Below are positions 1 through 62,015 of a DNA stretch of 62,015 nt, piece by piece (the first letter of the stretch is position 1; each line of letters opens with the position of its first letter). The notes under the pieces are model-generated. The model was not told the origin of the DNA, searched no databases, and worked only from the letters and a program-made list of their open reading frames with translations. The stretch is from an uncultured Clostridia bacterium. GTDB lineage: Bacteria > Bacillota > Clostridia > Christensenellales > UBA3700. A program made the position numbers and the translations under genes. Location of the stretch: positions 1-62,015 of the forward strand of contig CALWHM010000007.1 in assembly GCA_944380395.1 (NCBI GenBank), in the 5' to 3' direction.

Positions 1-814
<814 letters not shown>

Positions 815-939
815 TTATTTTGTTATCCCTCTGTTCGGTCGGGCAAAACGCGCTTGCCGCCTTGACGAAAGCGGGCGATTTTCTGCCTTGTATCGGCAAA
901 AAATGCGCTTTGACCGATTCTCCTTCGGGTACATTTAAT

Positions 940-968
940 ATTATAGCTTGAAATCGTTCGCTCGTCAA
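940..968 (-). promoter_or_regulatory. Promoter for PFOR gene
   Basis: Read on the minus strand, TTGACG (968-963) and TATAAT (945-940) are separated by 17 bases. This predicts a 5' leader of about 140 bases before the ATG at 790. No riboswitch fold was recognised in that leader. Confidence 0.6.
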
Positions 969-1034
969 TAAAAGGCGGGCAATTTTAAGCTTAAAATGTA
1001 TAAAATATTTTATATTCACCGCGTGCGTATTTAT

Positions 1035-1063
1035 TTGTAATAAACGGCGCGTTATGGTATAAT
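1035..1063 (+). promoter_or_regulatory. Promoter for ecfA1-ecfA2-ecfT-truA
   Basis: TTGTAA (1035-1040), 17 bases, TATAAT (1058-1063), with an extended -10 TGG immediately before TATAAT. An in-frame ATG at 1062 lies inside this -10, so translation must begin at the downstream ATG at 1092. Confidence 0.7.
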
Positions 1064-1091
1064 GGCTTTGATTATTTTTCGGAGCGTGCAA

Positions 1092-1940
1092 ATGACTGCT
1101 ATCAAACTTGAAAACGTGTATTACGCTTATGAAGCGGATGAGGGAGAAAAGCCCGTAAATGCCGTGGACGGCGTATCGCTGGAAGTGGAGGAAGGCTCTT
1201 TTGTTGCCGTTGTGGGACATAACGGCAGCGGCAAGTCTACGCTCGCGCGCCTTTTCAACGGGCTTTTGCTGCCGGACAGCGGAAGCGTGACCGTTTTCGG
1301 AATGGACACCAAGGACGAAAAGCAGATATATTCCATACGCTCTTCCGTGGGTATGGTCTTTCAGAATCCGGACAACCAAATGGTGGCTTCCGTGGTGGAG
1401 GACGATATAGCTTTCGGTCCCGAGAATCTGGGACTGCCCAGAGATGAGATAATAAGGCGCGTGGACCGCGCTTTGGAACAGGTGGGTATGAGCGAATACC
1501 GCAAGTCCACCCCGTTCAGAATGAGCGGCGGACAAAAACAGCGCCTTGCGATAGCGGGCGTGCTGGCTATTCGCCCCAAGGTGATAGTTTTGGACGAATC
1601 CACCGCCATGCTTGACCCCAAGGGCAGAAGAGAGGTTATGGACGTCATACACGCGCTGAACAAAGAAGAGAAAATGACGGTGATCCACATCACGCACTAT
1701 ATGGAAGAGGTGCAGGAAGCGGAGCGCGTGATAGTGATGGACGGCGGAAAGATAGCCGTGGACGATACTCCCCGCGCGGTATTTGCACGCGGAGAACAGT
1801 TGAAGAAATATAAAATTTCTCCCCCCGCCGTAACGCTTATGGCGGACGCTTTGGCAGACTGCGGCGCTGACATCGCGCGCGACATAGCCACGGAAGAAGA
1901 GTTGGAGGACGCGATATGCCGATTGTTGTGCAAGGATTGA
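1092..1940 (+). CDS. ecfA1: ECF transporter ATPase EcfA1
   Basis: This 282-residue ABC ATPase belongs to the energising module of a group II energy-coupling-factor vitamin transporter. It has Walker A GHNGSGKST, signature SGGQKQRLAIAGV and Walker B VIVLDESTAMLDPKGR; the ESTAMLDP form is typical of EcfA1. It forms a cytosolic heterodimer with EcfA2 on the EcfT scaffold. The start at 1092 was chosen because GGAG lies 7 bases upstream and the upstream ATG at 1062 is within the promoter. It overlaps ecfA2 by 25 bases, suggesting translational coupling. The riboflavin S-component gene at 40381-41226 is a plausible client. Confidence 0.95.
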   Translation: MTAIKLENVYYAYEADEGEKPVNAVDGVSLEVEEGSFVAVVGHNGSGKSTLARLFNGLLLPDSGSVTVFGMDTKDEKQIYSIRSSVGMVFQNPDNQMVASVVEDDIAFGPENLGLPRDEIIRRVDRALEQVGMSEYRKSTPFRMSGGQKQRLAIAGVLAIRPKVIVLDESTAMLDPKGRREVMDVIHALNKEEKMTVIHITHYMEEVQEAERVIVMDGGKIAVDDTPRAVFARGEQLKKYKISPPAVTLMADALADCGADIARDIATEEELEDAICRLLCKD

Positions 1941-2875
1941 GCTTTTCTTACAGCAAGGGCACGCCCTTTGAGAAAAAGGCGCTCGACAACGTGTCCCTTA
2001 CCATAAACGATGGGGAGTTCGTGGGTATAATGGGTCACACGGGCAGCGGCAAGTCCACCTTCATACAGCATTTGAACGGACTTATCAAAGTGCAGGAAGG
2101 CAGCGTGGAAGTAAACGGCATACGCCTTACGAACGCCAAGCGTCCCAAACCCGATTACAAGAAGTTGAGAGCCACCCTAGGAATGGTTTTTCAATATCCG
2201 GAATATCAGCTTTTCGACGATACGGTGATAAAGGACGTCTCCTTCGGGCCCAAGAATATGGGATATAAAAAGGAGGAAGCGGAAGCTATGGCGCGCGAAG
2301 CGCTCCGCCTTGTGGGGCTGGACCCGGATGAGGTGGGCGCAAAGGCGCCGTTCGAGCTTTCCGGCGGACAAAAGCGCCGCGTAGCCATTGCGGGAGTTAT
2401 AGTTATGAAGCCCAAGATATTGGTGCTGGACGAGCCCACGGCGGGGCTGGACCCTTACGGCAAGGAGCAGATACTCAATTTGATACTGCGCCTGAAAAAA
2501 GAGTGCTCGCCCACGGTGATAGTCATCTCCCACGATATGGACGAGATAACGCGTTACGCAAACAGACTGATAATATTCGGAGACGGCAAGGTGGCGTTCG
2601 ACGTGCCTATGACGGAACTTTTCAAACACGGAAGTGAGCTTGAAGAACTGGGCTTGGAAACGCCGTCCGCGGTGCGTATGGCAAACGCGCTGAAAGCGCG
2701 CGGCGTGGATTTGGGCGAAGGCATTGTGAATATGGACACATTCACCGCCGCCGTGCTTGAAAAGCTGAGGCAGAAGGGCGAAAAGGTGGAGGACTTCAAC
2801 GGAATAGATTGGTTCGGCGAAAAGAATAAAGAAAACGCGCCTTTGTCGGACGGCGTGTTCGGGGAGGGCGTATGA
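1916..2875 (+). CDS. ecfA2: ECF transporter ATPase EcfA2
   Basis: A 319-residue ABC ATPase, second nucleotide-binding subunit of the ECF module. It shows Walker A GHTGSGKST, Q-loop VFQYPEYQLF, signature SGGQKRRVAIAGV, Walker B ILVLDEPTAGLDPYG and H-loop VISHDMDE. The C-terminal extension with GMRMANAL-like and helical segments matches ECF ATPases. It overlaps ecfA1 upstream and ecfT downstream (ATGA, 4 bases), so the three subunits are made from one transcript. Confidence 0.95.
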   Translation: MPIVVQGLSFSYSKGTPFEKKALDNVSLTINDGEFVGIMGHTGSGKSTFIQHLNGLIKVQEGSVEVNGIRLTNAKRPKPDYKKLRATLGMVFQYPEYQLFDDTVIKDVSFGPKNMGYKKEEAEAMAREALRLVGLDPDEVGAKAPFELSGGQKRRVAIAGVIVMKPKILVLDEPTAGLDPYGKEQILNLILRLKKECSPTVIVISHDMDEITRYANRLIIFGDGKVAFDVPMTELFKHGSELEELGLETPSAVRMANALKARGVDLGEGIVNMDTFTAAVLEKLRQKGEKVEDFNGIDWFGEKNKENAPLSDGVFGEGV

Positions 2876-3723
2876 GAGATATAGCTTTCGGACAGTATTA
2901 TCCCGTATCTTCGCCCGTTCACAGGCTGGATCCCAGGCTGAAGATAATCTTCACGCTGATGTATATCGTGACGATGTTTTTCGTGGCGTCTTATTTCGGG
3001 TACGCCCTGGTATTGTGCTTTTTGCTCACCGTGTGTGCCGTGGCGCACGTGCCGCCCAAGGCGATGTTCAAGAGCATTAAGGGCATAATAGTGCTTTTGA
3101 TAATAACGGCAATACTCAATCTGTTCTTCTATGCGGGAGAGGCGAGCGTGGAGTGGACGTGGTGGATATTCACCGTATCCCCGGAGGCGATAGACTTTGC
3201 CTTAAAGATGATGTTCAGGCTTATTCTGCTCATAATGGGCACCACCATTTTGACGTTCACCACGGGCACGAGTGAGCTTACGGACGCCATAGAAAGCCTG
3301 TTCAAGCCGCTTAATCTGATAAAGATACCCGTGCGCGACATAGCGCTGATAATGTCCATAGCGCTGCGGTTTATCCCCGGACTTATAGAGGAAACGGACA
3401 AGATAATGATGGCGCAGAAGGCGCGCGGCGCGGATATGGAGAGCGGAAATATCTTCAAAAAGATAAAGGCTATGCTGCCCGTTATAATTCCCGTGTTCGT
3501 CAGCGCGTTCCGCAAGGCGGACGAGCTTGCGGACGCTTTGGACGCACGCTGTTATCAGGCAAGTCCCAAGCGCACAAAGATGAAGAAGATGAGCTTTGCG
3601 TGGCGCGATCTCATAGCGTTTTTGATATTCGCCGCCTTTGTCGCAATAATCTTTTTGGATAAATACCTTTGGGGAGGTCTGGACGGATACATCGTGCAGG
3701 CGTTCCAAAGTTTGATGGGTTGA
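2872..3723 (+). CDS. ecfT: ECF transporter scaffold protein EcfT
   Basis: A 283-residue integral membrane protein with hydrophobic segments near residues 27-65, 70-90, 105-125 and 245-265. The coupling region carries AQKARGADMESGN and ALDARCYQ, the two Ala-Arg motifs by which EcfT grips the EcfA grooves; the second has Cys where Gly is common, a known variant. EcfT links the ATPases to interchangeable S-components. The stop is 2 bases before the truA start. Confidence 0.93.
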   Translation: MRDIAFGQYYPVSSPVHRLDPRLKIIFTLMYIVTMFFVASYFGYALVLCFLLTVCAVAHVPPKAMFKSIKGIIVLLIITAILNLFFYAGEASVEWTWWIFTVSPEAIDFALKMMFRLILLIMGTTILTFTTGTSELTDAIESLFKPLNLIKIPVRDIALIMSIALRFIPGLIEETDKIMMAQKARGADMESGNIFKKIKAMLPVIIPVFVSAFRKADELADALDARCYQASPKRTKMKKMSFAWRDLIAFLIFAAFVAIIFLDKYLWGGLDGYIVQAFQSLMG

Positions 3724-3725
3724 TT

Positions 3726-4463
3726 ATGCGGTATAAACTCACGGTAAGTTATGATGGCAGCGATTTTTACGGGTTCCAGCGGCAGCGCGGACTTATCTCC
3801 GTGCAGGAGTGCCTTGAGGAGGCGCTGTCCACCAAATTGAACGAGCCTGTTACAATAGCCTGCGCGGGCAGGACGGACGCGGGCGTGCACGCCTTGGGGC
3901 AGGTGGTGCACTTCGATCACGACGGGGAACTTCCCGCGGACTTTAGCTTCCGCATAAATCCGCTGCTGCCCGAAAGCATAGCCGTGCTTTCCTGTGAGCG
4001 TGTGCCGGACAGCTTTCACGCGCGCTTTTCCGCCAAGAGAAAAACTTACCGCTACGACATATATCTTTCCAAAATACACGCGCCGTTAAAGCGCCGTTAC
4101 GCGCATATCTGCGTTTACGAACTGAATGTGGAAAATATGAAAAAAGCGTGCGCGTGCCTTGTCGGCGAACACGACTTCCGCTCATTTGCCCTTGCAGAGA
4201 GCGTAAGGGGCAAGTCCACCGTGCGCACCATTTACGATATACACATCGAAGAGAGCGAGGGCGGCAGACTGCTTTCGCTTTACGTCACGGGGGATGGTTT
4301 TTTGCACAATATGGTACGCGCGATAGCCGGCACGCTCATAGATATAGGGCGGGGCAGATTTTCCCCCGAAGATATGCAGGATATTTTGGACAGCAAGGAC
4401 CGCCGCCGCGCCGGCAAAACGGTGGAAGGCTGCGGGCTGTTCCTTGTAAGCGTGGAATATTGA
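3726..4463 (+). CDS. truA: tRNA pseudouridine(38-40) synthase TruA
   Basis: A 245-residue TruA, which converts uridines 38-40 of the anticodon arm to pseudouridine. The catalytic Asp is in GRTDAGVHALGQVVHFD; YDGSDFYGFQRQ near the N terminus and the FLHNMVRAIAGTLIDIGRG motif near residue 200 are family hallmarks. The ATG at 3726 was chosen over an earlier in-frame start because the earlier one would overlap ecfT by more than 50 bases. It is the last gene of the ECF operon; the 40-bp palindrome array begins 14 bases after its stop. Confidence 0.95.
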   Translation: MRYKLTVSYDGSDFYGFQRQRGLISVQECLEEALSTKLNEPVTIACAGRTDAGVHALGQVVHFDHDGELPADFSFRINPLLPESIAVLSCERVPDSFHARFSAKRKTYRYDIYLSKIHAPLKRRYAHICVYELNVENMKKACACLVGEHDFRSFALAESVRGKSTVRTIYDIHIEESEGGRLLSLYVTGDGFLHNMVRAIAGTLIDIGRGRFSPEDMQDILDSKDRRRAGKTVEGCGLFLVSVEY

Positions 4464-4477
4464 AATTCTGCGCATAT

Positions 4478-4699
4478 TTTTTACGCTATACCGTAAAAAC
4501 TTCTGATTTTCGCACACTTTTTACGCTATACCGTAAAAACTTTTGATTTTCGCACGCTTTTTACGCTATACCGTAAAAACTTTTGATTTTCGCACGCTTT
4601 TTACGCTATACCGTAAAAACTTTTGATTTTCGCACGCTTTTTACGCTATACCGTAAAAACTTTCACTTATCGACAACTTTTTACGCTGCAGCGTAAAAA
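4478..4699 (+). repeat. 40-bp tandem array of six palindromic units
   Basis: Six palindromes start at 4478, 4518, 4558, 4598, 4638 and 4678, an exact 40-bp period. Each has arms TTTTTACG and CGTAAAAA. The loop is CTATAC in the first five; in the sixth it is CTGCAG, making that unit fully self-complementary over 22 bases. Linkers of 18 bases are identical between units 2-3, 3-4 and 4-5 apart from one or two bases, so this is a satellite rather than a CRISPR. It lies just 3' of truA, so the RNA would form a row of hairpins. Confidence 0.9.
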
Positions 4700-4752
4700 C
4701 TTTTTAAGTATATTCGGAGAAATAAAGTTGCGGCGGGCAATTTTAATAAAAT

Positions 4753-4953
4753 TCAATCGCTGTGCCCCACAAGATAATCTACGCTTACATCAAAATAATC
4801 GGCTAAAATTTTCAATTGAGCTATGCTGGGCTCGCTGTCTCCGCACTCCCAGTGCGACACAGCCATTTTTGAAAGACACAGCAATTTTGCTATATCGTTT
4901 TGTGTGCGGCGGTTTTCCGCACGCAATTCTTTGAGCCTGTCTTTGAATTCCAT
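4753..4953 (-). CDS. Small XRE-family helix-turn-helix repressor
   Basis: A 66-residue protein that is almost entirely one HTH_3 domain: MEFKDRLKELRAENRRTQND, then IAKLLCLSKMAVSHWECGD as the helix-turn-helix, ending DYFDVSVDYLVGHSD. It has no sensor domain, like phage Cro/CI-type minimal repressors. No Shine-Dalgarno site precedes the ATG; instead TACAAT lies 6 bases upstream, so the mRNA may be leaderless. It is divergent from the LRR gene at 5130, and palindromes with GTAACA half-sites lie between them. A second protein of the same design is at 57974-58180. Confidence 0.85.
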   Translation of the reverse strand: MEFKDRLKELRAENRRTQNDIAKLLCLSKMAVSHWECGDSEPSIAQLKILADYFDVSVDYLVGHSD

Positions 4954-4959
4954 ACAGAT

Positions 4960-4978
4960 ATTGTAACAAAATATGTTA
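4960..4978 (-). promoter_or_regulatory. Extended -10 and operator-like half-sites for the XRE gene
   Basis: On the minus strand TGT-TACAAT (-10 at 4965-4960) ends 6 bases before the ATG (4953), which puts the expected transcription start at the A of ATG. TAACA-N5-TGTTA (4964-4978) overlaps it, suggesting autorepression. Confidence 0.5.
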
Positions 4979-4986
4979 TTATATAC

Positions 4987-5015
4987 TTGACAGTAACAAA
5001 TATTGTTACTATAAT
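4987..5015 (+). promoter_or_regulatory. Consensus promoter with palindromic operator in its spacer
   Basis: TTGACA (4987-4992), 17 bases, TATAAT (5010-5015): a perfect sigma-A promoter. Its spacer is filled by AGTAACAAATATTGTTACT (4992-5010), with 8-base inverted arms and a 3-base centre. This is where a minimal XRE repressor would block RNA polymerase. Confidence 0.7.
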
Positions 5016-5066
5016 TAATTAAGAAGGGCGTTTAACGAGAAGTATTAATTTTAACATAATTAAAAC

Positions 5067-5095
5067 TTGACTAAAATATGTGTTTGTATTATTAT
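5067..5095 (+). promoter_or_regulatory. Proximal promoter for LRR lipoprotein gene
   Basis: TTGACT (5067-5072), 17 bases, TATTAT (5090-5095), about 35 bases before the ATG at 5130. The operator-bearing promoter at 4987 lies 80 bases upstream, so the gene may have two tandem promoters. Confidence 0.6.
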
Positions 5096-5129
5096 ATAAG
5101 TAGAGTTTATTAATAGGAAGGAGGAAAAT

Positions 5130-7289
5130 ATGAAAAAAAAGATAACGGTAATCACGATTTTACTTTTTGTAGTTGTTATGTGCTGTGTACTTACCGCGTG
5201 CGCTGATCCGCACGAACATGAGTTACAGCATTTTGAGGCAAAAGAGCCTACATGCACAGATGAGGGCAACATCGAATATTGGTACTGCGCGGGTTGCGGG
5301 AAATATTTTTCCGATGAGACGGCAGACACCGAGATAACAGCTGATAATACCATCATTGCGGCAAGCGGACATACGTATCAAAACCATGTGTGCACCAAAT
5401 GTGGCGCAACAGAGGACGGATATGTAGAGGAATCGCTTGAATACAGATTGCTGGCCGATGATACTTACGAAGTTTCAGATATAGGAACTGTTACGGATAC
5501 AAACTTGGCAATTCCAAAAATGTATAACGGCAAAGCTGTTACAAGTATAGGAGAGAGGGCGTTTGCTTTTTGTTCTGATTTAACGAATATCACTATACCA
5601 GAAAGTGTAACAAATATAGGTAATGAGGCTTTTTTAAATTGCAGTAGCTTAGTAGGCGTTACTATACTTAAAGGTGTGACAAGCGTAGGAGATAGAGTAA
5701 TTTTTGGTTGTAACAGTTTAACAAATATAATTGTAGAACAAGGTAATCCAGTATATCATAGTGCAGGGAATTGCTTGATAGAAACGGATAGTAAGACACT
5801 TATAGCAGGTTGTAATAATAGCATAATTCCTAATGATAAAAGCATAACGATTATAAATGATTATGCGTTTTCGGCTTGCATTGGTTTAACAAATATAGTT
5901 ATACCCGACAGTGTAGTAAGTATAGGAGATTATGCGTTTTGGTCTTGTGAAGGTTTAACAAATATAACAATAGGAAGTAATGTAAAAAGCATAGGAGATT
6001 ATGCGTTTGGGGATTGTTATGGCTTAACAAGCATAGCTATACCCGATAGTGTGACAAGCATAGGAAGTTATTCGTTTGGTGGTTGTTATGGCTTAACAAG
6101 CATAACTATACCTAGCAGTGTAACAAGTATGGCAAGCACTACATTCAGCAATTGTAGTGGAATTATACAGATAGAAAACGGCGTAAGTTATGTAGATAAA
6201 TGGTTGATAGACTGTGATAATAGCTTATCCCAAGTTCAACTGCGTAGTAATACTGTAGGAATAGCTAATAGTGCATTCTCCGGTTGCAGCGACTTGACAA
6301 GCATAACCATACCCGACAGCGTAACAAGCATAGGAAATGATGCATTCTCCGATTGCAGCAGTTTGACAAGTATAACCATACCTGATAGCGTAACAAGCAT
6401 AGGAGATAGCATATTTTCCGGTTGTAGTGGATTAGAGAGCATAACCGTAGAACAGGGTAATTTAAATTATCATAGCGCGGGCAACTGCATAATAGAAACG
6501 GCAAGCGGAACGCTTATAGCAGGTTGTAAAAATAGCGTTATCCCTGATGACGGTAGTGTAACAAGCATAGGAGATATGGCATTCTACAATTGCAGCGGTT
6601 TGACAAGCATAACCATACCCGATAGCGTAATAAGTATAGGACATTGGGCTTTCTGTTTTTCTGACGATTTAACAAGTGTAACAATCGGTGCGGGTGTAGT
6701 AAGTATAGGAGGTATGGCATTCGACAATTGCAGAAGTTTGACAAGCATAACCATACCGAATAGTGTAACAAGTATAGAAATTATGGCATTCTCCGGCTGT
6801 AGCAGCTTGACAAGCATAACCGTGGAACAGGGAAATGCAGTATACCATAGCGCGGGCAACTGCATAATAGAAACGGCAAGCGGAACGCTTATAGCAGGCT
6901 GTAACAACAGCGTAATTCCCGATGATGGCAGCGTAACAAGCATAGGAGAGGATGCATTCTATGGTAGTGTCTTGACAAGCATAACCATACCCGATAGCGT
7001 AACAAGTATAGGAAGAAGTGCATTCATGAATTGCGATGGTTTGACAAGTATAACCATACTAAGTGGGGTTACAAGTATAGAGGATCACGCATTCTCAGGT
7101 TGCAGTAGGTTAATAAGCGTGATAATACCAGACAGTGTCACAAGCATAGGTGATGAAGTATTTCATCTTGATAAAAATTTGATAAGTATAGTATATACAG
7201 GTACTAGAGCGCAGTGGGAGACTATAAGCAAGGGTAGTAGATGGTATGATGCCGGCACGATAATTTGTACGGATGGAATATTCGATTAA
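5130..7289 (+). CDS. BspA-like leucine-rich-repeat surface lipoprotein
   Basis: A 719-residue predicted lipoprotein. Residues 1-24 form a signal peptide ending in lipobox LTAC (Cys24). Residues 25-115 form a Cys-containing N-terminal module (two CxxC-like pairs: YWYCAGCGKYF and HVCTKCGA). From about residue 120 to the end there are repeats of roughly 23 residues, of the form LTSITIPDSVTSIGxxAFxxC, the BspA/TpLRR (LRR_5) class. Three repeats are interrupted by an insert containing ITVEQGN...YHSAGNCIIETASGTLIAGC. Such proteins are usually surface-anchored binding or adhesion proteins; the ligand is unknown. AGGAGG precedes the start. Its position between truA and rplM is unusual. Confidence 0.9.
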   Translation: MKKKITVITILLFVVVMCCVLTACADPHEHELQHFEAKEPTCTDEGNIEYWYCAGCGKYFSDETADTEITADNTIIAASGHTYQNHVCTKCGATEDGYVEESLEYRLLADDTYEVSDIGTVTDTNLAIPKMYNGKAVTSIGERAFAFCSDLTNITIPESVTNIGNEAFLNCSSLVGVTILKGVTSVGDRVIFGCNSLTNIIVEQGNPVYHSAGNCLIETDSKTLIAGCNNSIIPNDKSITIINDYAFSACIGLTNIVIPDSVVSIGDYAFWSCEGLTNITIGSNVKSIGDYAFGDCYGLTSIAIPDSVTSIGSYSFGGCYGLTSITIPSSVTSMASTTFSNCSGIIQIENGVSYVDKWLIDCDNSLSQVQLRSNTVGIANSAFSGCSDLTSITIPDSVTSIGNDAFSDCSSLTSITIPDSVTSIGDSIFSGCSGLESITVEQGNLNYHSAGNCIIETASGTLIAGCKNSVIPDDGSVTSIGDMAFYNCSGLTSITIPDSVISIGHWAFCFSDDLTSVTIGAGVVSIGGMAFDNCRSLTSITIPNSVTSIEIMAFSGCSSLTSITVEQGNAVYHSAGNCIIETASGTLIAGCNNSVIPDDGSVTSIGEDAFYGSVLTSITIPDSVTSIGRSAFMNCDGLTSITILSGVTSIEDHAFSGCSRLISVIIPDSVTSIGDEVFHLDKNLISIVYTGTRAQWETISKGSRWYDAGTIICTDGIFD

Positions 7290-7336
7290 TTGGCAATCAG
7301 ATTTAATATCCGGCAATATTGCCGTATCACCCTACG

Positions 7337-7359
7337 GGGGCGCGGAAGCGCCCCTTTTT
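7337..7359 (+). terminator. Rho-independent terminator after LRR gene
   Basis: Stem GGGGCGC / GCGCCCC with a GGAA tetraloop, followed by TTTTT. Confidence 0.85.
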
Positions 7360-7435
7360 ATTGAAAGGTAGACGCGTGCGATAGCGCGCGGGCGGGGCGG
7401 GGAGCATGCGGTTTGCAAAAACTTGCTTTAATTGC

Positions 7436-7464
7436 TTGACATATCCCGTGTAATTATATAAAAT
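7436..7464 (+). promoter_or_regulatory. Promoter for rplM-rpsI
   Basis: TTGACA (7436-7441), 17 bases, TAAAAT (7459-7464). The leader to the rplM ATG is about 70 bases. It contains CGAAAATTTCG next to the GGAGG site, which could fold over the ribosome site; whether it is an L13-type autoregulatory leader could not be decided by eye. Confidence 0.65.
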
Positions 7465-7542
7465 AATTAGGCATCGGGAAAAGTGCGCCCAATTTAGCCC
7501 GTTTGACGCGCTTACCCACAATCGAAAATTTCGGAGGTCACT

Positions 7543-7992
7543 ATGAAGACGTATATGGCAAAAGCCGAAGAAGTTCAGCGCAAGTGGTATGTCGTCGACG
7601 CGACCGATTTGGTCCTTGGTCGTCTGGCAAGCAACGTCGCCAATGTGCTTCGCGGCAAGAACAAGCCCACCTATACTCCCAGCGTAGATACCGGCGATTT
7701 CGTTATAATCGTCAATTGCGACAAGGTAAGGCTTACGGGCAAGAAGTTGGAAAAGAAGTTCCACACCTACCACACCGGTTATGTGGGCGGACTTAAACAG
7801 ATCCAGTATAAAAAGCTTATGGAAGAAAAGCCCGAAAAGGCAGTTCTTCTCGCGGTAAAAGGCATGCTGCCCAAAAATTCCATGGGCAGGAATCAGCTCA
7901 AAAGGCTGCGCGTGTTCGCGGGTGCTGAACATCCCCACATCGCTCAAAAGCCCGAAGAGCTTGTTATCGACGCTAAGAAGAAGGAGAATTGA
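7543..7992 (+). CDS. rplM: 50S ribosomal protein L13
   Basis: A 149-residue L13. Hallmarks are [60 protein letters not shown] and [14 protein letters not shown]13 is an early assembly protein of the large subunit. GGAGG lies 7 bases before the ATG. It is followed 2 bases later by rpsI, the conserved order. In relatives this pair directly follows truA; here about 3 kb intervene. Confidence 0.97.
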
Positions 7993-7994
7993 CG

Positions 7995-8408
7995 ATGGCT
8001 ACCAAGAAAATCAAAAAGAAGATACAATATCTCGGCACCGGACGCAGAAAGAAGGCAATCGCCCGCGTTAGGCTCATACCCGACGGCAGCGGCAGCATCG
8101 TCATCAATAAGAGGTCTTTGGACGAATACTTCGGTCTTGACACCTTGAAGTACATCGTAAATCAGCCCCTTGAGCTCACTTCCACCACCGGCAAGTTCGA
8201 CGTTATCGTGAACGTGCAGGGCGGCGGCTTCACCGGTCAGGCGGGCGCTATCCGCCACGGTATCTCCCGCGCTTTGGTTATCGCAGACGAAAGCTATAAG
8301 CCCGCTTTGAAAGCGGCAGGCTTCCTGACCCGCGATCCCCGCGCCAAGGAGCGCAAGAAGTACGGTCTGCATAAGGCTCGTAAGGCTCCTCAGTTCAGCA
8401 AGAGATAA
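7995..8408 (+). CDS. rpsI: 30S ribosomal protein S9
   Basis: A 137-residue S9 with [16 protein letters not shown], the [19 protein letters not shown] core and the basic C-terminal tail ending KAPQFSKR, which reaches the P-site tRNA. The ATG at 7995 is preferred to a TTG two codons earlier because AGGAG sits 8 bases upstream. Co-transcribed with rplM. Confidence 0.97.
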
Positions 8409-8436
8409 TCGTCTTAAGCGAAAAACAAAAAGAATA

Positions 8437-8475
8437 AAGGCGGATACGGTTTTAGCCGTATCTGCCTTTTCGTTT
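8437..8475 (+). terminator. Terminator after rpsI
   Basis: A 13-bp stem AAGGCGGATACGG / CCGTATCTGCCTT (one G-T pair), followed by a T-rich run. Confidence 0.85.
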
Positions 8476-8490
8476 TTCGCTTGTTTAAAA

Positions 8491-8537
8491 GAAAACTCCG
8501 CCATAGTCGCGGGAGTTCAAAAGAGGCTCAGCCGATG
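8491..8537. repeat. 47-bp element at island edge, copy 1
   Basis: This stretch matches 34832-34878 at about 39 of 47 positions. The shared blocks are GAAAAC, ATAGTCGCGGGAGTT and GAGGCTCAG-N-CGATG. Both copies lie just after the terminator of a housekeeping gene (rpsI here, DAHP synthase there) and before an accessory island. The rest of 8538-8701 holds no gene that I can see. Confidence 0.75.
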
Positions 8538-8701
8538 TGCATACACTGAATGTACAGTCCCTCATCATAGGGGAAGAACTCAACTTAGAAAATCTTGCTT
8601 TTTCTTTTTTATTGCTTCTTGAACTGCAAAATCTTCATTTGTTACGAAATCCGGCAGCCGGATCATTCGGCATATAAAATTCCTTGCATTCTTTCGTGTA
8701 A

Positions 8702-9211
8702 TCAAAAGCCGTTTCCTTCCTCCATTTTGCAAATAGAATTTAGGTCAACAATCATAATGTATTCTTCATCCGTCTCGCAAATTGTCGTAAATCCCGCTTT
8801 TCGATATAGCTTCACTGCAAAATTATCCTTTTGAACAGATAAAGAAAGCTTTGCATAACCGGCAGCTTTTTCCGTTGACAGCATTTGTGTGAGTAATGAA
8901 GTTCCGATCCCCATACTCCTGTGCGCTTTAAGAACGGACATTGCAATGGAAGGCGTATTCTCATCAATATGCCCGTAGTCGTTCATAATTCTTGCCCATA
9001 TTGCTCCTACAATATTTCCGTCAACTTCTGCAATCAAAGCCTTATCGTGTTTGCTGTTTCCAAAATCTGCAATGTATACTTGCAATTCGGGACAAGTTAT
9101 CACTGATTTAGGCGGCGCAGCCGTACCTGCCGGAATATAAATTGCTTCGTACAAAAAATCACTGAGCAGACTATATTCTTCCTTTCGCATTTCCCTTATA
9201 GAGTAGCGCAT
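8702..9211 (-). CDS. GNAT-family N-acetyltransferase
   Basis: A 169-residue GNAT protein. The acetyl-CoA-binding segment is AMSVLKAHRSMGIGTSLLTQM (R/Q-x-x-G-x-G/A form, residues ~95-115), followed by LSLSVQKDNFAVKLYRKAGF, the usual motif B. The substrate is unknown. It overlaps the DUF3795 gene by 41 bases; AAGGGAG lies before its ATG inside that gene, so the two are translationally linked. It is the last gene of a minus-strand accessory pair. Confidence 0.9.
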   Translation of the reverse strand: MRYSIREMRKEEYSLLSDFLYEAIYIPAGTAAPPKSVITCPELQVYIADFGNSKHDKALIAEVDGNIVGAIWARIMNDYGHIDENTPSIAMSVLKAHRSMGIGTSLLTQMLSTEKAAGYAKLSLSVQKDNFAVKLYRKAGFTTICETDEEYIMIVDLNSICKMEEGNGF

Positions 9212-9563
9212 ATCTTGCTCGCTCCCTTGTCAAAAAAAATTCCATTATGTATATTACCCTTTTATTTTCTAGGATTGCACCAACAGTCGGGCAGGTTTCT
9301 AACTCAGAACAGTCGCCGCAGGTGGAAACGCCTTTATTTAACGCACACTTCCGAATCCCGCACAGGCTATCGCAAAATACCGTTTTTGCCCCATTCATAC
9401 GGCAGCCCTCGCAGTTAATATGTTCCGGAAGAATAGGAGCGTTGTTTAACTCTGCCCACAGCTTCGCAGTTTTCTCCCGCAAAGCCTGATCGTCATTGAC
9501 AGTCGCTATGTATGCGTCGCACTTTTCGCAATCCAATCCGCAGTATCCGATCATATCTTTCAT
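9171..9563 (-). CDS. Cysteine-rich DUF3795 protein
   Basis: A 130-residue protein with the DUF3795 pattern: GYCGLDCEKCDAYIAT at the N terminus, then CEGCRMNGAKTVFC, CGIRKCALNKGVSTCGDC and ETCP. The 10 or more cysteines in paired spacing suggest zinc or Fe-S binding; no biochemical role is established for the family. Its gene overlaps the downstream GNAT gene, and the pairing hints that the two act together. Confidence 0.85.
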   Translation of the reverse strand: MKDMIGYCGLDCEKCDAYIATVNDDQALREKTAKLWAELNNAPILPEHINCEGCRMNGAKTVFCDSLCGIRKCALNKGVSTCGDCSELETCPTVGAILENKRVIYIMEFFLTRERARYALLYKGNAKGRI

Positions 9564-9624
9564 AGGTTATCTCATGTCAGTATTTTTTATCTATTATCCA
9601 TGCTTAATAGTAGAATGCCTTCGA

Positions 9625-10623
9625 TCAAATTGCATTGATTTCCTTTTCCAACTGCACCATTGCGTTCATGATCTCGTCAAAACTCGGTTTTTCCCCGAAC
9701 AACATATTTTGCATGTGTTCGTAATCTGAACGAAGTTTTGCGACATTATATTCGGGCGGCAATAATTTCATCGTACCGCGTTTTGCAAGGTCATACCTTG
9801 CCCACGGACAGCGGTAAAATTTGTCTTTGAATCTTACAACGCGCTCCAGCAGATTGTTATCCTGCAAGGCGTTATCTTTTACGGGCGTTTGCATCATTTT
9901 ATATAGATCGTAATAATGCCGCGAATATCGTAACGGGAAGGGACGGCCTTCGGGGCGAAACGCCTCTCTATGTAAAATCGTGACTTTTTCCCAAAAAGTG
10001 CGTTCCGGCAAGACGGTCAGAACTTCCGTTGAAGGCTGCTCAAAAAGTCGTGCATATTGTTCAGCTGCATAAGGAGTAATCGTTGCATACCGGACTGGCG
10101 TCCATGCGGCAAGCGCGCCTATTTCAAGGCGTATCTCTTGAAGGATCGATGTATCGGAAAAACTGTTCGGATATACGATTTTTACCGTCTGCGGATCATT
10201 GCCGTCGATATAGCAATGAACATTCTCGCCAAGTTCGGCAGTCAGATCGGAAACGATCGCCGAAAGAAACGTATCTCGCAAAAATACTTCAGCGCGGGCA
10301 TTTGCTTCTTTGTTGAACGCGTCCTGTTTGGTGTTGCTGCGTTGTTTCCATGGTTCGCTCATGCCGTATCCGAGAACGCGCCAATCGAGGATCAAATCGA
10401 TATCTTCCGAAAACCGTTCTATAAGGCCGTATGCCTTTGATAAACTCGTACCGCCTTTGAATGCGATTTTGTCTTTCCAAGCGCAGCGATGAAAGAGGTA
10501 GTCGAGCATATAGCATACCCAAAAATCCTTTTCGACAATGGCATCCGTCATGCCTGTTTTAGCGGCTGTATTATGGAAGAGCGCTTTTCTGTCGCGCTCA
10601 TCGATCTTGGCGATATTTCTCAT
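9625..10623 (-). CDS. AbiEii-type nucleotidyltransferase toxin
   Basis: A 332-residue nucleotidyltransferase of the AbiEii/MNT family. The core FKGGTSLSKAYGLIERFSED then IDLIL gives the GGTSLSK loop and the DxD-type metal site (residues ~57-80). AbiEii toxins act by transferring nucleotides, and block phage propagation in type IV toxin-antitoxin systems. Its start overlaps the stop of the upstream antitoxin-like gene by 4 bases (ATGA), the normal antitoxin-first order. The specific target here cannot be told from sequence. Confidence 0.88.
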   Translation of the reverse strand: MRNIAKIDERDRKALFHNTAAKTGMTDAIVEKDFWVCYMLDYLFHRCAWKDKIAFKGGTSLSKAYGLIERFSEDIDLILDWRVLGYGMSEPWKQRSNTKQDAFNKEANARAEVFLRDTFLSAIVSDLTAELGENVHCYIDGNDPQTVKIVYPNSFSDTSILQEIRLEIGALAAWTPVRYATITPYAAEQYARLFEQPSTEVLTVLPERTFWEKVTILHREAFRPEGRPFPLRYSRHYYDLYKMMQTPVKDNALQDNNLLERVVRFKDKFYRCPWARYDLAKRGTMKLLPPEYNVAKLRSDYEHMQNMLFGEKPSFDEIMNAMVQLEKEINAI

Positions 10624-11234
10624 TTTTCACCTTTGCAAATTTGCTTGATGTATTCGTAGATCCATGAAGTAGCGATTTTTGCTTCGCTCATCATTGTCGT
10701 TTTTTCTTCGGCAGACAACAATTTCCGCAGCTTTTTGATCACGGTTTCATCGATCTTATCTTTTCCCAACGCTTTTAATGCCTGAACGGTCAGCGCGGTT
10801 TTGTAAGAGAATTTCGATATATCTTTATTCGTCGTCCTTTTGAAACGGATGACGGTATTATCATAAGAATATTCTTTATAGGGCCCGTCGCTCACATAAA
10901 GCCAAACGGCAGGAACTTGCGTTGATAAAGCAAGCAGGTTCAAAGCCGTATCGCCGCATGGAACGATTGTCCACCCGAAATTACGGGCAATCGCATGGGC
11001 TACATTGTCGGGTATGGGCGCAATGTACTCTTTCAGAAAATCACTGTATTCCGGTTTATAATAAACACCTCTGATCACTCGTTTGAGAAGCCCATCGGCT
11101 TCAAGCCGCGACAACCCGACGCTTGCCGTCTTTTTATCGGTGATATCCGTAAAATCGGCGGAGACAAAAACGGCGCCGTTTTCGGAAGCGGAGATTCGAC
11201 TTTTAATCTCACTAAGATAATTCGGTCTGATCAT
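10620..11234 (-). CDS. AbiEi-like antitoxin / DUF6088 transcriptional regulator
   Basis: A 204-residue protein beginning with a winged-helix-like domain (FTDITDKKTASVGLSRLEAD, then GLLKRVIRGVYYKPE, residues ~28-62), as in AbiEi and DUF6088 antitoxins. The remainder resembles the AbiEi C-terminal domain (HAIARNFGWTIVPCGDTALN). Such proteins bind their own promoter and counteract AbiEii. A good promoter lies 20 bases upstream; GAGGTG is the ribosome site. Confidence 0.85.
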   Translation of the reverse strand: MIRPNYLSEIKSRISASENGAVFVSADFTDITDKKTASVGLSRLEADGLLKRVIRGVYYKPEYSDFLKEYIAPIPDNVAHAIARNFGWTIVPCGDTALNLLALSTQVPAVWLYVSDGPYKEYSYDNTVIRFKRTTNKDISKFSYKTALTVQALKALGKDKIDETVIKKLRKLLSAEEKTTMMSEAKIATSWIYEYIKQICKGEK

Positions 11235-11254
11235 AACAACACCTCGTTGATAAT

Positions 11255-11283
11255 ACTATACTCTTTTTTCAACGAAAATGCAA
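11255..11283 (-). promoter_or_regulatory. Promoter of AbiE operon
   Basis: Minus strand TTGCAT (11283-11278), 17 bases, TATAGT (11260-11255). The leader to the ATG at 11234 is about 15 bases. Confidence 0.65.
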
Positions 11284-11404
11284 GAGTTTATGCGCTCATA
11301 AAGCAAATTACAGAAAATAATTTTTAACGATTTTGTCATCGAAAAACCACTTTGGCACCGTGGCGTGCGCTTGACAGCTCATATATATTGAGTGTTATAG
11401 TTTT

Positions 11405-11464
11405 GTCCACTTTTGTGGACACTTTCGCGCGTTCGTTTATTATGGTTTGTCCACTTTTGTGGAG
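11405..11464. repeat. 44-bp-period palindrome pair (GTCCAC-TTTT-GTGGAC family)
   Basis: GTCCACTTTTGTGGAC at 11405-11420 and GTCCACTTTTGTGGAG at 11449-11464 are 44 bases apart. The same 16-base palindrome with the same 44-base period recurs from 61797 to the window end, and the linkers (ACTTTCGCGCGTTCG... versus ACTTGCGCGTGTTTG...) are recognisably related. Confidence 0.85.
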
Positions 11465-11564
11465 ACTGCAGCTTTTGTGCGTATAATCGCAAGTCGTTGG
11501 GTGGAAAAATATGTGCACCGCACATATTTTTCCATGAGAGCGGGGCAGGCGCGCCCGCTTGTTT

Positions 11565-12290
11565 GGTAAAAATTCCATAATACCGGAATTTTATAGACAA
11601 GAAGTCATTTTAAAATTTTGAAATATGTATAGTTGCAAATTTTAAAAATTTAAAATCCCCGTTATAAGCAAAGCGTTCGCAGACGAAGAATTATAAAATT
11701 TTAAATATTTAAAATTTAGCGCAAATACATAACATACAGTTATTAAATATGCCGTGTATTGTCTGGCGAAATTCCGGTATAATGGAATTTTATAAGTAAT
11801 GGTATTTAAAACAATCTTGTCAAGTACCACTTGACATGAGTATAATAGCCAATATGTAATTATATTTGATAACGAAAAGCATTGCGAAGAAGAAAAGCGA
11901 TAACCGGTTTCCGTTACTGCAATGCGGTTAAGGGGTGGAGCGTCCCACGCCCCCTTGTCAGGTACCACTTGACAAGGGTATTTATTTGAATACAAGTCAA
12001 TTCCGGTGCATAGAGTTAAGCTTTGGCTCTCCGCAACAGTTATTTCAATGCGGTTAATGGGTGGAGCGCCACGCGCTCCCGGCGGCTCGCTGCCGCCACG
12101 CGCTTCCGCTCGCAAAGCGCAGTTTCCAGTGACGGATATTTATCGTATAATATATAGTTGACAAATATGCCGTTTTGGTATAATTTCAGCAATTTTGCCG
12201 TGGTTTATCGGGCGAAATTCCGGTATATCGGAATTTTATAACTAAGAGTAATTAAGAACAATCTTGTCAGGCACCACTTGACAAAACTAA
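11565..12290. repeat. Non-coding cluster of dispersed repeats
   Basis: No convincing gene lies between 11284 and 12555. The stretch holds: (1) palindromes AAATTCC...GGAATTTT at 11569-11592, about 11768-11791 and 12214-12238; (2) TGTCAAGT-like/ACTTGACA palindromes at 11818-11836, 11956-11974 and 12265-12283; (3) a direct repeat of about 72 bp that combines these, at 11765-11836 and 12211-12283; (4) GCGAAGAAGAAAAGC and CAATGCGGTTAAGGGGTGG blocks (about 11884-11945 and 12050-12066) that reappear near 61155-61215; and (5) an AT-rich word at 11635-11656 repeated at 61368 and 61546. Confidence 0.8.
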
Positions 12291-12520
12291 CGAAAGACAT
12301 TAAGAAGAGGAAAATCCGAACATTTCGGAAAGAGTTTTTAAGGTTGTTTCCGCATGCCTTCTTATATACATAGACGCTTCTTAAATATCGGCTGATTTAA
12401 TATTCGATATTGTTATAGCCGAAAATCAGGCTTGAGTTTAGGCTTTTCGGCAGATGAGGATAGTTTTTGCGGCAGGACGAGCGGTGAGGATAATGGACTG
12501 CGCCGCCGTTTTGCCGCCGA

Positions 12521-12549
12521 TTGTATTTTTTTTGAGGGTGTGGTATAAT
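12521..12549 (+). promoter_or_regulatory. Promoter of PI-PLC-like gene (leaderless arrangement)
   Basis: TTGTAT (12521-12526), 17 bases, TATAAT (12544-12549) with extended TGG. The -10 ends 6 bases before the ATG at 12556, so transcription should start at or next to the start codon. Confidence 0.6.
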
Positions 12550-12555
12550 GTGGGT

Positions 12556-13566
12556 ATGAAGAAGAAGGCGACAGTATTTATCATATTGATAATTATATTT
12601 ACGTGTGCGGTGTGTGCGTGTGCGCGCACGCAGGAAACGCCGGTTGCAGCGGAGCTTTCTTATTGGATGGATATGATAAAGGACGAGGCGCTTATAACGG
12701 AGATGGCTATTCCCGGGGCGCACGACGCGGGCACGAAGGGAATGGTGTCCATTCGTGAAACGCAGAACAAGGACTTTGCGGGAATGCTAGCGGACGGGGC
12801 GCGGTACTTTGACGTGCGTCTGCGCCTGAAAGACGACGGGGATATAATTTTTTATCACACATATGACGCGCCGCTTTCGTATGAAGAATATTTGGAAGAC
12901 ATAGAGGAGTTTTTGACAAAGCACCCGACGGAATTTCTCATATTGGACTATCAGCACCGCGATCCTGCGGAGAGCGCGTTCGACGCCATACTTTTCGATA
13001 TGCTTGAAGAGGCGCTGGGAAAGGAGCGCATATTGTGCGCGCCGGAGGGTATGAGCGATATAGAATTTGTCAACTCGCTCACTTTGGGGCAGGCGCGGGG
13101 GAAGGTGTTGGTCACGCTGGGCGCGGACGAGCTGCCCGAAGGGTATGATTTCGTGATGAAGCGGGACACGAACGAAGAGGGCAGAGAAGGAAGCGTGCTG
13201 CACTCTCCTTACGTAAGCGATTACAATAAAAAGGCGGATTCGCAGGAGTACATAGAAAAGCATTTGGACGAATATATAGATATGTATTCGCAGTTTGACG
13301 GAGGCATATGCGTGCTGCAATGTCAGCTCACGCAGATGATATTGGAAAACACGGAGGCAAAACACGATGAGAATATGTCGCCGTGGATAAGGGCGCTTAA
13401 AACGGACAAAGAAAGGCTGGGAGCGGTGAACGTTATTATGCGCGATTATCTCAACTCCAAAAAATGTGCGGATATAGTGGCGCTCAACGCCGCCAAGGGA
13501 CTTGTGAAAGAACAAAGGAGCGAGGAGTTTTCCGCCTTGGAGGAAAAATTCGCCGCATACGATTGA
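12556..13566 (+). CDS. PI-PLC X-domain phosphodiesterase, predicted exported
   Basis: A 336-residue protein. Residues 1-23 are a signal sequence (hydrophobic ATVFIILIIIFTCAVCAC); the Cys context is only a loose lipobox. The PI-PLC X domain has its first catalytic His in IPGAHDAGTKG (residue ~50), DVRLRLKDDG, and the second His in IIFYHTYDAPLSYEEYL. Bacterial PI-PLCs cleave phosphatidylinositol or GPI lipids outside the cell. A longer in-frame start at 12454 was rejected because it would read through the promoter. No Shine-Dalgarno site precedes 12556. Confidence 0.82.
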   Translation: MKKKATVFIILIIIFTCAVCACARTQETPVAAELSYWMDMIKDEALITEMAIPGAHDAGTKGMVSIRETQNKDFAGMLADGARYFDVRLRLKDDGDIIFYHTYDAPLSYEEYLEDIEEFLTKHPTEFLILDYQHRDPAESAFDAILFDMLEEALGKERILCAPEGMSDIEFVNSLTLGQARGKVLVTLGADELPEGYDFVMKRDTNEEGREGSVLHSPYVSDYNKKADSQEYIEKHLDEYIDMYSQFDGGICVLQCQLTQMILENTEAKHDENMSPWIRALKTDKERLGAVNVIMRDYLNSKKCADIVALNAAKGLVKEQRSEEFSALEEKFAAYD

Positions 13567-13629
13567 TATTCCCGCGGCGGGAAGGCGGTCAATTTATTGT
13601 AAAATGTTCGCATACTAACCGTTTTGGCA

Positions 13630-13658
13630 TTGACAGGCATATTTTCGGCATATATAAT
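13630..13658 (+). promoter_or_regulatory. Consensus promoter for flavoprotein gene
   Basis: TTGACA (13630-13635), 17 bases, TATAAT (13653-13658). Confidence 0.75.
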
Positions 13659-13690
13659 GATAATAAATAAGACAATAAACGGAGCGGCAT

Positions 13691-14311
13691 ATGAAAGTTT
13701 TGATGTTGAACGGCAGCCCGCACGAGAACGGCTGCGTATTTACGGCTTTGAGCGAAGTGGCGGGAGAGCTGGAAAAGTACGGTATTCAAAGCGAGATATT
13801 TCAATTGGGCAAAAAGCCCGTTATGGGCTGCATAAGCTGCGGCGCGTGCTTTAAGACGGGCAAATGTTTTTACGGCGACGACGGCGTGAACGAGTGCGCG
13901 GAAAAATTGCGCGAAGCGGACGCCTTTATCGTGGGATCGCCCGTATATTATGCGGGTCCCAACGGCGCATTGTGCGCTTTTTTGGACAGGCTGTTTTACG
14001 GAAAGAGTAAAAATTATGCCGGCAAACCCGCAGCTTGCGTGGTCAATTGCAGAAGGGGTGGGGCAAGCGCGGCTTTCGACAGGCTGAACAAGTATTTCAC
14101 CATTGCGAATATGCCCGTTATCCCTTCGCAATATTGGAACTCCACGCACGGCAGAACGCCCGAACAGGTCAGGCGCGATCTGGAGGGAATGCAGACCATG
14201 CGCACGCTGGCAAAGAATACGGCGTGGATGCTGCAATCGCTTTCAGGCAAGCCTCATCCCGAATACGACAAGCAGATATATACGGATTTTATACCGCGTA
14301 TCACGGACTGA
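13691..14311 (+). CDS. NADPH-dependent FMN reductase / iron-sulfur flavoprotein family
   Basis: A 206-residue flavodoxin-fold protein. The N-terminal MKVLMLNGSPHENGCVFTAL binds the FMN phosphate; CISCGACFKTGKC (residues ~47-60) is the cysteine cluster seen in iron-sulfur flavoproteins; GSPVYYAGPNGALCAFLDRL matches the flavin-binding loop. It probably moves electrons from NAD(P)H or ferredoxin to an unknown acceptor. GGAGCGG precedes the ATG. The ABC exporter follows 25 bases after its stop and may be co-transcribed. Confidence 0.85.
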   Translation: MKVLMLNGSPHENGCVFTALSEVAGELEKYGIQSEIFQLGKKPVMGCISCGACFKTGKCFYGDDGVNECAEKLREADAFIVGSPVYYAGPNGALCAFLDRLFYGKSKNYAGKPAACVVNCRRGGASAAFDRLNKYFTIANMPVIPSQYWNSTHGRTPEQVRRDLEGMQTMRTLAKNTAWMLQSLSGKPHPEYDKQIYTDFIPRITD

Positions 14312-14335
14312 ACCGACTTTTCATAAATATAAAAA

Positions 14336-16327
14336 ATGGAAAAGACCGTTAAAAAAGACAAATTGAGCGTGGTATTGCGCTACTATCTGCACTATGCGCT
14401 GTGGATAGCGCTTGCGCTTGGATTTTTGACATGCGAGGCGGTGTGTGAGCTGGAACTGCCCTCATATATGTCTTCTATAATTTCCGAGGGCATTATGTCT
14501 TCCGACCTTACGCAGGTTTTGAAGATAGGCGGAATAATGCTTGCCATTGCCTTGGCTTCATGCTGCGCATCCATAATAGTGAGTTTTCTTGCTTCCAGGG
14601 TGGGTGCGGGCATGTCAAAAGACTTGCGCGCGGATATTTTCGATAAAGTGCTTTCTTATTCTTCCAAGGAATACAATGCGTTTTCCGTATCTTCGCTCAT
14701 CACCCGTTCCACCAACGATATTACTCAGATACAGATATTCACGATAGTGTTTTTGCGTATGGTAATGTACGCCCCCATTATGGGCATAGGCGGCGTTATC
14801 AAGGCGGTGAATACCGCTTCCGGCATATCCGCGTTGGGCATTGTGGTGGGCGTGGCGCTTGCCGTGGTGGTGTGCTCCATAATAGTGCTGATGATGGTGG
14901 TGCTGCCCAAGTTCACGAAAATTCAAAAGCAGGTGGATGAGGTCAACCGTGTGGCGCGCGAGGGTTTGAGCGGCATGGCGGTGGTGCGCGCGTTCAATAC
15001 GCAGGAACACGAAGAGGCGCGCTTTGAAGCCGCAAACGCCGCTTTGACAAAGACAAACCTGTTCGTGAACAGGATAATGGCGCTGTTAATGCCGCTTATA
15101 ACCATTTTGATGAACGGAATAAGCGTTGCCACGGTGTGGGTGGCGGCGCTGTTTGTGGAAGATTACACGGCGGTGGCGAATATGATGGCGTTTATGCAAT
15201 ACGCCATTCAGATAATAATGTCCTTTATGATGATAAGCATGGTCTTTATATTGCTGCCGCGCGCCGTGGTGGCTATGCGCCGCGTTTCCGAGGTGCTCTC
15301 CGCGCAGCCGAGCATAACGGATCCGGTCGGCAGGGAGCAGCCCGAAGGACTGCGCCTTAAAGGCGAGATAGAGTTTAAGGACGTGGCTTACAATTACGGC
15401 GGAAGCGAGAACGCGATAGAGCACATCTCCTTCACCGCAAGCCCCGGAGAAACGGTAGCTATCATAGGCTCCACGGGCAGCGGCAAGTCCACGGTCATCA
15501 ATCTGATACCGCGCCTTGCGGACGCGAGCGAGGGCTGCGTGCTCATAGACGGAAAGGACGTGCGCGAATACAACGTGCAGGATTTGAGGCGCAATATAGG
15601 ATTCGTGCCGCAGAAGAACATATTGTTTTCCGGGACGATAGCGTCCAACTTGCGAATGGGCAACGAAAAAGCCACGGATGAAGAGCTGAAAAAGGCGGCG
15701 CAGATAGCGCAGGCGGAGGAGTTCATAGAGGAAAAACCCGATAAGATGAACGAACAGATAGCGCAGGGCGGCGCAAACGTTTCGGGCGGACAAAAACAGC
15801 GTCTTGCCATTGCCAGGGCGCTTGTCAAGCAGGCTCCGATATATGTGTTCGACGATTCTTTCTCCGCGCTGGACTTCAAAACGGACGCGGCTTTGAGGAA
15901 GGCTCTTGCGGAGAATATGAAGGATTCCACTTTGATAATAGTGGCGCAGCGCGTGGGCACGATAATGAATGCTGACAGGATAATCGTGTTGGAGGACGGC
16001 AAAATAGCGGGCATGGGCACGCACAGACAGCTGCTTGAAAATTGCGAAGTTTACAGGCAGATAGCTTATTCGCAATTGAGCAAGAGGATCTGGAGGCATG
16101 AGCGCGCAAGTTTCAAGACCCGCAAGAAGACCCATGCACCGCGGACTCGGCGGTCCGCACGGCGGTATGCCCGGGGAAAAGCCCAAGGAGTTCAAAAAGA
16201 CGCTGGGCAAGACCTTGCGCTATATGCGCAAAAATCTGCCTGCGATAATAATAGCCTTTATTTTGGCGATAGGCGGCGTTGTGGCCACGATATTGGTGCC
16301 CGATATAATGGGTCAGGCTACGGATGA
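14336..16327 (+). CDS. Heterodimeric ABC exporter, degenerate-site subunit (3' frameshifted)
   Basis: Six-TM ABC exporter half-transporter followed by an NBD: Walker A GSTGSGKST (residue ~378), signature VSGGQKQRLAIARA, Walker B IYVFDDSFSALD and IIVAQRVGTI. Asp replaces the catalytic Glu and Gln replaces the H-loop His, as expected for the inactive site of a heterodimer. Homology ends at YSQLSK (residue ~583). The next 76 or so residues are out-of-frame sequence shared with the following gene. Restoring one G near 16084 would give SKEDLEA and a stop overlapping the next ATG, so a one-base deletion (real, or a sequence error) is likely. No clear Shine-Dalgarno site precedes the start. Substrate unknown. 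Confidence 0.88.
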   Translation: MEKTVKKDKLSVVLRYYLHYALWIALALGFLTCEAVCELELPSYMSSIISEGIMSSDLTQVLKIGGIMLAIALASCCASIIVSFLASRVGAGMSKDLRADIFDKVLSYSSKEYNAFSVSSLITRSTNDITQIQIFTIVFLRMVMYAPIMGIGGVIKAVNTASGISALGIVVGVALAVVVCSIIVLMMVVLPKFTKIQKQVDEVNRVAREGLSGMAVVRAFNTQEHEEARFEAANAALTKTNLFVNRIMALLMPLITILMNGISVATVWVAALFVEDYTAVANMMAFMQYAIQIIMSFMMISMVFILLPRAVVAMRRVSEVLSAQPSITDPVGREQPEGLRLKGEIEFKDVAYNYGGSENAIEHISFTASPGETVAIIGSTGSGKSTVINLIPRLADASEGCVLIDGKDVREYNVQDLRRNIGFVPQKNILFSGTIASNLRMGNEKATDEELKKAAQIAQAEEFIEEKPDKMNEQIAQGGANVSGGQKQRLAIARALVKQAPIYVFDDSFSALDFKTDAALRKALAENMKDSTLIIVAQRVGTIMNADRIIVLEDGKIAGMGTHRQLLENCEVYRQIAYSQLSKRIWRHERASFKTRKKTHAPRTRRSARRYARGKAQGVQKDAGQDLALYAQKSACDNNSLYFGDRRRCGHDIGARYNGSGYG

Positions 16328-18317
16328 GCTGATGACGGGCGTATTGAGAAAACAGATATATTCCACCGTGAAAGTTGCCGATTCTTTGGTGGACGAAGAG
16401 ATGCTTGCGCAAGCGCAGGTATCCCCCGACACTTTGCTTTTGGAGTGGCTTGCCGAACACCCCGACAAGATCCCCGAGGACGCGGAGGAGATGACGGGTG
16501 AGGAGATGAAAGAGCTTTCTTCCATCACCATAGGTCAGATGGCAAACGCGCATTCCGCGCAGACGCTGGGCGAGTATATGGCAAAGCTGGGTATGGCGGA
16601 GATATTCGATTCGCTGCCCGCGGAATATTCAAACAGCGTGTATAACACTTCTCTCACGCAGGGAGAACCGGGCATAGACGTGCACGCCATAGTGATGACT
16701 TTGGTCAAAACGCTTATATTGGTGTGCGTATCCGGCGTGCTTTCTTATGCGCAGGGCTTTATACTGGCAACGGTGGCGCAGAGCATTTCTTACCGCTTCC
16801 GCAAAGATATTTATGCGAAAATCGATAAATTGCCGCTCAAATACTTTGACGGAACCACTCACGGAGAGGTGATGAGCTATCTTACCAACGACGTGGATAT
16901 GATCTCCACATCGCTCAACCAATCGCTTTCGCAGATGCTCACCGCCGCGACCACGCTGGTGGGCGTGATGGTGATGATGTTCCGCATAAATTGGATACTC
17001 ACGCTTGTGGCGCTTTTGATAATCCCCGTGTCCGTATTGATAATGCTCATAGTGGTGAAAAAGTCGCAGAAGTATTATTTAAGACAGCAGGAATACCTTG
17101 GGCACGTAAACGGACAGATAGAGGAAGTCTTCGGCGGGCAGAACGTTATAAAGCTGTTTTCGGGAGAAGAGCGCGCCAAGGCGCAATTTGCCGAATACAA
17201 CGATAAATTGCAAGAGTCGGCTTGGAAGTCGCAGTTTTATTCGGGTATTTTAATGCCCACAAATAAGATGATGGGCAATATAAGCTTTGTGCTCACCTGC
17301 GTGCTGGGCGGATATTTCGTGATAAACGGCAGTATGCTTGTGGGACAGATACAGGCGTTTGCAAGCTATGTCAGGCAGTTCAATCAGCCCATATCGCAAG
17401 TGTCCGGCATAGCCAACACTTTGCAGTCCACGGTGGCGGCTTCTGAAAGAGTGTTCAACTTTTTGGAGGAAAAAGAAGAGGAAGAGACGGGAACCTGCGT
17501 GTTGGGCGAAGTGGACGGCGACGTGACTTTCGAGCATGTAAGATTCGGCTACGACCCCGAAAAGATAATCATAAAGGACTTTGATTGCAAGGTGAAGGCG
17601 GGGCAGAGCATAGCCATAGTGGGACCCACGGGCGCGGGCAAGACCACGATAGTCAAACTTCTGATGCGTTTTTACGAACTCAACGGCGGCAGCATAAGCG
17701 TGGACGGCAAGAACATCGCGGACGTAACGCGCGCTTCTTTGCGCGACGAGGTGGGAATGGTGTTGCAGGATACGTGGCTGTTCTCCGGCACAATTATGGA
17801 AAACATTCGTTACGGCAGGCTGGACGCCACGGACGAAGAAGTCATAGCGGCGGCAAAGTGCGCTTACGCGGACCACTTTATAAACACTCTGCCCGGCGGA
17901 TACGGCTTTGTGATAAACGAAGAGGGCGCGAACATTTCGCAGGGGCAAAAACAGCTTTTGACCATAGCGCGCGCCATATTGGCGGACCCGCGCATCCTCA
18001 TTCTGGACGAAGCCACCTCTTCCGTGGATACGCGCACGGAACAGCTCATTCAAAACGCAATGGACGAACTTATGCGCGGCAGAACAAGCTTTGTGATAGC
18101 GCACCGCCTTTCCACCATCAAAAACGCAGACCTCATACTTGTGCTTATGGACGGGGATGTGGTGGAGCAGGGCACGCACGAAGAACTGCTGGCAAAGGGC
18201 GGCGCATATGCGGAATTGTATAACTCTCAATTCGCCTCTCCCGCGGCGGAAGAGGCGCCGAACAAATTATCGTGTGCGGCGGCACCAAAATCGACGTGGA
18301 AAAAGAGTGCGAAATAG
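16098..18317 (+). CDS. Heterodimeric ABC exporter, catalytic subunit
   Basis: A 739-residue half-transporter pairing with the upstream subunit. It has a basic N-terminal tail, TM1 at ~50-70, then an extracytoplasmic insert of roughly 110 residues (acidic, residues ~75-195) before TM2, and TMs to ~430. The NBD has Walker A GPTGAGKTT (~508), signature ISQGQKQLLTIARA (altered from SGGQ), Walker B ILILDEATSSVD with the catalytic Glu, and IAHRLSTI H-loop. This complements the degenerate partner. The last ~25 residues after YNSQFA look like read-through into the gene remnant at 18272. Confidence 0.92.
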   Translation: MSAQVSRPARRPMHRGLGGPHGGMPGEKPKEFKKTLGKTLRYMRKNLPAIIIAFILAIGGVVATILVPDIMGQATDELMTGVLRKQIYSTVKVADSLVDEEMLAQAQVSPDTLLLEWLAEHPDKIPEDAEEMTGEEMKELSSITIGQMANAHSAQTLGEYMAKLGMAEIFDSLPAEYSNSVYNTSLTQGEPGIDVHAIVMTLVKTLILVCVSGVLSYAQGFILATVAQSISYRFRKDIYAKIDKLPLKYFDGTTHGEVMSYLTNDVDMISTSLNQSLSQMLTAATTLVGVMVMMFRINWILTLVALLIIPVSVLIMLIVVKKSQKYYLRQQEYLGHVNGQIEEVFGGQNVIKLFSGEERAKAQFAEYNDKLQESAWKSQFYSGILMPTNKMMGNISFVLTCVLGGYFVINGSMLVGQIQAFASYVRQFNQPISQVSGIANTLQSTVAASERVFNFLEEKEEEETGTCVLGEVDGDVTFEHVRFGYDPEKIIIKDFDCKVKAGQSIAIVGPTGAGKTTIVKLLMRFYELNGGSISVDGKNIADVTRASLRDEVGMVLQDTWLFSGTIMENIRYGRLDATDEEVIAAAKCAYADHFINTLPGGYGFVINEEGANISQGQKQLLTIARAILADPRILILDEATSSVDTRTEQLIQNAMDELMRGRTSFVIAHRLSTIKNADLILVLMDGDVVEQGTHEELLAKGGAYAELYNSQFASPAAEEAPNKLSCAAAPKSTWKKSAK

Positions 18318-18874
18318 GCGGCACGCTCTTGCGGTTTTTGTCACCCGATGAGGCTTATAAGCTGTACCTCACCTCGCGCGGAGCCGCGTTTTCCGACGGG
18401 GCGGTATACGAAGAAGGCGGCAAGATAATCGCCCAATTAAAGGAGGGGGAGAGCGCTGCTTTGTGCGGCAAAACTTTATTCACACCCCGGCCTTGCCCCG
18501 CGCCCGTATTGAAGAGGGTGGGGAAAATGCGCTTGAAATACAACTCCTATATGTTCTCTTTCGGCAAGCGGGCGTATTACAAGCTCACTCTGCCAAAGGT
18601 TTCCGACTGCGACGACATGGAAATAACCCTCGCCTTCGGCGGGCTCAACCTGCAGATGTTTTGCCGCGGCAAGATAGTGGACGACTGCTTCAACACGAAC
18701 GGCTTTTATACCTTCCGCCTCAGCGGCGTGGGCAGGCATGACGAATACGTCATCCGCGTGTGCGCGCCCACCTCTTTCGGCGGCGGCAACGTATATAACG
18801 AAATCTCCCTCACCCCGGGCAACACCTTTCTTGCCGTGCACTCATTTAAGCGTATAAAGGAGGTGTGTATTTAA
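18272..18874 (+). pseudogene. C-terminal remnant of an unrecognised beta-rich protein
   Basis: The frame from a GTG at 18272 gives 200 residues and overlaps the ABC gene by 46 bases. No good ribosome site is visible and the frame has no natural N terminus. The region GKRAYYKLTLPKV...FGGLNLQMFCRGKIVDD...YTFRLSG looks like a jelly-roll ligand domain such as the C-terminal domain of GH35-type beta-galactosidases; this match is by eye and weak. The likely story is a deletion that fused the end of another gene to the ABC operon. Confidence 0.45.
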
Positions 18875-18936
18875 TTTATTTAATCGGTAAATAACCGATA
18901 AATATATAAAAGCGCCCTTATCCTGCGTATTGCATA

Positions 18937-18965
18937 TTGACTTATAGTTAAGAAGAGGTTATAAT
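18937..18965 (+). promoter_or_regulatory. Promoter of TIR-STAND gene
   Basis: TTGACT (18937-18942), 17 bases, TATAAT (18960-18965). A small inverted repeat, ATCGGT-N5-ACCGAT, lies upstream at 18883-18899. Confidence 0.75.
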
Positions 18966-19000
18966 ATAAATAGTAATGTTTTTTAACAAGGGAGGAAATT

Positions 19001-22000
19001 ATGGGGACAATTGAATATAAGTACGACGTATTTTTAAGCTGGACGGGCAAAGACAGGGCTATCAAAAACAGGGTGCGCGCGATTTTGGAGGAGAACAACC
19101 TTGCGTGCTACGACAGTGACCGCGACTGCAAGGGGGATTTTGTCAGCGATTTTTGCGACGCGCTGCGTCATAGCAAGGTTTACTTGATGATTTTGACGGA
19201 CAACGTTTTTAACGATCCTAATTTGAGCGGAAAAGGCTCTTTTTCCGAAGTAAAGACAGAAGTATCGCTTGCCAAGCAGATGGAGGCGCTTGGGTATTTG
19301 AACTTTATAATTTTGAATTTTTCCGAAAAAATTACAACAAGGAATATATTTTTTAACAGTGATGTGCTGCAATTTTATTATGATAGAACGCGAGGTTATA
19401 GCTTTATCAACGCTCAACTGCCCGATGAAACGCAAGAAGAAGTTATTCTGGAGGAACAGACGGAACAGGCGATAGTGTCAAAGGCGGTGCAATTTGCAGA
19501 GGCGCGCAATGCGGGGAAACCTCTCCCGCCAATAAAGCCGGAATATGGTGTGATCAAGGAAGATTGCACGCTCTTTTACAATGTTTGTGGCAGGGAAGAG
19601 GAGATAAAAAAGATAAAGGACGCTTATAATAACGGTGCGCAAATCGTGGTGCTGTGCGGCATGGGTGGAATAGGTAAAACCACAATAGCCAAAGCGGCGA
19701 TAGCGAGCGGAGATCTCAAATTGCAATTTTTGCAAACAGCTGTGATAGATGACGACCCGAACAATCCCAATCGCAATATTATCGGCGATATAATTGCTGC
19801 CATTAAGTTTGACGACGAGTCCTTAAATAAGCTGGATTCAAATGCAAAAATGGCAAAAAAGATCGAGCTCCTAAAAAAGCTTCCGGAATACGCAGTGATT
19901 TTGCTGGATAATTTCAATGATATAACCATGGATGCACTTTACGCGCTCTTAAAGGAGTTTAAGTGCAGATTTTTGATAACCACTAGGAATTTAACGGATA
20001 AAAAAGGCTTGCCAATTTCCAACAAGATAGTCACTATCAATATTACCTTACCAGGCAAAGAAGCCCCTGATATCATTGGCCTAAACATCCCCACGCTTTC
20101 CTTTGAGGAGGCCGTTAAATTTATGAGGCAGGAGAGTGAAAGGCAGTTGAGCGAGGAAGACGTCAAGCTTTGGTACGACCTTGCAAACGGGCATACATTA
20201 ACGCTTATGCTCATTGCCAGGACATTGGCTTCAAATAATTTGACTACTGAGCAGCTTTTTGGAAAAATCGGCGGCGGCGCGGAGTTGATGACTTCTTATA
20301 CCGATAATCAAAATACACTGCACACCAATTCCATAGAAAATATAATGTGCGAACTGTTTAGGGTGAGCGAGATAGAAAAGAGCGATATAAGGCGCCGCAT
20401 TTTGTGCAATTTGGCGCTGGTGAGCGACGGCATACCCGAAGAGAAATTAAAGGAATTGGACGAAAACGGCAATGAGATAAATCGCCTTGTCAAGGCAGGT
20501 TGGGCGGAATATTCGGGCGATATAGGCAGCAGAAAGGTGTATTTGCATGGTATGTTGGCAAATTTCGTGGTCAAGCCCAAATTAAAGCCCACAAGCGAGA
20601 GCGCAAAGTTGGCGATTGACTACCTGTGCGAACTTGCGGATAACTACAAGGGCTTGACATACGGCAACGCCAAATCGATGGTTACGCAGATCTACGGCGC
20701 GCTCCTGTTGCTTGCAAAAAACGAAGGCAAGCTGAATGAGCAGTTGTGGGAAAGATATAGGATTTTGAGCGTAGATTGCCTCGTATATGCAGATATAACC
20801 AAGCAGTGCGAAAAGCTGGAAAAGTATGTCAACGATAGTGGCATAAAATCTTTTGCTTTGGTGGCATATGCAAACGAACACCCCGGCGACTATGCGGAAA
20901 TAGATACCCTCATAACGGAAATTTTGCAAAAGGACAACTATAATTACAAGGAAGTGCTCTATATACTTTCCGTATACGGAGAATATCTGTCGAAAGACGA
21001 TAAAGCAAGGGGGATGATAGCGGAAAAACTTTTGGAGATAGCAGACGTGATCATAAAAAGGCAAGACGGCATGAGTTTGCTTGTGCTATATATGCAGTGC
21101 CTGTTGTATGGAAACGATAAACCGATAAGAAAAAAGATTAAGGCGTATTTAAAAAAGAAACTAAAGGAAGGGAGTATAACGGGATACGAATTATATTTGC
21201 AATTTATGTTGTCGTTTAACGGTAATGATCTAAAAAATTGGAGCAGGATATTTAACGATTCCATTCAAGCAATTTCAAGCGATAATAAAGGCGGTCAAAT
21301 AAAGATTTTATTTAAATACCTAAAAAAGGTCGTTAATGGATATCGTACAATTAATTTTTTAACTAATCATAATAATATGATTGAAGAAGACTGTGCGTCC
21401 GAAGCCATTGGAGCTATTTTTATAAATCTAATAAACTTTTATTCTAGTAGCGTCTTCAAGATTTCAAATATCGATGCTGAAAATGATCTGGCGGATATAA
21501 ACGAAATATTGGTTGCGGCATATGGAATGTACAAGGATTTAAATGATGCAGGACTGACCGGTATATCTGCAAATAAGGCGATGGAACAGCTGATGGGAAT
21601 GCTTTCAATGATAATGAATAAAAGCGGCGTTGTTTTGCAGCTCCCTTCCATAACATATAAAGGGCGAGGAGAAGAGTATACGATAGAAGAGATAAATAAT
21701 TTGAAATTTCAAACAATGATAAATCTTGAACTACAAAGCGGAGCGGAAAGCGAATTCAGGCAAAAGGCGAATGCTCTTATCGAGATAGCAAAAAATGCTT
21801 GCCCGGAGGAAGCGGGCGCAGACGGAAGACCTGTAAAGAATATTTATAATATTAAAATGGCGGAGGCGTATTATAATGCCGCAAGGTTAATGCAGAAAAA
21901 TGGATATCTCAGAGGTGCATCGGAATGTTATTTTAATGCGATTGTCATTTTATGTAAAATAGCACCCAAGAGCAATTTATTTTATAACAGCTGCATAGGC

Positions 22001-22975
22001 TTTTTCTTATGTAGTAATCAGGTATATCAAGATAAAGCTCGTAATCTTTATAAATGGACATATAATAAGCGCATAGACAAAGTATATGCGCTTGCAAAAG
22101 AGCATATGCAAGAGTATTCGAGTAAATTGCTTTCTATAATATGCGAGTATGTCAAATGCAAAAGTGTATCATGGAGTAGAGATATTTCGACCGAGGAGTG
22201 TTTTGCTCATATGCAAGAGGCACTGGACATATTAAAAAAGGCGGTAAAAGATATAAAGCTATATAACTTTGCCGACGCGGATAAAACTTTGTGTAATGCG
22301 ATAAGCGAGTGCTTATATCGGATGTTACAAGAAGTGCTTATAACGGATTTTGATAACCTCAGCGAAGCCGGAAAGATATTGGAGTGCGACAAAGTAAAGG
22401 AGATAAAAAGGGAACTTTTGGAATTGATATACATCCTGGCAAAGCAGGCGAAGAGGAAGAACAGAGCGTATTTGCACTCATTATACAGCGAAAATGATGC
22501 CAGAATCGAGATGAGTGAGATATTGTCAGGAGATAAAAAAGCGAGCGAAGGTACATACGAGCTGCTGAGAAACACGGTGAAAGAGAAGTGTAAAATATCT
22601 TCATATAACTCCGCGCTGCACTTCCTTGGTCACCTGTTTGACTTTGCGGGAAACAGCGATGACGTCAAGCAATTTTGTTCCTACTTCTTTAAAAAGGGCA
22701 AATATTTTGAAAAGGCATCTCAAACCGTGGAAGAGGGGATGGTCATACTCATAGACCTACACAAGGGCAAGTTAAATGATCTTACGGAAAAAGATTTATT
22801 TTTGGAATATTCGAGTTTTGTTTGCGCAAGAGCGTCTGCCAAAGCAAAAAAAATCGGCAATCAAATAAAAAAAGAAGTGCTTGCCGAAGCAAACATTAGG
22901 GGGTACAACGCGAATAAATTCATGCTAGCCGTACTGCAAAAGTGCACTGCCTACATAAAAAAGCTATATGGTTAA
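19001..22975 (+). CDS. TIR-STAND (NLR-like) protein with helical-repeat sensor, probable antiphage defence
   Basis: A 1,324-residue three-part protein. (1) Residues ~6-150 form a TIR domain: YDVFLSWTGKDRAIKNRVRA at the start, DSDRDCKGDF, SKVYLMILTDNVF, and an acidic helix with GSFSEVKTEVSLA that could supply the catalytic Glu of NAD-cleaving TIRs. (2) Residues ~185-500 form an NB-ARC/STAND NTPase: GREEEIKKIKD, P-loop GMGGIGKTT (~220), Walker B AVILLDNFND (~298) and RFLITTRN (~323). (3) From ~530 to the end, about 790 residues of alpha-helical, TPR-like superhelix. This is the layout of plant NLRs and bacterial antiphage STANDs, where the repeats sense and the TIR depletes NAD. It is a single gene, with AGGGAGG before the ATG. 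Confidence 0.88.
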   Translation: MGTIEYKYDVFLSWTGKDRAIKNRVRAILEENNLACYDSDRDCKGDFVSDFCDALRHSKVYLMILTDNVFNDPNLSGKGSFSEVKTEVSLAKQMEALGYLNFIILNFSEKITTRNIFFNSDVLQFYYDRTRGYSFINAQLPDETQEEVILEEQTEQAIVSKAVQFAEARNAGKPLPPIKPEYGVIKEDCTLFYNVCGREEEIKKIKDAYNNGAQIVVLCGMGGIGKTTIAKAAIASGDLKLQFLQTAVIDDDPNNPNRNIIGDIIAAIKFDDESLNKLDSNAKMAKKIELLKKLPEYAVILLDNFNDITMDALYALLKEFKCRFLITTRNLTDKKGLPISNKIVTINITLPGKEAPDIIGLNIPTLSFEEAVKFMRQESERQLSEEDVKLWYDLANGHTLTLMLIARTLASNNLTTEQLFGKIGGGAELMTSYTDNQNTLHTNSIENIMCELFRVSEIEKSDIRRRILCNLALVSDGIPEEKLKELDENGNEINRLVKAGWAEYSGDIGSRKVYLHGMLANFVVKPKLKPTSESAKLAIDYLCELADNYKGLTYGNAKSMVTQIYGALLLLAKNEGKLNEQLWERYRILSVDCLVYADITKQCEKLEKYVNDSGIKSFALVAYANEHPGDYAEIDTLITEILQKDNYNYKEVLYILSVYGEYLSKDDKARGMIAEKLLEIADVIIKRQDGMSLLVLYMQCLLYGNDKPIRKKIKAYLKKKLKEGSITGYELYLQFMLSFNGNDLKNWSRIFNDSIQAISSDNKGGQIKILFKYLKKVVNGYRTINFLTNHNNMIEEDCASEAIGAIFINLINFYSSSVFKISNIDAENDLADINEILVAAYGMYKDLNDAGLTGISANKAMEQLMGMLSMIMNKSGVVLQLPSITYKGRGEEYTIEEINNLKFQTMINLELQSGAESEFRQKANALIEIAKNACPEEAGADGRPVKNIYNIKMAEAYYNAARLMQKNGYLRGASECYFNAIVILCKIAPKSNLFYNSCIGFFLCSNQVYQDKARNLYKWTYNKRIDKVYALAKEHMQEYSSKLLSIICEYVKCKSVSWSRDISTEECFAHMQEALDILKKAVKDIKLYNFADADKTLCNAISECLYRMLQEVLITDFDNLSEAGKILECDKVKEIKRELLELIYILAKQAKRKNRAYLHSLYSENDARIEMSEILSGDKKASEGTYELLRNTVKEKCKISSYNSALHFLGHLFDFAGNSDDVKQFCSYFFKKGKYFEKASQTVEEGMVILIDLHKGKLNDLTEKDLFLEYSSFVCARASAKAKKIGNQIKKEVLAEANIRGYNANKFMLAVLQKCTAYIKKLYG

Positions 22976-23010
22976 AAAGAAAAGAAGAGCACACAAGAGG
23001 AAAATTGATA

Positions 23011-23042
23011 AAAAAATACGGGCATCGCTGTCCGTATTTTTT
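23011..23042. terminator. Bidirectional terminator between TIR-STAND gene and tRNA-Arg
   Basis: AAAAAATACGG / CCGTATTTTTT with a 10-base loop. It serves the plus-strand gene and the minus-strand tRNA. Confidence 0.8.
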
Positions 23043-23045
23043 AGT

Positions 23046-23122
23046 TGGCGTACCCGAATGGATTTGAACCATCGACACCAAGCGTCGGAGGCTTGTGCTC
23101 TATCCAACTGAGCTACGGGTAC
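23046..23122 (-). tRNA. tRNA-Arg(CCG)
   Basis: The minus strand folds as a complete tRNA. The acceptor stem is GTACCCG/CGGGTAC with discriminator G and an encoded CCA. The D-arm is AGCTCAGTTGGATAGAGCA, the anticodon stem CAAGC/GCTTG closes loop CTCCGAC (anticodon CCG), and the T-loop is TTCAAAT. It reads CGG arginine codons. Its 3' end faces the TIR-STAND gene. Confidence 0.95.
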
Positions 23123-23212
23123 ATTACAATTAAGGGCTTTAACGGCAAGCACGCCGCCAAGCCCTTATATTATAGACTTTTTCTTAAAGAATGTAAAGGC
23201 ATTGACCGTGCG

Positions 23213-23719
23213 TCAGTCGCCGTCGTCCTCGCCGTCTTCGTCTTCCTCTTCTTCCTCGTCGTCGGGAATGTCTTCCACGTCGTCGATGTCGTAGTCGAAG
23301 TCGTCTTCAAGGTCGCTGTCCTCGTTCTGCGCGGCTTCTTCCTCGTCCGCTTCCGCGTCCGCGTAGTCCTCTTCGTTGCCGAACTCTTCGTTGTCGTCAA
23401 AGGCTTCGTCAAAGTCGTCGTAAAGCTCGTCTTCACGCATGGCTTCGTAAGAGTCTTCGTACTCGGAGTTGTCGGATTCGGGCTGAGGCTCGCTTTCGTA
23501 CTCGTCGTTCTTGCCCAAGCGCTCCGCTTTGGCGCGGCACTCCGCGCACATCTTGTCGCCCGGTTCCAGAGGGTTTATGCCGCACACGGGGCATATGTCC
23601 TCATCGTAATCGTCGTCAAGAATCTTGCCTTCAAGCTCCTGTTTGCAGATCTCGCAATACTCTTCATCTTCCGGGATCCAATTCAGTTCACAGCGGGGGC
23701 ATTTTTTATATTTTCCCAT
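23213..23719 (-). CDS. Zinc-ribbon protein with long acidic tail
   Basis: A 168-residue protein. Residues 1-70 hold three cysteine pairs (CPRC...CEIC, CPVCG...CAEC) consistent with two small zinc ribbons. Residues ~75-168 are almost wholly Asp/Glu with few other residues, ending in a run of Asp, Glu and Gly. I do not recognise a named family. The tail may mimic nucleic acid or bind basic partners; this is inference. GGGAG precedes the ATG. Confidence 0.8.
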   Translation of the reverse strand: MGKYKKCPRCELNWIPEDEEYCEICKQELEGKILDDDYDEDICPVCGINPLEPGDKMCAECRAKAERLGKNDEYESEPQPESDNSEYEDSYEAMREDELYDDFDEAFDDNEEFGNEEDYADAEADEEEAAQNEDSDLEDDFDYDIDDVEDIPDDEEEEEDEDGEDDGD

Positions 23720-23822
23720 AGTTATCTCCCTTTGCTTGATAATAGATATCGCATAGTATTATAAAAGCTAATTTCGCATTTGTAAATACCTTTTGCGAAA
23801 AAATATGTATAATTTTTTCAAA

Positions 23823-25109
23823 TCAACATATTTCGCGGTTTTTGAAGCACAATTTTTTCAATGCAAGCAGGTAGATGTCGTATATCTTCTTCAAATCCGC
23901 CACGCTTGCCCGTTCGTTGCGCTGGTGTATGGTGGGTATGCCGCCGGGGAAACAGGGACCGAACGCCGCAAGCCCGGGCGCCACGCGCGCATAGGTCGCG
24001 CCGCCTATCGTAAGGGGGCTGTCGCTGCTTCCCGTCACCTCGTTATAAGCGCTCAGCAAGCCCTGTATAAGCGGAGAATTTACGTCCACGGAGTGGGGCA
24101 GGTGCTCGCCCGTGACCTGAACGCGGCAGGGCAGCGCTTTTTCTATTCTGCCCACTATCTCCTCCGCCGTGAATGTGACGGGATAGCGAATGTCCAGCTC
24201 CGCAAAAAGATGGTCTTTGGTAGAAGAAAGCACGCCCAAATTGCAGGTGAGAGCGCCGCTTTCCTTGTCCGACAGGGCGCAGTCTATACCGCTGCCGTCT
24301 GTTGTGCACAGCTTGGCGGCAAGGACTTTGGCTGCGGGAGAGATCTCTCCAAGCGCCGCCAGCACCTTGTGCGCGGCGTTTTCGCCCAGCCAAGGCGTGG
24401 AGCCGTGCGCGGGCTTTCCGCTCGCGCTCAGCACGTAGCCGCCCTTGAAGGGGGTGCAGTCCACGCCCTCTGAATGTACGGGGGCGTCGCATACGGCAAG
24501 GCAGGAGTCCATCACCACGTTTACCCGCTCTCCGCCGCTTACGACGCGCACATGTTCGGGCAGCGGCAGGGTGAGGCGCACGTGCAGCACGCCCTTTTCA
24601 CAGGCGATAACGGGAAAGTCCGCGTCGGGGGAAAAGCCCTCGCACGGCCACTTGTCCACTTGGGAGTAGCGCTCCGCGCACTTCCAGCCGCTCTCTTCGT
24701 TGCCGCCCGCGAAAAAGCGTATTTTGCGGCAGGGAATATACCCTTCGCTAATAAGCTGCCGGGCGGCGTACAGGCACAGCAGCAGCGGACCTTTGTCGTC
24801 CAGAACGCCTCTGCCGTACACTACGCCGCCTGCTATCTCTCCCAGCGGGGAGAAGTCCCAGCCTTCGCCCAAGGGCACGGTGTCCAAGTGCCCCAAAATG
24901 GCGAAAGGTTCGCCTTCGCCTATGTCGGCGGTGACGTAATAGCCGTCCTCGTTGTGCACGGTAAAGCCCATGCTCTTTGCAAGGGAGGCGAATTTTTCCA
25001 ATATCCTGCCCACGCCTTCGCCGAAGGGTGAGGAAGGACAGGGCGCGCTCTGCACGCTCTCTATTGCCAAAAACTCCATTATGCCGTTAAGCGCTTTTTC
25101 AAAACCCAT
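23823..25109 (-). CDS. M20 family (Sapep/PepV-type) metallo-dipeptidase
   Basis: A 428-residue M20 peptidase. The metal ligands and core are visible: ILGHLDTVPLGEGW (His and Asp), GRGVLDDKGPLLLCLYA (bridging Asp), FAGGNEESGWKC (catalytic Glu pair) and, near the C terminus, GGATYARVAPGLAAFGPCFPG with the last His in PTIHQRNE. The VYGRGVLDDKGP pattern fits the Sapep/PepV dipeptidase branch, which hydrolyses dipeptides in the cytosol. GGAGAAAACT precedes the start. It is divergent from gltX. Confidence 0.9.
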   Translation of the reverse strand: MGFEKALNGIMEFLAIESVQSAPCPSSPFGEGVGRILEKFASLAKSMGFTVHNEDGYYVTADIGEGEPFAILGHLDTVPLGEGWDFSPLGEIAGGVVYGRGVLDDKGPLLLCLYAARQLISEGYIPCRKIRFFAGGNEESGWKCAERYSQVDKWPCEGFSPDADFPVIACEKGVLHVRLTLPLPEHVRVVSGGERVNVVMDSCLAVCDAPVHSEGVDCTPFKGGYVLSASGKPAHGSTPWLGENAAHKVLAALGEISPAAKVLAAKLCTTDGSGIDCALSDKESGALTCNLGVLSSTKDHLFAELDIRYPVTFTAEEIVGRIEKALPCRVQVTGEHLPHSVDVNSPLIQGLLSAYNEVTGSSDSPLTIGGATYARVAPGLAAFGPCFPGGIPTIHQRNERASVADLKKIYDIYLLALKKLCFKNREIC

Positions 25110-25258
25110 AGTTTTCTCCGCATTGTCAGCCGCGGTTTTTACGCGCGGATACTTATGTCCGTGCGGCGGCTGTTCTTATTTATACCCTATCTTTGACGGG
25201 CAGCTTTTATATTATACGCGAATGCGGAAAAAATGTACACAAATTGACCCGAATTATA

Positions 25259-25286
25259 TTGAAATCGCGCGCAAATATGGTAATAT
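25259..25286 (+). promoter_or_regulatory. Promoter of gltX
   Basis: TTGAAA (25259-25264), 16 bases, TAATAT (25281-25286), with extended TGG before the -10. Confidence 0.5.
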
Positions 25287-25314
25287 ATTAGTATCAAACG
25301 TAAAGGACGCGATT

Positions 25315-26757
25315 ATGAAAGAAGTAAGAACCAGATTTGCCCCTTCACCCACGGGCTTTATGCATATAGGCAATTTGCGCACCTGTCTTTACGCATACCT
25401 GTTCGCGCGCAAGGAGGGCGGCAAGTTCATTCTGCGCATAGAGGACACGGACCGCGAAAGATATGTGGAAGGCGCGGTTGAAACCATATACCGCACTCTG
25501 GAAAAGGCGGGGATAGAGCATGACGAAGGTCCGGACAAGGACGGCGGATGCGGACCGTATATTCAGTCCGAGCGCAAGGGCATTTATATGGAATACGCCA
25601 AAAAGCTGGTGGAGCTGGGCGGAGCTTACTACTGCTTTTGCACCAAAGAAAGGCTGGATTCTCTGGCGGACAAGGACGGTATAAAAAAATACGACAAGCA
25701 TTGCCTGCACCTTTCAAAGCAAGAGGTGGAGAAAAAACTTGCAGCGTGCGAGCCTTTTGTCATCAGACAGAACGTGCCCACGGAGGGAGTTTCCGAATAC
25801 GACGATATGGTGTACGGGCACATAGCCGTGCCCAATGCGGATATGGAGGACGGCATACTCATCAAATCCGACGGTATGCCCACTTATAACTTTGCAAACG
25901 TGGTGGACGACCACCTTATGCGCATATCGCACGTAATACGCGGTATGGAGTATCTTTCCAGCACCCCCAAGTATAACCTGATGTACGACGCTTTCGGGTG
26001 GGAGCGCCCCGCATATATGCATCTGCCGCCCATAATGAAGGACGCGCAGCGCAAACTCTCCAAGCGCTACGGGGACGCCAACTTTGAAGACTTTTTGGAA
26101 AAAGGCTATCTGCCCGAAGCCATCGTCAATTATATTGCACTCCTAGGGTGGTCGCCGAAGGGCAACGAGGAAAAGCTGAGTATGGACGAGCTGAAAGCGC
26201 AGTTCGACGTGGACGGACTGAGCAAGTCCCCCTCTATATTCGACGAGGCGAAGATGCGCTGGCTCAACGGCGAATACTTAAAGGCTATGACCCCCGCGCA
26301 GTTCACCGCCGTGGCGCTGCCGTGGTATGAGAGCAGCGATATAAAGGGGATGTTCGATTACGACAAACTTTCCAAGCTGCTCATTCCGCGCGTGGAGATA
26401 CTCTCCGAGATACCCGAAAAGATAAACTTTTTGGCGCACTTCGGCGCGTACGACCCCGTTATGTTCGAGCATAAAAAGATGAAGATAACTCAGCCGCTTG
26501 CGCGCGAGATCCTCACCAAAGTTCTGCCCGTACTCCAAGGGCAGGACGAGTGGACGGACGAAGCGCTGAAAGCCAGGCTTTCCTCCTGCGCGGAGGAGTG
26601 GCAGGTAAAGAGCGGTCAGGTATTTCTGCCTCTGCGCCTTGCCGTGACCGCAGCCGCCGTCACCCCCGGAGGAGCCACGGAGATAGCCGAACTTTTGGGC
26701 AAGGAAGAAACCATAAAAAGGGTGGAGTTCAGCCTTGATCTTTTGAAAGAGGAGTAA
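25315..26757 (+). CDS. gltX: Glutamate--tRNA ligase
   Basis: A 480-residue class I aminoacyl-tRNA synthetase. The start VRTRFAPSPTGFMHIGNLRT holds the HIGH-type motif (HIGN); RIEDTDRERYVEG follows; the KMSKS-equivalent is KLSKRYGDANFEDF (~residue 245). It charges tRNA-Glu, and tRNA-Gln too if the organism uses the GatCAB route. The ATG at 25315 (SD AAGGA) was chosen; an open frame runs 121 codons further upstream across the promoter and has no supporting homology. Confidence 0.95.
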   Translation: MKEVRTRFAPSPTGFMHIGNLRTCLYAYLFARKEGGKFILRIEDTDRERYVEGAVETIYRTLEKAGIEHDEGPDKDGGCGPYIQSERKGIYMEYAKKLVELGGAYYCFCTKERLDSLADKDGIKKYDKHCLHLSKQEVEKKLAACEPFVIRQNVPTEGVSEYDDMVYGHIAVPNADMEDGILIKSDGMPTYNFANVVDDHLMRISHVIRGMEYLSSTPKYNLMYDAFGWERPAYMHLPPIMKDAQRKLSKRYGDANFEDFLEKGYLPEAIVNYIALLGWSPKGNEEKLSMDELKAQFDVDGLSKSPSIFDEAKMRWLNGEYLKAMTPAQFTAVALPWYESSDIKGMFDYDKLSKLLIPRVEILSEIPEKINFLAHFGAYDPVMFEHKKMKITQPLAREILTKVLPVLQGQDEWTDEALKARLSSCAEEWQVKSGQVFLPLRLAVTAAAVTPGGATEIAELLGKEETIKRVEFSLDLLKEE

Positions 26758-26779
26758 AAAGTCAAATAAGACGGAAAGG

Positions 26780-26804
26780 GCGCGTCCTATTGGGCGCGCT
26801 TTTT
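26780..26804 (+). terminator. Terminator after gltX
   Basis: GCGCGTCC / GGGCGCGC stem (one G-U pair) with a TATT loop, followed by TTTTT. Confidence 0.85.
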
Positions 26805-26896
26805 GTGTAAAATCATCGGCAAAAACATTTTTGATAATAATAAAATTTACTTCTTATTTTGCCGATATTGTGATATAATTACAAAAAGGTGGTAAA

Positions 26897-27778
26897 ATGA
26901 AGTATTTATCCGTAGCTCAAACGGCAAAAAAGTGGAACATATCCGAACGCAGCGTGCGCAATTATTGCGCGGAAGGAAGAGTAGGCGGAGCTTTTTTGAC
27001 GGGCAAAACCTGGAATATTCCCGAAGGGGCGCAAAAGCCGGGCAGGGCGAACGGTCGCGCGCGTTCGGGGGCGCTGTTGCGTGCGCTGCGGGCGGAAAAA
27101 AGCGCAAGGCTTTCCGGCGGCATTTACCACAAAGTGCAAGTGGAGCTCACATACAATTCCAATCATATAGAGGGCAGCAGCCTTACGCACGAGCAGACGC
27201 GCTTTATATTTGAAACAAAGACAGTGGAAGGCGGAGCGGTGTTCGTGGACGACGTGGTGGAAACAGTCAACCACTTCGAGTGCGTGGACGCAGTGATAGA
27301 CTGTGCGGAAAAAAAGATTACGCAGGCTTTTATAAAGCGGCTGCACGGCACGCTTATGCGCGGCACATCGCAGGCGCGTGAGAAGAGGTTTGCCGTGGGG
27401 GAATACAAAAAATTGCCGAACACGGTGGGGGATATTTTTACCGCTTTGCCCGAAGAAGTTGAAGAGAAGATGGGTGCGCTGATCGAGGAATACAACGGTA
27501 AAAAGCCGAAGACGTTGGACGATATTTTGGACTTTCATTGCAAGTTCGAGCGCATTCACCCCTTTCAGGACGGCAACGGAAGGGTGGGCAGACTGCTTAT
27601 GTTCAAAGAGTGTTTGAATTGCGGAATAGTGCCGTTTATAATAGACGAACAGCTCAAACCTTTTTATTACCGCGGCTTGCGCGAGTGGGGAAGGGAGCGC
27701 GGATTTTTGCGCGATACCTGCCTTGCCGCGCAGGATAAATTCAAGGAGTATTTGGATTATTTCCGCATAGAGTATTGA
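26897..27778 (+). CDS. Fic-domain protein with N-terminal helix-turn-helix
   Basis: A 293-residue protein. Residues ~1-50 resemble a MerR/excisionase-like HTH (YLSVAQTAKKWNISERSVRN). The Fic core is complete: FERIHPFQDGNGRVGRLLMF (residues ~218-238) supplies the catalytic His and the HPFxDGNGRxGR loop. An upstream inhibitory-helix motif, SNHIEGSS (~95), has the S/TxxxE(G/N) form, so the enzyme is probably class II autoinhibited. Fic enzymes usually AMP-ylate proteins; the target is unknown. An extended -10 (TGATATAAT) ends 19 bases before the ATG, with AAGGTGG as ribosome site. Confidence 0.9.
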   Translation: MKYLSVAQTAKKWNISERSVRNYCAEGRVGGAFLTGKTWNIPEGAQKPGRANGRARSGALLRALRAEKSARLSGGIYHKVQVELTYNSNHIEGSSLTHEQTRFIFETKTVEGGAVFVDDVVETVNHFECVDAVIDCAEKKITQAFIKRLHGTLMRGTSQAREKRFAVGEYKKLPNTVGDIFTALPEEVEEKMGALIEEYNGKKPKTLDDILDFHCKFERIHPFQDGNGRVGRLLMFKECLNCGIVPFIIDEQLKPFYYRGLREWGRERGFLRDTCLAAQDKFKEYLDYFRIEY

Positions 27779-27786
27779 AGTTTGTA

Positions 27787-27816
27787 AAAAGGCGCGTCCT
27801 TCGGGGCGCGCCTTTT
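27787..27816. terminator. Terminator between Fic and beta-galactosidase genes
   Basis: AAAAGGCGCGTCC / GGGCGCGCCTTTT with a TTCG loop. The A-rich left flank lets it serve the convergent minus-strand gene as well. Confidence 0.85.
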
Positions 27817-27861
27817 AGTTGCTTTATTTTATCAATTTTTAGTTAAATGTGTGTTTCCTGC

Positions 27862-30800
27862 TTAGAACGTCAATTTAACGCGCAGGGTATGCGTGCGCCC
27901 GGGCAGTATGTCGTAGTGGGGCTTGGTGCACGCCATTGCGGGAGTGTCGCCGCCCACGCCGCGCTGTTTGCCGTCTATGTTTACGGTCAGGCGGTCGTCC
28001 CTGCCCAGCTCGCAGGAGTGTTTGGCTTCAAAAAGCTCCTTGGTGGTGTAAGGGTGCACGGTGAGCTCAAACGGCGCGTTTACCGATTGTATCTTCACGC
28101 CGTTGCCTGCGCCTATCTCCGCGTATCTCACGCCCGTGTGGTCGCCGTTTTCCTGGGGATAGAGGTAGTCGTGGATAAAATCTTCCGCCTTTCCTTCGTA
28201 AAGTCCCAGCTTGGCGGCGGTGGCGCGGTCGCAGTAGTTTTCGTGAGGACCTTTGCCGTAGAACTTCATTCCGTCCACGCCCTTGCAGAGGCGGAAGGTG
28301 AAGCCGTAACGCTCCATACTCTTGCGGGGAGTTACGTTCATAGTCATATCCACGCTGCCGTCCCCGTCAAATTCATAGGTGGTTTCCAAAGCTTTGAGGG
28401 AGCGCATCTTCCACTTTATGTGCACGAAAACTTTATCTTCGCGCACTTCCGTACGCACCTTTTTGGCTTTGAGCGTTTTTATCGCCTTGCGGTAACGGCT
28501 TGTGCCCATAAAAATGTCCGCTATTATGCCGGGCACTTGGGGCAGGGCGTCGTTGTCTATCGTGGCGCGGAAGAAGTCGGGCTTGATGGGCGCGGAGAGG
28601 CGTTCTTCACCCTTCTTTTTAACGGAAATTATCTCCCCGTTTTGCAGAGTGTACACGGCGTCCGCCGCGGAAATTATCAGCTTTCCGCCCTCTTGTCTGA
28701 AGGTTGCGCCGCCCTTGCCCTCAACGGGAGCAAAGTCGTACTCGCGCAGCACGAACTGCTCATAAGATACCACGTGTCCCGCGGGAGCGTAAAGTTCGTC
28801 CTTGCCCAGCATAAGTTTGACGTTGCACACCACTTCGCCTTTTTCGGGGAAGGCGGGAGGGTTCAGCTTATACTTGCTCTCGCTGCCCGCTTCGCCGGAT
28901 ACGGCTACCTGCTCTTCGCCCAGCTTTTTGCCTTCGCACTCGTATTCCGCCGTGCACTTAAAGCCGTCCAAGGGCGTGAACATAAAGTTGTTTTTCACAA
29001 TCATAACGCCGTCGGAGTATTCAAAGTCCACCATACGGTGCTGATATTTGACTTCGTACAGGGCGGGGTTGGGGGAGCGGTCCGCGCGCACTATGCCGTT
29101 AAAGGCAAAGCGTCCCGCGTTGGGCGTATCGCCGAAGTCGCCGCCGTAGCACCACTTGTCCTTGCCGTCCTTGGTTTTTACGTGAATGGATTGATCCGCA
29201 AAATCCCATATAAAGCCGCCCGCCAGCCTGTCGTACTTGCGGAAGGCGTCCCAATAATCGGAGAAGTTGCCCAAGGCGTTGCCCATACAGTGCGCGTATT
29301 CGCACTCTATAAAGGGCAGATCGCGGTACATTTCGGGAGTGTACACCGTGCCGGAGGGCGACCACAGCGCTATGCAGTGGCGCATCTTCTTGTTTTCGCC
29401 TATCACGGGCATTTTTTCCACGTGGGAGTACATTTCGCTGAGCACGTCGCTCGTTTTGGCGGAAGCGTCGGGTTCGTAATGGATAAAGCGCGTTTTGTCC
29501 ATATCCAATATCTTTTCCTTCATTATGCGGAAGTTCTTGCCGTAGCCCGCCTCATTGCCCAGCGACCAGCTTATTATGCAGGCGTGGTTGCGCAGTCTGC
29601 CCACCATATTGCGCGCGCGGTAAACGCACTGATCGCGCCAGCTCTTCAAGCCCTTGGGTATGAACATGGCAAGACCGTGCGATTCCAAGTTGGTCTCCGC
29701 CATCACCAGCACGCCGTACTTGTCGCACAGCTCGTAGAACACGTCCTGATTGGGGTAGTGGCTGTTGCGTATGGCGGTGATGTTGTTGGCTTTGCACAGC
29801 TTGATATCCGCTTCTATCAACTCCTTGGGCACGGCGTGTCCGTGATAGGGGTGGAATTCGTGCCTGTTCACACCGCGTATTTTAAGGGGTTTGCCGTTCA
29901 GCAGGATAAACGGACCTTTGCCTTCACTGAAAGGCACTATCCTTATCTCCCTGAAACCGAACTTGCAGCGGCGCGTGTCCGCGACTTCGCCGTCCAAAGT
30001 GAGCACTACTTCCACGTCGTAGAGGGCGGGGGATTCGTGCGACCACAGCTCCACGCCGTCTATGTCGCGGGCAAGGTCTTTTATCTTGGTCTTTATGTAG
30101 TCCTTCTTCTTATCGGACTTTTTCACGTCCGCGCCAAGCTGAGCCACCTGTTTGCCGTCCTTGGACAGGGTGACTTTCACTTCGGCTTTTTTGTCGGAAA
30201 GTTTGCTTGATATGCGCGTTTGCACGTCGGCAAGGAAAGTCGCGTCCTTATAGTCGTTTTTCAAAACAGAGCGGACGTAGAAGTCCTCTATCATCGCCTG
30301 CGGCTTGTAGATGAGCCACACGCTGCGGAATATGCCGGACAATCTCCACATATCCTGATCTTCCAAATAGCTGCCCGTGCAATAGCGGTACACGGTGACG
30401 GCAAGCTTGTTTTCGCCGTCTTTGACATACTCGGATATGTCGTATTCCTGCGGGCTGAAAGTGTCTTCCGAATAGCCCACGAACTTGCCGTTCACGTATA
30501 TGTCGCCGCAGCTGTTTATGCCGTCAAAGCGCAGGAAAACGCGCTTGTCGGATTTCTTTACGTTGAAAGAAGTGGTATAACAGCCCACGGAGTTGCGGTA
30601 GCCCTTTACGGTGGGAATGAGCAGAGGATTGAACTGCACCAGCGCGTAAGGGTACACCGTGTTCGTGTAGATGGGTTTGTCAAAGCCCTTTATCTGCCAT
30701 TCGGAAGGGACTTGAATTTTGGTAAAGCCTTTCAGTTCCGCGCCCGGCTTTTCGTAGCCTTGGGGCACTTGGGAAACTTTTTCCGCGAACTTGAAGTTCC

Positions 30801-30915
30801 ATTCCCCGTCCAGGCATTCGGCCGTGGGGTTGCCGTCCTTATCCAAAGGGAAGCCGGCGGCGTAACGCTTTTCGGTATTTATATTGTATACCGACAGTTT
30901 GCTCCAATTTTTCAT
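27862..30915 (-). CDS. lacZ: GH2 beta-galactosidase (LacZ type)
   Basis: A 1,017-residue, five-domain GH2 enzyme close to E. coli LacZ in length. The sugar-binding domain has VPSEWQIKGFDKPIYTN and QDMWRLSGIFRSVWL. The catalytic barrel has IRGVNRHEFHPYHGHA, the acid/base Glu in SWSLGNEAGYGKN and the nucleophile Glu in FIECEYAHCMGNALGNF. The C-terminal Bgal_small domain has FYGKGPHENYCDR. There is no signal peptide, so it hydrolyses lactose or beta-galactosides in the cytosol. AAGGAGAAC precedes the ATG. No sugar transporter lies next to it. Confidence 0.95.
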   Translation of the reverse strand: MKNWSKLSVYNINTEKRYAAGFPLDKDGNPTAECLDGEWNFKFAEKVSQVPQGYEKPGAELKGFTKIQVPSEWQIKGFDKPIYTNTVYPYALVQFNPLLIPTVKGYRNSVGCYTTSFNVKKSDKRVFLRFDGINSCGDIYVNGKFVGYSEDTFSPQEYDISEYVKDGENKLAVTVYRYCTGSYLEDQDMWRLSGIFRSVWLIYKPQAMIEDFYVRSVLKNDYKDATFLADVQTRISSKLSDKKAEVKVTLSKDGKQVAQLGADVKKSDKKKDYIKTKIKDLARDIDGVELWSHESPALYDVEVVLTLDGEVADTRRCKFGFREIRIVPFSEGKGPFILLNGKPLKIRGVNRHEFHPYHGHAVPKELIEADIKLCKANNITAIRNSHYPNQDVFYELCDKYGVLVMAETNLESHGLAMFIPKGLKSWRDQCVYRARNMVGRLRNHACIISWSLGNEAGYGKNFRIMKEKILDMDKTRFIHYEPDASAKTSDVLSEMYSHVEKMPVIGENKKMRHCIALWSPSGTVYTPEMYRDLPFIECEYAHCMGNALGNFSDYWDAFRKYDRLAGGFIWDFADQSIHVKTKDGKDKWCYGGDFGDTPNAGRFAFNGIVRADRSPNPALYEVKYQHRMVDFEYSDGVMIVKNNFMFTPLDGFKCTAEYECEGKKLGEEQVAVSGEAGSESKYKLNPPAFPEKGEVVCNVKLMLGKDELYAPAGHVVSYEQFVLREYDFAPVEGKGGATFRQEGGKLIISAADAVYTLQNGEIISVKKKGEERLSAPIKPDFFRATIDNDALPQVPGIIADIFMGTSRYRKAIKTLKAKKVRTEVREDKVFVHIKWKMRSLKALETTYEFDGDGSVDMTMNVTPRKSMERYGFTFRLCKGVDGMKFYGKGPHENYCDRATAAKLGLYEGKAEDFIHDYLYPQENGDHTGVRYAEIGAGNGVKIQSVNAPFELTVHPYTTKELFEAKHSCELGRDDRLTVNIDGKQRGVGGDTPAMACTKPHYDILPGRTHTLRVKLTF

Positions 30916-31089
30916 AATGTTCTCCTTATTCGTATAACGCCCGCGCCTGAGGCACGCGTTATATTTATTATAACATACTTTTTACATAATTGCCATACTT
31001 TCGGGAAAATTATTCGCCTTAGGCAAAGCTTTTGTCCTATTTTGCGCAATATGCGGGCTTTTTCTCCGCCAAACAGTTGCAAAAGCAAC

Positions 31090-31118
31090 TTGACGGAAGC
31101 GCGCGCGTCTGTTATAAT
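31090..31118 (+). promoter_or_regulatory. Promoter of copper ATPase gene
   Basis: TTGACG (31090-31095), 17 bases, TATAAT (31113-31118). Confidence 0.7.
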
Positions 31119-31130
31119 ATCCTCGATAAA

Positions 31131-31146
31131 GTTAGTGGAGGCTAAC
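31131..31146 (+). promoter_or_regulatory. Small hairpin exposing or hiding the copA ribosome site
   Basis: GTTAG-TGGAGG-CTAAC places GGAGG in the loop of a 5-bp stem, 11 bases before the ATG. It could modulate translation or be a DNA operator; no known copper-regulator site was recognised. Confidence 0.3.
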
Positions 31147-31152
31147 AAGGCG

Positions 31153-33732
31153 ATGAGAACGCTCACTTTCAATGTGCAGGGTATGACGTGCGTGGTGTGC
31201 TCGGGAACGGTGGAAAAGGCGCTCAAAGCGCTGCCCACCGCGGAGGGCGTCGCCGTGAATTTCGCGTCCGGTAAAGCGGTTATATCATACGACGAAAGCG
31301 TTATCACGGAAGCGGACATCGCCGCCGCCGTGGTAAAGGCGGGATACAAGCCGATAATAGGCGAAACGATAAAGGAGAGCAAGCGCGACTTTGCGCAGAT
31401 AAAACTCATAATATCATTTGTGTTGGGCATGGCTTTGCTGCTTTGGGCTATGCTGCCGATGGCGGGCGTGCCTTATCCCGACGCTTTTTCGCCCGATAAC
31501 GGCACTTTGGCTTTTGCCACCGTGCAGCTTATCTTATGCGTGCCCGTGCCCGTGCTCAATTTCGGGTATTATATCCGCGGCTTTAAAAACCTTTTCAAAT
31601 TAAAACCGAATATGGACAGCCTTATCGCCGTGTCCACCACGGCGGCGTTCGTGTACAGCCTTTACAACTACGTGCGCATATGTACGGGCGTGACGGGGCT
31701 GGGGCACTCGCTCTATTTTGAGTCCGTATCCGTCATCATCGCGCTTATTTCTTTGGGTAAGTATCTGGAGCACCGCTCTTTGAAGAAGACGGGCAGCGCG
31801 ATAGCCGCGCTCACCGCGCTCACGCCCAAAGTCGCCACCGTGGTGCGCGGCGGCGAGCGAATGCTCATACCTTCGGAGCAGGTGGTCGCGGGCGATATCG
31901 TGTTGGTCAAGGCGGGGGAAAGTTTTTGCTGCGACGGAGTGGTGACGGAAGGCGGCGGTGAGGTAAACGAAAGCATGCTCACCGGCGAAAGTATGCCCGT
32001 GGACAAAGTTCCCGGGGACAAGGTGTTCGGCGGCACCATAAACGGCAGCGGCGCCATAACTTTTCGCGCGGAAGGCGTGGGCGCCGATACTGCCCTTGCC
32101 AAGATAATAAAAATGGTGGAGGACGCACAAAATTCCAAAGCGCCCATAGCCAAACTTGCAGATAAAATAGCGGGCGTATTCGTGCCCGCGGTAATGGCAA
32201 TATCCGTCATTGCGGCAAGCGCGTGGGGAGCGGCGGGATATGCGGCGGCGTTTTGTATGCAGATATTCGTGGCGGTGCTGGTCATCGCCTGTCCGTGTTC
32301 GCTTGGACTTGCAACTCCCACCGCCATCATAACAGGCACGGGCAGGGCGGCAAGGCGCGGAGTGCTGTTCAAAAACGCGGAAGCTCTGCAAAAACTTGCG
32401 GGAGTAAACTGCGTCATCTTTGATAAAACGGGCACTGTGACGGAGGGAAAGCCCAAGGTCACGGACTTTGCGGGAAAGGACAGGGCGTTTGCTTTGGGCA
32501 TTGCTTCGGCTTTGGAAAGCGCGTCCGCGCACCCGCTTGCCGTCGCCGTATGCGAGGCGGCGGAGGAGGAAAACGCGCCCCGCTTTGCGGCGGAAGGCGT
32601 GACGAACGTGCCGGGCTTCGGACTGTACGGCATAGTCGGCGGCAGAGAAGTGCTGGTGGGCAAGGAAGGTTTTCTCATTTCCCGCGGCGTGGACATATCC
32701 GAATATAAGGACGAGATAGAACGTATGCAGTCGGAGGGAAAGACGGCGGTATGCGTGGCGGCGGACGGCGCGGCGGCGGGCGTGTTCGGCATTTCCGACA
32801 CTATAAAGGACGGCGCCGCCAAGGCGTGCAAGGAGCTTGCACAACTGAATATTCGCACCATAATGCTTACCGGCGACAACGCCGTCACCGCAAGGGCTAT
32901 GGCAAAGCAGGCGGGCATTTCCGAAGTGATAGCGCAGGTGTTGCCGGGCGAAAAGGCGGAAAAGATAAAACAGCTGCAAGAGGCGGGTTATAAATGCCTT
33001 ATGGTCGGCGACGGCATAAACGACGCTCCCGCGCTGGCGCAGGCGGACGTGGGTATGGCGATAGGCGCGGGCAGCGATACCGCCGTGGAGTGCGCGGACG
33101 TGGTGCTTGTGGGCAACAGCCTTTCGGCGTGTACGGACGCCGTGCTGATAAGCCGCGCCACTATGCGCAATGTGAAAGAAAATCTGTTTTGGGCGTTTAT
33201 ATACAATATTATAGGCATACCGTTTGCCGCGGGCGTGCTTTACGCGATCACAAAAAACGAAAGCACCTTGCTCAACCCTATGATAGCGGCGCTTGCAATG
33301 AGCCTTTCTTCCGTGTGCGTGGTGTCCAACGCGCTCAGGCTTTCCGCCTACAACGCGGACAAGGCGCGCGCCCGCTTGGACGGCACTTTGGAAGAGTGGA
33401 AGAAAAAGCGCAGGCAGGATAAAAAGGAAGCAAGGAAGAAGAGAAAAAGCTCCGCCTGCGCCGCGGGAGTGTGCCCCTTGAACACGAATAACATTGAAAG
33501 CCCCGAAAGGGACGAGGAGGGATATATGAAAATAACCATAGGCGTGGACGGAATGATGTGCGCGCATTGCGAAGCTCGCGTAGCGGGCGCTTTGGAGGCT
33601 CTGGACGGCGTTAAAAAGGCAAAAGCCAGCGCAAAAGAAAAAAATGTCGTCGTAAAATTTGACGAGGACAAGATAGACGTAGTAAAATTGAAGCAAACCA
33701 TACAGGAGCAAGGTTACACCGTAACCGATTGA
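31153..33732 (+). CDS. copA: Copper-exporting P1B-type ATPase with N- and C-terminal HMA domains
   Basis: An 859-residue P1B ATPase. Residues 1-70: heavy-metal-associated (HMA) domain with GMTCVVCSGTVEKA. The core has TGES, CPC in the transport helix (VIACPCSLGLATP), DKTGTVTEGKP phosphorylation site, HP in SASAHPLAVAV, TGDN and MVGDGINDAPAL. The CPC motif and HMA domains indicate Cu(I) export. Unusually, a second HMA domain follows the last TM helices (~residues 793-859, GVDGMMCAHCEARV) after a basic linker of ~40 residues. The ATG at 31153 was chosen because the promoter lies just upstream. DAHP synthase starts 2 bases after its stop. Confidence 0.93.
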   Translation: MRTLTFNVQGMTCVVCSGTVEKALKALPTAEGVAVNFASGKAVISYDESVITEADIAAAVVKAGYKPIIGETIKESKRDFAQIKLIISFVLGMALLLWAMLPMAGVPYPDAFSPDNGTLAFATVQLILCVPVPVLNFGYYIRGFKNLFKLKPNMDSLIAVSTTAAFVYSLYNYVRICTGVTGLGHSLYFESVSVIIALISLGKYLEHRSLKKTGSAIAALTALTPKVATVVRGGERMLIPSEQVVAGDIVLVKAGESFCCDGVVTEGGGEVNESMLTGESMPVDKVPGDKVFGGTINGSGAITFRAEGVGADTALAKIIKMVEDAQNSKAPIAKLADKIAGVFVPAVMAISVIAASAWGAAGYAAAFCMQIFVAVLVIACPCSLGLATPTAIITGTGRAARRGVLFKNAEALQKLAGVNCVIFDKTGTVTEGKPKVTDFAGKDRAFALGIASALESASAHPLAVAVCEAAEEENAPRFAAEGVTNVPGFGLYGIVGGREVLVGKEGFLISRGVDISEYKDEIERMQSEGKTAVCVAADGAAAGVFGISDTIKDGAAKACKELAQLNIRTIMLTGDNAVTARAMAKQAGISEVIAQVLPGEKAEKIKQLQEAGYKCLMVGDGINDAPALAQADVGMAIGAGSDTAVECADVVLVGNSLSACTDAVLISRATMRNVKENLFWAFIYNIIGIPFAAGVLYAITKNESTLLNPMIAALAMSLSSVCVVSNALRLSAYNADKARARLDGTLEEWKKKRRQDKKEARKKRKSSACAAGVCPLNTNNIESPERDEEGYMKITIGVDGMMCAHCEARVAGALEALDGVKKAKASAKEKNVVVKFDEDKIDVVKLKQTIQEQGYTVTD
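33526..33732 (+). other. Possible internal translation start giving a free CopZ-like copper chaperone
   Basis: Inside copA, an in-frame ATG at 33526 is preceded by AGGAGGG at 33515-33521, one of the strongest ribosome sites in the window. Initiation here would give 68 residues, MKITIGVDGMMCAHCEARV onward: a complete HMA domain of CopZ size. Alternatively, a stop codon between copA and copZ was lost and the site is a relic. Confidence 0.5.
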
Positions 33733-33734
33733 AT

Positions 33735-34763
33735 ATGTTAAAGAAAGTAAAGACATTGCTATCTTCGGAGGAGGTCAAGAAGCTCACTCCGGTTAGCGAG
33801 CAATTGCGTGCAGTAAAGGAAGACAGGGACAGGCAGGCGGAAGCCATATTGACGGGCAAAGATAAGCGCAAGATGCTCATCATAGGTCCGTGTTCCGCTG
33901 ATAACGAGGACGCGGTATGCGATTATGTCGCGCGCCTGGCGAAAGTTGCGGACAAAGTAAAGGACAAGTTTCTTATCATTCCGCGTATCTATACCAATAA
34001 GCCGCGCACTCGCGGCGAAGGGTATAAGGGCATTTTGCACAACCCCGATCCGCATAACGCCGCCACGGATATACAGGCGGGCGTTATAGCGCTCAGAAAA
34101 ATGCATATCCGCGCCATCTCCGAAAGCGGACTTTCCAGCGCGGACGAAATGCTCTACCCGGATAACCACGTGTATTTGGACGATCTGCTCACTTATGTCG
34201 CGATAGGCGCAAGGAGTACGGAAGACCAGCAGCACAGACTTGTGGCAAGCGGTATAGACCTGCCCGCAGGCTTCAAAAACCCTATGAACGGCAGCGTGCG
34301 CGTGACGATAAACTCCATTTACGCCGCTCAAATCCCCAACGAGTTCAAATACCGTCAATATCAGGTCAAGACGGAGGGCAACCCCTTTGCCCATATGATA
34401 TTGCGCGGCGGTGTGGACGTTTACAACAACAACTTCCCCAACTACCACTACGAAGACGTTATGAACGCCATAGAGCTGTACGAAGCAAGCGGCTTGAAAA
34501 ACCCCGCCATAATCATAGATACCAACCACTCCAACAGCGGCAAAAAGTATCTTGAACAAGTGCGCATCGCCAAAGAAATTTTCACCAATATGAAGTGGTC
34601 GGAGAAAATGCATTCCTTTGTCAAAGGACTTTTGATAGAAAGCTATATCCAGGACGGCGCCCAGCCCGTCACCGGCACCGAATACGGTAAATCCGTCACC
34701 GACGCCTGCCTGGGGTGGGATAAAACGTACCGCCTCATCTGCGATCTGGCTAGTATGTTATAG
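33735..34763 (+). CDS. aroF: 3-deoxy-7-phosphoheptulonate (DAHP) synthase, class I AroF/G type
   Basis: A 342-residue class I DAHP synthase condensing PEP with erythrose-4-P, the first step of aromatic synthesis. Motifs: LIIGPCSADNEDAV, IPRIYTNKPRTRGEGYKG, GARSTEDQQHR, GFKNPMNGSVRVTINSI, IIDTNHSNSGKKY and SYIQDGAQPV, all as in E. coli AroG/AroF. It begins 2 bases after copA with no Shine-Dalgarno site, so it is probably translated by coupling. The functional link with copper export is not obvious. Confidence 0.93.
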   Translation: MLKKVKTLLSSEEVKKLTPVSEQLRAVKEDRDRQAEAILTGKDKRKMLIIGPCSADNEDAVCDYVARLAKVADKVKDKFLIIPRIYTNKPRTRGEGYKGILHNPDPHNAATDIQAGVIALRKMHIRAISESGLSSADEMLYPDNHVYLDDLLTYVAIGARSTEDQQHRLVASGIDLPAGFKNPMNGSVRVTINSIYAAQIPNEFKYRQYQVKTEGNPFAHMILRGGVDVYNNNFPNYHYEDVMNAIELYEASGLKNPAIIIDTNHSNSGKKYLEQVRIAKEIFTNMKWSEKMHSFVKGLLIESYIQDGAQPVTGTEYGKSVTDACLGWDKTYRLICDLASML

Positions 34764-34787
34764 GCGGAAAAAGTTAATTCAAAAATG

Positions 34788-34823
34788 TACGGACGGCAAA
34801 CGTATTGCCGTCCGTATATTTTT
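34788..34823 (+). terminator. Terminator after DAHP synthase gene
   Basis: A 12-bp perfect stem TACGGACGGCAA / TTGCCGTCCGTA, followed by a T-rich tract. Confidence 0.9.
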
Positions 34824-34831
34824 GTGTCAAC

Positions 34832-34878
34832 GAAAACCTCGTAATAGTCGCGGGAGTTTTAATGAGGCTCAGACGATG
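34832..34878. repeat. 47-bp element at island edge, copy 2
   Basis: About 83 percent identical to 8491-8537. It lies 9 bases after the DAHP synthase terminator, at the start of an AT-rich island. From 34879 to 35183 the sequence is AT-rich and I see no gene or RNA in it. Confidence 0.75.
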
Positions 34879-35183
34879 ATCTAGAAAAATAAATATCAAA
34901 TGGTTTATTACACATACCGCAGTGCTCTAATTGTTTGCTTTCAAATATACTGTTGTAATTTGTATTGCGTAATACTAAAAGATGTATCAAAGTGCTCGTA
35001 ACGGGTTTGACTCGAGGTTATAATGCCAAGCGTGGGCTCAAATTATATTCTATTGTACATAGGTATATCATAATGGTAATTACTGTAAGATAATTTTTCT
35101 GGGCTTGTCTATTGCAATCTTGGTGTTCTCTTTAGATGTTCATTTTTTATTCTGAATTTACATATGATTACAATTCAAAACGT

Positions 35184-35225
35184 GACTTATAGTCCGTTGC
35201 AAAATGCATCACATAGGGATAAAAT
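35184..35225 (+). promoter_or_regulatory. C-box and promoter of the restriction-modification controller operon
   Basis: GACTTATAGTC (35184-35194) is an exact match to the C-box (GACT-N3-AGTC) bound by restriction-modification controller proteins. It ends 2 bases before TTGCAA (35197-35202), which is followed by 17 bases and TAAAAT (35220-35225). This is the activator position. A second, weaker box is not evident. Confidence 0.8.
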
Positions 35226-35245
35226 TAATATATAAGGTGATATTT

Positions 35246-35449
35246 GTGATTCAGGAAAAAGTAGGAAAAAGAATTAAAGAGTTACGATTGCAACTTGGTA
35301 TTAGTCAAGAGGAACTTGCTGCTCGGGCAAATCTCGATAGAACATACATCACAAGTGTTGAGCGAGGTAGAAGGAATATTTCAATAGGAACGTTGGAGAA
35401 GATAGTTCTGCAATTAGATTGCACAATGCATGATTTTTTTAATTTTTAA
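35246..35449 (+). CDS. Restriction-modification controller (C) protein
   Basis: A 67-residue HTH_3 protein: GKRIKELRLQLGISQEELAA, then RANLDRTYITSVERGRRNIS, the signature of C proteins, ending LDCTMHDFFNF. C proteins bind C-boxes to delay nuclease synthesis until DNA is methylated. The GTG at 35246 was chosen: AAGGTG lies 7 bases upstream, while the earlier in-frame ATG at 35204 is inside the promoter. The restriction gene follows 13 bases later, the usual C-R order. Confidence 0.88.
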   Translation: MIQEKVGKRIKELRLQLGISQEELAARANLDRTYITSVERGRRNISIGTLEKIVLQLDCTMHDFFNF

Positions 35450-35462
35450 TCAGGAGAAAAAT

Positions 35463-36062
35463 ATGACGAAAACAGAGTTGTTTATCAAACTAGCGCAGCC
35501 AAATTCAGAAGGGGTGAGTCGTTGGGTAAATGTGGTGGAATTCGTGGGTGATTATGCGGCCTTGAAATTTGGAAACGGTGCATCATGGGCAAGAAAAGAA
35601 TCAACTCTTGCAAAAAATTACATAATTGAATTTGATAGAAGCATTACGCCGGGAAACGGAATAGATAGAATACGCTTAAATGGGTTTAATGACGGAAAAT
35701 ATTCTCAACATATCAGGGCTGATATTCGAAAGGCAATTAAAGATCGTCGATGTGTTGTATTGGGAACTTCTAATCCCGAAGTTGATCACAAGAATGGAAT
35801 GAAAAACGAAGATCGCGTTATGCAAAATGAAGATCAACGACTAGAGGACTTTCAACCATTAAGTAAAGCGGCAAATGATGCAAAAAGACAGTACTGTAAG
35901 GAGTGTATAAGGACTGGTATACGCTATGATGCGAAAAAATTAGGTTATCCAATGTCTTATTACAAAGGTGGCGCAAAGCATCATTTTGAGTCGGATGCTT
36001 GCGTGGGCTGTTATTGGTATGATCCGTTAGAATTTAAAAAACACCTACAAGAAAAGAAATAG
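35463..36062 (+). CDS. HNH-type type II restriction endonuclease
   Basis: A 199-residue protein. The HNH core is PEVDHKNGMKNEDR (His plus Asn), and EDFQPLSKAANDAKRQYC, then KECIRTGIRYDAKKLGYP, with CKEC and CVGC zinc pairs. This pattern recurs in short HNH restriction enzymes beside methyltransferases. Its context is decisive: C protein 13 bases upstream, two methyltransferases tail-to-tail downstream. AGGAG precedes the ATG. The recognition site cannot be read from sequence. Confidence 0.82.
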   Translation: MTKTELFIKLAQPNSEGVSRWVNVVEFVGDYAALKFGNGASWARKESTLAKNYIIEFDRSITPGNGIDRIRLNGFNDGKYSQHIRADIRKAIKDRRCVVLGTSNPEVDHKNGMKNEDRVMQNEDQRLEDFQPLSKAANDAKRQYCKECIRTGIRYDAKKLGYPMSYYKGGAKHHFESDACVGCYWYDPLEFKKHLQEKK

Positions 36063-36124
36063 AAAATGTGTAAGGAATGTGTATTTTAAAGTAATGTGTG
36101 GCGAAAAATGGTTAACCAATAATT

Positions 36125-36910
36125 TTATTTTTTAAACAGAAAAATATATTCATGCTTAAAAATATATAGCCCGTTTTTTAAGGCTCTTTGACGCCAAAGC
36201 GCTTGTTGGTTTGATTTACCTTTTGTATGTTCGAAATTTTTGACGATAGTTGCTTTTAATGTAAGTCCTTCTTGTTGCATAACTTGCATGCAATAAAAAC
36301 CAAGTGGAATTAACTGACCATTAGTATATTTATCACCAATAACAACAGCGCAATATCTACCGTTTTCAAGTACCGCAGAAGTATTCTTTACTACTTTGCG
36401 AAAATTTTCTAAAAAATCATTTAATGTTTTGGAATTAGATAAATCATTTTCATCGTCACTGAATTTGATTATATCCCAGTATGGAGGGTGATAAATAATA
36501 AATTGAACATTATTTATTTTATATGTATTAGTAATTCTCCGAATATCAAATGTTCGGCTATCATCAACAAAGGTGTCGGCAATTAGGTTGCTTTTTTGTT
36601 CAGAATGTACTCGTTGAATTGCTTCATTTGCAACAAATGGTTGTAGTTCAATTCCAATGGAGTTCCGACCCATTCTCTGTGCTTCAATAAGTGTTGTTCC
36701 GCTTCCCGAAAAAGGATCTAATACAAACTCTCCTGCTCTTGTATAACGAGCGAGTAGTTGATGAGGTATTTGCGGGACAAAATTACCATGATAATTTGCA
36801 TTATGCGCACCGGAATTATCTCTTTGCGGGATAAGCCATAAGCTGTCTGTCCATATATCATTCAGCTCTTTCCATTTAGTTATATCAAGATCATTTATTT
36901 TGCGCATCAT
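36125..36910 (-). CDS. DNA methyltransferase, beta-type (amino-methylating)
   Basis: A 261-residue amino-methyltransferase with the catalytic motif first-group order: IIYHPPYWDIIKFSDD (motif IV, HPPYW form) lies after the SAM motif FVLDPFSGSGTTLIEAQRMG. It methylates N6-adenine or N4-cytosine. ATG at 36910 overlaps the stop of the upstream methyltransferase (ATGA), with AAAGGG before it; a TTG 7 codons earlier is less likely. It is convergent with the nuclease gene, 62 bases between stops. Confidence 0.85.
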   Translation of the reverse strand: MMRKINDLDITKWKELNDIWTDSLWLIPQRDNSGAHNANYHGNFVPQIPHQLLARYTRAGEFVLDPFSGSGTTLIEAQRMGRNSIGIELQPFVANEAIQRVHSEQKSNLIADTFVDDSRTFDIRRITNTYKINNVQFIIYHPPYWDIIKFSDDENDLSNSKTLNDFLENFRKVVKNTSAVLENGRYCAVVIGDKYTNGQLIPLGFYCMQVMQQEGLTLKATIVKNFEHTKGKSNQQALWRQRALKNGLYIFKHEYIFLFKK

Positions 36911-37947
36911 ATGGTGCCCTTTACCAAGCAATGTAAGTACTCTATAGTAGAAGTCGATTTACAGTCTCTGGCATTATCAGCTTTAAATCGACGGTATTGC
37001 TGCATATACACGTTGTATTTGCCATATTTTTTCATTATTTTTTCTATAGTATCAAAAGACATTAGTCCTTCATTATTATAACTTAGAAAAATATATTTAA
37101 AATTAGCATTCTTTATGAGATCATCAAATGCTTTGACTACTTTACCCTTAATACAAAAAACGCTTTTTTGATTTGCATAATCACGTAAGCCTGTTTTTCC
37201 TTTAATAATAGGGTTATCATATCTTGCTATGGTTTCCAATAAGTGATAATTTGAACAATATTGTCGTGTATTGTATGGCGGATCAAGATATAATATATCG
37301 CCAGAAATGTGCTTAATTAATTCACACACATCTTCATTATATACTTTGCAAGAAACGGACCCCTGCATTATAGGAAGTGCAACTAATTCCATTTCTTTTA
37401 AGGCTGATTTTTTCAGGTTTTTCAAATAGGCGCCATATACGGAGGCAGTGTTCGCATATTTATCTATGCTATTTAATAGCGATCCGAGTAAAAAAAAGTA
37501 TTCGTGTTTGGTTATACTTCCTGCACTAAGCCAATTTTCGATTGCAATTCTAATCGCGTCACATTTTTTAGCATTGGAATCCGAAAAGTACATTCTACGA
37601 AAATCCTGTCCTTCGGTGCCGCCATATGAATAATTGCTATATATAAACCCTTCAACGCCATTCAATTGATTAAGCTGACGAATTAGTTGTAAACAACGGT
37701 CTTTATCGAGATTCCCGTTGTTTTCAATCATATGCTTTGTTATAACATAGCTGTAATATTGTATATCATTTGCAATAATAGAATACCCCTGTTTTTTGAA
37801 GGAACCACTGACTACGCCTGTACCGGCAAATAGATCAGCAAAAATCATTTGCGATGGTACCCGTGTTTCGTTATATAATTTAAGTGTCTTATCGATTGAG
37901 GTCTCTAAAAAATCGATTAGAGAATATTTAGATCCGATATAATTCAT
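36907..37947 (-). CDS. DNA adenine N6-methyltransferase, D12 class (alpha type)
   Basis: A 346-residue methyltransferase: MNYIGSKYSLIDFLE (motif X), FADLFAGTGVVSGSFKKQG (motif I) and DILYLDPPYNTRQYCSNYH (motif IV, DPPY). This is the D12/Dam-like class that methylates adenine N6. Two different methyltransferases with one nuclease usually mean an asymmetric recognition site, one enzyme per strand. AGAGAAGGTAG precedes the start. An inverted repeat TGACAAA-N3-TTTGTCA (37997-38013) lies upstream and may be regulatory. Confidence 0.88.
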   Translation of the reverse strand: MNYIGSKYSLIDFLETSIDKTLKLYNETRVPSQMIFADLFAGTGVVSGSFKKQGYSIIANDIQYYSYVITKHMIENNGNLDKDRCLQLIRQLNQLNGVEGFIYSNYSYGGTEGQDFRRMYFSDSNAKKCDAIRIAIENWLSAGSITKHEYFFLLGSLLNSIDKYANTASVYGAYLKNLKKSALKEMELVALPIMQGSVSCKVYNEDVCELIKHISGDILYLDPPYNTRQYCSNYHLLETIARYDNPIIKGKTGLRDYANQKSVFCIKGKVVKAFDDLIKNANFKYIFLSYNNEGLMSFDTIEKIMKKYGKYNVYMQQYRRFKADNARDCKSTSTIEYLHCLVKGTI

Positions 37948-38244
37948 TTTATCTACCTTCTCTTGCTATGTTTTTAAAAGTAACAGCGGAGTGTTTTGAC
38001 AAATTTTTTGTCATGCCACAGGTTTTAGTTGCTACTATTATAAACATAGATATAGTACATTAAATAGTATAACACTTTTTATATGTTGTATCAAGTTAAA
38101 TGAGTAGGTCTACTTTATATAATGAAAACTTCCTGAATATTTATTGGGAATAGATGTATAGATAAAATATTAAACGAGATTGAAAAAATATAATAGAAGT
38201 GATACAATATAACTGAAATAAAAGTGATTGAGGCAGGTTAATAT

Positions 38245-39093
38245 ATGGATAAAGATATTAAAAGAGTAGAATCAATAATAAATAGAACGTATAGAATCTC
38301 TCAATTTAATAACTTCGTAAAGTCTTTTGAAGAAGATATTTGTGCAGATAAAAAGAATAATGATTTTGATAAGTGGTTGCGGGAATATATCCAAATTATG
38401 AAAAACAAATGTTCACAAATTGAAGCGGAAACAATATATAGATGCCGTATTTTAGAAGAAGAAGATTTAATTTCGGAACGGAATGGGATTAATATTGAAA
38501 ATTTATCCGGTTATGATTGCCTGAATTCAAAGGAACCTCCTAGCGCAGCAGCTGCTAACGGAAGGTGTAATAGTAAGGGGAATTCATATTTTTATGCAGC
38601 TGAAGATGAATATACAGCACTGGTTGAGATTAGACCAGTGGTAATGCAATTTGTGTCGTTAGCGGAATTTGAAATCTACTCCCTATTGCTGGCAGATTTA
38701 ACACTCTGTTATTTGCAAGATGATAGGTCGAAATATTATGCAAAAAAGCTTTTTGATATTTTTTCGTTTATCAAAGTAAAAGAAGAGAGCTACAGAATAT
38801 CTCAATATGTTGCATCGCTATTTAGAGAAAACGGGTTTGACGGTATAAGATATCCCAGTTCACTAACTGCAGGAAACAATATCGTTATTTTTAATTATTT
38901 ACACAAAAATATGAGGTTTGTAAAAAGTAGGTTGGTACGATTGTTTCAGGTAGAATTTGAGTTTGCTGATATATCAAAAAATAAATTAATAGAAAAAAAC
39001 TTGAAAACAGGCTATACTGAGCAGTCCTGTTCTGAAACTATACAATTGTTAAATAAAATGAAAAAAATAAGTGTTGAAAACAAGAGGAGTTAA
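38245..39093 (+). CDS. RES-domain protein (NAD-phosphorylase toxin fold)
   Basis: A 282-residue protein. From residue ~65 it matches the RES domain: IYRCRILEEEDL (Arg), NSYFYAAEDEYTALVEIRP (Glu region) and GFDGIRYPSSLTAGNNIVIFN (Ser). RES toxins degrade NAD. It differs from the small MbcT/ParT toxins in having ~60 extra N-terminal residues and a ~45-residue C-terminal extension, and no Xre-type antitoxin gene lies upstream. The gene is very AT-rich, like the adjoining restriction-modification genes. Confidence 0.78.
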   Translation: MDKDIKRVESIINRTYRISQFNNFVKSFEEDICADKKNNDFDKWLREYIQIMKNKCSQIEAETIYRCRILEEEDLISERNGINIENLSGYDCLNSKEPPSAAAANGRCNSKGNSYFYAAEDEYTALVEIRPVVMQFVSLAEFEIYSLLLADLTLCYLQDDRSKYYAKKLFDIFSFIKVKEESYRISQYVASLFRENGFDGIRYPSSLTAGNNIVIFNYLHKNMRFVKSRLVRLFQVEFEFADISKNKLIEKNLKTGYTEQSCSETIQLLNKMKKISVENKRS

Positions 39094-39436
39094 AAGGGTC
39101 TGGATGTTCAAAGTATTTAGATGAAGGATTGCATCAAAGTAAATCAGTCCAAGAAATGAGGCGGCAATTTTGTTTAGTGGAACTGTAGCAAATTACGGCG
39201 TTTAGAGAAGAACTCGGGCAAATCTGTTGCAACTTAGTAGCAAGGAGTTTACGCTCATCACAGCTATTTTTGCTGGAAGAACAAGGGGTTATTTTTAAGT
39301 GAAGATGAAATCGTTGCAAGGCCTAGTCGGCTTGGCGTGTGGCCAAAGATTTAAGACTTATCTATTAAATGATATACAAGTACGAAAAGCCATAAGTTTG
39401 GCAGGATTATAAAATTTTATTAACTTTGTAAGTAAT
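39094..39436. other. Non-coding stretch, no recognised feature
   Basis: The 343 bases between the RES gene and the kinase-like gene hold no gene, terminator or repeat that I could recognise. The composition changes here from AT-rich to the GC-richer background near 39430, which probably marks the right edge of the island. Confidence 0.5.
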
Positions 39437-40330
39437 TTAACTGAAATATTTATCCAAAGCGAGGACCAGATTCGCCATAAATCTGTTCAGAAGCGCGTCC
39501 TGCGCTCTGCCTATATCGGCGTACCATTCAGCCTCGGCAAAAGCGGCGTAGCAGGCGGATTTGAGGGGGTAGTTGGGTGAAAGGGGGCGGAGTGCGGCGT
39601 AATTCTCAATCAGGGCGTAGCGCGCGCCGCCGTTTTCGCTGAGTTGGAAAAGCTCGTATTCGGGATCTCCCCACATAGTGTTTATCGGGTCTATCATACA
39701 AAGATAGGCGCCGCTGTTTATCATAATGTTTTCCGCGTTCAGATCGCCGTGAATGAGCGCGGGGTATTGCGGTTCGTCAAAGATATTGTCAAAGCGGAGA
39801 AAGACGTTTTCCAAAAGAAGGGGCACGTCTTTGGAAAAAAGTCCCGCGCGGGCGGCGTTTTCTATTTTTAAGTATTGGCGAGAGGCGATGTTTTTATAGC
39901 ATTCGCGCCAGGAAGAATATCTGCCGCCTTCCAAGTCGCCCTTGTCGGATATTACGCCGTAGCCCGTTCCGCGGCAGGAATGCAGCTTGACTATATCCGC
40001 CGCCGCCTGCTTGCCTATGCGCGCAAAGTTGCAGCCCGAAGGCGGTTTGGAGGCGTTCACCCCGCATATGTATTCCATAATAAGGCAGTTATCGCCGTAA
40101 GAAGAGTAGATTTGCGGCAGTTTGACGCCCGCCTTTTCAAGAGCGGAGTACCACAGTTTTTCCTTTGCCATATCCCCGTTGCCGCGGAACACCTTGACGG
40201 CGGCGCGGAAGGGCGGAGCGGAAAAATTGGCGCAATAAACGCTCCCGTAAGCGCCCTCTCCCACGCGGAACAGGGAGTTTACGGAAGTTGAAAACACGCT
40301 TGATATTGCTTGCTTTGCCTGCTCTTCCAT
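39437..40330 (-). CDS. Aminoglycoside phosphotransferase / fructosamine kinase-like protein
   Basis: A 297-residue kinase-fold protein: GEGAYGSVYCANF (glycine loop), AAVKVF (Lys), catalytic HGDLNAENIM and the metal Asp in CMIDPINTMWGDPEYEL. The HGDLxxxN and IDP pairing is typical of APH and fructosamine-3-kinase relatives. The substrate is unknown: it could repair glycated amines or phosphorylate a small metabolite. There is no sign that it confers antibiotic resistance. Only weak ribosome site upstream. Confidence 0.75.
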   Translation of the reverse strand: MEEQAKQAISSVFSTSVNSLFRVGEGAYGSVYCANFSAPPFRAAVKVFRGNGDMAKEKLWYSALEKAGVKLPQIYSSYGDNCLIMEYICGVNASKPPSGCNFARIGKQAAADIVKLHSCRGTGYGVISDKGDLEGGRYSSWRECYKNIASRQYLKIENAARAGLFSKDVPLLLENVFLRFDNIFDEPQYPALIHGDLNAENIMINSGAYLCMIDPINTMWGDPEYELFQLSENGGARYALIENYAALRPLSPNYPLKSACYAAFAEAEWYADIGRAQDALLNRFMANLVLALDKYFS

Positions 40331-40380
40331 AACTTTATCATAGCACAGACGGGCGGAAAATTCAATAAAAGGCGGGGAAT

Positions 40381-41226
40381 TTAACTGCTTTTTGATAAAA
40401 ATCCGCCTTTATCGCCGTCTTCTTCGTTGTTTTCGCGCTTTTTACTTGCCGCCTTTTCTTGGCTTTCGGGTTCAAAGCCGCCCACTTCCGCTTCTTGGCT
40501 TTCGGGATAGGAGCCGTCTTCTTTCGCGGGCGCGGTCTTATCAAGATTTTCTTGCGCTTCGGATTGGCTTTCGGGAGCGGAGCCGTCTTTTTCTGCGGGT
40601 GCGGTATTGGATAAGTGCTGCTCCGAATCGGCGCTCTTGAGAGGAGCGTGCACAAGTACGGAGCCTACGTTAAAGCGCGCCGCTATCTTGTCCAGCCTGA
40701 GCACATAGGTGAGCAGTACCGCCAAAACGCAGCCCACAACGCCTTGCAATATGTCTATGGGCAGTTGAAGTACGGCGCCCGAAAGGCGGGTGGCGGGGGA
40801 GTCGCCTTCTCCCCAGAAAAGCACGTTCGTGCCGAAGTATCCCACCGCCATGACCACGGCGGCAAATACCATAGAGATAATGCCCAGGGCAACTTGCAGG
40901 GGAATATGTCTGCGCGCCAATTTGGGAACGGCGTACTTGATGAGCGCGCCGCATATCGCGCCCTCAACCGCTTTTATCACCAAAGTAAAGGCGAACGTGG
41001 CGGGGAACACGATAAGGTCGGCAAACATTGCGCCCAGACCGCCCGCTATCGCCGCCGTTGCGGGACCGAACAGCGCCGCGGCGGTGAGGACCATGGCGTC
41101 GCCCAGATTCACATAGGCAGAGCCGATGTTTATGCCGATAAACGTAAACGCCATGACCAATCCCGTCATAACGCCCGTTACGGCGACGTGCAGAACCGCA
41201 CGCCTGGAACTTGTTACTTGTTTCAT
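40381..41226 (-). CDS. ribU: Riboflavin ECF transporter S-component with charged C-terminal tail
   Basis: A 281-residue protein. Residues ~10-185 hold six hydrophobic segments of an ECF S-component (VTGVMTGLVMAFTFIGINIG, VNLGDAMVLTAAALFGP, IAGGLGAMFADLIVFPATF). The FMN riboswitch just upstream identifies the ligand as riboflavin. Residues ~200-281 form a hydrophilic tail with three PESQ repeats and a Lys/Glu-rich end; RibU is normally about 190-210 residues, so this tail is extra. The start at 41226 (GGAGG upstream) was chosen because the longer frame reads into the riboswitch terminator. It should dock on EcfA1A2T encoded at 1092-3723. Confidence 0.88.
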   Translation of the reverse strand: MKQVTSSRRAVLHVAVTGVMTGLVMAFTFIGINIGSAYVNLGDAMVLTAAALFGPATAAIAGGLGAMFADLIVFPATFAFTLVIKAVEGAICGALIKYAVPKLARRHIPLQVALGIISMVFAAVVMAVGYFGTNVLFWGEGDSPATRLSGAVLQLPIDILQGVVGCVLAVLLTYVLRLDKIAARFNVGSVLVHAPLKSADSEQHLSNTAPAEKDGSAPESQSEAQENLDKTAPAKEDGSYPESQEAEVGGFEPESQEKAASKKRENNEEDGDKGGFLSKSS

Positions 41227-41264
41227 AGGCAATACCTCCGAAAAGCAGTATACAAAATATCCTA

Positions 41265-41301
41265 TGAAAAAAGGCGCGTCCCTTGCGGAAAGACGCGCCT
41301 T
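41265..41301 (-). terminator. Expression-platform terminator of the FMN riboswitch
   Basis: Minus strand AAGGCGCGTC / GACGCGCCTT stem followed by a run of T, between the aptamer and ribU. FMN binding should favour it. Confidence 0.85.
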
Positions 41302-41316
41302 GAAAAGCAAAGCTGT

Positions 41317-41437
41317 TTCTTTCCCGATCTGACTTTACAGGCGGTTGCGGATTCTCACCGCATCAACTGACGGGGCTGTAGGACTTGTCCGCTTGCGCGG
41401 CATCACCTCCGGTCGGCTCAAAAGCCTGCCCAAAGAA
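41317..41437 (-). ncRNA. FMN riboswitch (RFN element)
   Basis: Minus strand shows the conserved RFN pieces: GGGCAGG, GAGCCGACCGGAGGTGATGC near the 5' side, a variable P3-like stem (CCGCGCAAGCGG), AGCCCCGTCAG, then GATGCGGTGAGAATCCGC and AACCGCCTGTAAAGTCAGAT, closed by UUCUUU/AAAGAA as P1. Followed by a terminator and ribU, so riboflavin uptake is shut off when FMN is plentiful. Confidence 0.92.
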
Positions 41438-41619
41438 TATTTTGTTGACTTAACTATATCACCGTAAAAAGCGGCTGTCAAGCGATTTTTTCAAAAAAAT
41501 GAGTTTCAAAATGTAAGCAAGTAAATTCGCGGACGGTGAAAATATATAACCGTTTATTATATATTTTCTTCAATTATGCGGGAAAAATATGGATATTTCG
41601 GGAATAAAGGCGCTTTGTG

Positions 41620-41648
41620 TTGCAAAAAGTTCATAAAATGCATATAAT
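41620..41648 (+). promoter_or_regulatory. Promoter of the GlmU-CTD/glmM operon
   Basis: TTGCAA (41620-41625), 17 bases, TATAAT (41643-41648), leaving a leader of about 80 bases. Confidence 0.65.
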
Positions 41649-41734
41649 TTGCACAAGGGCAATTGGCAAGGATATTTTCCCGGGCGGAACGTTTTTTTCG
41701 TTTGGGAATATATTGTTTACGTGAAGGAGGAGTT

Positions 41735-42340
41735 ATGAACGACAATATTTATATCGACAAGGACGCCGTGGTGGAAGAAGGGGCGGTCATCTTTCCCAAC
41801 AACTATATAGGCGCGGGCAGCGTTATCAAAAGCGGAGCCGTGCTGCGCCCCAACAACATTATAGAAAACAGCGTGGTGGAAGAAGGAGCGGTGGTCACCG
41901 CCAGCGTGCTGGAAGGCGCAACCGTGGGCAAGCGGGCGCAGGTGGGTCCTTTTTGCTATATGCGTGCGGGCGCCAAGGTGGGTGAAGGCTGCAAGGCGGG
42001 CGATTTTGTGGAGATAAAGAACGCGTCTTTGGGCGACGGAACAAAGGCTTCGCATTTGGCGTATGTGGGCGACTGCGACGTGGGCGCGGGCTGCAACGTG
42101 GGGTGCGGAGTTATTTTCGTCAATTATGACGGCAAGCAAAAGCACCGCTCCAAGGTGGGCGACAGGGCGTTTATAGGCAGTAACAGCAATATAATCGCGC
42201 CCGTTAGCATAGGCGACGACGCATACATAGCCGCGGGCACCACCATAACGGAGGACGTGCCGCCTGCGGCGCTGGTCATAGGGCGTTCGCGCCAGACCGT
42301 GAAGGAAGGCAAGGCTCACGGCAAATTCAAGCTTATCTGA
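41735..42340 (+). CDS. Stand-alone GlmU acetyltransferase domain (left-handed beta-helix)
   Basis: A 201-residue hexapeptide-repeat protein equal to the C-terminal half of GlmU. The diagnostic segment VGPFCYMRAGAKVGEGCKAG, DFVEIKNASLGDGTKASHLAYVGD, GCGVIFVNYDGKQKHRSKVGD, FIGSNSNIIAPV and AAGTTITEDVP is present, including the catalytic His (SHLAYVGD) and the NYDGK substrate loop. The N-terminal uridylyltransferase half is absent. It should acetylate glucosamine-1-phosphate with acetyl-CoA; another enzyme must add UMP. AAGGAGGAG precedes the ATG. glmM follows 10 bases downstream, which supports the assignment. Confidence 0.85.
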   Translation: MNDNIYIDKDAVVEEGAVIFPNNYIGAGSVIKSGAVLRPNNIIENSVVEEGAVVTASVLEGATVGKRAQVGPFCYMRAGAKVGEGCKAGDFVEIKNASLGDGTKASHLAYVGDCDVGAGCNVGCGVIFVNYDGKQKHRSKVGDRAFIGSNSNIIAPVSIGDDAYIAAGTTITEDVPPAALVIGRSRQTVKEGKAHGKFKLI

Positions 42341-42350
42341 CGGTGAAGAT

Positions 42351-43628
42351 ATGAAAGAAAAAGTTACGGAAAGCTTGAGTTTCGGCACGGACGGCGTAAG
42401 GGCGGAATACGGAGAGGAATTGGAGCGCGCGGCGTACGCTTTGGGGCGCACGGTGCACGGCAGAGTCGTGCTGGGCAGGGATACGCGCGTTTCGGGAGAA
42501 AGGCTCGCGCAGACATTCGCGCAGGGCGCTTCTGATGCGGGCGCGCAAGTGGAGTACGCGGGAATAATGCCCACGGCGGGCGTGGCATATCTCACAAAAA
42601 GCCGCGGGGCGGACTTCGGGGCGGTCATCTCCGCTTCGCACAATCCGCCCGAGTATAACGGAATAAAGATTTTTTCAAGTGAGGGAGAAAAACTTTCCGA
42701 ACAGGCGGAAGCCGAGTTCAATGCCGCCCTAAGAGTGCAATTTGAGCAAAAGAATGTGCCGCTTAAAATGCGTGCGGATATACAGGGCGCAAGGGAAGAA
42801 TACATAAATTTTCTGTGCGGAGCGGGTCGGGAGCTGAAAGGAATGAAGATAGCTCTGGACTGCGCCAACGGAGCGGCTAGCGTTATAGCGCCGCAAGTTT
42901 TTGCGCGTTTGGGCGCTGATACGGTCACGGTGAGCGCGAATATAGGCGGCTTAGACATAAACGACGGGTGCGGCGCGCTGCATATAGACACGTTAAAGCG
43001 GCGCTGCCCCGGGGAGTTCGACATATATTTTGCCTTTGACGGCGACGCGGACAGGGTGATGGCGCTCAGCGATAAGGGCGAAGTTATGGACGGCGATTTG
43101 ATAATGTACACGATAGCCGCCCTAACAATGCAAAATGGCGGGCGAGTTTCGCAGGTAGTGGGCACGGTGATGTCCAACGGCGGGACGGAAGAGGCTTTGA
43201 AGAAGCTGGGCGTGAAGTTTTTGCGCGCCAAGGTGGGCGACAAGTACGTCAAGCGAATGATGGACGAATGCGGAGCCGAGATAGGCGGGGAGCAGTCGGG
43301 GCACATAATACTTTCAAAGTATGCGGGCACGGGCGACGGCATACTTACCGCGGCGGTGCTTGCGGGCTTATTGAAAGAGTCGGGAAGGGCGGCAAGTGAG
43401 TTTTCCTATCCCGTATATCCGCAATTCAACGAAAGCGTTAAAACGGCGGACAAAGAAAAAGCCGCAGGCGCGCATATCGCGGCATTGACGAAAGAGTGGG
43501 AAGAGCGCGGCGTGCGCGTGCTCGTGCGCCCCAGCGGCACCGAACCCAAAATAAGAGTTATGACGGAGTGCAAAAACGCCGCTCTTGCCAAGGCGGCGCT
43601 CGCTCAATTAAAAGACGCGCTTTTATAA
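42351..43628 (+). CDS. glmM: Phosphoglucosamine mutase
   Basis: A 425-residue alpha-D-phosphohexomutase. SFGTDGVRAEYGEELE opens the protein; the phospho-serine is in AVISASHNPPEYNGIKIFS; metal loop FDGDADRVMA; sugar loop GGEQSGHIILSKY; phosphate loop RPSGTEPKIRVM. It converts glucosamine-6-P to glucosamine-1-P for peptidoglycan precursors. It is about 20 residues shorter than most GlmM proteins. It supplies the substrate of the acetyltransferase encoded just upstream. Confidence 0.92.
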   Translation: MKEKVTESLSFGTDGVRAEYGEELERAAYALGRTVHGRVVLGRDTRVSGERLAQTFAQGASDAGAQVEYAGIMPTAGVAYLTKSRGADFGAVISASHNPPEYNGIKIFSSEGEKLSEQAEAEFNAALRVQFEQKNVPLKMRADIQGAREEYINFLCGAGRELKGMKIALDCANGAASVIAPQVFARLGADTVTVSANIGGLDINDGCGALHIDTLKRRCPGEFDIYFAFDGDADRVMALSDKGEVMDGDLIMYTIAALTMQNGGRVSQVVGTVMSNGGTEEALKKLGVKFLRAKVGDKYVKRMMDECGAEIGGEQSGHIILSKYAGTGDGILTAAVLAGLLKESGRAASEFSYPVYPQFNESVKTADKEKAAGAHIAALTKEWEERGVRVLVRPSGTEPKIRVMTECKNAALAKAALAQLKDALL

Positions 43629-43659
43629 GGCGGTAAAATAACGAGTTCGAAAACGGATA

Positions 43660-43685
43660 AAGGCGGTTTACAGCCGCCTTTTTTC
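43660..43685 (+). terminator. Terminator after glmM
   Basis: AAGGCGG / CCGCCTT stem with a 7-base loop and a T run. Confidence 0.85.
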
Positions 43686-44114
43686 ATTATAAGGGCGTGG
43701 CTGAACGGCGAGTTCTATAACGCGGCGTTCGGAACGGCGCAGCAGGCGGTAATTCAAACTACTAAGGTGGATAACAGCGCAGAGAGCACGGGCTACACAG
43801 ACGATAAATTTGCCTGCGCCGATACGGAGGACAAGATATTCCTTTTGAGTTACGCGCAGGCGGCAAATGCGGAATACGGCTTTTCCGAAGATAAAAAAGG
43901 CTGCGCCGCAAGAGAGCGGAGCGTAAGCGATTACAGCCGCGCCACGGGAGCAAGCGTTTCTCCGAACGGCAGCGGCGGGTCTTGGTGGCTGCGTTCGCCC
44001 GCGGGCGCTGTTTCAGACTCCGCGCAATGCGTGCAACATAACGGCGCTATCAAAGATGCTAAGGTAATGGTTGCCTACAACGGAGTTGTGCCCGCTTTGC
44101 ATCTGACATTGTAG
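43686..44114 (+). pseudogene. 5'-truncated DUF6273 gene fragment
   Basis: The frame is coding-like from directly after the glmM terminator: AWLNGEFYNAAFGTAQQAV, KIFLLSYAQAANAEYGF, SDYSRATGAS and SWWLRSP, ending VVPALHLTL. This is the DUF6273 domain of clostridial surface and phage-like proteins, complete at its C terminus but without start, signal or upstream domains. It is a remnant of a larger gene, with no promoter or ribosome site. Confidence 0.75.
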
Positions 44115-44193
44115 AGCGTGATAGCTGCGCGGCTGTGCGATGCAAAAGCTTGCGGGCAATAGGTGCGGAATAAAAACGTTACCCCTTGATCAG

Positions 44194-44225
44194 CGGGGCT
44201 GCGGCAGGCGCCGCACCCCGTTTTT
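44194..44225 (+). terminator. Terminator-like hairpin after DUF6273 remnant
   Basis: CGGGG and TGCGGC pair with GCCGCA and CCCCG (one bulged base), followed by TTTTT. Confidence 0.7.
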
Positions 44226-44269
44226 CATTTCGCAAAATCGCAAAAAAAAGCAAAATTGCGAAATGAAAA
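44222..44269. repeat. Inverted repeat flanking the ATPase gene, downstream side
   Basis: TTTTCATTTCGCAA (44222-44235) and TTGCGAAATGAAAA (44256-44269) are perfect 14-base inverted arms with a 20-base A-rich loop. The same words flank the other end of the gene at 45516-45558. Confidence 0.85.
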
Positions 44270-44300
44270 GCTTACGGCGCAAGATGATCGAGCGGGGGCT

Positions 44301-45491
44301 TTATGAAAGCAGCCATTCGGCGATGTCGATGATTTTAACGCCTTCAACGTGGCTTTCCGGGTGCTTGGTGCGCGCAATTATCATTTTGGGGTAGGCGTCC
44401 CTGATCGCAAGCAGAGGAGCTAATTCGCGCTGCAAGGTTTCTTGCCTGCTGATGTCGTCGCAGACTTGGATATAAGTTTTCATACCGTTTTTCACGGCGA
44501 CAAAGTCCACTTCGGTTTCATTAAGCTGTCCCACATAGACTTCACAGCCTCTGCGCAGAAGTTCGATAGCCACAATGTTTTCGTAAAGATGTCCGTAGTC
44601 GGCGTTTTTCGTGCCTATCACGGCATAGCGCAGGGACAAGTCCGCCAGATAATATTTTTTGTCAGATTCCAGATATCTTTTCCCCTTCACATCGTATCTT
44701 TTGAAAGGGTAGAATAAAAAGCTGCGGCAAAGATAATCTATATATGCGCCGCAAGTCTTGTCATTGGTGCGGTATGTGTTCGAGGTGAGCGCATTTGCGA
44801 TATTCCTGACCGAAGTCCTGTTGCCGACGTTGTCCATTAAATAATCGGTTATCATATTCAAAAGGTCTTCGTTTTCTATGCGGAACTTGGTCACAATGTC
44901 TTTGGTTATGGTTGTTCTCACTATCCCCGCCAAATATTTTTTCGCGTCATCGGGGTTATTGTAGAGATAAGAACCTGCCATACCGCCCGCCGAAACGTAT
45001 TTATCAAAAGCGGCGTTTATGTCGCTTTGAGGATAATACAGCAGATATTCGGCAAAAGAAAAGGGATAAAGGCTTATCTCAAATACGCGCCCGCCGAAAA
45101 GGGTAGCCAAATCGCTGGACAGCAAAAACGCATTGGAGCCGGTCAAAAAGATATTGAACCGCTCTTCTTCGTACAAGCTGTTTATTGCGGTTTCAAAACC
45201 GCGGCAAAGCTGAACTTCGTCTATAAACAGGAAGTTTTCTTTATCGGGAACATAGTGCGAATTTATATATTCGTATAAGGCGTTTTCTTCTTTTAAGACT
45301 TCAAACTCCTTCAAATTCAACTTTATTCGCACAATATTGCTTTCGTTCGGCAGTTTTTGCACATATGAGATAAAGGCGTCCATCAATTTGGACTTGCCGC
45401 AGCGCCGAATGCCCGTGATGACTTTTATGTCCGGCGTGTACATAACGTCTATAAGCTGTTGCAGATAAAATTTTCTTTCGATAAGCTTCAT
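44301..45491 (-). CDS. AAA ATPase with C-terminal DUF4143 (nuclease-like) domain
   Basis: A 396-residue protein. The N-terminal AAA_14 domain has P-loop VITGIRRCGKSKLMDAF, Walker B ENFLFIDEVQLCRG and sensor NIFLTGSNAFLLSSDLA. The C-terminal DUF4143 domain has GHLYENIVAIELLRRG then TEVDFVAVKNGMKTYIQVC, the E-x(n)-D-x-K arrangement of PD-(D/E)XK folds. The family is common and of unknown function; it behaves like a mobile or defence-associated accessory gene. The ATG at 45491 (GAGGTGG) was chosen. Confidence 0.85.
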   Translation of the reverse strand: MKLIERKFYLQQLIDVMYTPDIKVITGIRRCGKSKLMDAFISYVQKLPNESNIVRIKLNLKEFEVLKEENALYEYINSHYVPDKENFLFIDEVQLCRGFETAINSLYEEERFNIFLTGSNAFLLSSDLATLFGGRVFEISLYPFSFAEYLLYYPQSDINAAFDKYVSAGGMAGSYLYNNPDDAKKYLAGIVRTTITKDIVTKFRIENEDLLNMITDYLMDNVGNRTSVRNIANALTSNTYRTNDKTCGAYIDYLCRSFLFYPFKRYDVKGKRYLESDKKYYLADLSLRYAVIGTKNADYGHLYENIVAIELLRRGCEVYVGQLNETEVDFVAVKNGMKTYIQVCDDISRQETLQRELAPLLAIRDAYPKMIIARTKHPESHVEGVKIIDIAEWLLS

Positions 45492-45508
45492 TTTTCCACC
45501 TCGATAAC

Positions 45509-45558
45509 AGTATAATTCATTTCGCAAATTTTGTCAAATCGGAAAATTGCGAAATGAA
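45509..45558 (-). promoter_or_regulatory. Promoter of ATPase gene overlapping an inverted repeat
   Basis: Minus strand TTGACA (45537-45532), 17 bases, TATACT (45514-45509). TTCATTTCGCAA (45516-45527) fills the spacer and pairs with TTGCGAAATGAA (45547-45558), so the repeat could act as an operator. Confidence 0.65.
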
Positions 45559-45631
45559 AATTTTTTTGTCGAACGGAAAACCGCTAAAAAAGCGTGATAT
45601 ATGCTTAAAAAGCGGCTGTTTATGCGGTGCA

Positions 45632-45737
45632 GCGTTTATTTCGCAAAAAGGCAAAAAAATGAAAATTGCGAAATGGCGGCGTTTATTTCGCAAAAAGGCA
45701 AAAAAATGAAAATTGCGAAACGGGGGCGTTTCGCAAC
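45632..45737. repeat. 47-bp tandem repeat (two copies and a partial third)
   Basis: Copies begin at 45632, 45679 and, truncated, 45726. Each contains TTTCGCAA and TTGCGAAA inverted words, related to the repeats that bracket the ATPase gene. The repeats sit between that gene's promoter and the end of the fucosidase gene. Confidence 0.8.
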
Positions 45738-45782
45738 TTCAAAAGCGGATATTTTATTAAAAAACGCGCGGATATTTTGCGG

Positions 45783-47309
45783 CTATATCTCTTGCTTTTC
45801 CTTTTGCTTTTCCAGGCGTTTATAGTATATCTTTTGTCCTATGCCGCGGATAAATACGGCTATTTTATCGGTAAGGGGCTGGGAGGGCACCTTGCCGTTA
45901 TACGCGTAGGGTTGGAATATCTCCAGATAAGGTTCCAGGCGGCATGAAGTGATGACAAGGCGCAGGGCGGAGGCGGTGATTTTTTTGAAAGTTGCTATCC
46001 GCTTAAAGCCTATCGTGGTGCCGGAGTAAACTTTTTTCTCACCCTTGTCCGTCACGGCGAAGAGGTCGAAGCTCTCCACGCGCTGGGAAAAGTCGCAATT
46101 TTCGCGCAGCACGACTTTGTCCACCTCCGCGGGACGGTCGAATTGCGCGGTTATTTCGTAGCTTTGCTCTATCTCGGCGGCGCGGTAACAGCCGCTTTTG
46201 TCCGCCGCCAGCAGAGAAGCGGGCATAGTATTGTCCTCGTTTTCCGCCGTATATGTGCATTTTATCGGCTTTGCAAAGTGCGCGCGTATCCTCTCCCCGA
46301 AGGCGCGCAGAGTGCTTTCGTCGCGCTCGGAGATGGCGCCCGTGTTGCTTGGCGGTACGTTGAGCAAGAGCAGGGAGTTGCCGCCCACGGACGTGTAATA
46401 TATGTAAGTCAGGTTGTCAAGGGAGCGCACGGCGCAGTTTTCGCGCTTGTGCCAAAACCAACCGGGGCGAATGGATACGTCCACTTCCGCGGGGTACCAT
46501 ATAAAGGAGTCGTAAGCGTCCAGCACTTCGCGGCTGCCCAAGTCCTCGCTCATCGCGTCCAAGCCTTTTTTGCGGAAGGAATTATCGTCCGCCTGTTGTG
46601 ATTTTTCCTCTATCTTCTGCACGTCAAAGGAAAATTCGGGCACCACGTTCCACTCGCTCTTGCGCGCCTGTCCCGCTTCGTTGCCCACCCATCTCACGTC
46701 GGGTCCGCAGTTGGAGATGGCGCAGCCGGGTTGCAGAGTGCGCACGGTGTCGTATATGCGTTCAAAGTCGTATACCTGCTTGGGCTTGCCGTCCATATAC
46801 GAGCCGCACGCCCCGTCCAGCCACACGCAGAATATCTCGCCGTAGCGGGTGAGAAGTTCGGTGAGCTGACGGATATAAAAGTCGTTGTATTTTTCCGTGC
46901 CGTAAAGCGGGGAATTTCTGTCCCACGGGGAGAGATATACGCCGAATTTCAGTCCGAATTTGCGGCAGCTGTCCGAAAGCTCTTTGACCACGTCGCCCTT
47001 GCCGCCCTTGTACGGGGAGGAAGCCACGGAATATTTCGTGGTGTCAGTTTGCCAAAGGCAAAAGCCGTCGTGGTGCTTGCAGGTGAGGATAATGCCGTTT
47101 GCGCCCGCCGCCTTGGCTATCTCCGCCCACTTGTCCGTATCCTGATTTTTGGGATCGAAAAGCGAAGGAGGGCAGGTGCCGTCGCTCCACTCCTTGTTTG
47201 CAAAGGTGTTTATACCGTAATGTATAAAGATGTTAAAGCCGCCGTCCTCAAAACTCTTCTGCACCGAAGAGGGGGTAACGGATGTGTAAACGCGCAGTCT
47301 GTCTTGCAT
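45783..47309 (-). CDS. GH29 alpha-L-fucosidase
   Basis: A 508-residue GH29 enzyme. Motifs: FNIFIHYGINTFANKEW, GIILTCKHHDGFCLWQT, GLKFGVYLSPWDRN, and the nucleophile Asp in FCVWLDGACG (the WxDG site). The C-terminal ~150 residues form a discoidin-like beta-sandwich. There is no signal peptide, so it probably works on imported fucosylated oligosaccharides in the cytosol. AAGAGGT precedes the ATG. Together with the GH2 enzyme it suggests host or milk glycan use. Confidence 0.92.
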   Translation of the reverse strand: MQDRLRVYTSVTPSSVQKSFEDGGFNIFIHYGINTFANKEWSDGTCPPSLFDPKNQDTDKWAEIAKAAGANGIILTCKHHDGFCLWQTDTTKYSVASSPYKGGKGDVVKELSDSCRKFGLKFGVYLSPWDRNSPLYGTEKYNDFYIRQLTELLTRYGEIFCVWLDGACGSYMDGKPKQVYDFERIYDTVRTLQPGCAISNCGPDVRWVGNEAGQARKSEWNVVPEFSFDVQKIEEKSQQADDNSFRKKGLDAMSEDLGSREVLDAYDSFIWYPAEVDVSIRPGWFWHKRENCAVRSLDNLTYIYYTSVGGNSLLLLNVPPSNTGAISERDESTLRAFGERIRAHFAKPIKCTYTAENEDNTMPASLLAADKSGCYRAAEIEQSYEITAQFDRPAEVDKVVLRENCDFSQRVESFDLFAVTDKGEKKVYSGTTIGFKRIATFKKITASALRLVITSCRLEPYLEIFQPYAYNGKVPSQPLTDKIAVFIRGIGQKIYYKRLEKQKEKQEI

Positions 47310-47353
47310 TTTTACCTCTTATAATTCGGGCTTGGGCCCGCCCTAGTATTGTA

Positions 47354-48313
47354 TTATTTCGCGGAAGAGTCTTCCTCCACGCTTTCTTCCTTGCAATATT
47401 TTATCTCGTATTCGGCGCCCGAAGCGGCGTTCATAATGGCTCTGCCCATTGCCTCCACCGCCGCCACTTGCAGCAGGATAAAGTCATAGGGGCGCCTCAC
47501 GCCCGTGTTCAGCGTGAACACCGTGTCCCCGTCAAAGTCCGTGTGCACGGGGGAGATGTGTTTGGCGTAGGCGTTGTGAGTTATCGTCGCCAGCTTGTTC
47601 GCCTCCACTTTGGTGAGTTTGGCGTTGGTCATCACGCAGCCTATCGTAGTGTTCGCGCCCGTGAGCAGGGTGAACCATTTGCCTTCGCGCAGGCAGCGTT
47701 CCGTGTCCAGAAAGCTCCCTTTATTGCCCGTGGCGCCCGCCAGGATATTGCCTTTGCCGTCGGTTATGTCGCCCATCGCGTTCACCGCGACCACAGCCGT
47801 CACCACGCAGCCGCCCGCCTTCACGGTGGCGGCGCCCAGCCCCGACTTCTGCGCGTGTGCAAGTCCGCGTATCTTGCCCACGGTGGCGCCTTTGCCCACG
47901 CCGACCTGTCCGAAAGACACGTTTTTGTCGCTTGCCGCTTCGCACGCCTTGTAGCCCCACTCCGCGGTGGGGTAGTGATATTCTTTGTCGTTCAAATCGA
48001 ATATCACCGCGCCGCACACGATGGGCACCACTTTTTTGCCTATTTTGTAGCCTATGCCGCGCTCGCGCATATATTCCATAACGCCGCACGCGGAGGCAAG
48101 TCCGTACGCAGAGCCGCCCGAAAGCACCACGGCGTTTATTTTCTCCATAGCTTTTTCCGGGCGCAGCAGGTCGGTTTCGCGCGTGCCGGGAGCGCCGCCG
48201 CGCACGTCCACGCCCGCCACCGCGCCCTTGTTGCAGGTGATGACGGTCACGCCCGTATACTCGTCGTTATAGCTGCCTATCTTTATCCCGGAGGGAATTA
48301 TTATGTCTTCCAT
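47354..48313 (-). CDS. S58/P1-family (DmpA-like) peptidase
   Basis: A 319-residue Ntn-hydrolase-fold protein of the DmpA/P1 aminopeptidase family: IKIGSYNDEYTGVTVITCNKG at the start, VVLSGGSAYGLASACGVMEYM, GQVGVGKGATVGKI, and the self-cleavage region with GANTTIGCVMTNAKL, where a Thr or Ser becomes the N-terminal nucleophile. DmpA-type enzymes remove N-terminal residues or hydrolyse beta-peptides. Its ATG shares one base with the stop of the TetR gene (TAATG), so the regulator and peptidase are one operon. Confidence 0.87.
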   Translation of the reverse strand: MEDIIIPSGIKIGSYNDEYTGVTVITCNKGAVAGVDVRGGAPGTRETDLLRPEKAMEKINAVVLSGGSAYGLASACGVMEYMRERGIGYKIGKKVVPIVCGAVIFDLNDKEYHYPTAEWGYKACEAASDKNVSFGQVGVGKGATVGKIRGLAHAQKSGLGAATVKAGGCVVTAVVAVNAMGDITDGKGNILAGATGNKGSFLDTERCLREGKWFTLLTGANTTIGCVMTNAKLTKVEANKLATITHNAYAKHISPVHTDFDGDTVFTLNTGVRRPYDFILLQVAAVEAMGRAIMNAASGAEYEIKYCKEESVEEDSSAK

Positions 48314-48903
48314 TATCCCACTATAGAGCTGATTATGTTCGCGTATCCCTGCGAAACTATGGTTGCCGCGTACTTGCACAGATCTTCAAGCGGCATAGGG
48401 TTTTCGCTCCTCAGCCACGCCACGTAAACGTCCATCACTCCGCCCGTCATAAAAGTCACCGCCACGCGCAAAAACTTTTCGTCCGAATCGGGGAACTTGG
48501 TCATCACGCTCTCCACCACCTTGTCCGTAAAGCACTTTTTCAATTTGAGCAGGAAAGTGGTGGAAATTTTGCTGTCCGATATAAATCTGCCGAACGCGGG
48601 ATTTACGTCCGCTTCTTCCGTAAGCGCTTTGAGCAGAGGGTAGGGGTTGAGCGGCAGCTGCACGGGATCGAACTTGTTGACTATTTCAAACATAGTGTCC
48701 GTGGTGGTGGTTTCTATGTCCGCAAGCACCTCGTATACGCTGGTGTAGTGCAAGTAAAAAGTGGAGCGGTTGATGTCCGCCGCCTGCGTGACGTCCGTCA
48801 CGGTTATGTCGTTGATGCGCTTGGTAACGCTCAGCTGCATCAGCGCGTTCTGAATTGCCTTGCGCGTTTTGCGCGTGCGCCTGTCCATTGTTCTTCTTAT
48901 CAT
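48313..48903 (-). CDS. TetR-family transcriptional regulator
   Basis: A 196-residue regulator. The N-terminal HTH is visible: RKTRKAIQNALMQLSVTKRI, NDITVTDVTQAADINRSTFY, LHYTSVYEVLADIE. The C-terminal domain matches the DhaS/TetR_C_7-like group by eye. It presumably controls its own promoter and the overlapping peptidase gene. AGGAG lies 9 bases before the ATG at 48903; a second ATG six codons in is possible. Confidence 0.88.
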   Translation of the reverse strand: MIRRTMDRRTRKTRKAIQNALMQLSVTKRINDITVTDVTQAADINRSTFYLHYTSVYEVLADIETTTTDTMFEIVNKFDPVQLPLNPYPLLKALTEEADVNPAFGRFISDSKISTTFLLKLKKCFTDKVVESVMTKFPDSDEKFLRVAVTFMTGGVMDVYVAWLRSENPMPLEDLCKYAATIVSQGYANIISSIVG

Positions 48904-48936
48904 AGCAAAGTACTCCTTTTAATATTGCTTTTGTAT

Positions 48937-48965
48937 ATTATACCACGCGCGCGGAGAAATGTCAA
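48937..48965 (-). promoter_or_regulatory. Promoter of TetR-peptidase operon
   Basis: Minus strand TTGACA (48965-48960), 17 bases with extended TGG, TATAAT (48942-48937). Confidence 0.75.
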
Positions 48966-49046
48966 CACCCCGTTGAGAAAACAAAACGTAAAATAAATGT
49001 GTGGTTTTATAGGCAAAAGTTGAAAGTTTCCGCTTCAAGCGCGCGG

Positions 49047-49151
49047 TGAATATTTATGCAAAAGCCGTATATTTATGCAATTATGCACGCGAAAATGTAT
49101 AAACTCATAAAATTTCAGGAAAAAATACAAAAAATTGTGAATATTTATGCT
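49047..49151 (+). promoter_or_regulatory. Cluster of ARG-box-like ArgR sites
   Basis: TGAATATTTATGCA (49047-49060), CGTATATTTATGCA (49066-49079) and TGAATATTTATGCT (49138-49151) resemble the ARG box TGAAT-N4-ATTCA with one or a few mismatches in the second arm. They precede the argG promoter, so arginine repression by ArgR is likely. No argR gene is in the window. Confidence 0.7.
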
Positions 49152-49159
49152 CAAAACAC

Positions 49160-49188
49160 TTGCCTTATGCAAGCAAAGAGAGTATGAT
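49160..49188 (+). promoter_or_regulatory. Promoter of the arginine operon
   Basis: TTGCCT (49160-49165), 17 bases, TATGAT (49183-49188), 30 bases before the argG ATG. Confidence 0.65.
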
Positions 49189-49217
49189 ATTGCCATAACC
49201 GAAAAGGAGAAACAACT

Positions 49218-50438
49218 ATGGGTGAAATCAAAAAAGTGGTTTTGGCATATTCGGGCGGTCTGGATACGTCCATTATAATTCCCTGGCTTAAAGAGAATTA
49301 CGACAACTGCGAAGTTATAGCGGTCGCGGGCAACGTGGGTCAGGGCGGAGAGCTGGAAGGTCTTGAAGAAAAGGCGAAAAAGACGGGCGCAAGCAAGCTT
49401 TACATCGCCGACCTTACGGACGAGTTCGCTTCCGATTACATTGTTCCCACTATGAAGGCGGGCGCCGTGTATGAGGGCAAGTATCTTTTGGGCACGTCCT
49501 TTGCACGCCCCATCATCGCAAAGAGGATAGTCGAGATAGCTTTGGCGGAGGGTGCGGACGCCATCTGCCACGGCTGCACGGGCAAGGGCAACGATCAGGT
49601 GAGATTCGAACTTACCATAAAGGCGTTTGCTCCCAATATGAAGATAATCGCGCCTTGGAGAATATGGGATTTGAAGAGCCGTGACGAGGAGATAGACTAC
49701 GCGGAAGCGCACAACGTACCCCTCAACATCACAAGGGAGACCAATTACAGCAAGGACAAGAACCTGTGGCACCTTTCGCACGAGGGGCTTGACCTGGAAG
49801 ATCCCGCCAACGAACCCAATTACGACAAGATATTGGAGCTGGGCGTGACGCCGGAGAAGGCGCCCGACAAGCCCACTTATATAACCCTTTCCTTTGACAA
49901 GGGCAATCCCGTGGCGCTGGACGGCAAGAAGATGAAGCCTTCCGCGCTCATTGCGGAGCTGAACAAGCTGGGCGGAGCAAACGGCATAGGCATAGCCGAC
50001 ATAGTGGAAAACAGACTTGTGGGTATGAAGTCGCGCGGCGTGTACGAAACCCCCGGCGGCACCATTCTCTACTTTGCGCACGAAGTGCTGGAATCACTGT
50101 GTCTGGACAAGGAAACGGCGCATTTCAAGCAGCACGTGGCGCTCAAATTCGCAGACCTTGTGTATAACGGACAGTGGTTCACCCCGCTCAGGGAAGCGCT
50201 TTCCGCGTTTGTGGACAGCACGCAGCAGACGGTCACGGGCGACGTGAAACTCAAACTTTACAAGGGCAACATCACCCCCGCGGGCGTGACTTCCCCTTAT
50301 TCACTTTACGATGAGGAGATAGCCACTTTCTCAGAGGACGAAGTGTACGATCAGAAGGACAGCGCGGGCTTTATCAACCTGTTCGGTCTGCCCATAAAGG
50401 TGAAGGCTCTGTCCGAACAGAAGAACAAGAACAAGTAA
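49218..50438 (+). CDS. argG: Argininosuccinate synthase
   Basis: A 406-residue enzyme that joins citrulline and aspartate using ATP. Motifs: [20 protein letters not shown] (pyrophosphate loop), [29 protein letters not shown] and [27 protein letters not shown] precedes the ATG. It is first in the arg operon although it catalyses the second-last step, as in several Clostridia. Confidence 0.97.
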
Positions 50439-50528
50439 GAAAACAGGCATATTTGCACGGCGGCGGTAGCGCTTTACGGCGTTATCGCTTTGCCGTTATA
50501 ACGTGCGCGCGGGCGCAAAGGAGCGTAT

Positions 50529-51932
50529 ATGAGCGACAAGATGTGGGCGGGCAGATTTTCCGCCGAAACGGATAAAAGGGTGAACGATTTCAATTCGTCC
50601 ATTCGCTTTGACTGCCGTATGTACGAAGAGGACATTACGGGCAGTATCGTGCACGCGCGCATGCTGGCGCGCCAGGGCATCATCTCCGCGGAGGACAGGG
50701 ACAAGATAGAGGGCGGACTTTTGTCCGTTATGAGCGATATCAAAAGCGGCAAACTGCCTTTCGATCCCAACGCGGAGGACATTCATATGTTCGTGGAAGC
50801 GGAACTTACCGCACGCATAGGAGAGGCGGGCAAGCGCCTGCACACCGCCCGTTCCAGAAACGATCAGGTGGCGCTGGATCTGAAAATGTATCTGAAAAAG
50901 CAGACCGTGCAGATAGCCGCGCTGCTTTTGGAGCTGGAACAGACCGTCACGGACATAGCCAAAAAGCATACCCGCACCGTAATGCCCGGCTACACGCATT
51001 TGCAGCGCGCCCAGCCCATCACGTTCGCCCATCACCTGTGCGCCTATGCGGAGATGTTCCTGCGCGACGTGAAAAAGCTGAAAAACGCCGCGGAAAATAT
51101 GGACGAGTGCCCTTTGGGCAGCTGCGCTTTGGCGGGCACGACATATAAAACGGACAGAATGTACACGGCAAAAAAGCTGGGCTTCGACCGCCCCACGGGC
51201 AACTCCCTGGACGGCGTGAGCGACCGCGATTTCGTGATAGAGCTTGCCGCGGTCATCTCTCTTATAATGACGCATTTGAGCAGGCTTTCCGAAGAGATAA
51301 TTATGTGGTGTTCGTGGGAGTTCAAGTTCGTGGAGCTTGACGACGCTTACGCCACCGGCTCTTCCATTATGCCTCAAAAGAAGAATCCGGACGTGACGGA
51401 GCTTATCCGCGGCAAGGCGGGCAGGGTGTTCGGCGACCTTACGGCGCTTTTGACGATGATGAAGGGACTTCCGCTTGCGTACGACAAGGATATGCAGGAG
51501 GACAAGGAAGCGATATTCGACGCGGTGGATACGGTAAAGCTGTGCCTTACCACCGTAATACCGATGATTGCCACAATGAAAGTGAACGAAAAGAATATGG
51601 CGGAAGCGGGCAAGAAGGGCTTTATCAACGCCACGGATATGGCGGACTATCTGGTTAAAAAAGGTATGCCTTTCCGCACGGCGTACAAGATAACGGGCAC
51701 GCTGGTGGCGGAGTGCGTGAAGGAAAACATCGGGCTGGAGGAGCTGCCGCTCGAACGCCTGAAAAAGGCAAGCGAACTTTTCGATAAGGACGTCTACACG
51801 GCAATAGATTTGATGACGTGCGTCACCCGCCGCGAATCGGAGGGCGGACCCGCGCCTGAGGCTGTGGACAGGGAACTTGCCGCATTGCAGGCGCGCGCGG
51901 CGCAATTGAAAGAATGGGCAGAGAGGAAATAA
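50529..51932 (+). CDS. argH: Argininosuccinate lyase
   Basis: A 467-residue fumarase/aspartase-superfamily lyase releasing arginine and fumarate. Motifs: MWAGRFSAETDKRVNDFNSS, TARSRNDQVALDLKMYL, PGYTHLQRAQPITFAHHLCA and the signature GSSIMPQKKNPDV. AAAGGAGCG precedes the ATG. The stop overlaps the argC start by one base (TAATG). Confidence 0.97.
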   Translation: MSDKMWAGRFSAETDKRVNDFNSSIRFDCRMYEEDITGSIVHARMLARQGIISAEDRDKIEGGLLSVMSDIKSGKLPFDPNAEDIHMFVEAELTARIGEAGKRLHTARSRNDQVALDLKMYLKKQTVQIAALLLELEQTVTDIAKKHTRTVMPGYTHLQRAQPITFAHHLCAYAEMFLRDVKKLKNAAENMDECPLGSCALAGTTYKTDRMYTAKKLGFDRPTGNSLDGVSDRDFVIELAAVISLIMTHLSRLSEEIIMWCSWEFKFVELDDAYATGSSIMPQKKNPDVTELIRGKAGRVFGDLTALLTMMKGLPLAYDKDMQEDKEAIFDAVDTVKLCLTTVIPMIATMKVNEKNMAEAGKKGFINATDMADYLVKKGMPFRTAYKITGTLVAECVKENIGLEELPLERLKKASELFDKDVYTAIDLMTCVTRRESEGGPAPEAVDRELAALQARAAQLKEWAERK

Positions 51933-52966
51933 TGGACAAGATAAAAGCGGGAATAATAGGCGCTACGGGATATGCGGGAGCGGAGCTTGTAAGGCTGCTG
52001 TCCCGCCATCCGCACGTGCAGGTGGCGGCGGTATCGTCCGTCAGTTTCGAAGGTAAAAAGCTGAGCGAAGTTTACCCTTCATTATACGGCGTTTGCGATA
52101 TGACGCTCACGGACGGTGAGGGTATGGAACGGGAGTGCGACGTCATCTTTGCCTCCCTTCCCCACGGTTTGAGTGAGGAGTGGGCGGACAAGTGCGTAAA
52201 AGCGGGGGCAAAGTTCATCGATTTGGGCGCGGACTTCCGTTTGGACAGCGCGGAGGAGTACGCCAAGTGGTACGGCAAGGAGTACAAGCTGCCCGCCCTG
52301 CATTTGCAGAGCGTGTATTGCATACCCGAACTGCACCGCGCCGCCTTGAAGGGCGCAAACATAGTGGGCAATCCCGGCTGCTATCCCACTTCCGTGGCAT
52401 TGGCGCTGGCTCCGCTGATGAAGGCGGATATGGCGGGCGGAATAGTGGTGGATTCCAAATCGGGCGTGACCGGTTCGGGCAGAGGTCTTTCCGACACCAC
52501 GCATTATCCCAACTGCAACGAGGCGTTCTCTCCGTACAAAGTGGCAAGCCACAGGCACACCCCGGAGATAGAGCAGACGCTGTCCAAGCTGGCGGGTCAC
52601 CGGGTGAAAATAACGTTCGTGCCCCACCTGCTCCCGCTCAACCGCGGCATAATCTCCACCTGCTACGCGGACTTGAAAAATCCCGCAACCGCGCGCGAAC
52701 TCTTTGATATGTACAATGAGTTTTACGCGGGTGAAAAGTTTGTGAGGATAATGCCTTTGGGCGAGTGCGCCAATCTGCGCAACGTGCGTATGTCCAACTA
52801 TTGCGATATATCCGTGCACGCGGACGAGCACACGGGCAGGGCGGTCATAGTGGCGGCGATAGACAATATGGTCAAAGGCGCCGCGGGACAGGCGATACAG
52901 AATATGAATATATTGTTCGATCTCGATGAGGGAGAGGGACTTGACTATATCCCTCCCGCATTTTAG
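51932..52966 (+). CDS. argC: N-acetyl-gamma-glutamyl-phosphate reductase
   Basis: A 344-residue NADPH-dependent reductase. KAGIIGATGYAGAELVRLL is the Rossmann loop; the catalytic Cys is in IVGNPGCYPTSVALAL; later FVPHLLPLNRGIISTCY. The ATG at 51932, overlapping the argH stop, is preferred to an ATG six codons earlier because GAGAGGAAA serves it and the family begins at MDKIKAGIIG. Confidence 0.96.
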   Translation: MDKIKAGIIGATGYAGAELVRLLSRHPHVQVAAVSSVSFEGKKLSEVYPSLYGVCDMTLTDGEGMERECDVIFASLPHGLSEEWADKCVKAGAKFIDLGADFRLDSAEEYAKWYGKEYKLPALHLQSVYCIPELHRAALKGANIVGNPGCYPTSVALALAPLMKADMAGGIVVDSKSGVTGSGRGLSDTTHYPNCNEAFSPYKVASHRHTPEIEQTLSKLAGHRVKITFVPHLLPLNRGIISTCYADLKNPATARELFDMYNEFYAGEKFVRIMPLGECANLRNVRMSNYCDISVHADEHTGRAVIVAAIDNMVKGAAGQAIQNMNILFDLDEGEGLDYIPPAF

Positions 52967-52974
52967 GAGGAGTG

Positions 52975-54189
52975 ATGAAGATAATACAAGGAGGCGTGTG
53001 CGCGCCGCTCGGTTTTAAGGCTTCGGGCGTGCATTGCGGCATACGCAAGAACAAGAGCAAGGAAGATCTGGCGCTTCTGGTGAGCGATGTTTTGTGTTCG
53101 GCAGCCGCCGTGTACACCACAAACAAGGTGAAGGGCGCGCCCATCATCGTGACCAAAGCGCACCTTGAAAACGGCAGGGCGCAAGCCGTCATCTGCAACA
53201 GCGGCAACGCCAACACCTGCAACATAGACGGCGTGGAGAAGGCGGAGCGTATGTGCGCTTTGACAAGCGAGTATACGGGTATCCCCGCTCAAGACGTCAT
53301 CGTGGCTTCCACGGGCGTTATAGGTCAGGTGCTGCCCATAGAACCGATAGAAGGCGGTATGAAGGCGCTGGTCGCGGGGCTTGGCAGAGAGGGCGCGGGC
53401 AAAGCCGCGCGCGCCATTATGACCACGGACACCGTTGCCAAGGAGTTCGCGAGAGAGGACGTGATAGGCGGAAAAGTCGTGCGCGTGGGCGCAATGGCAA
53501 AGGGCAGCGGAATGATTCATCCGAATATGGCCACTCTTTTGTGCTTTGTCACCACGGACGCGGCGGTTTCTCCGCGTATGCTGGACAAGGCTTTGCACGC
53601 CGCGGTGGAGGACACTTTGAATATGGTCAGCATAGACGGGGACACTTCCACCAACGATATGCTCACCGTTATGGCGTCGGGACTTTCGGGCGCGGAGGAG
53701 ATAGACAAAGAGGGAGAGGAGTACGAAAAGTTTACCGCGCTGCTCACCGCCGTGCTCACGGATATATCGCGCGCCATAGCCAAGGACGGAGAGGGCGCCA
53801 CCAGGCTTCTGGAGTGCAAAGTAAGCGGCGCTCCCGACATTCCCACCGCAAAGAAGATAGCCAAAAGCGTGGTGTGTTCTTCGCTTTTGAAGGCGGCGAT
53901 CTCCGCGGCGGACGCCAATTGGGGCAGGGTGCTGTGCGCCATAGGTTATACTGACGCGCAGTTCGATATAGATAAAATAGACGTGGATTTGAGTTCGAAG
54001 GCGGGCAGCATTGCCGTGTGCAGGAACGGTTCGGGCGTGCCTTTTGATGAGGACGAAGCCAAGAAGATATTGTCTTTGGATGAAGTTTGCGTGAGAGTGA
54101 ATTGCAATATAGGCAAAGCCTGCGCCACGGCGTGGGGCTGCGACCTTACCTGCGACTATGTGAAGATAAACGCGGATTACCGCACCTGA
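52975..54189 (+). CDS. argJ: Bifunctional ornithine acetyltransferase / N-acetylglutamate synthase
   Basis: A 404-residue ArgJ. The self-cleavage site is in KGSGMIHPNMATLLCF, where the Thr becomes the nucleophile of the beta chain. AAAVYTTNKVKGAPI and NSGNANTC are also family hallmarks. It recycles the acetyl group from acetylornithine to glutamate, so no argE or argA is needed. The ATG at 52975 has AGGAGG just before it. It begins 8 bases after argC. Confidence 0.96.
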   Translation: MKIIQGGVCAPLGFKASGVHCGIRKNKSKEDLALLVSDVLCSAAAVYTTNKVKGAPIIVTKAHLENGRAQAVICNSGNANTCNIDGVEKAERMCALTSEYTGIPAQDVIVASTGVIGQVLPIEPIEGGMKALVAGLGREGAGKAARAIMTTDTVAKEFAREDVIGGKVVRVGAMAKGSGMIHPNMATLLCFVTTDAAVSPRMLDKALHAAVEDTLNMVSIDGDTSTNDMLTVMASGLSGAEEIDKEGEEYEKFTALLTAVLTDISRAIAKDGEGATRLLECKVSGAPDIPTAKKIAKSVVCSSLLKAAISAADANWGRVLCAIGYTDAQFDIDKIDVDLSSKAGSIAVCRNGSGVPFDEDEAKKILSLDEVCVRVNCNIGKACATAWGCDLTCDYVKINADYRT

Positions 54190-54196
54190 GGGAATT

Positions 54197-55051
54197 ATGG
54201 ATATAGATATAAATACAAAAGCCACTATTTTGAGCGACGCCCTGCCGCATATCCAGAGATATTACGGCAAGGTGGTAGTGGTGAAATACGGCGGCAACGC
54301 CATGCTCAGTGAGGAATTGAAAGACGCGGTAATGCACGATATCGTCATGCTTTCGCTTATAGGCGTAAAGGTGGTGCTGGTGCACGGCGGCGGACCGGAG
54401 ATAAGCGATATGCTCAAAAAAGTGGGCAAGGAAGCGGTGTTCATCAACGGTCTGCGCTATACGGACAAGGAAACCGCGGACATAGTGCTTATGGTGCTGG
54501 CGGGCAAGGTGAACAAAGGGCTTGTGAACAAGCTGGAAAGCTGCGGCGGCAGAGCCGTGGGACTTTGCGGCTGCGACGGCGGCATGATAACGGCGGAAAA
54601 GCGCACGGGCGTGGACCTGGGCTTTGTGGGCGAAGTAAAGGACGTGGACGTGCGCCCCATACGCGATTCCTTGGACAACGGATATATCCCCGTGATAGCC
54701 ACCGTATCCTGCGGTGAGGACGGGCAGATATACAACATCAACGCGGACACTGCGGCGGCGCGCATAGCCGCGGCTCTGCATGCGGAAAACCTGGTGCTTA
54801 TGACGGACGTGCGCGGACTTTTGATGGATAAGGACGATGAAAGCACGCTTATAAGCGAAGTGAACGTGTCCGAAGTGCCCGTGCTGGTCAAAAAGGGCGT
54901 CATCTCCGGCGGTATGATCCCCAAGGTGGAGTGCTGTGTGGAGGCGGTCAGGCGCGGCGTTAAACAGTCGATAATAATAGACGGGCGCATACCGCACGCC
55001 ATTTTGATAGATATGCTCACGGGAGAGGGCGTGGGCACGCTGTTCAGGTGA
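54197..55051 (+). CDS. argB: Acetylglutamate kinase
   Basis: A 284-residue amino-acid-kinase-fold enzyme phosphorylating N-acetylglutamate. Motifs: VVVKYGGNAMLSEELK, VLVHGGGPEISDMLKKVG, NADTAAARIAAALHAENLVLMTD and SGGMIPKVECCVEAV. The N-terminal extension (DINTKATILSDALPHIQRYY) resembles the arginine-feedback-sensitive hexameric type. It begins 7 bases after argJ. Confidence 0.96.
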   Translation: MDIDINTKATILSDALPHIQRYYGKVVVVKYGGNAMLSEELKDAVMHDIVMLSLIGVKVVLVHGGGPEISDMLKKVGKEAVFINGLRYTDKETADIVLMVLAGKVNKGLVNKLESCGGRAVGLCGCDGGMITAEKRTGVDLGFVGEVKDVDVRPIRDSLDNGYIPVIATVSCGEDGQIYNINADTAAARIAAALHAENLVLMTDVRGLLMDKDDESTLISEVNVSEVPVLVKKGVISGGMIPKVECCVEAVRRGVKQSIIIDGRIPHAILIDMLTGEGVGTLFR

Positions 55052-55054
55052 GTT

Positions 55055-56209
55055 ATGGATATAAAGCAAAAGGATAAAAAGTATGTTTTGGGCACTTACG
55101 GCAGATATGATTTGCTGATAGTGCGCGGCGCGGGCGCGGAGTGCGAGGACGAAACGGGCAAAAAGTACATCGACCTTGGCAGCGGCATAGGCGTGAACGC
55201 GCTGGGGTATTGCGACGGCGGCTGGATAAAGGCGGTGGAAGAACAGCTTGAAACCTTGCAACACACTTCCAACCTCTATTATACCGTTCCGTGCGCCCTG
55301 CTTGCGGAAGCGCTGTGCGAAAGGACGGGATATAAAAAAGTTTTCTTCTGCAATTCGGGCGCGGAAGCCAATGAGGCGGCTATAAAGACCGCGCGCAAGT
55401 ACTCTTTCGATAAGTACGGCGCGGGCAGGGACAAGATAATCACCTTGAACAAGTCCTTCCACGGCAGGACGATGGCTACGCTCACCGCCACCGCGCAGGA
55501 AGCTATGCACAACTACTTTTTCCCCTTTAACGAAGGCTTTGTGTATTGCGATAAGGACATTGAGGAGATAAAAAAGCACAAGGGTGTGTGCGCCGTAATG
55601 CTGGAATTTATTCAGGGCGAGGGCGGCGTTATCCCGATGGATAAGACTTTTGCCGCGCAGGTCTATGAATATTGCGCCGCAAACGATATTTTGTTCATCG
55701 CGGACGAAGTGCAGACGGGCGTGGGCAGAACGGGCAGGTTTTTGTGCAGCGAACATTACGGCATAAAGCCGGACATCACCACTCTTGCCAAAGGCTTGGG
55801 CGGAGGCTTGCCGATAGGCGCAATGCTTGCGGGCGAAAAGTGCGAAAGCGTGATGGGCGCGGGCACGCACGGTTCCACATTCGGCGGCAATCCCGTGGTG
55901 TGTGCGGGCGGAAGATACGTGCTTTCGCGCATAGACGATAAACTTTTGAGCGAAGTAAAAGAAAAAGGCGAATACATAAAGTCGCGCCTGAGCGGCGTAA
56001 AGGGCGTAAAGTCCGTCAGCGGTTTGGGGCTTATGCTGGGAATAGAGCTTTCACGGAAGAAGGCGGCGGACGTGGTCAAAGAGTGCATTTCCCGCGGAGT
56101 TATCCCTCTAACGGCAAAGGATAAGGTGCGCCTGCTGCCCCCGCTTGTCATCACAATGGAGCAGCTTGAAAAGGCTGTGGACGTGCTGGCGCGGGTGATA
56201 GCGGAATAA
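55055..56209 (+). CDS. argD: Acetylornithine aminotransferase
   Basis: A 384-residue class III PLP aminotransferase. FFCNSGAEANEAAIKTARKY, ILFIADEVQTGVGRTGRF and the PLP-lysine segment TTLAKGLGGGLPIGAM are present. It converts acetylglutamate semialdehyde to acetylornithine. It begins 3 bases after argB. Confidence 0.96.
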   Translation: MDIKQKDKKYVLGTYGRYDLLIVRGAGAECEDETGKKYIDLGSGIGVNALGYCDGGWIKAVEEQLETLQHTSNLYYTVPCALLAEALCERTGYKKVFFCNSGAEANEAAIKTARKYSFDKYGAGRDKIITLNKSFHGRTMATLTATAQEAMHNYFFPFNEGFVYCDKDIEEIKKHKGVCAVMLEFIQGEGGVIPMDKTFAAQVYEYCAANDILFIADEVQTGVGRTGRFLCSEHYGIKPDITTLAKGLGGGLPIGAMLAGEKCESVMGAGTHGSTFGGNPVVCAGGRYVLSRIDDKLLSEVKEKGEYIKSRLSGVKGVKSVSGLGLMLGIELSRKKAADVVKECISRGVIPLTAKDKVRLLPPLVITMEQLEKAVDVLARVIAE

Positions 56210-56224
56210 AGGGAAAATTCTCCC

Positions 56225-56253
56225 TTGAAAAATAAACAAATATATGGTATCAT
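56225..56253 (+). promoter_or_regulatory. Secondary promoter upstream of argF
   Basis: TTGAAA (56225-56230), 17 bases with extended TGG, TATCAT (56248-56253). It lies in the only sizeable gap of the operon downstream of argH, 100 bases before argF. Confidence 0.5.
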
Positions 56254-56353
56254 AAACATACGGCAACGCATTATGTAAAGCGCCGTTATGCCGAAAAGAG
56301 CGCGTCAAGAGCGTGTTTTCAAACTCAGACGGCGGCATAAAAAGGAGGAAAAT

Positions 56354-57256
56354 ATGAAACATTTATTAAAGATGTCCGACCTTTCGGCAAAGGAGATCTC
56401 GGGTATCCTCAATTTGGCGGATCAGCTCAAATACGAAAAAAAGCACGGCATTCCGCACAATTATTTGCAGGGCAAAACGCTTGGAATGATATTTCAGAAG
56501 GCTTCCACCCGCACCAGGGTATCTTTTGAAGTGGGAATGTATCAGCTGGGCGGCAGCGCGCTGTTTTTGAGCAGTCACGACTTGCAGATAGGCAGGGGCG
56601 AGCCTGTGGAGGATACCGCACGCGTGCTTTCGCGCTACCTTGACGCCATTATGATCCGCACTTACAAGCAGCAGGAAGTGGAAGATCTTGCCAAATACGG
56701 CAGTATCCCCGTGATAAACGGTCTTACCGATTACGCGCACCCCTGCCAGGTGCTTGCCGACCTTATGACCATACGCGAACGCAAAGGCTCTTTGGAAGGG
56801 TTGAAGTTCTGCTATGTGGGCGACGGCAACAATATGGCAAACTCTTTGATAGCGGGCTGCCTTACTATGGGTATGAAGGTGTCCATCGCCTGTCCCAAGG
56901 GCTTTGAGCCGGCGCAGGACGTGCTGGATTTCGCCGTCGGCTACGGCGATAAGTTCCACCTCACCAATAACGTATACGAAGCCGCTGACGATGCGGACGC
57001 CGTGTATACGGACGTATGGGCTTCTATGGGTCAGGAGAGCGAGGCGGTCACCAGAAGAAAGGCGTTTGCAGGCTATCAGGTGAATGAGGACGTAATGAAA
57101 GTGGCGGCGCACGACGCAATGGTGCTGCACTGCCTGCCCGCGCACAGGGGAGAGGAGATAACCGCCGAAGTGATAGACAAGCACGGCGAAATTTACGACC
57201 AGGCGGAAAACAGACTGCACGCGCAAAAAGCGGTGCTCGTCACCTTGATGAGATGA
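56354..57256 (+). CDS. argF: Ornithine carbamoyltransferase
   Basis: A 300-residue enzyme making citrulline from ornithine and carbamoyl phosphate. Carbamoyl-phosphate loop KASTRTRVSFEVGMYQLGG; HPCQVLADLMT; ornithine loop DVWASMGQESE; HCLPAHRGEEI. The ATG at 56354 follows AAAGGAGGAAAAT; an upstream in-frame ATG at 56288 adds 22 basic residues with no homology. Its stop overlaps the next gene by ATGA. Confidence 0.96.
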   Translation: MKHLLKMSDLSAKEISGILNLADQLKYEKKHGIPHNYLQGKTLGMIFQKASTRTRVSFEVGMYQLGGSALFLSSHDLQIGRGEPVEDTARVLSRYLDAIMIRTYKQQEVEDLAKYGSIPVINGLTDYAHPCQVLADLMTIRERKGSLEGLKFCYVGDGNNMANSLIAGCLTMGMKVSIACPKGFEPAQDVLDFAVGYGDKFHLTNNVYEAADDADAVYTDVWASMGQESEAVTRRKAFAGYQVNEDVMKVAAHDAMVLHCLPAHRGEEITAEVIDKHGEIYDQAENRLHAQKAVLVTLMR

Positions 57257-57930
57257 TAAAAACGCAATATTTTGCCGGCGGTTTTCCCGTATACAAGGCG
57301 GAGGGCGGAGATTTTTCCGCCGTATCCGCCTTTTTGACTTATTGCCGCAACAAGTTGGACAGGGTGGAATTTTTCTATCCCTACACCGCGGAAGAACTCA
57401 AAAGCGTGGTGGAAAACGGCTGCTTTCTATGCGCCTTGGACGGGGATAAGATAGTCGGCACGTTCGCGTTGGATACGGATAAAAATTACGGCAAAACGCT
57501 GGCAGACAATATCAAAGAATGCACGCGCGGGAAGATAGCTCCAAAGTACGCCTGTGAAACTTCCGGGCTTATGGTGGATGAAAATTACCGCCGCCGCGGC
57601 ATTGCAGGGGAGCTTGCGGACGCCGTCATACACGCGGGCGCGCGGCTTGTCCCCGACGACTTTTTGTGCGGCGTGGTTCAGCTGGAAAATATAGCCAGTA
57701 TGTCCACGTTTTTATCCAAAGGCTTTGTGCTTGCGGGCGTTTACGCTATGGGCGGGGAATACGATTTCGGTTACTTCGTCCGCCCCTCGCGCTCTCCTCT
57801 CACCGCGCGCGGAACAGCGGAAAGGGAAGTGCCTTTCCGCGCCATGTCCGAACATAAAAACGCGCTTGCAAGCGGCTTTGTAGGCGTGAAAATAATAAAA
57901 GACGGTATTTTGTACCGTAAGTTTAAGTAA
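57253..57930 (+). CDS. GNAT-family acetyltransferase closing the arg operon
   Basis: A 225-residue GNAT protein. The acetyl-CoA site is SGLMVDENYRRRGIAGELAD (residues ~98-117), followed by VQLENIASMSTFLSKGFVLA. The last ~50 residues are a separate basic segment. It is translationally coupled to argF (4-base overlap), so a role linked to arginine or ornithine, such as acetylating glutamate or a polyamine, is possible. ArgJ already supplies acetylglutamate. The function is not identified. Confidence 0.8.
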   Translation: MIKTQYFAGGFPVYKAEGGDFSAVSAFLTYCRNKLDRVEFFYPYTAEELKSVVENGCFLCALDGDKIVGTFALDTDKNYGKTLADNIKECTRGKIAPKYACETSGLMVDENYRRRGIAGELADAVIHAGARLVPDDFLCGVVQLENIASMSTFLSKGFVLAGVYAMGGEYDFGYFVRPSRSPLTARGTAEREVPFRAMSEHKNALASGFVGVKIIKDGILYRKFK

Positions 57931-57973
57931 GGCGTTAAGGCAAATTGCGCAAAAATTATATTGCTAGGGCGTG

Positions 57974-58180
57974 TTATATATCGCTTAATCCCAATAAGTA
58001 ATCTGAAGAAACATTCAAAAATTTGCTTATTTTGGCTATTTGGGTGGCTTTCGGCTCGCTTATGCCGTCACACCAATTGCAAACCGTCTGCTTGGAAAGT
58101 CCGCAGCCCTTGGCAAGGGCGTACTTGGTTATATGCTGCGTATTTAACTCGTAATTCAAGCGCTCGGTAAATATCTCCAT
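57974..58180 (-). CDS. Small XRE-family helix-turn-helix repressor
   Basis: A 68-residue HTH_3 protein: TERLNYELNTQHITKYALAK, then GCGLSKQTVCNWCDGISEPK, ending FLNVSSDYLLGLSDI. It resembles the 66-residue repressor at 4753-4953 in size and ending. No Shine-Dalgarno site; TACAAT ends 6 bases before the ATG, as at that locus. It is divergent from the membrane-protein pair and is the likely repressor of the promoter at 58214. Confidence 0.85.
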   Translation of the reverse strand: MEIFTERLNYELNTQHITKYALAKGCGLSKQTVCNWCDGISEPKATQIAKISKFLNVSSDYLLGLSDI

Positions 58181-58186
58181 ACATTT

Positions 58187-58192
58187 ATTGTA
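58187..58192 (-). promoter_or_regulatory. Candidate -10 of the XRE gene (leaderless arrangement)
   Basis: Minus strand TACAAT (58192-58187), 6 bases, then ATG (58180). The spacing equals that at 4960-4965/4953. No good -35 was found. Confidence 0.4.
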
Positions 58193-58213
58193 ATAAAAAA
58201 TAGTATAGTTTAC

Positions 58214-58242
58214 TTGACTAGTCTATTATAATGGACTATAAT
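58214..58242 (+). promoter_or_regulatory. Promoter with palindromic operator in its spacer
   Basis: TTGACT (58214-58219), 17 bases, TATAAT (58237-58242). AGTCTATTATAATGGACT (58221-58238 approx.) is a near-perfect palindrome between the two hexamers and overlaps the -10. A possible ATG at 58231 lies inside this promoter and is not a start. Confidence 0.7.
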
Positions 58243-58272
58243 TTATATATAAAACCTTGTAAGGAGAGGACT

Positions 58273-59547
58273 ATGGCAGAAAACAGGGAAGAAGTTTTAT
58301 CGCAATTGTATGCTTTGCGTGCGGGTATGTCCTATATATCCGCAGAAGTGGTTCCGCTTGAAGAAAGGGAAGAGCACAATGCGGAAGCCGTTAAGAAAAT
58401 GCGTGACAAAGTTTTTCTCGAAACATACGGATTTTTTTACGATGTGAAAGAAAAAGGCAATAGCGTGGTGCGTAAAAACGCGGAACAAAGAAAAAAAGAT
58501 TTTGAAAAATATGTTGATTTCTTTATAAATGAGGAGGGAGTGCGGAATATAGGAGAAGCACGCCGCAGAGCGGTTGAAATGCAATATGACGGCGTACACG
58601 ATAGCGATATTCCGACGTCATACAGATTTTGCGAGGGGCTTAACGATGAAAAATATGTATCGACGGAATATGACGTATGCGAAATGACCTGTATTCCGGA
58701 AACGGTCAAGTTTTATCAAGATAAATTAAAAAAGTGCAAACGATGCGTAAGCGAGTTGTCGCAAAAGCCGAAAGCAAAAACTTTTGCCAAAAATATACCC
58801 CTTTATTTGTTCCCGATATTCTTAATTGCGGCAATTATCGGGGGAGTTGTAGATATCGGCGGCTTAATGATCGCAGGCATAGCGGGAGCCGTTATATCCG
58901 CCGTCTGTGCAATTATATACATAATACGGGCGCGAACATTCAACAGTGATTTGAAGATGGATATTGCACGCGCAACAGAACTGTTGGAAAACAGGGAAGA
59001 ATTACTCGCATATTTTAAGAAACGCCAGGCGAATATAGACGACTTAAATAAACAGATTAAAAAGCTTGAAAAAGACGAGGAAGGCAAGGCTCTTCAAGCG
59101 GAAGTATATGAAGCGGTGGAACCCGTGCGTTCGGCATTGGTTCAGACTTATTCGGGCATAATCGACGAAAGGGATTGGCAATATTTGGACTTGGTCATCT
59201 TCTATTATGAAACGCGCCGCGCCGATTCCATAAAGGAAGCTCTGCAACTTGTGGACAGACAAAAACAGACGGAGATGATAGTAAGCGCCGTACAGGAGGC
59301 GGGCAGGGAGATATGCTCTTCCATCTATGACGCCGCTCAAATGCTTGCTTCCACCATAGTCAAGTGCTGCAACATAATATGTAAAAATATGAACGCAAAC
59401 GCCGCCGCCGTTGTAGACGCGCTCACTTTGCAAAACTCTCTTTTGGAAGAAGCAAGCAGAACCAGCGCGCAAATGGCGGACGATATTAAATTTATCAAGA
59501 GCAAAATGCCGAAGCGGCGGATCGCTTCAAGCAAGAGCGCTGATTGA
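58273..59547 (+). CDS. Predicted two-TM coiled-coil membrane protein, unknown family, copy 1
   Basis: A 424-residue protein I do not recognise. Residues 1-180 are charged and helical (LSQLYALRAGMSYISAEVVP at the start). Two hydrophobic helices span ~185-225 (FPIFLIAAIIGGVVDIGGLM and AGIAGAVISAVCAIIYIIRA). A coiled coil follows, then the conserved block YSGIIDERDWQYLDLVIFYY, ETRRADSIKEALQLVDRQ (~285-325) and an amphipathic C-terminal region. It is paralogous to the next gene. GGAG precedes the ATG at 58273. Neighbouring repressor and operator suggest switchable expression. Confidence 0.75.
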   Translation: MAENREEVLSQLYALRAGMSYISAEVVPLEEREEHNAEAVKKMRDKVFLETYGFFYDVKEKGNSVVRKNAEQRKKDFEKYVDFFINEEGVRNIGEARRRAVEMQYDGVHDSDIPTSYRFCEGLNDEKYVSTEYDVCEMTCIPETVKFYQDKLKKCKRCVSELSQKPKAKTFAKNIPLYLFPIFLIAAIIGGVVDIGGLMIAGIAGAVISAVCAIIYIIRARTFNSDLKMDIARATELLENREELLAYFKKRQANIDDLNKQIKKLEKDEEGKALQAEVYEAVEPVRSALVQTYSGIIDERDWQYLDLVIFYYETRRADSIKEALQLVDRQKQTEMIVSAVQEAGREICSSIYDAAQMLASTIVKCCNIICKNMNANAAAVVDALTLQNSLLEEASRTSAQMADDIKFIKSKMPKRRIASSKSAD

Positions 59548-59552
59548 TACTC

Positions 59553-59582
59553 GCCCGCGCAGCCGCGCGGGCTTATTTTTTT
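59553..59582 (+). terminator. Terminator after copy 1
   Basis: GCCCGCGC / GCGCGGGC stem with a 4-base loop and a T-rich tail, nearly identical to the one after copy 2. Confidence 0.85.
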
Positions 59583-59618
59583 ATCCGTATAAATAAAATA
59601 ATTTTCCTTAGATAATAA

Positions 59619-59647
59619 TTGACTAAACCGTTTTATTTATGTATAAT
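59619..59647 (+). promoter_or_regulatory. Promoter of copy 2
   Basis: TTGACT (59619-59624), 17 bases, TATAAT (59642-59647). Unlike copy 1, the spacer has no palindrome. Confidence 0.75.
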
Positions 59648-59677
59648 TTAATAAAGAAATATGCGGGAGAAACGATT

Positions 59678-60793
59678 ATGACGGACATCAAAAGACAAGT
59701 TTTAACAAGGCTTTACGCATTGAGGGGCAGTATCTCCTATTTATCCCAAGAGATGGCGGGCTTTTCCCAAAAGGAAGAGCTTGCCGCCAAAGCGCTTGAA
59801 GAAATCGAAGATAAGTATTGCGAAGAAAAATACGGTTACAAAAAGTTATACGTGGCACACAGAATGCTGGATGTGTGCAACACAATACAGCGCGAACGTG
59901 AAATAAAGGGTTTGCCGCCGCTCTCCGATTCCGACTTGGTCGATGAAGGTATGGCAAGGTATGAAAGAGAACACGGCATTTATGATGTAGAAGCGCAGGA
60001 GAGAAATATCAAATATTATGAGAACGAAGTAGCGGAGGAACAGCGCAAGCATAAAAAATCAAAAATAATTTCAAGGGTATGTATTGCCACCTTTATAATC
60101 GGCGTTGTGCTTATGGCGATATATTTTCTCGGTGTAGAAGAGGTGGCTTTGCTCGGTATCGGCGCCCCGGTGATTTGGCTTAGCGTTATGGGCTTTATTT
60201 TTCTCCCTATGAAATTTTCCAGAAGCAGGGAAATAAGCAGGGCGCAAGGCGAAGTGGAAAACGCCAAAAAAACCAAAGAAATATATATTGAGAAAAACAG
60301 AAAGATACAGGCGTTAAAAACTCAAGTGGACGCCGCAAAGCAAGCGATTGAAAACATTAAAAACGATATGGATGAACGCATAGGAGAACTTTATCCCGTC
60401 TACAAAGCCACCGTTGCCGCCTATTCGGATATGATAGACGAGAGCGACTGGAAATATTCCGACCTTTTGATATATTATTTTGAAACCAAAAGGGCGGACG
60501 ATATGAAAGAGGCGTTGCAGCTTTTGGACAGATTGGCGGATAAAAAGGTAAAGACGGAAAATACAAAACAAGTCCGCGAGCAGATGAAAAAATTCATAAC
60601 CGAATCAGGCGAAGAAATGGCAGAAGACATCTGCGCCGTCTATGAAAATATCTGCGCCGATACGGCTGCAGACGCGGATGATTTGGAAAACGCGCTTTAT
60701 GACTCGGCAAATACTTCAAGCATAAGCTTGATGGAGAATATAGAGTGCATTGTAAAATATAAACCGAGAAAGTCGGGATTGAGCAAAAGCTAA
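59678..60793 (+). CDS. Predicted two-TM coiled-coil membrane protein, unknown family, copy 2
   Basis: A 371-residue paralogue of the preceding gene. Shared features: LTRLYALRGSISYLSQEMAG at the start; two hydrophobic helices at ~130-175 (ISRVCIATFIIGVVLMAIYF and VALLGIGAPVIWLSVMGFIF); and YSDMIDESDWKYSDLLIYYF, ETKRADDMKEALQLLDRL near ~260-300. The N-terminal region is ~50 residues shorter. The promoter at 59619 and SD GGGAGAA fix the start at 59678. It has its own promoter and terminator, so the duplicated unit was a whole transcription unit. Confidence 0.75.
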   Translation: MTDIKRQVLTRLYALRGSISYLSQEMAGFSQKEELAAKALEEIEDKYCEEKYGYKKLYVAHRMLDVCNTIQREREIKGLPPLSDSDLVDEGMARYEREHGIYDVEAQERNIKYYENEVAEEQRKHKKSKIISRVCIATFIIGVVLMAIYFLGVEEVALLGIGAPVIWLSVMGFIFLPMKFSRSREISRAQGEVENAKKTKEIYIEKNRKIQALKTQVDAAKQAIENIKNDMDERIGELYPVYKATVAAYSDMIDESDWKYSDLLIYYFETKRADDMKEALQLLDRLADKKVKTENTKQVREQMKKFITESGEEMAEDICAVYENICADTAADADDLENALYDSANTSSISLMENIECIVKYKPRKSGLSKS

Positions 60794-60810
60794 ACGCGCT
60801 TGAAATCATC

Positions 60811-60840
60811 GCCCGCGCAAACCGCGCGGGCTTATTTTAT
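60811..60840 (+). terminator. Terminator after copy 2
   Basis: GCCCGCGC / GCGCGGGC stem with a 5-base loop and T-rich tail; same stem sequence as at 59553-59582. Confidence 0.85.
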
Positions 60841-60864
60841 CCGTAAAACATTTTGCAAACCGAA

Positions 60865-61081
60865 TATATCCGAACAGCTCAATATGTGCGGGTAGCTTCA
60901 TATATCCGAATCGCTTAATATATGCGGATAGCGTAATAACTTTCTATCGCAAAAGCCTGATAACTTCCCGGCGCAAAACACCCCGATAACTTTCTTTTGC
61001 AAAAGCCTAACAACTTTCCTGCGCAAAACACCCCGATAACTTTCCATCACAAAATATCCTGATAACTTCCCGGCGCAAATC
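60865..61081. repeat. Short degenerate tandem repeats
   Basis: Two copies of about 32 bp (ATATATCCGAA...TGCGG.TAGC) at about 60865 and 60901 are followed by six imperfect ATAACTTTC...GCAAAA units starting at 60936, 60960, 60986, 61010, 61036 and 61062, with steps of 24, 26, 24, 26 and 26 bases. No gene is convincing here. Confidence 0.7.
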
Positions 61082-61101
61082 AAAGCCGCCGTAAATACTC
61101 A

Positions 61102-61702
61102 TGTCAAGTACTACTTGACAAGGGTATTTTTCGAGTGCAGTTCAAGACTTTGCGAAGAAGAAAAGCCATAAAACCACTTTCGTTAATTCAATGCGGATAA
61201 GGGGTGGAACGTCCCGCGCTCCAATCGGAGATATGAACATCACCAACAAAAGTATTGCGAAGAAGTAAGCGGCAAAACTTTTATCGCTGCTTCAAAGAGT
61301 AATCAGCCCGCGGTGGCTCACCGACGTCCCACGCTCCAAGTGGTACTTGACAAGACAATTTTCGGCTGCAAATTTTAAAAATTTAAAATTCAAACCAACC
61401 TTAACCTCGGAAAATCAAAAATCACCCGCATATAAGAAGAAGTACGCAATCACGCATTAACCGAACAATAACATCCAAGCGCTAAGCTTCACAATTCATC
61501 GTATATGCTCATGTCAAGTGGTACTTAACAAGACAATTTTCGGCTGCAAATTTTAAAAATTTAAAATTCAAACCAACCTTAACCTCAGAAAATCAAAAAT
61601 CACCCGCATATAAGAAGAAGTACGCAATCACACACCAGCCGACCGGCGACTTGCAGTCTAATGCTATCCATTATATATACTCATGTCAAGTGGTACTTGA
61701 CA
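61102..61702. repeat. Non-coding dispersed repeats, second cluster
   Basis: TGTCAAGT-N3-ACTTGACA palindromes lie at 61102-61120 and 61684-61702, with a one-mismatch copy at 61512-61530. A 117-bp direct repeat occupies 61337-61453 and 61515-61631 with about 115 identical positions. GCGAAGAAG and CAATGCGGATAAGGGGTGG words (about 61155-61215) match the cluster at 11884-12066. No gene is convincing from 60841 to the window end. Confidence 0.85.
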
Positions 61703-61796
61703 AGGGTATTTATTGTTTATCTGTTTAATGTGAGGCAAAAAATAAGCCTATACCAAAAACATTGGTATAGACATATAGACATATTTCTAGGCGGCT

Positions 61797-62015
61797 GTCC
61801 ACTTTTGTGGACACTTGCGCGTGTTTGGGTGTTGCGTGCTGTCCACTTTTGTGGACGCTTGCGCGTGCTTGGGTGTTGCGTGCTGTCCACTTTTGTGGAC
61901 ACCTGCGCGTGCTTGGGTGTAGTGTGCTGTCCACTTTAGTGGACACTTGCGCGTGTTTGGGTGTTGCGTGCTGTCCACTTTTGTGGACGCTTGCGCGTGC
62001 TTGGGTGTTGCGTGC
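61797..62015. repeat. 44-bp tandem array with GTCCACTTTTGTGGAC palindromes, runs off window
   Basis: Units begin at 61797, 61841, 61885, 61929 and 61973, exactly 44 bases apart. The fourth has one change in the palindrome loop (TTTA). Linkers are near-identical ACTTGCGCGTGTTTGGGTGTTGCGTGCT variants, so this is a satellite, not a CRISPR. The array continues past the window end. Two units of the same family lie at 11405-11464. Confidence 0.9.

Follow-up and report, generated by a model that had tools for sequence, protein, structure and literature searches.

The gene at 19001..22975 on the + strand of the window encodes a 1324-residue TIR-NB-ARC-helical STAND protein (ORF call with an ATG start, and Pfam); its closest relatives are encoded next to RyR-domain proteins. 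The window is the whole stretch of 62,015 nucleotides analysed, contig 7 of an uncultured Clostridia genome (G000; 1.78 Mb, 88% complete). The sequence supports a TIR-STAND architecture that fits the known single-gene TIR-NLR kind. The protein is, somewhat probably, a phage-triggered, NAD-cleaving sensor whose family would signal to RyR proteins, the window gene itself acting in trans or being orphaned; the likelihood given to this reading overlaps with those of the alternatives below.

Domain plan of the TIR-STAND protein

The TIR domain comprises residues 1–170 (19001..19510, + strand). Residues 10–106 match Pfam TIR_2 with 28.0 bits (E 3.4e-6), a score exactly at the cut-off of 28. The protein also passes the cut-off in a genome-wide TIR_2 scan, which gives 5 matches, and its gene is single-copy in the genome. 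The NB-ARC STAND module covers about residues 196–528 (19586..20584, + strand; Pfam and A1 profile), with a Pfam NB-ARC match at residues 200–330 (E 3.1e-10) and the P-loop GMGGIGKT at 19658-19681 (+ strand). The joining of TIR and NB-ARC in a single gene, as described in the earlier note, is thus borne out. Across the five aligned family members no variation is seen in the glycines and lysine of the P-loop or in Glu87 (codon 19259-19261, + strand), a candidate catalytic residue whose position was chosen by eye on the basis of TIR motifs. We take Glu87 to be the catalytic-type Glu of TIR domains, its role being presumed from the TIR literature; a residue of the kind needed for the NADase activity first proposed is therefore present.

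The A1 profile has matches in PH0952 (E 1.1e-11) and in Roq1 (E 1.7e-5), a receptor of plants, the latter in its NB-ARC. Against the PDB, the whole protein gives no match at E 0.01, and the TIR domain alone gives one chance-level match (E 1.3), which is not a TIR. The order of TIR, NB-ARC and long C-terminus is that of plant TIR-NB-ARC receptors such as Roq1. However, the C-terminus here is helical and has no Pfam LRR match, so the likeness to plant NLRs pointed out earlier holds for the plan and does not extend to an LRR.

The C-terminal half, residues 529–1324 (20585..22972, + strand), is all-helical in an AlphaFold2 model (mean confidence 51.9) and is a putative fast-diverging sensor. Prediction is moderate to good for residues 529–728 (10-residue means 55–91), and confidence is low beyond about residue 728. 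About 790 residues of helical repeats had been described; helices are predicted throughout, and a repeat-like array of them is modelled only for residues 529–728. No Pfam repeat family matches any of the five family members scanned. Residues 530–1324 match no Pfam or NCBIfam family above cut-off and have no notable PADLOC match; with these libraries the sensor fits no described group, as first supposed. The identity between the window protein and its relatives is 35–37% in the TIR domain, 31–38% in residues 171–340, 25–28% in 341–530, 19–24% in 531–735 and 8–22% beyond. An arms race would be expected to leave such a gradient, with the enzyme part apparently conserved and the sensor diverging. 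Between G175 and G351, the closest pair among the relatives, identity falls likewise (64/65/59/41/37/29/23% from the TIR domain to the C-terminus).

A search against defence-family models found no match to any curated PADLOC model (2023 library, Avs included). The best score was mad8 at E 0.035, and two TIR-STAND relatives gave none or E 0.004. A ThsB model is not among the Pfam or PADLOC matches of the protein, which is weak evidence. In Pfam it matches NB-ARC and not NACHT, and its relatives match NACHT below cut-off. The FxSxx_TPR equivalog scores 18 bits over 35 residues against a cut-off of 300, and so gives no support for placing it with FxSxx-COOH or vWA-ternary AP-ATPase proteins; TIR-AP-ATPase proteins of vWA systems are described in the accessible part of PMC7159879. 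Background for the TIR-NLR kind of architecture is given in the accessible part of PMC10952713. The available text of PMC9122126 (Rousset et al. 2022) describes single-gene TIR-STAND-TPR defence as experimentally known. Compared by that description, the Rousset TIR-NLR of P4-like satellites shares with the window protein an N-terminal TIR, a central STAND ATPase, a C-terminal helical part and its status as an accessory gene. It differs in that the window protein has no Pfam TPR match and its nearest relatives have RyR partners.

The accessory insert beside tRNA-Arg

The tRNA-Arg (CCG) gene occupies 23046..23122 on the − strand, so that its 3′ end faces the TIR-STAND gene, whose stop codon lies 70 bases from it, as stated in the earlier note. 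The same tRNA locus was compared in six genus-mates (G001–G006). Four of them (G002, G003, G004, G005) have an empty junction, in which tRNA-Arg comes straight after an ABC-transporter gene (window end 18317), at a distance of 85 to 377 bases. Their homology to the window stops at 18236–18266 and resumes at 23010–23012. The break defines a low-GC insert of about 4.75 kb (18266..23010; blastn/tblastn), which holds the TIR-STAND gene and a 200-residue ORF of no recognised family (18272..18874, + strand). By eye, G001 has a putative ATPase gene at the site and G006 a putative MATE transporter. With the TIR-STAND gene as query, tblastn gives no match in the six loci, and the six whole genomes contain only a weak match to the NB-ARC part, in G006. 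The gene has a GC content of 0.405, falling to 0.373 over its last 1.77 kb, versus 0.52 for the ABC genes. Absence from the site in all six genus-mates speaks for a variable, accessory gene and against a housekeeping one, the point that the locus comparison had been meant to decide.

The tRNA had also been pointed to as a favoured kind of integration site, and this idea found no support. At its right end the insert stops about 35 bases short of the tRNA, on the far side of an inverted repeat (23011..23042) that is a likely terminator hairpin and is common to the genus-mates. No att or direct repeats were seen in 17500–24500. Nor was an integrase-like ORF found among the ORFs listed near the gene, the family searches covering part of the window's ORFs. 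Integration targeted to the tRNA is therefore unproven.

Upstream of the gene, a promoter-like TTGACT-17-TATAAT site (18937-18965, + strand) matches 11 of 12 consensus bases, and a ribosome-site-like GGGAGG lies at 18990-18995 (+ strand). Promoter-like sites in the region number 12 versus 11.6 expected in shuffles, so the argument for a promoter is one of position: the site described earlier as the gene's own promoter is well placed and shows no excess over shuffled sequence. The neighbours are ABC transporters (by eye), the 200-residue ORF, the tRNA and a zinc-ribbon protein. No adjacent defence gene was recognised, and the gene is alone as first described, apart from the ORF in the same insert.

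RyR-domain partners of the relatives

Among the other 396 genomes in the order, four (G310, G136, G175 and G351) have matches running from the TIR domain into the sensor, with 28–32% identity and alignments covering about residues 1–735 to 1–907. Searching the family of G310 (151 genomes) brought in G891, which is cut by a contig end, as well as G206, matched in the NB-ARC part; the family of G136 (41 genomes) yielded nothing beyond a more remotely related TIR protein, in G775. At the class level, 13 of 390 other genomes match, mainly in the NB-ARC part. The five TIR-into-sensor relatives belong to two genera, three to g24 and two to g125. An alignment scan of genome contigs returned four MAG loci only, those of G310, G175, G351 and G136. 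Pattern scans of genome and viral contigs with the window protein gave no close relatives, nor did tblastn searches of the plasmid and phage collections at a threshold of 1e-5. The relatives of the window protein are uncultured Clostridia MAGs. The patchy presence in the order, the deviating composition and the fast-diverging sensor argue against a non-defence regulator, such as a signalling ATPase of cell physiology. Such a role would have in its favour that defence by family members is itself deduced, and we consider it very improbable.

All five relatives carry an RyR-domain gene directly upstream of the TIR-STAND gene, on the same strand and 3 to 37 bases away, and in three of them it encodes a membrane protein. 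A profile built from these three membrane proteins finds RyR domains of known structure (6uhi, E 2.5e-10; 4n05, E 2.9e-5). All 12 aligned partners of the channel type keep the motif E-H-x-R-W and, further on, an H and a D. The H-W (3) and H-D (17) spacings equal those of the RyDEP ligand residues H75, W78, H100 and D117 given in the accessible part of PMC13232231, the mapping by spacing being our own. By eye, the small RyR ORFs of G310 and G891 have counterparts of these residues as well.

A low-confidence model of the G175 partner has membrane helices at the N-terminus, and its two alpha/beta modules align to gating rings, the best rows being TrkA, CASTOR, DMI1, GsuK and BK. Thus the membrane partners, modelled for one, weakly resemble tandem-RCK gating rings. 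This layout would be shared with tandem-RCK channels and transporters (TrkA/TrkH, GsuK, CASTOR/DMI1, BK), from which the partner differs by an extra C-terminal RyR domain. By eye, no canonical selectivity-filter motif is seen in it.

As described in the available part of PMC13232231, RyDEP binds and cleaves 2′/3′cADPR, other RyDEP homologues tested did not cleave, and phage RyR-domain proteins act as antagonists. The partners share with them the four ligand residues at like spacing, and differ in being bacterial, in lying beside TIR genes and, in several cases, in being fused to membrane RCK-like modules. The RyR proteins might be brakes of the phage RyDEP type, guarding against auto-immunity by binding the TIR product or hydrolysing it. 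Such a role would suit the conserved H, W, H and D of the small ORFs and of all 12 channel-type partners, as well as the small ORFs having no other Pfam family above cut-off. However, a membrane protein with RCK-like modules, as many partners are, would be odd for a soluble hydrolase, and the homologues that failed to cleave count against it too; we hold a brake to be improbable.

The window has no adjacent RyR partner gene. It thus supplies the TIR-STAND half of the proposed TIR and RyR pair, from the same family, and not the neighbouring half. A PF02026 search of G000 gives no match, and the same search does find the RyR partners of the relatives. A divergent 921-residue RCK-RyR-like protein on contig 29 matches a second channel profile (best piece E 2.7e-11, whole 1.6e-26); its C-terminus, by eye, has EHRRW, a second His, and Val at the Asp position. 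Its locus also occurs in G001 (shortened), G002 and G005, all without TIR-STAND, so the protein did not arrive with the TIR-STAND gene. As a clear cognate partner it was dropped, and it is kept as a candidate only.

The lone locus bears on two further explanations. The earlier note read the gene as a solitary abortive-infection NADase, and its TIR-STAND plan and Glu87 stand; with RyR partners in the relatives, solitary NAD depletion becomes one option. A solitary NAD-depleting protein of the Rousset TIR-NLR kind, using no second messenger or partner, would agree with the bare locus, with the lack of any other recognised gene in the insert, and with the experimental precedent in the accessible text of PMC9122126. 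But all five closest relatives have an adjacent RyR gene, which NAD depletion does not need, and we rate this explanation as rather unlikely. Alternatively, the gene may serve no purpose today, the sensor having arrived with no effector, as the missing partner, a TIR score just at cut-off and junctions at which mobile-element machinery was not seen could suggest. The intact 1324-codon frame, the conserved P-loop and E87, and the plausibly placed promoter speak against an orphan or decaying gene, to which we give little credence.

The possible TIR-channel link and the proposed signalling

Since the relatives come from few genera, and the g24 channel also occurs at feoB without TIR-STAND (G266, G286 and G368; in G286 feoB is off the contig), the channel was searched independently. 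The first channel profile matches 40 of 397 order genomes. Leaving out three found through TIR-STAND (G136, G175, G351) and 11 weak matches gave 26 genomes with 27 loci; TIR_2 positions came from 39 genomes, 38 with a match. TIR_2 lies within 4 kb at 8 of these 27 loci not chosen through TIR, against 0.44 expected by chance in a model that spreads TIR genes evenly, rounds genome sizes and ignores defence islands and shared ancestry. At loci found through the second channel profile or the RyR search, G000's included, the count is 0 of 8. The P of 1.4e-7 for 8 of 35 is too small, because of what the chance model ignores. Contig ends cut some channel loci, for example in G265 and G271. Two pairs among the positives share a family. 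G303, one of the eight, has a channel of the second type, as does G310.

Operon-like sets are seen in G147 (RyR, RCK-RyR, TIR; gaps of 12 and 1 bases), G350 (TIR, RCK-RyR) and G046 (RCK-RyR, small RyR, TIR). In G259 and G167 the TIR gene is divergent, and in G043 a TIR-LRR gene is one ORF away. Outside the order, the sole plasmid match to the channel, from Butyrivibrio fibrisolvens, adjoins a TIR protein gene. Among five plasmid matches of the small RyR protein, an annotated TIR is absent from the stretch fetched in four. In the fifth, from a Priestia plasmid, the small RyR gene comes after a cyclase gene in the vicinity of a Pycsar effector, and a TIR gene is encoded on the opposite strand at a distance of 1.4 kb. 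The TIR genes near RyR proteins have unlike sensor halves (helical STAND, LRR, or weakly beta-propeller-like).

From the sequence family and its neighbours, we infer trigger, oligomerisation, product, channel opening and defence as follows. The long helical half would sense a trigger inside the cell, a phage component being the likeliest, and the NB-ARC ATPase would oligomerise the protein, so that the clustered TIR domains could cleave NAD+. The product may be ADPR or a cyclic-ADPR-type molecule read by an RyR-domain protein, because RyR genes are the neighbours in the relatives. In several family members the reader would be a tandem-RCK channel-like membrane protein, whose opening would stop growth. 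The window protein may signal in trans to the contig-29 protein, or act by NAD+ loss alone.

In Thoeris too a TIR protein (ThsB) works with a separate effector (ThsA), and the relatives pair a TIR enzyme, presumed to make an ADPR-type signal, with a separate putative reader; here the STAND sensor is fused to the TIR, and the reader would be RyR rather than SLOG or Macro. No ThsA-type effector (SIR2-SLOG or Macro) lies beside the window gene. The TIR-STAND plan is already known; what would be new is the RyR reader, often on a tandem-RCK-like membrane protein. We propose tentatively, as less than an even prospect, an immune circuit of two genes: a TIR-NLR-like sensor would turn NAD+ into an ADPR-type messenger, and this would open an RyR-domain RCK channel, the channel of the window gene lying elsewhere in the genome. 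If true, it would be a prokaryotic counterpart of animal cADPR-RyR and plant TIR-to-channel signalling. The proposed connection of cADPR with the ryanodine receptor in animals is old and disputed. A small bacterial RyR channel encoded beside its TIR enzyme would make that connection directly testable.

In the literature searched, only PMC13232231, in its accessible part, ties RyR domains to bacterial TIR signals, and prior publication of the pairing is uncertain. The words ryanodine and Thoeris also both occur in PMC8295901.

Relatives of the window protein and TIR proteins with LRRs

The G310 relative of the window TIR-STAND protein (L035 7737-11222) has an internal TAG inside its profile match, and the match continues across it; the open frame of this relative therefore has a shortened sensor. 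The relative in G775, a TIR protein of 955 aa, is encoded divergently from ORFs that by eye resemble the TrkH and TrkA potassium-uptake genes (L087 305-5342).

The plan of the plant TNL, LRRs included, recurs in TIR-AAA/NACHT-LRR proteins from the same bacterial order as the window. The two proteins, of 1376 and 1896 aa (L042 6050-10180 and L048 5961-11651), carry LRRs of the BspA type.

RyR/RCK-like proteins in other gene neighbourhoods

The RCK-RyR-like protein locus on contig 29 of the window's genome (L144 7246-11148) is common to genus-mates (L152, L153, L161), with an ORF of von Willebrand type, recognized by eye, immediately upstream of the RCK-RyR-like gene. The two may constitute a separate signalling system.

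Elsewhere, a large AAA-M41 protease-type protein adjoins RyR/RCK-like proteins, as identified by Pfam in L154 (5922-16581) and by eye in L155 and L156; vWA-, PP2C- and kinase-like ORFs, all by eye, also accompany the pair in L154. On a Priestia plasmid (L176 1653-9862), a cyclase gene is followed directly by that of a RyR protein, with a Pycsar effector gene close by and a TIR gene 1.4 kb away.

Other loci of the window

The second low-GC stretch of the window (35430-39093, GC 0.30-0.36) encodes an ICEA protein, two DNA methyltransferase-like proteins and a RES-domain protein, possibly representing restriction-modification plus toxin-antitoxin functions. At 9625-11234, an AbiEii-type toxin (E 5.5e-39) and the adjoining 204-aa ORF are a possible AbiE-like pair. 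A BspA-type LRR protein of 719 aa is encoded at 5130-7289.
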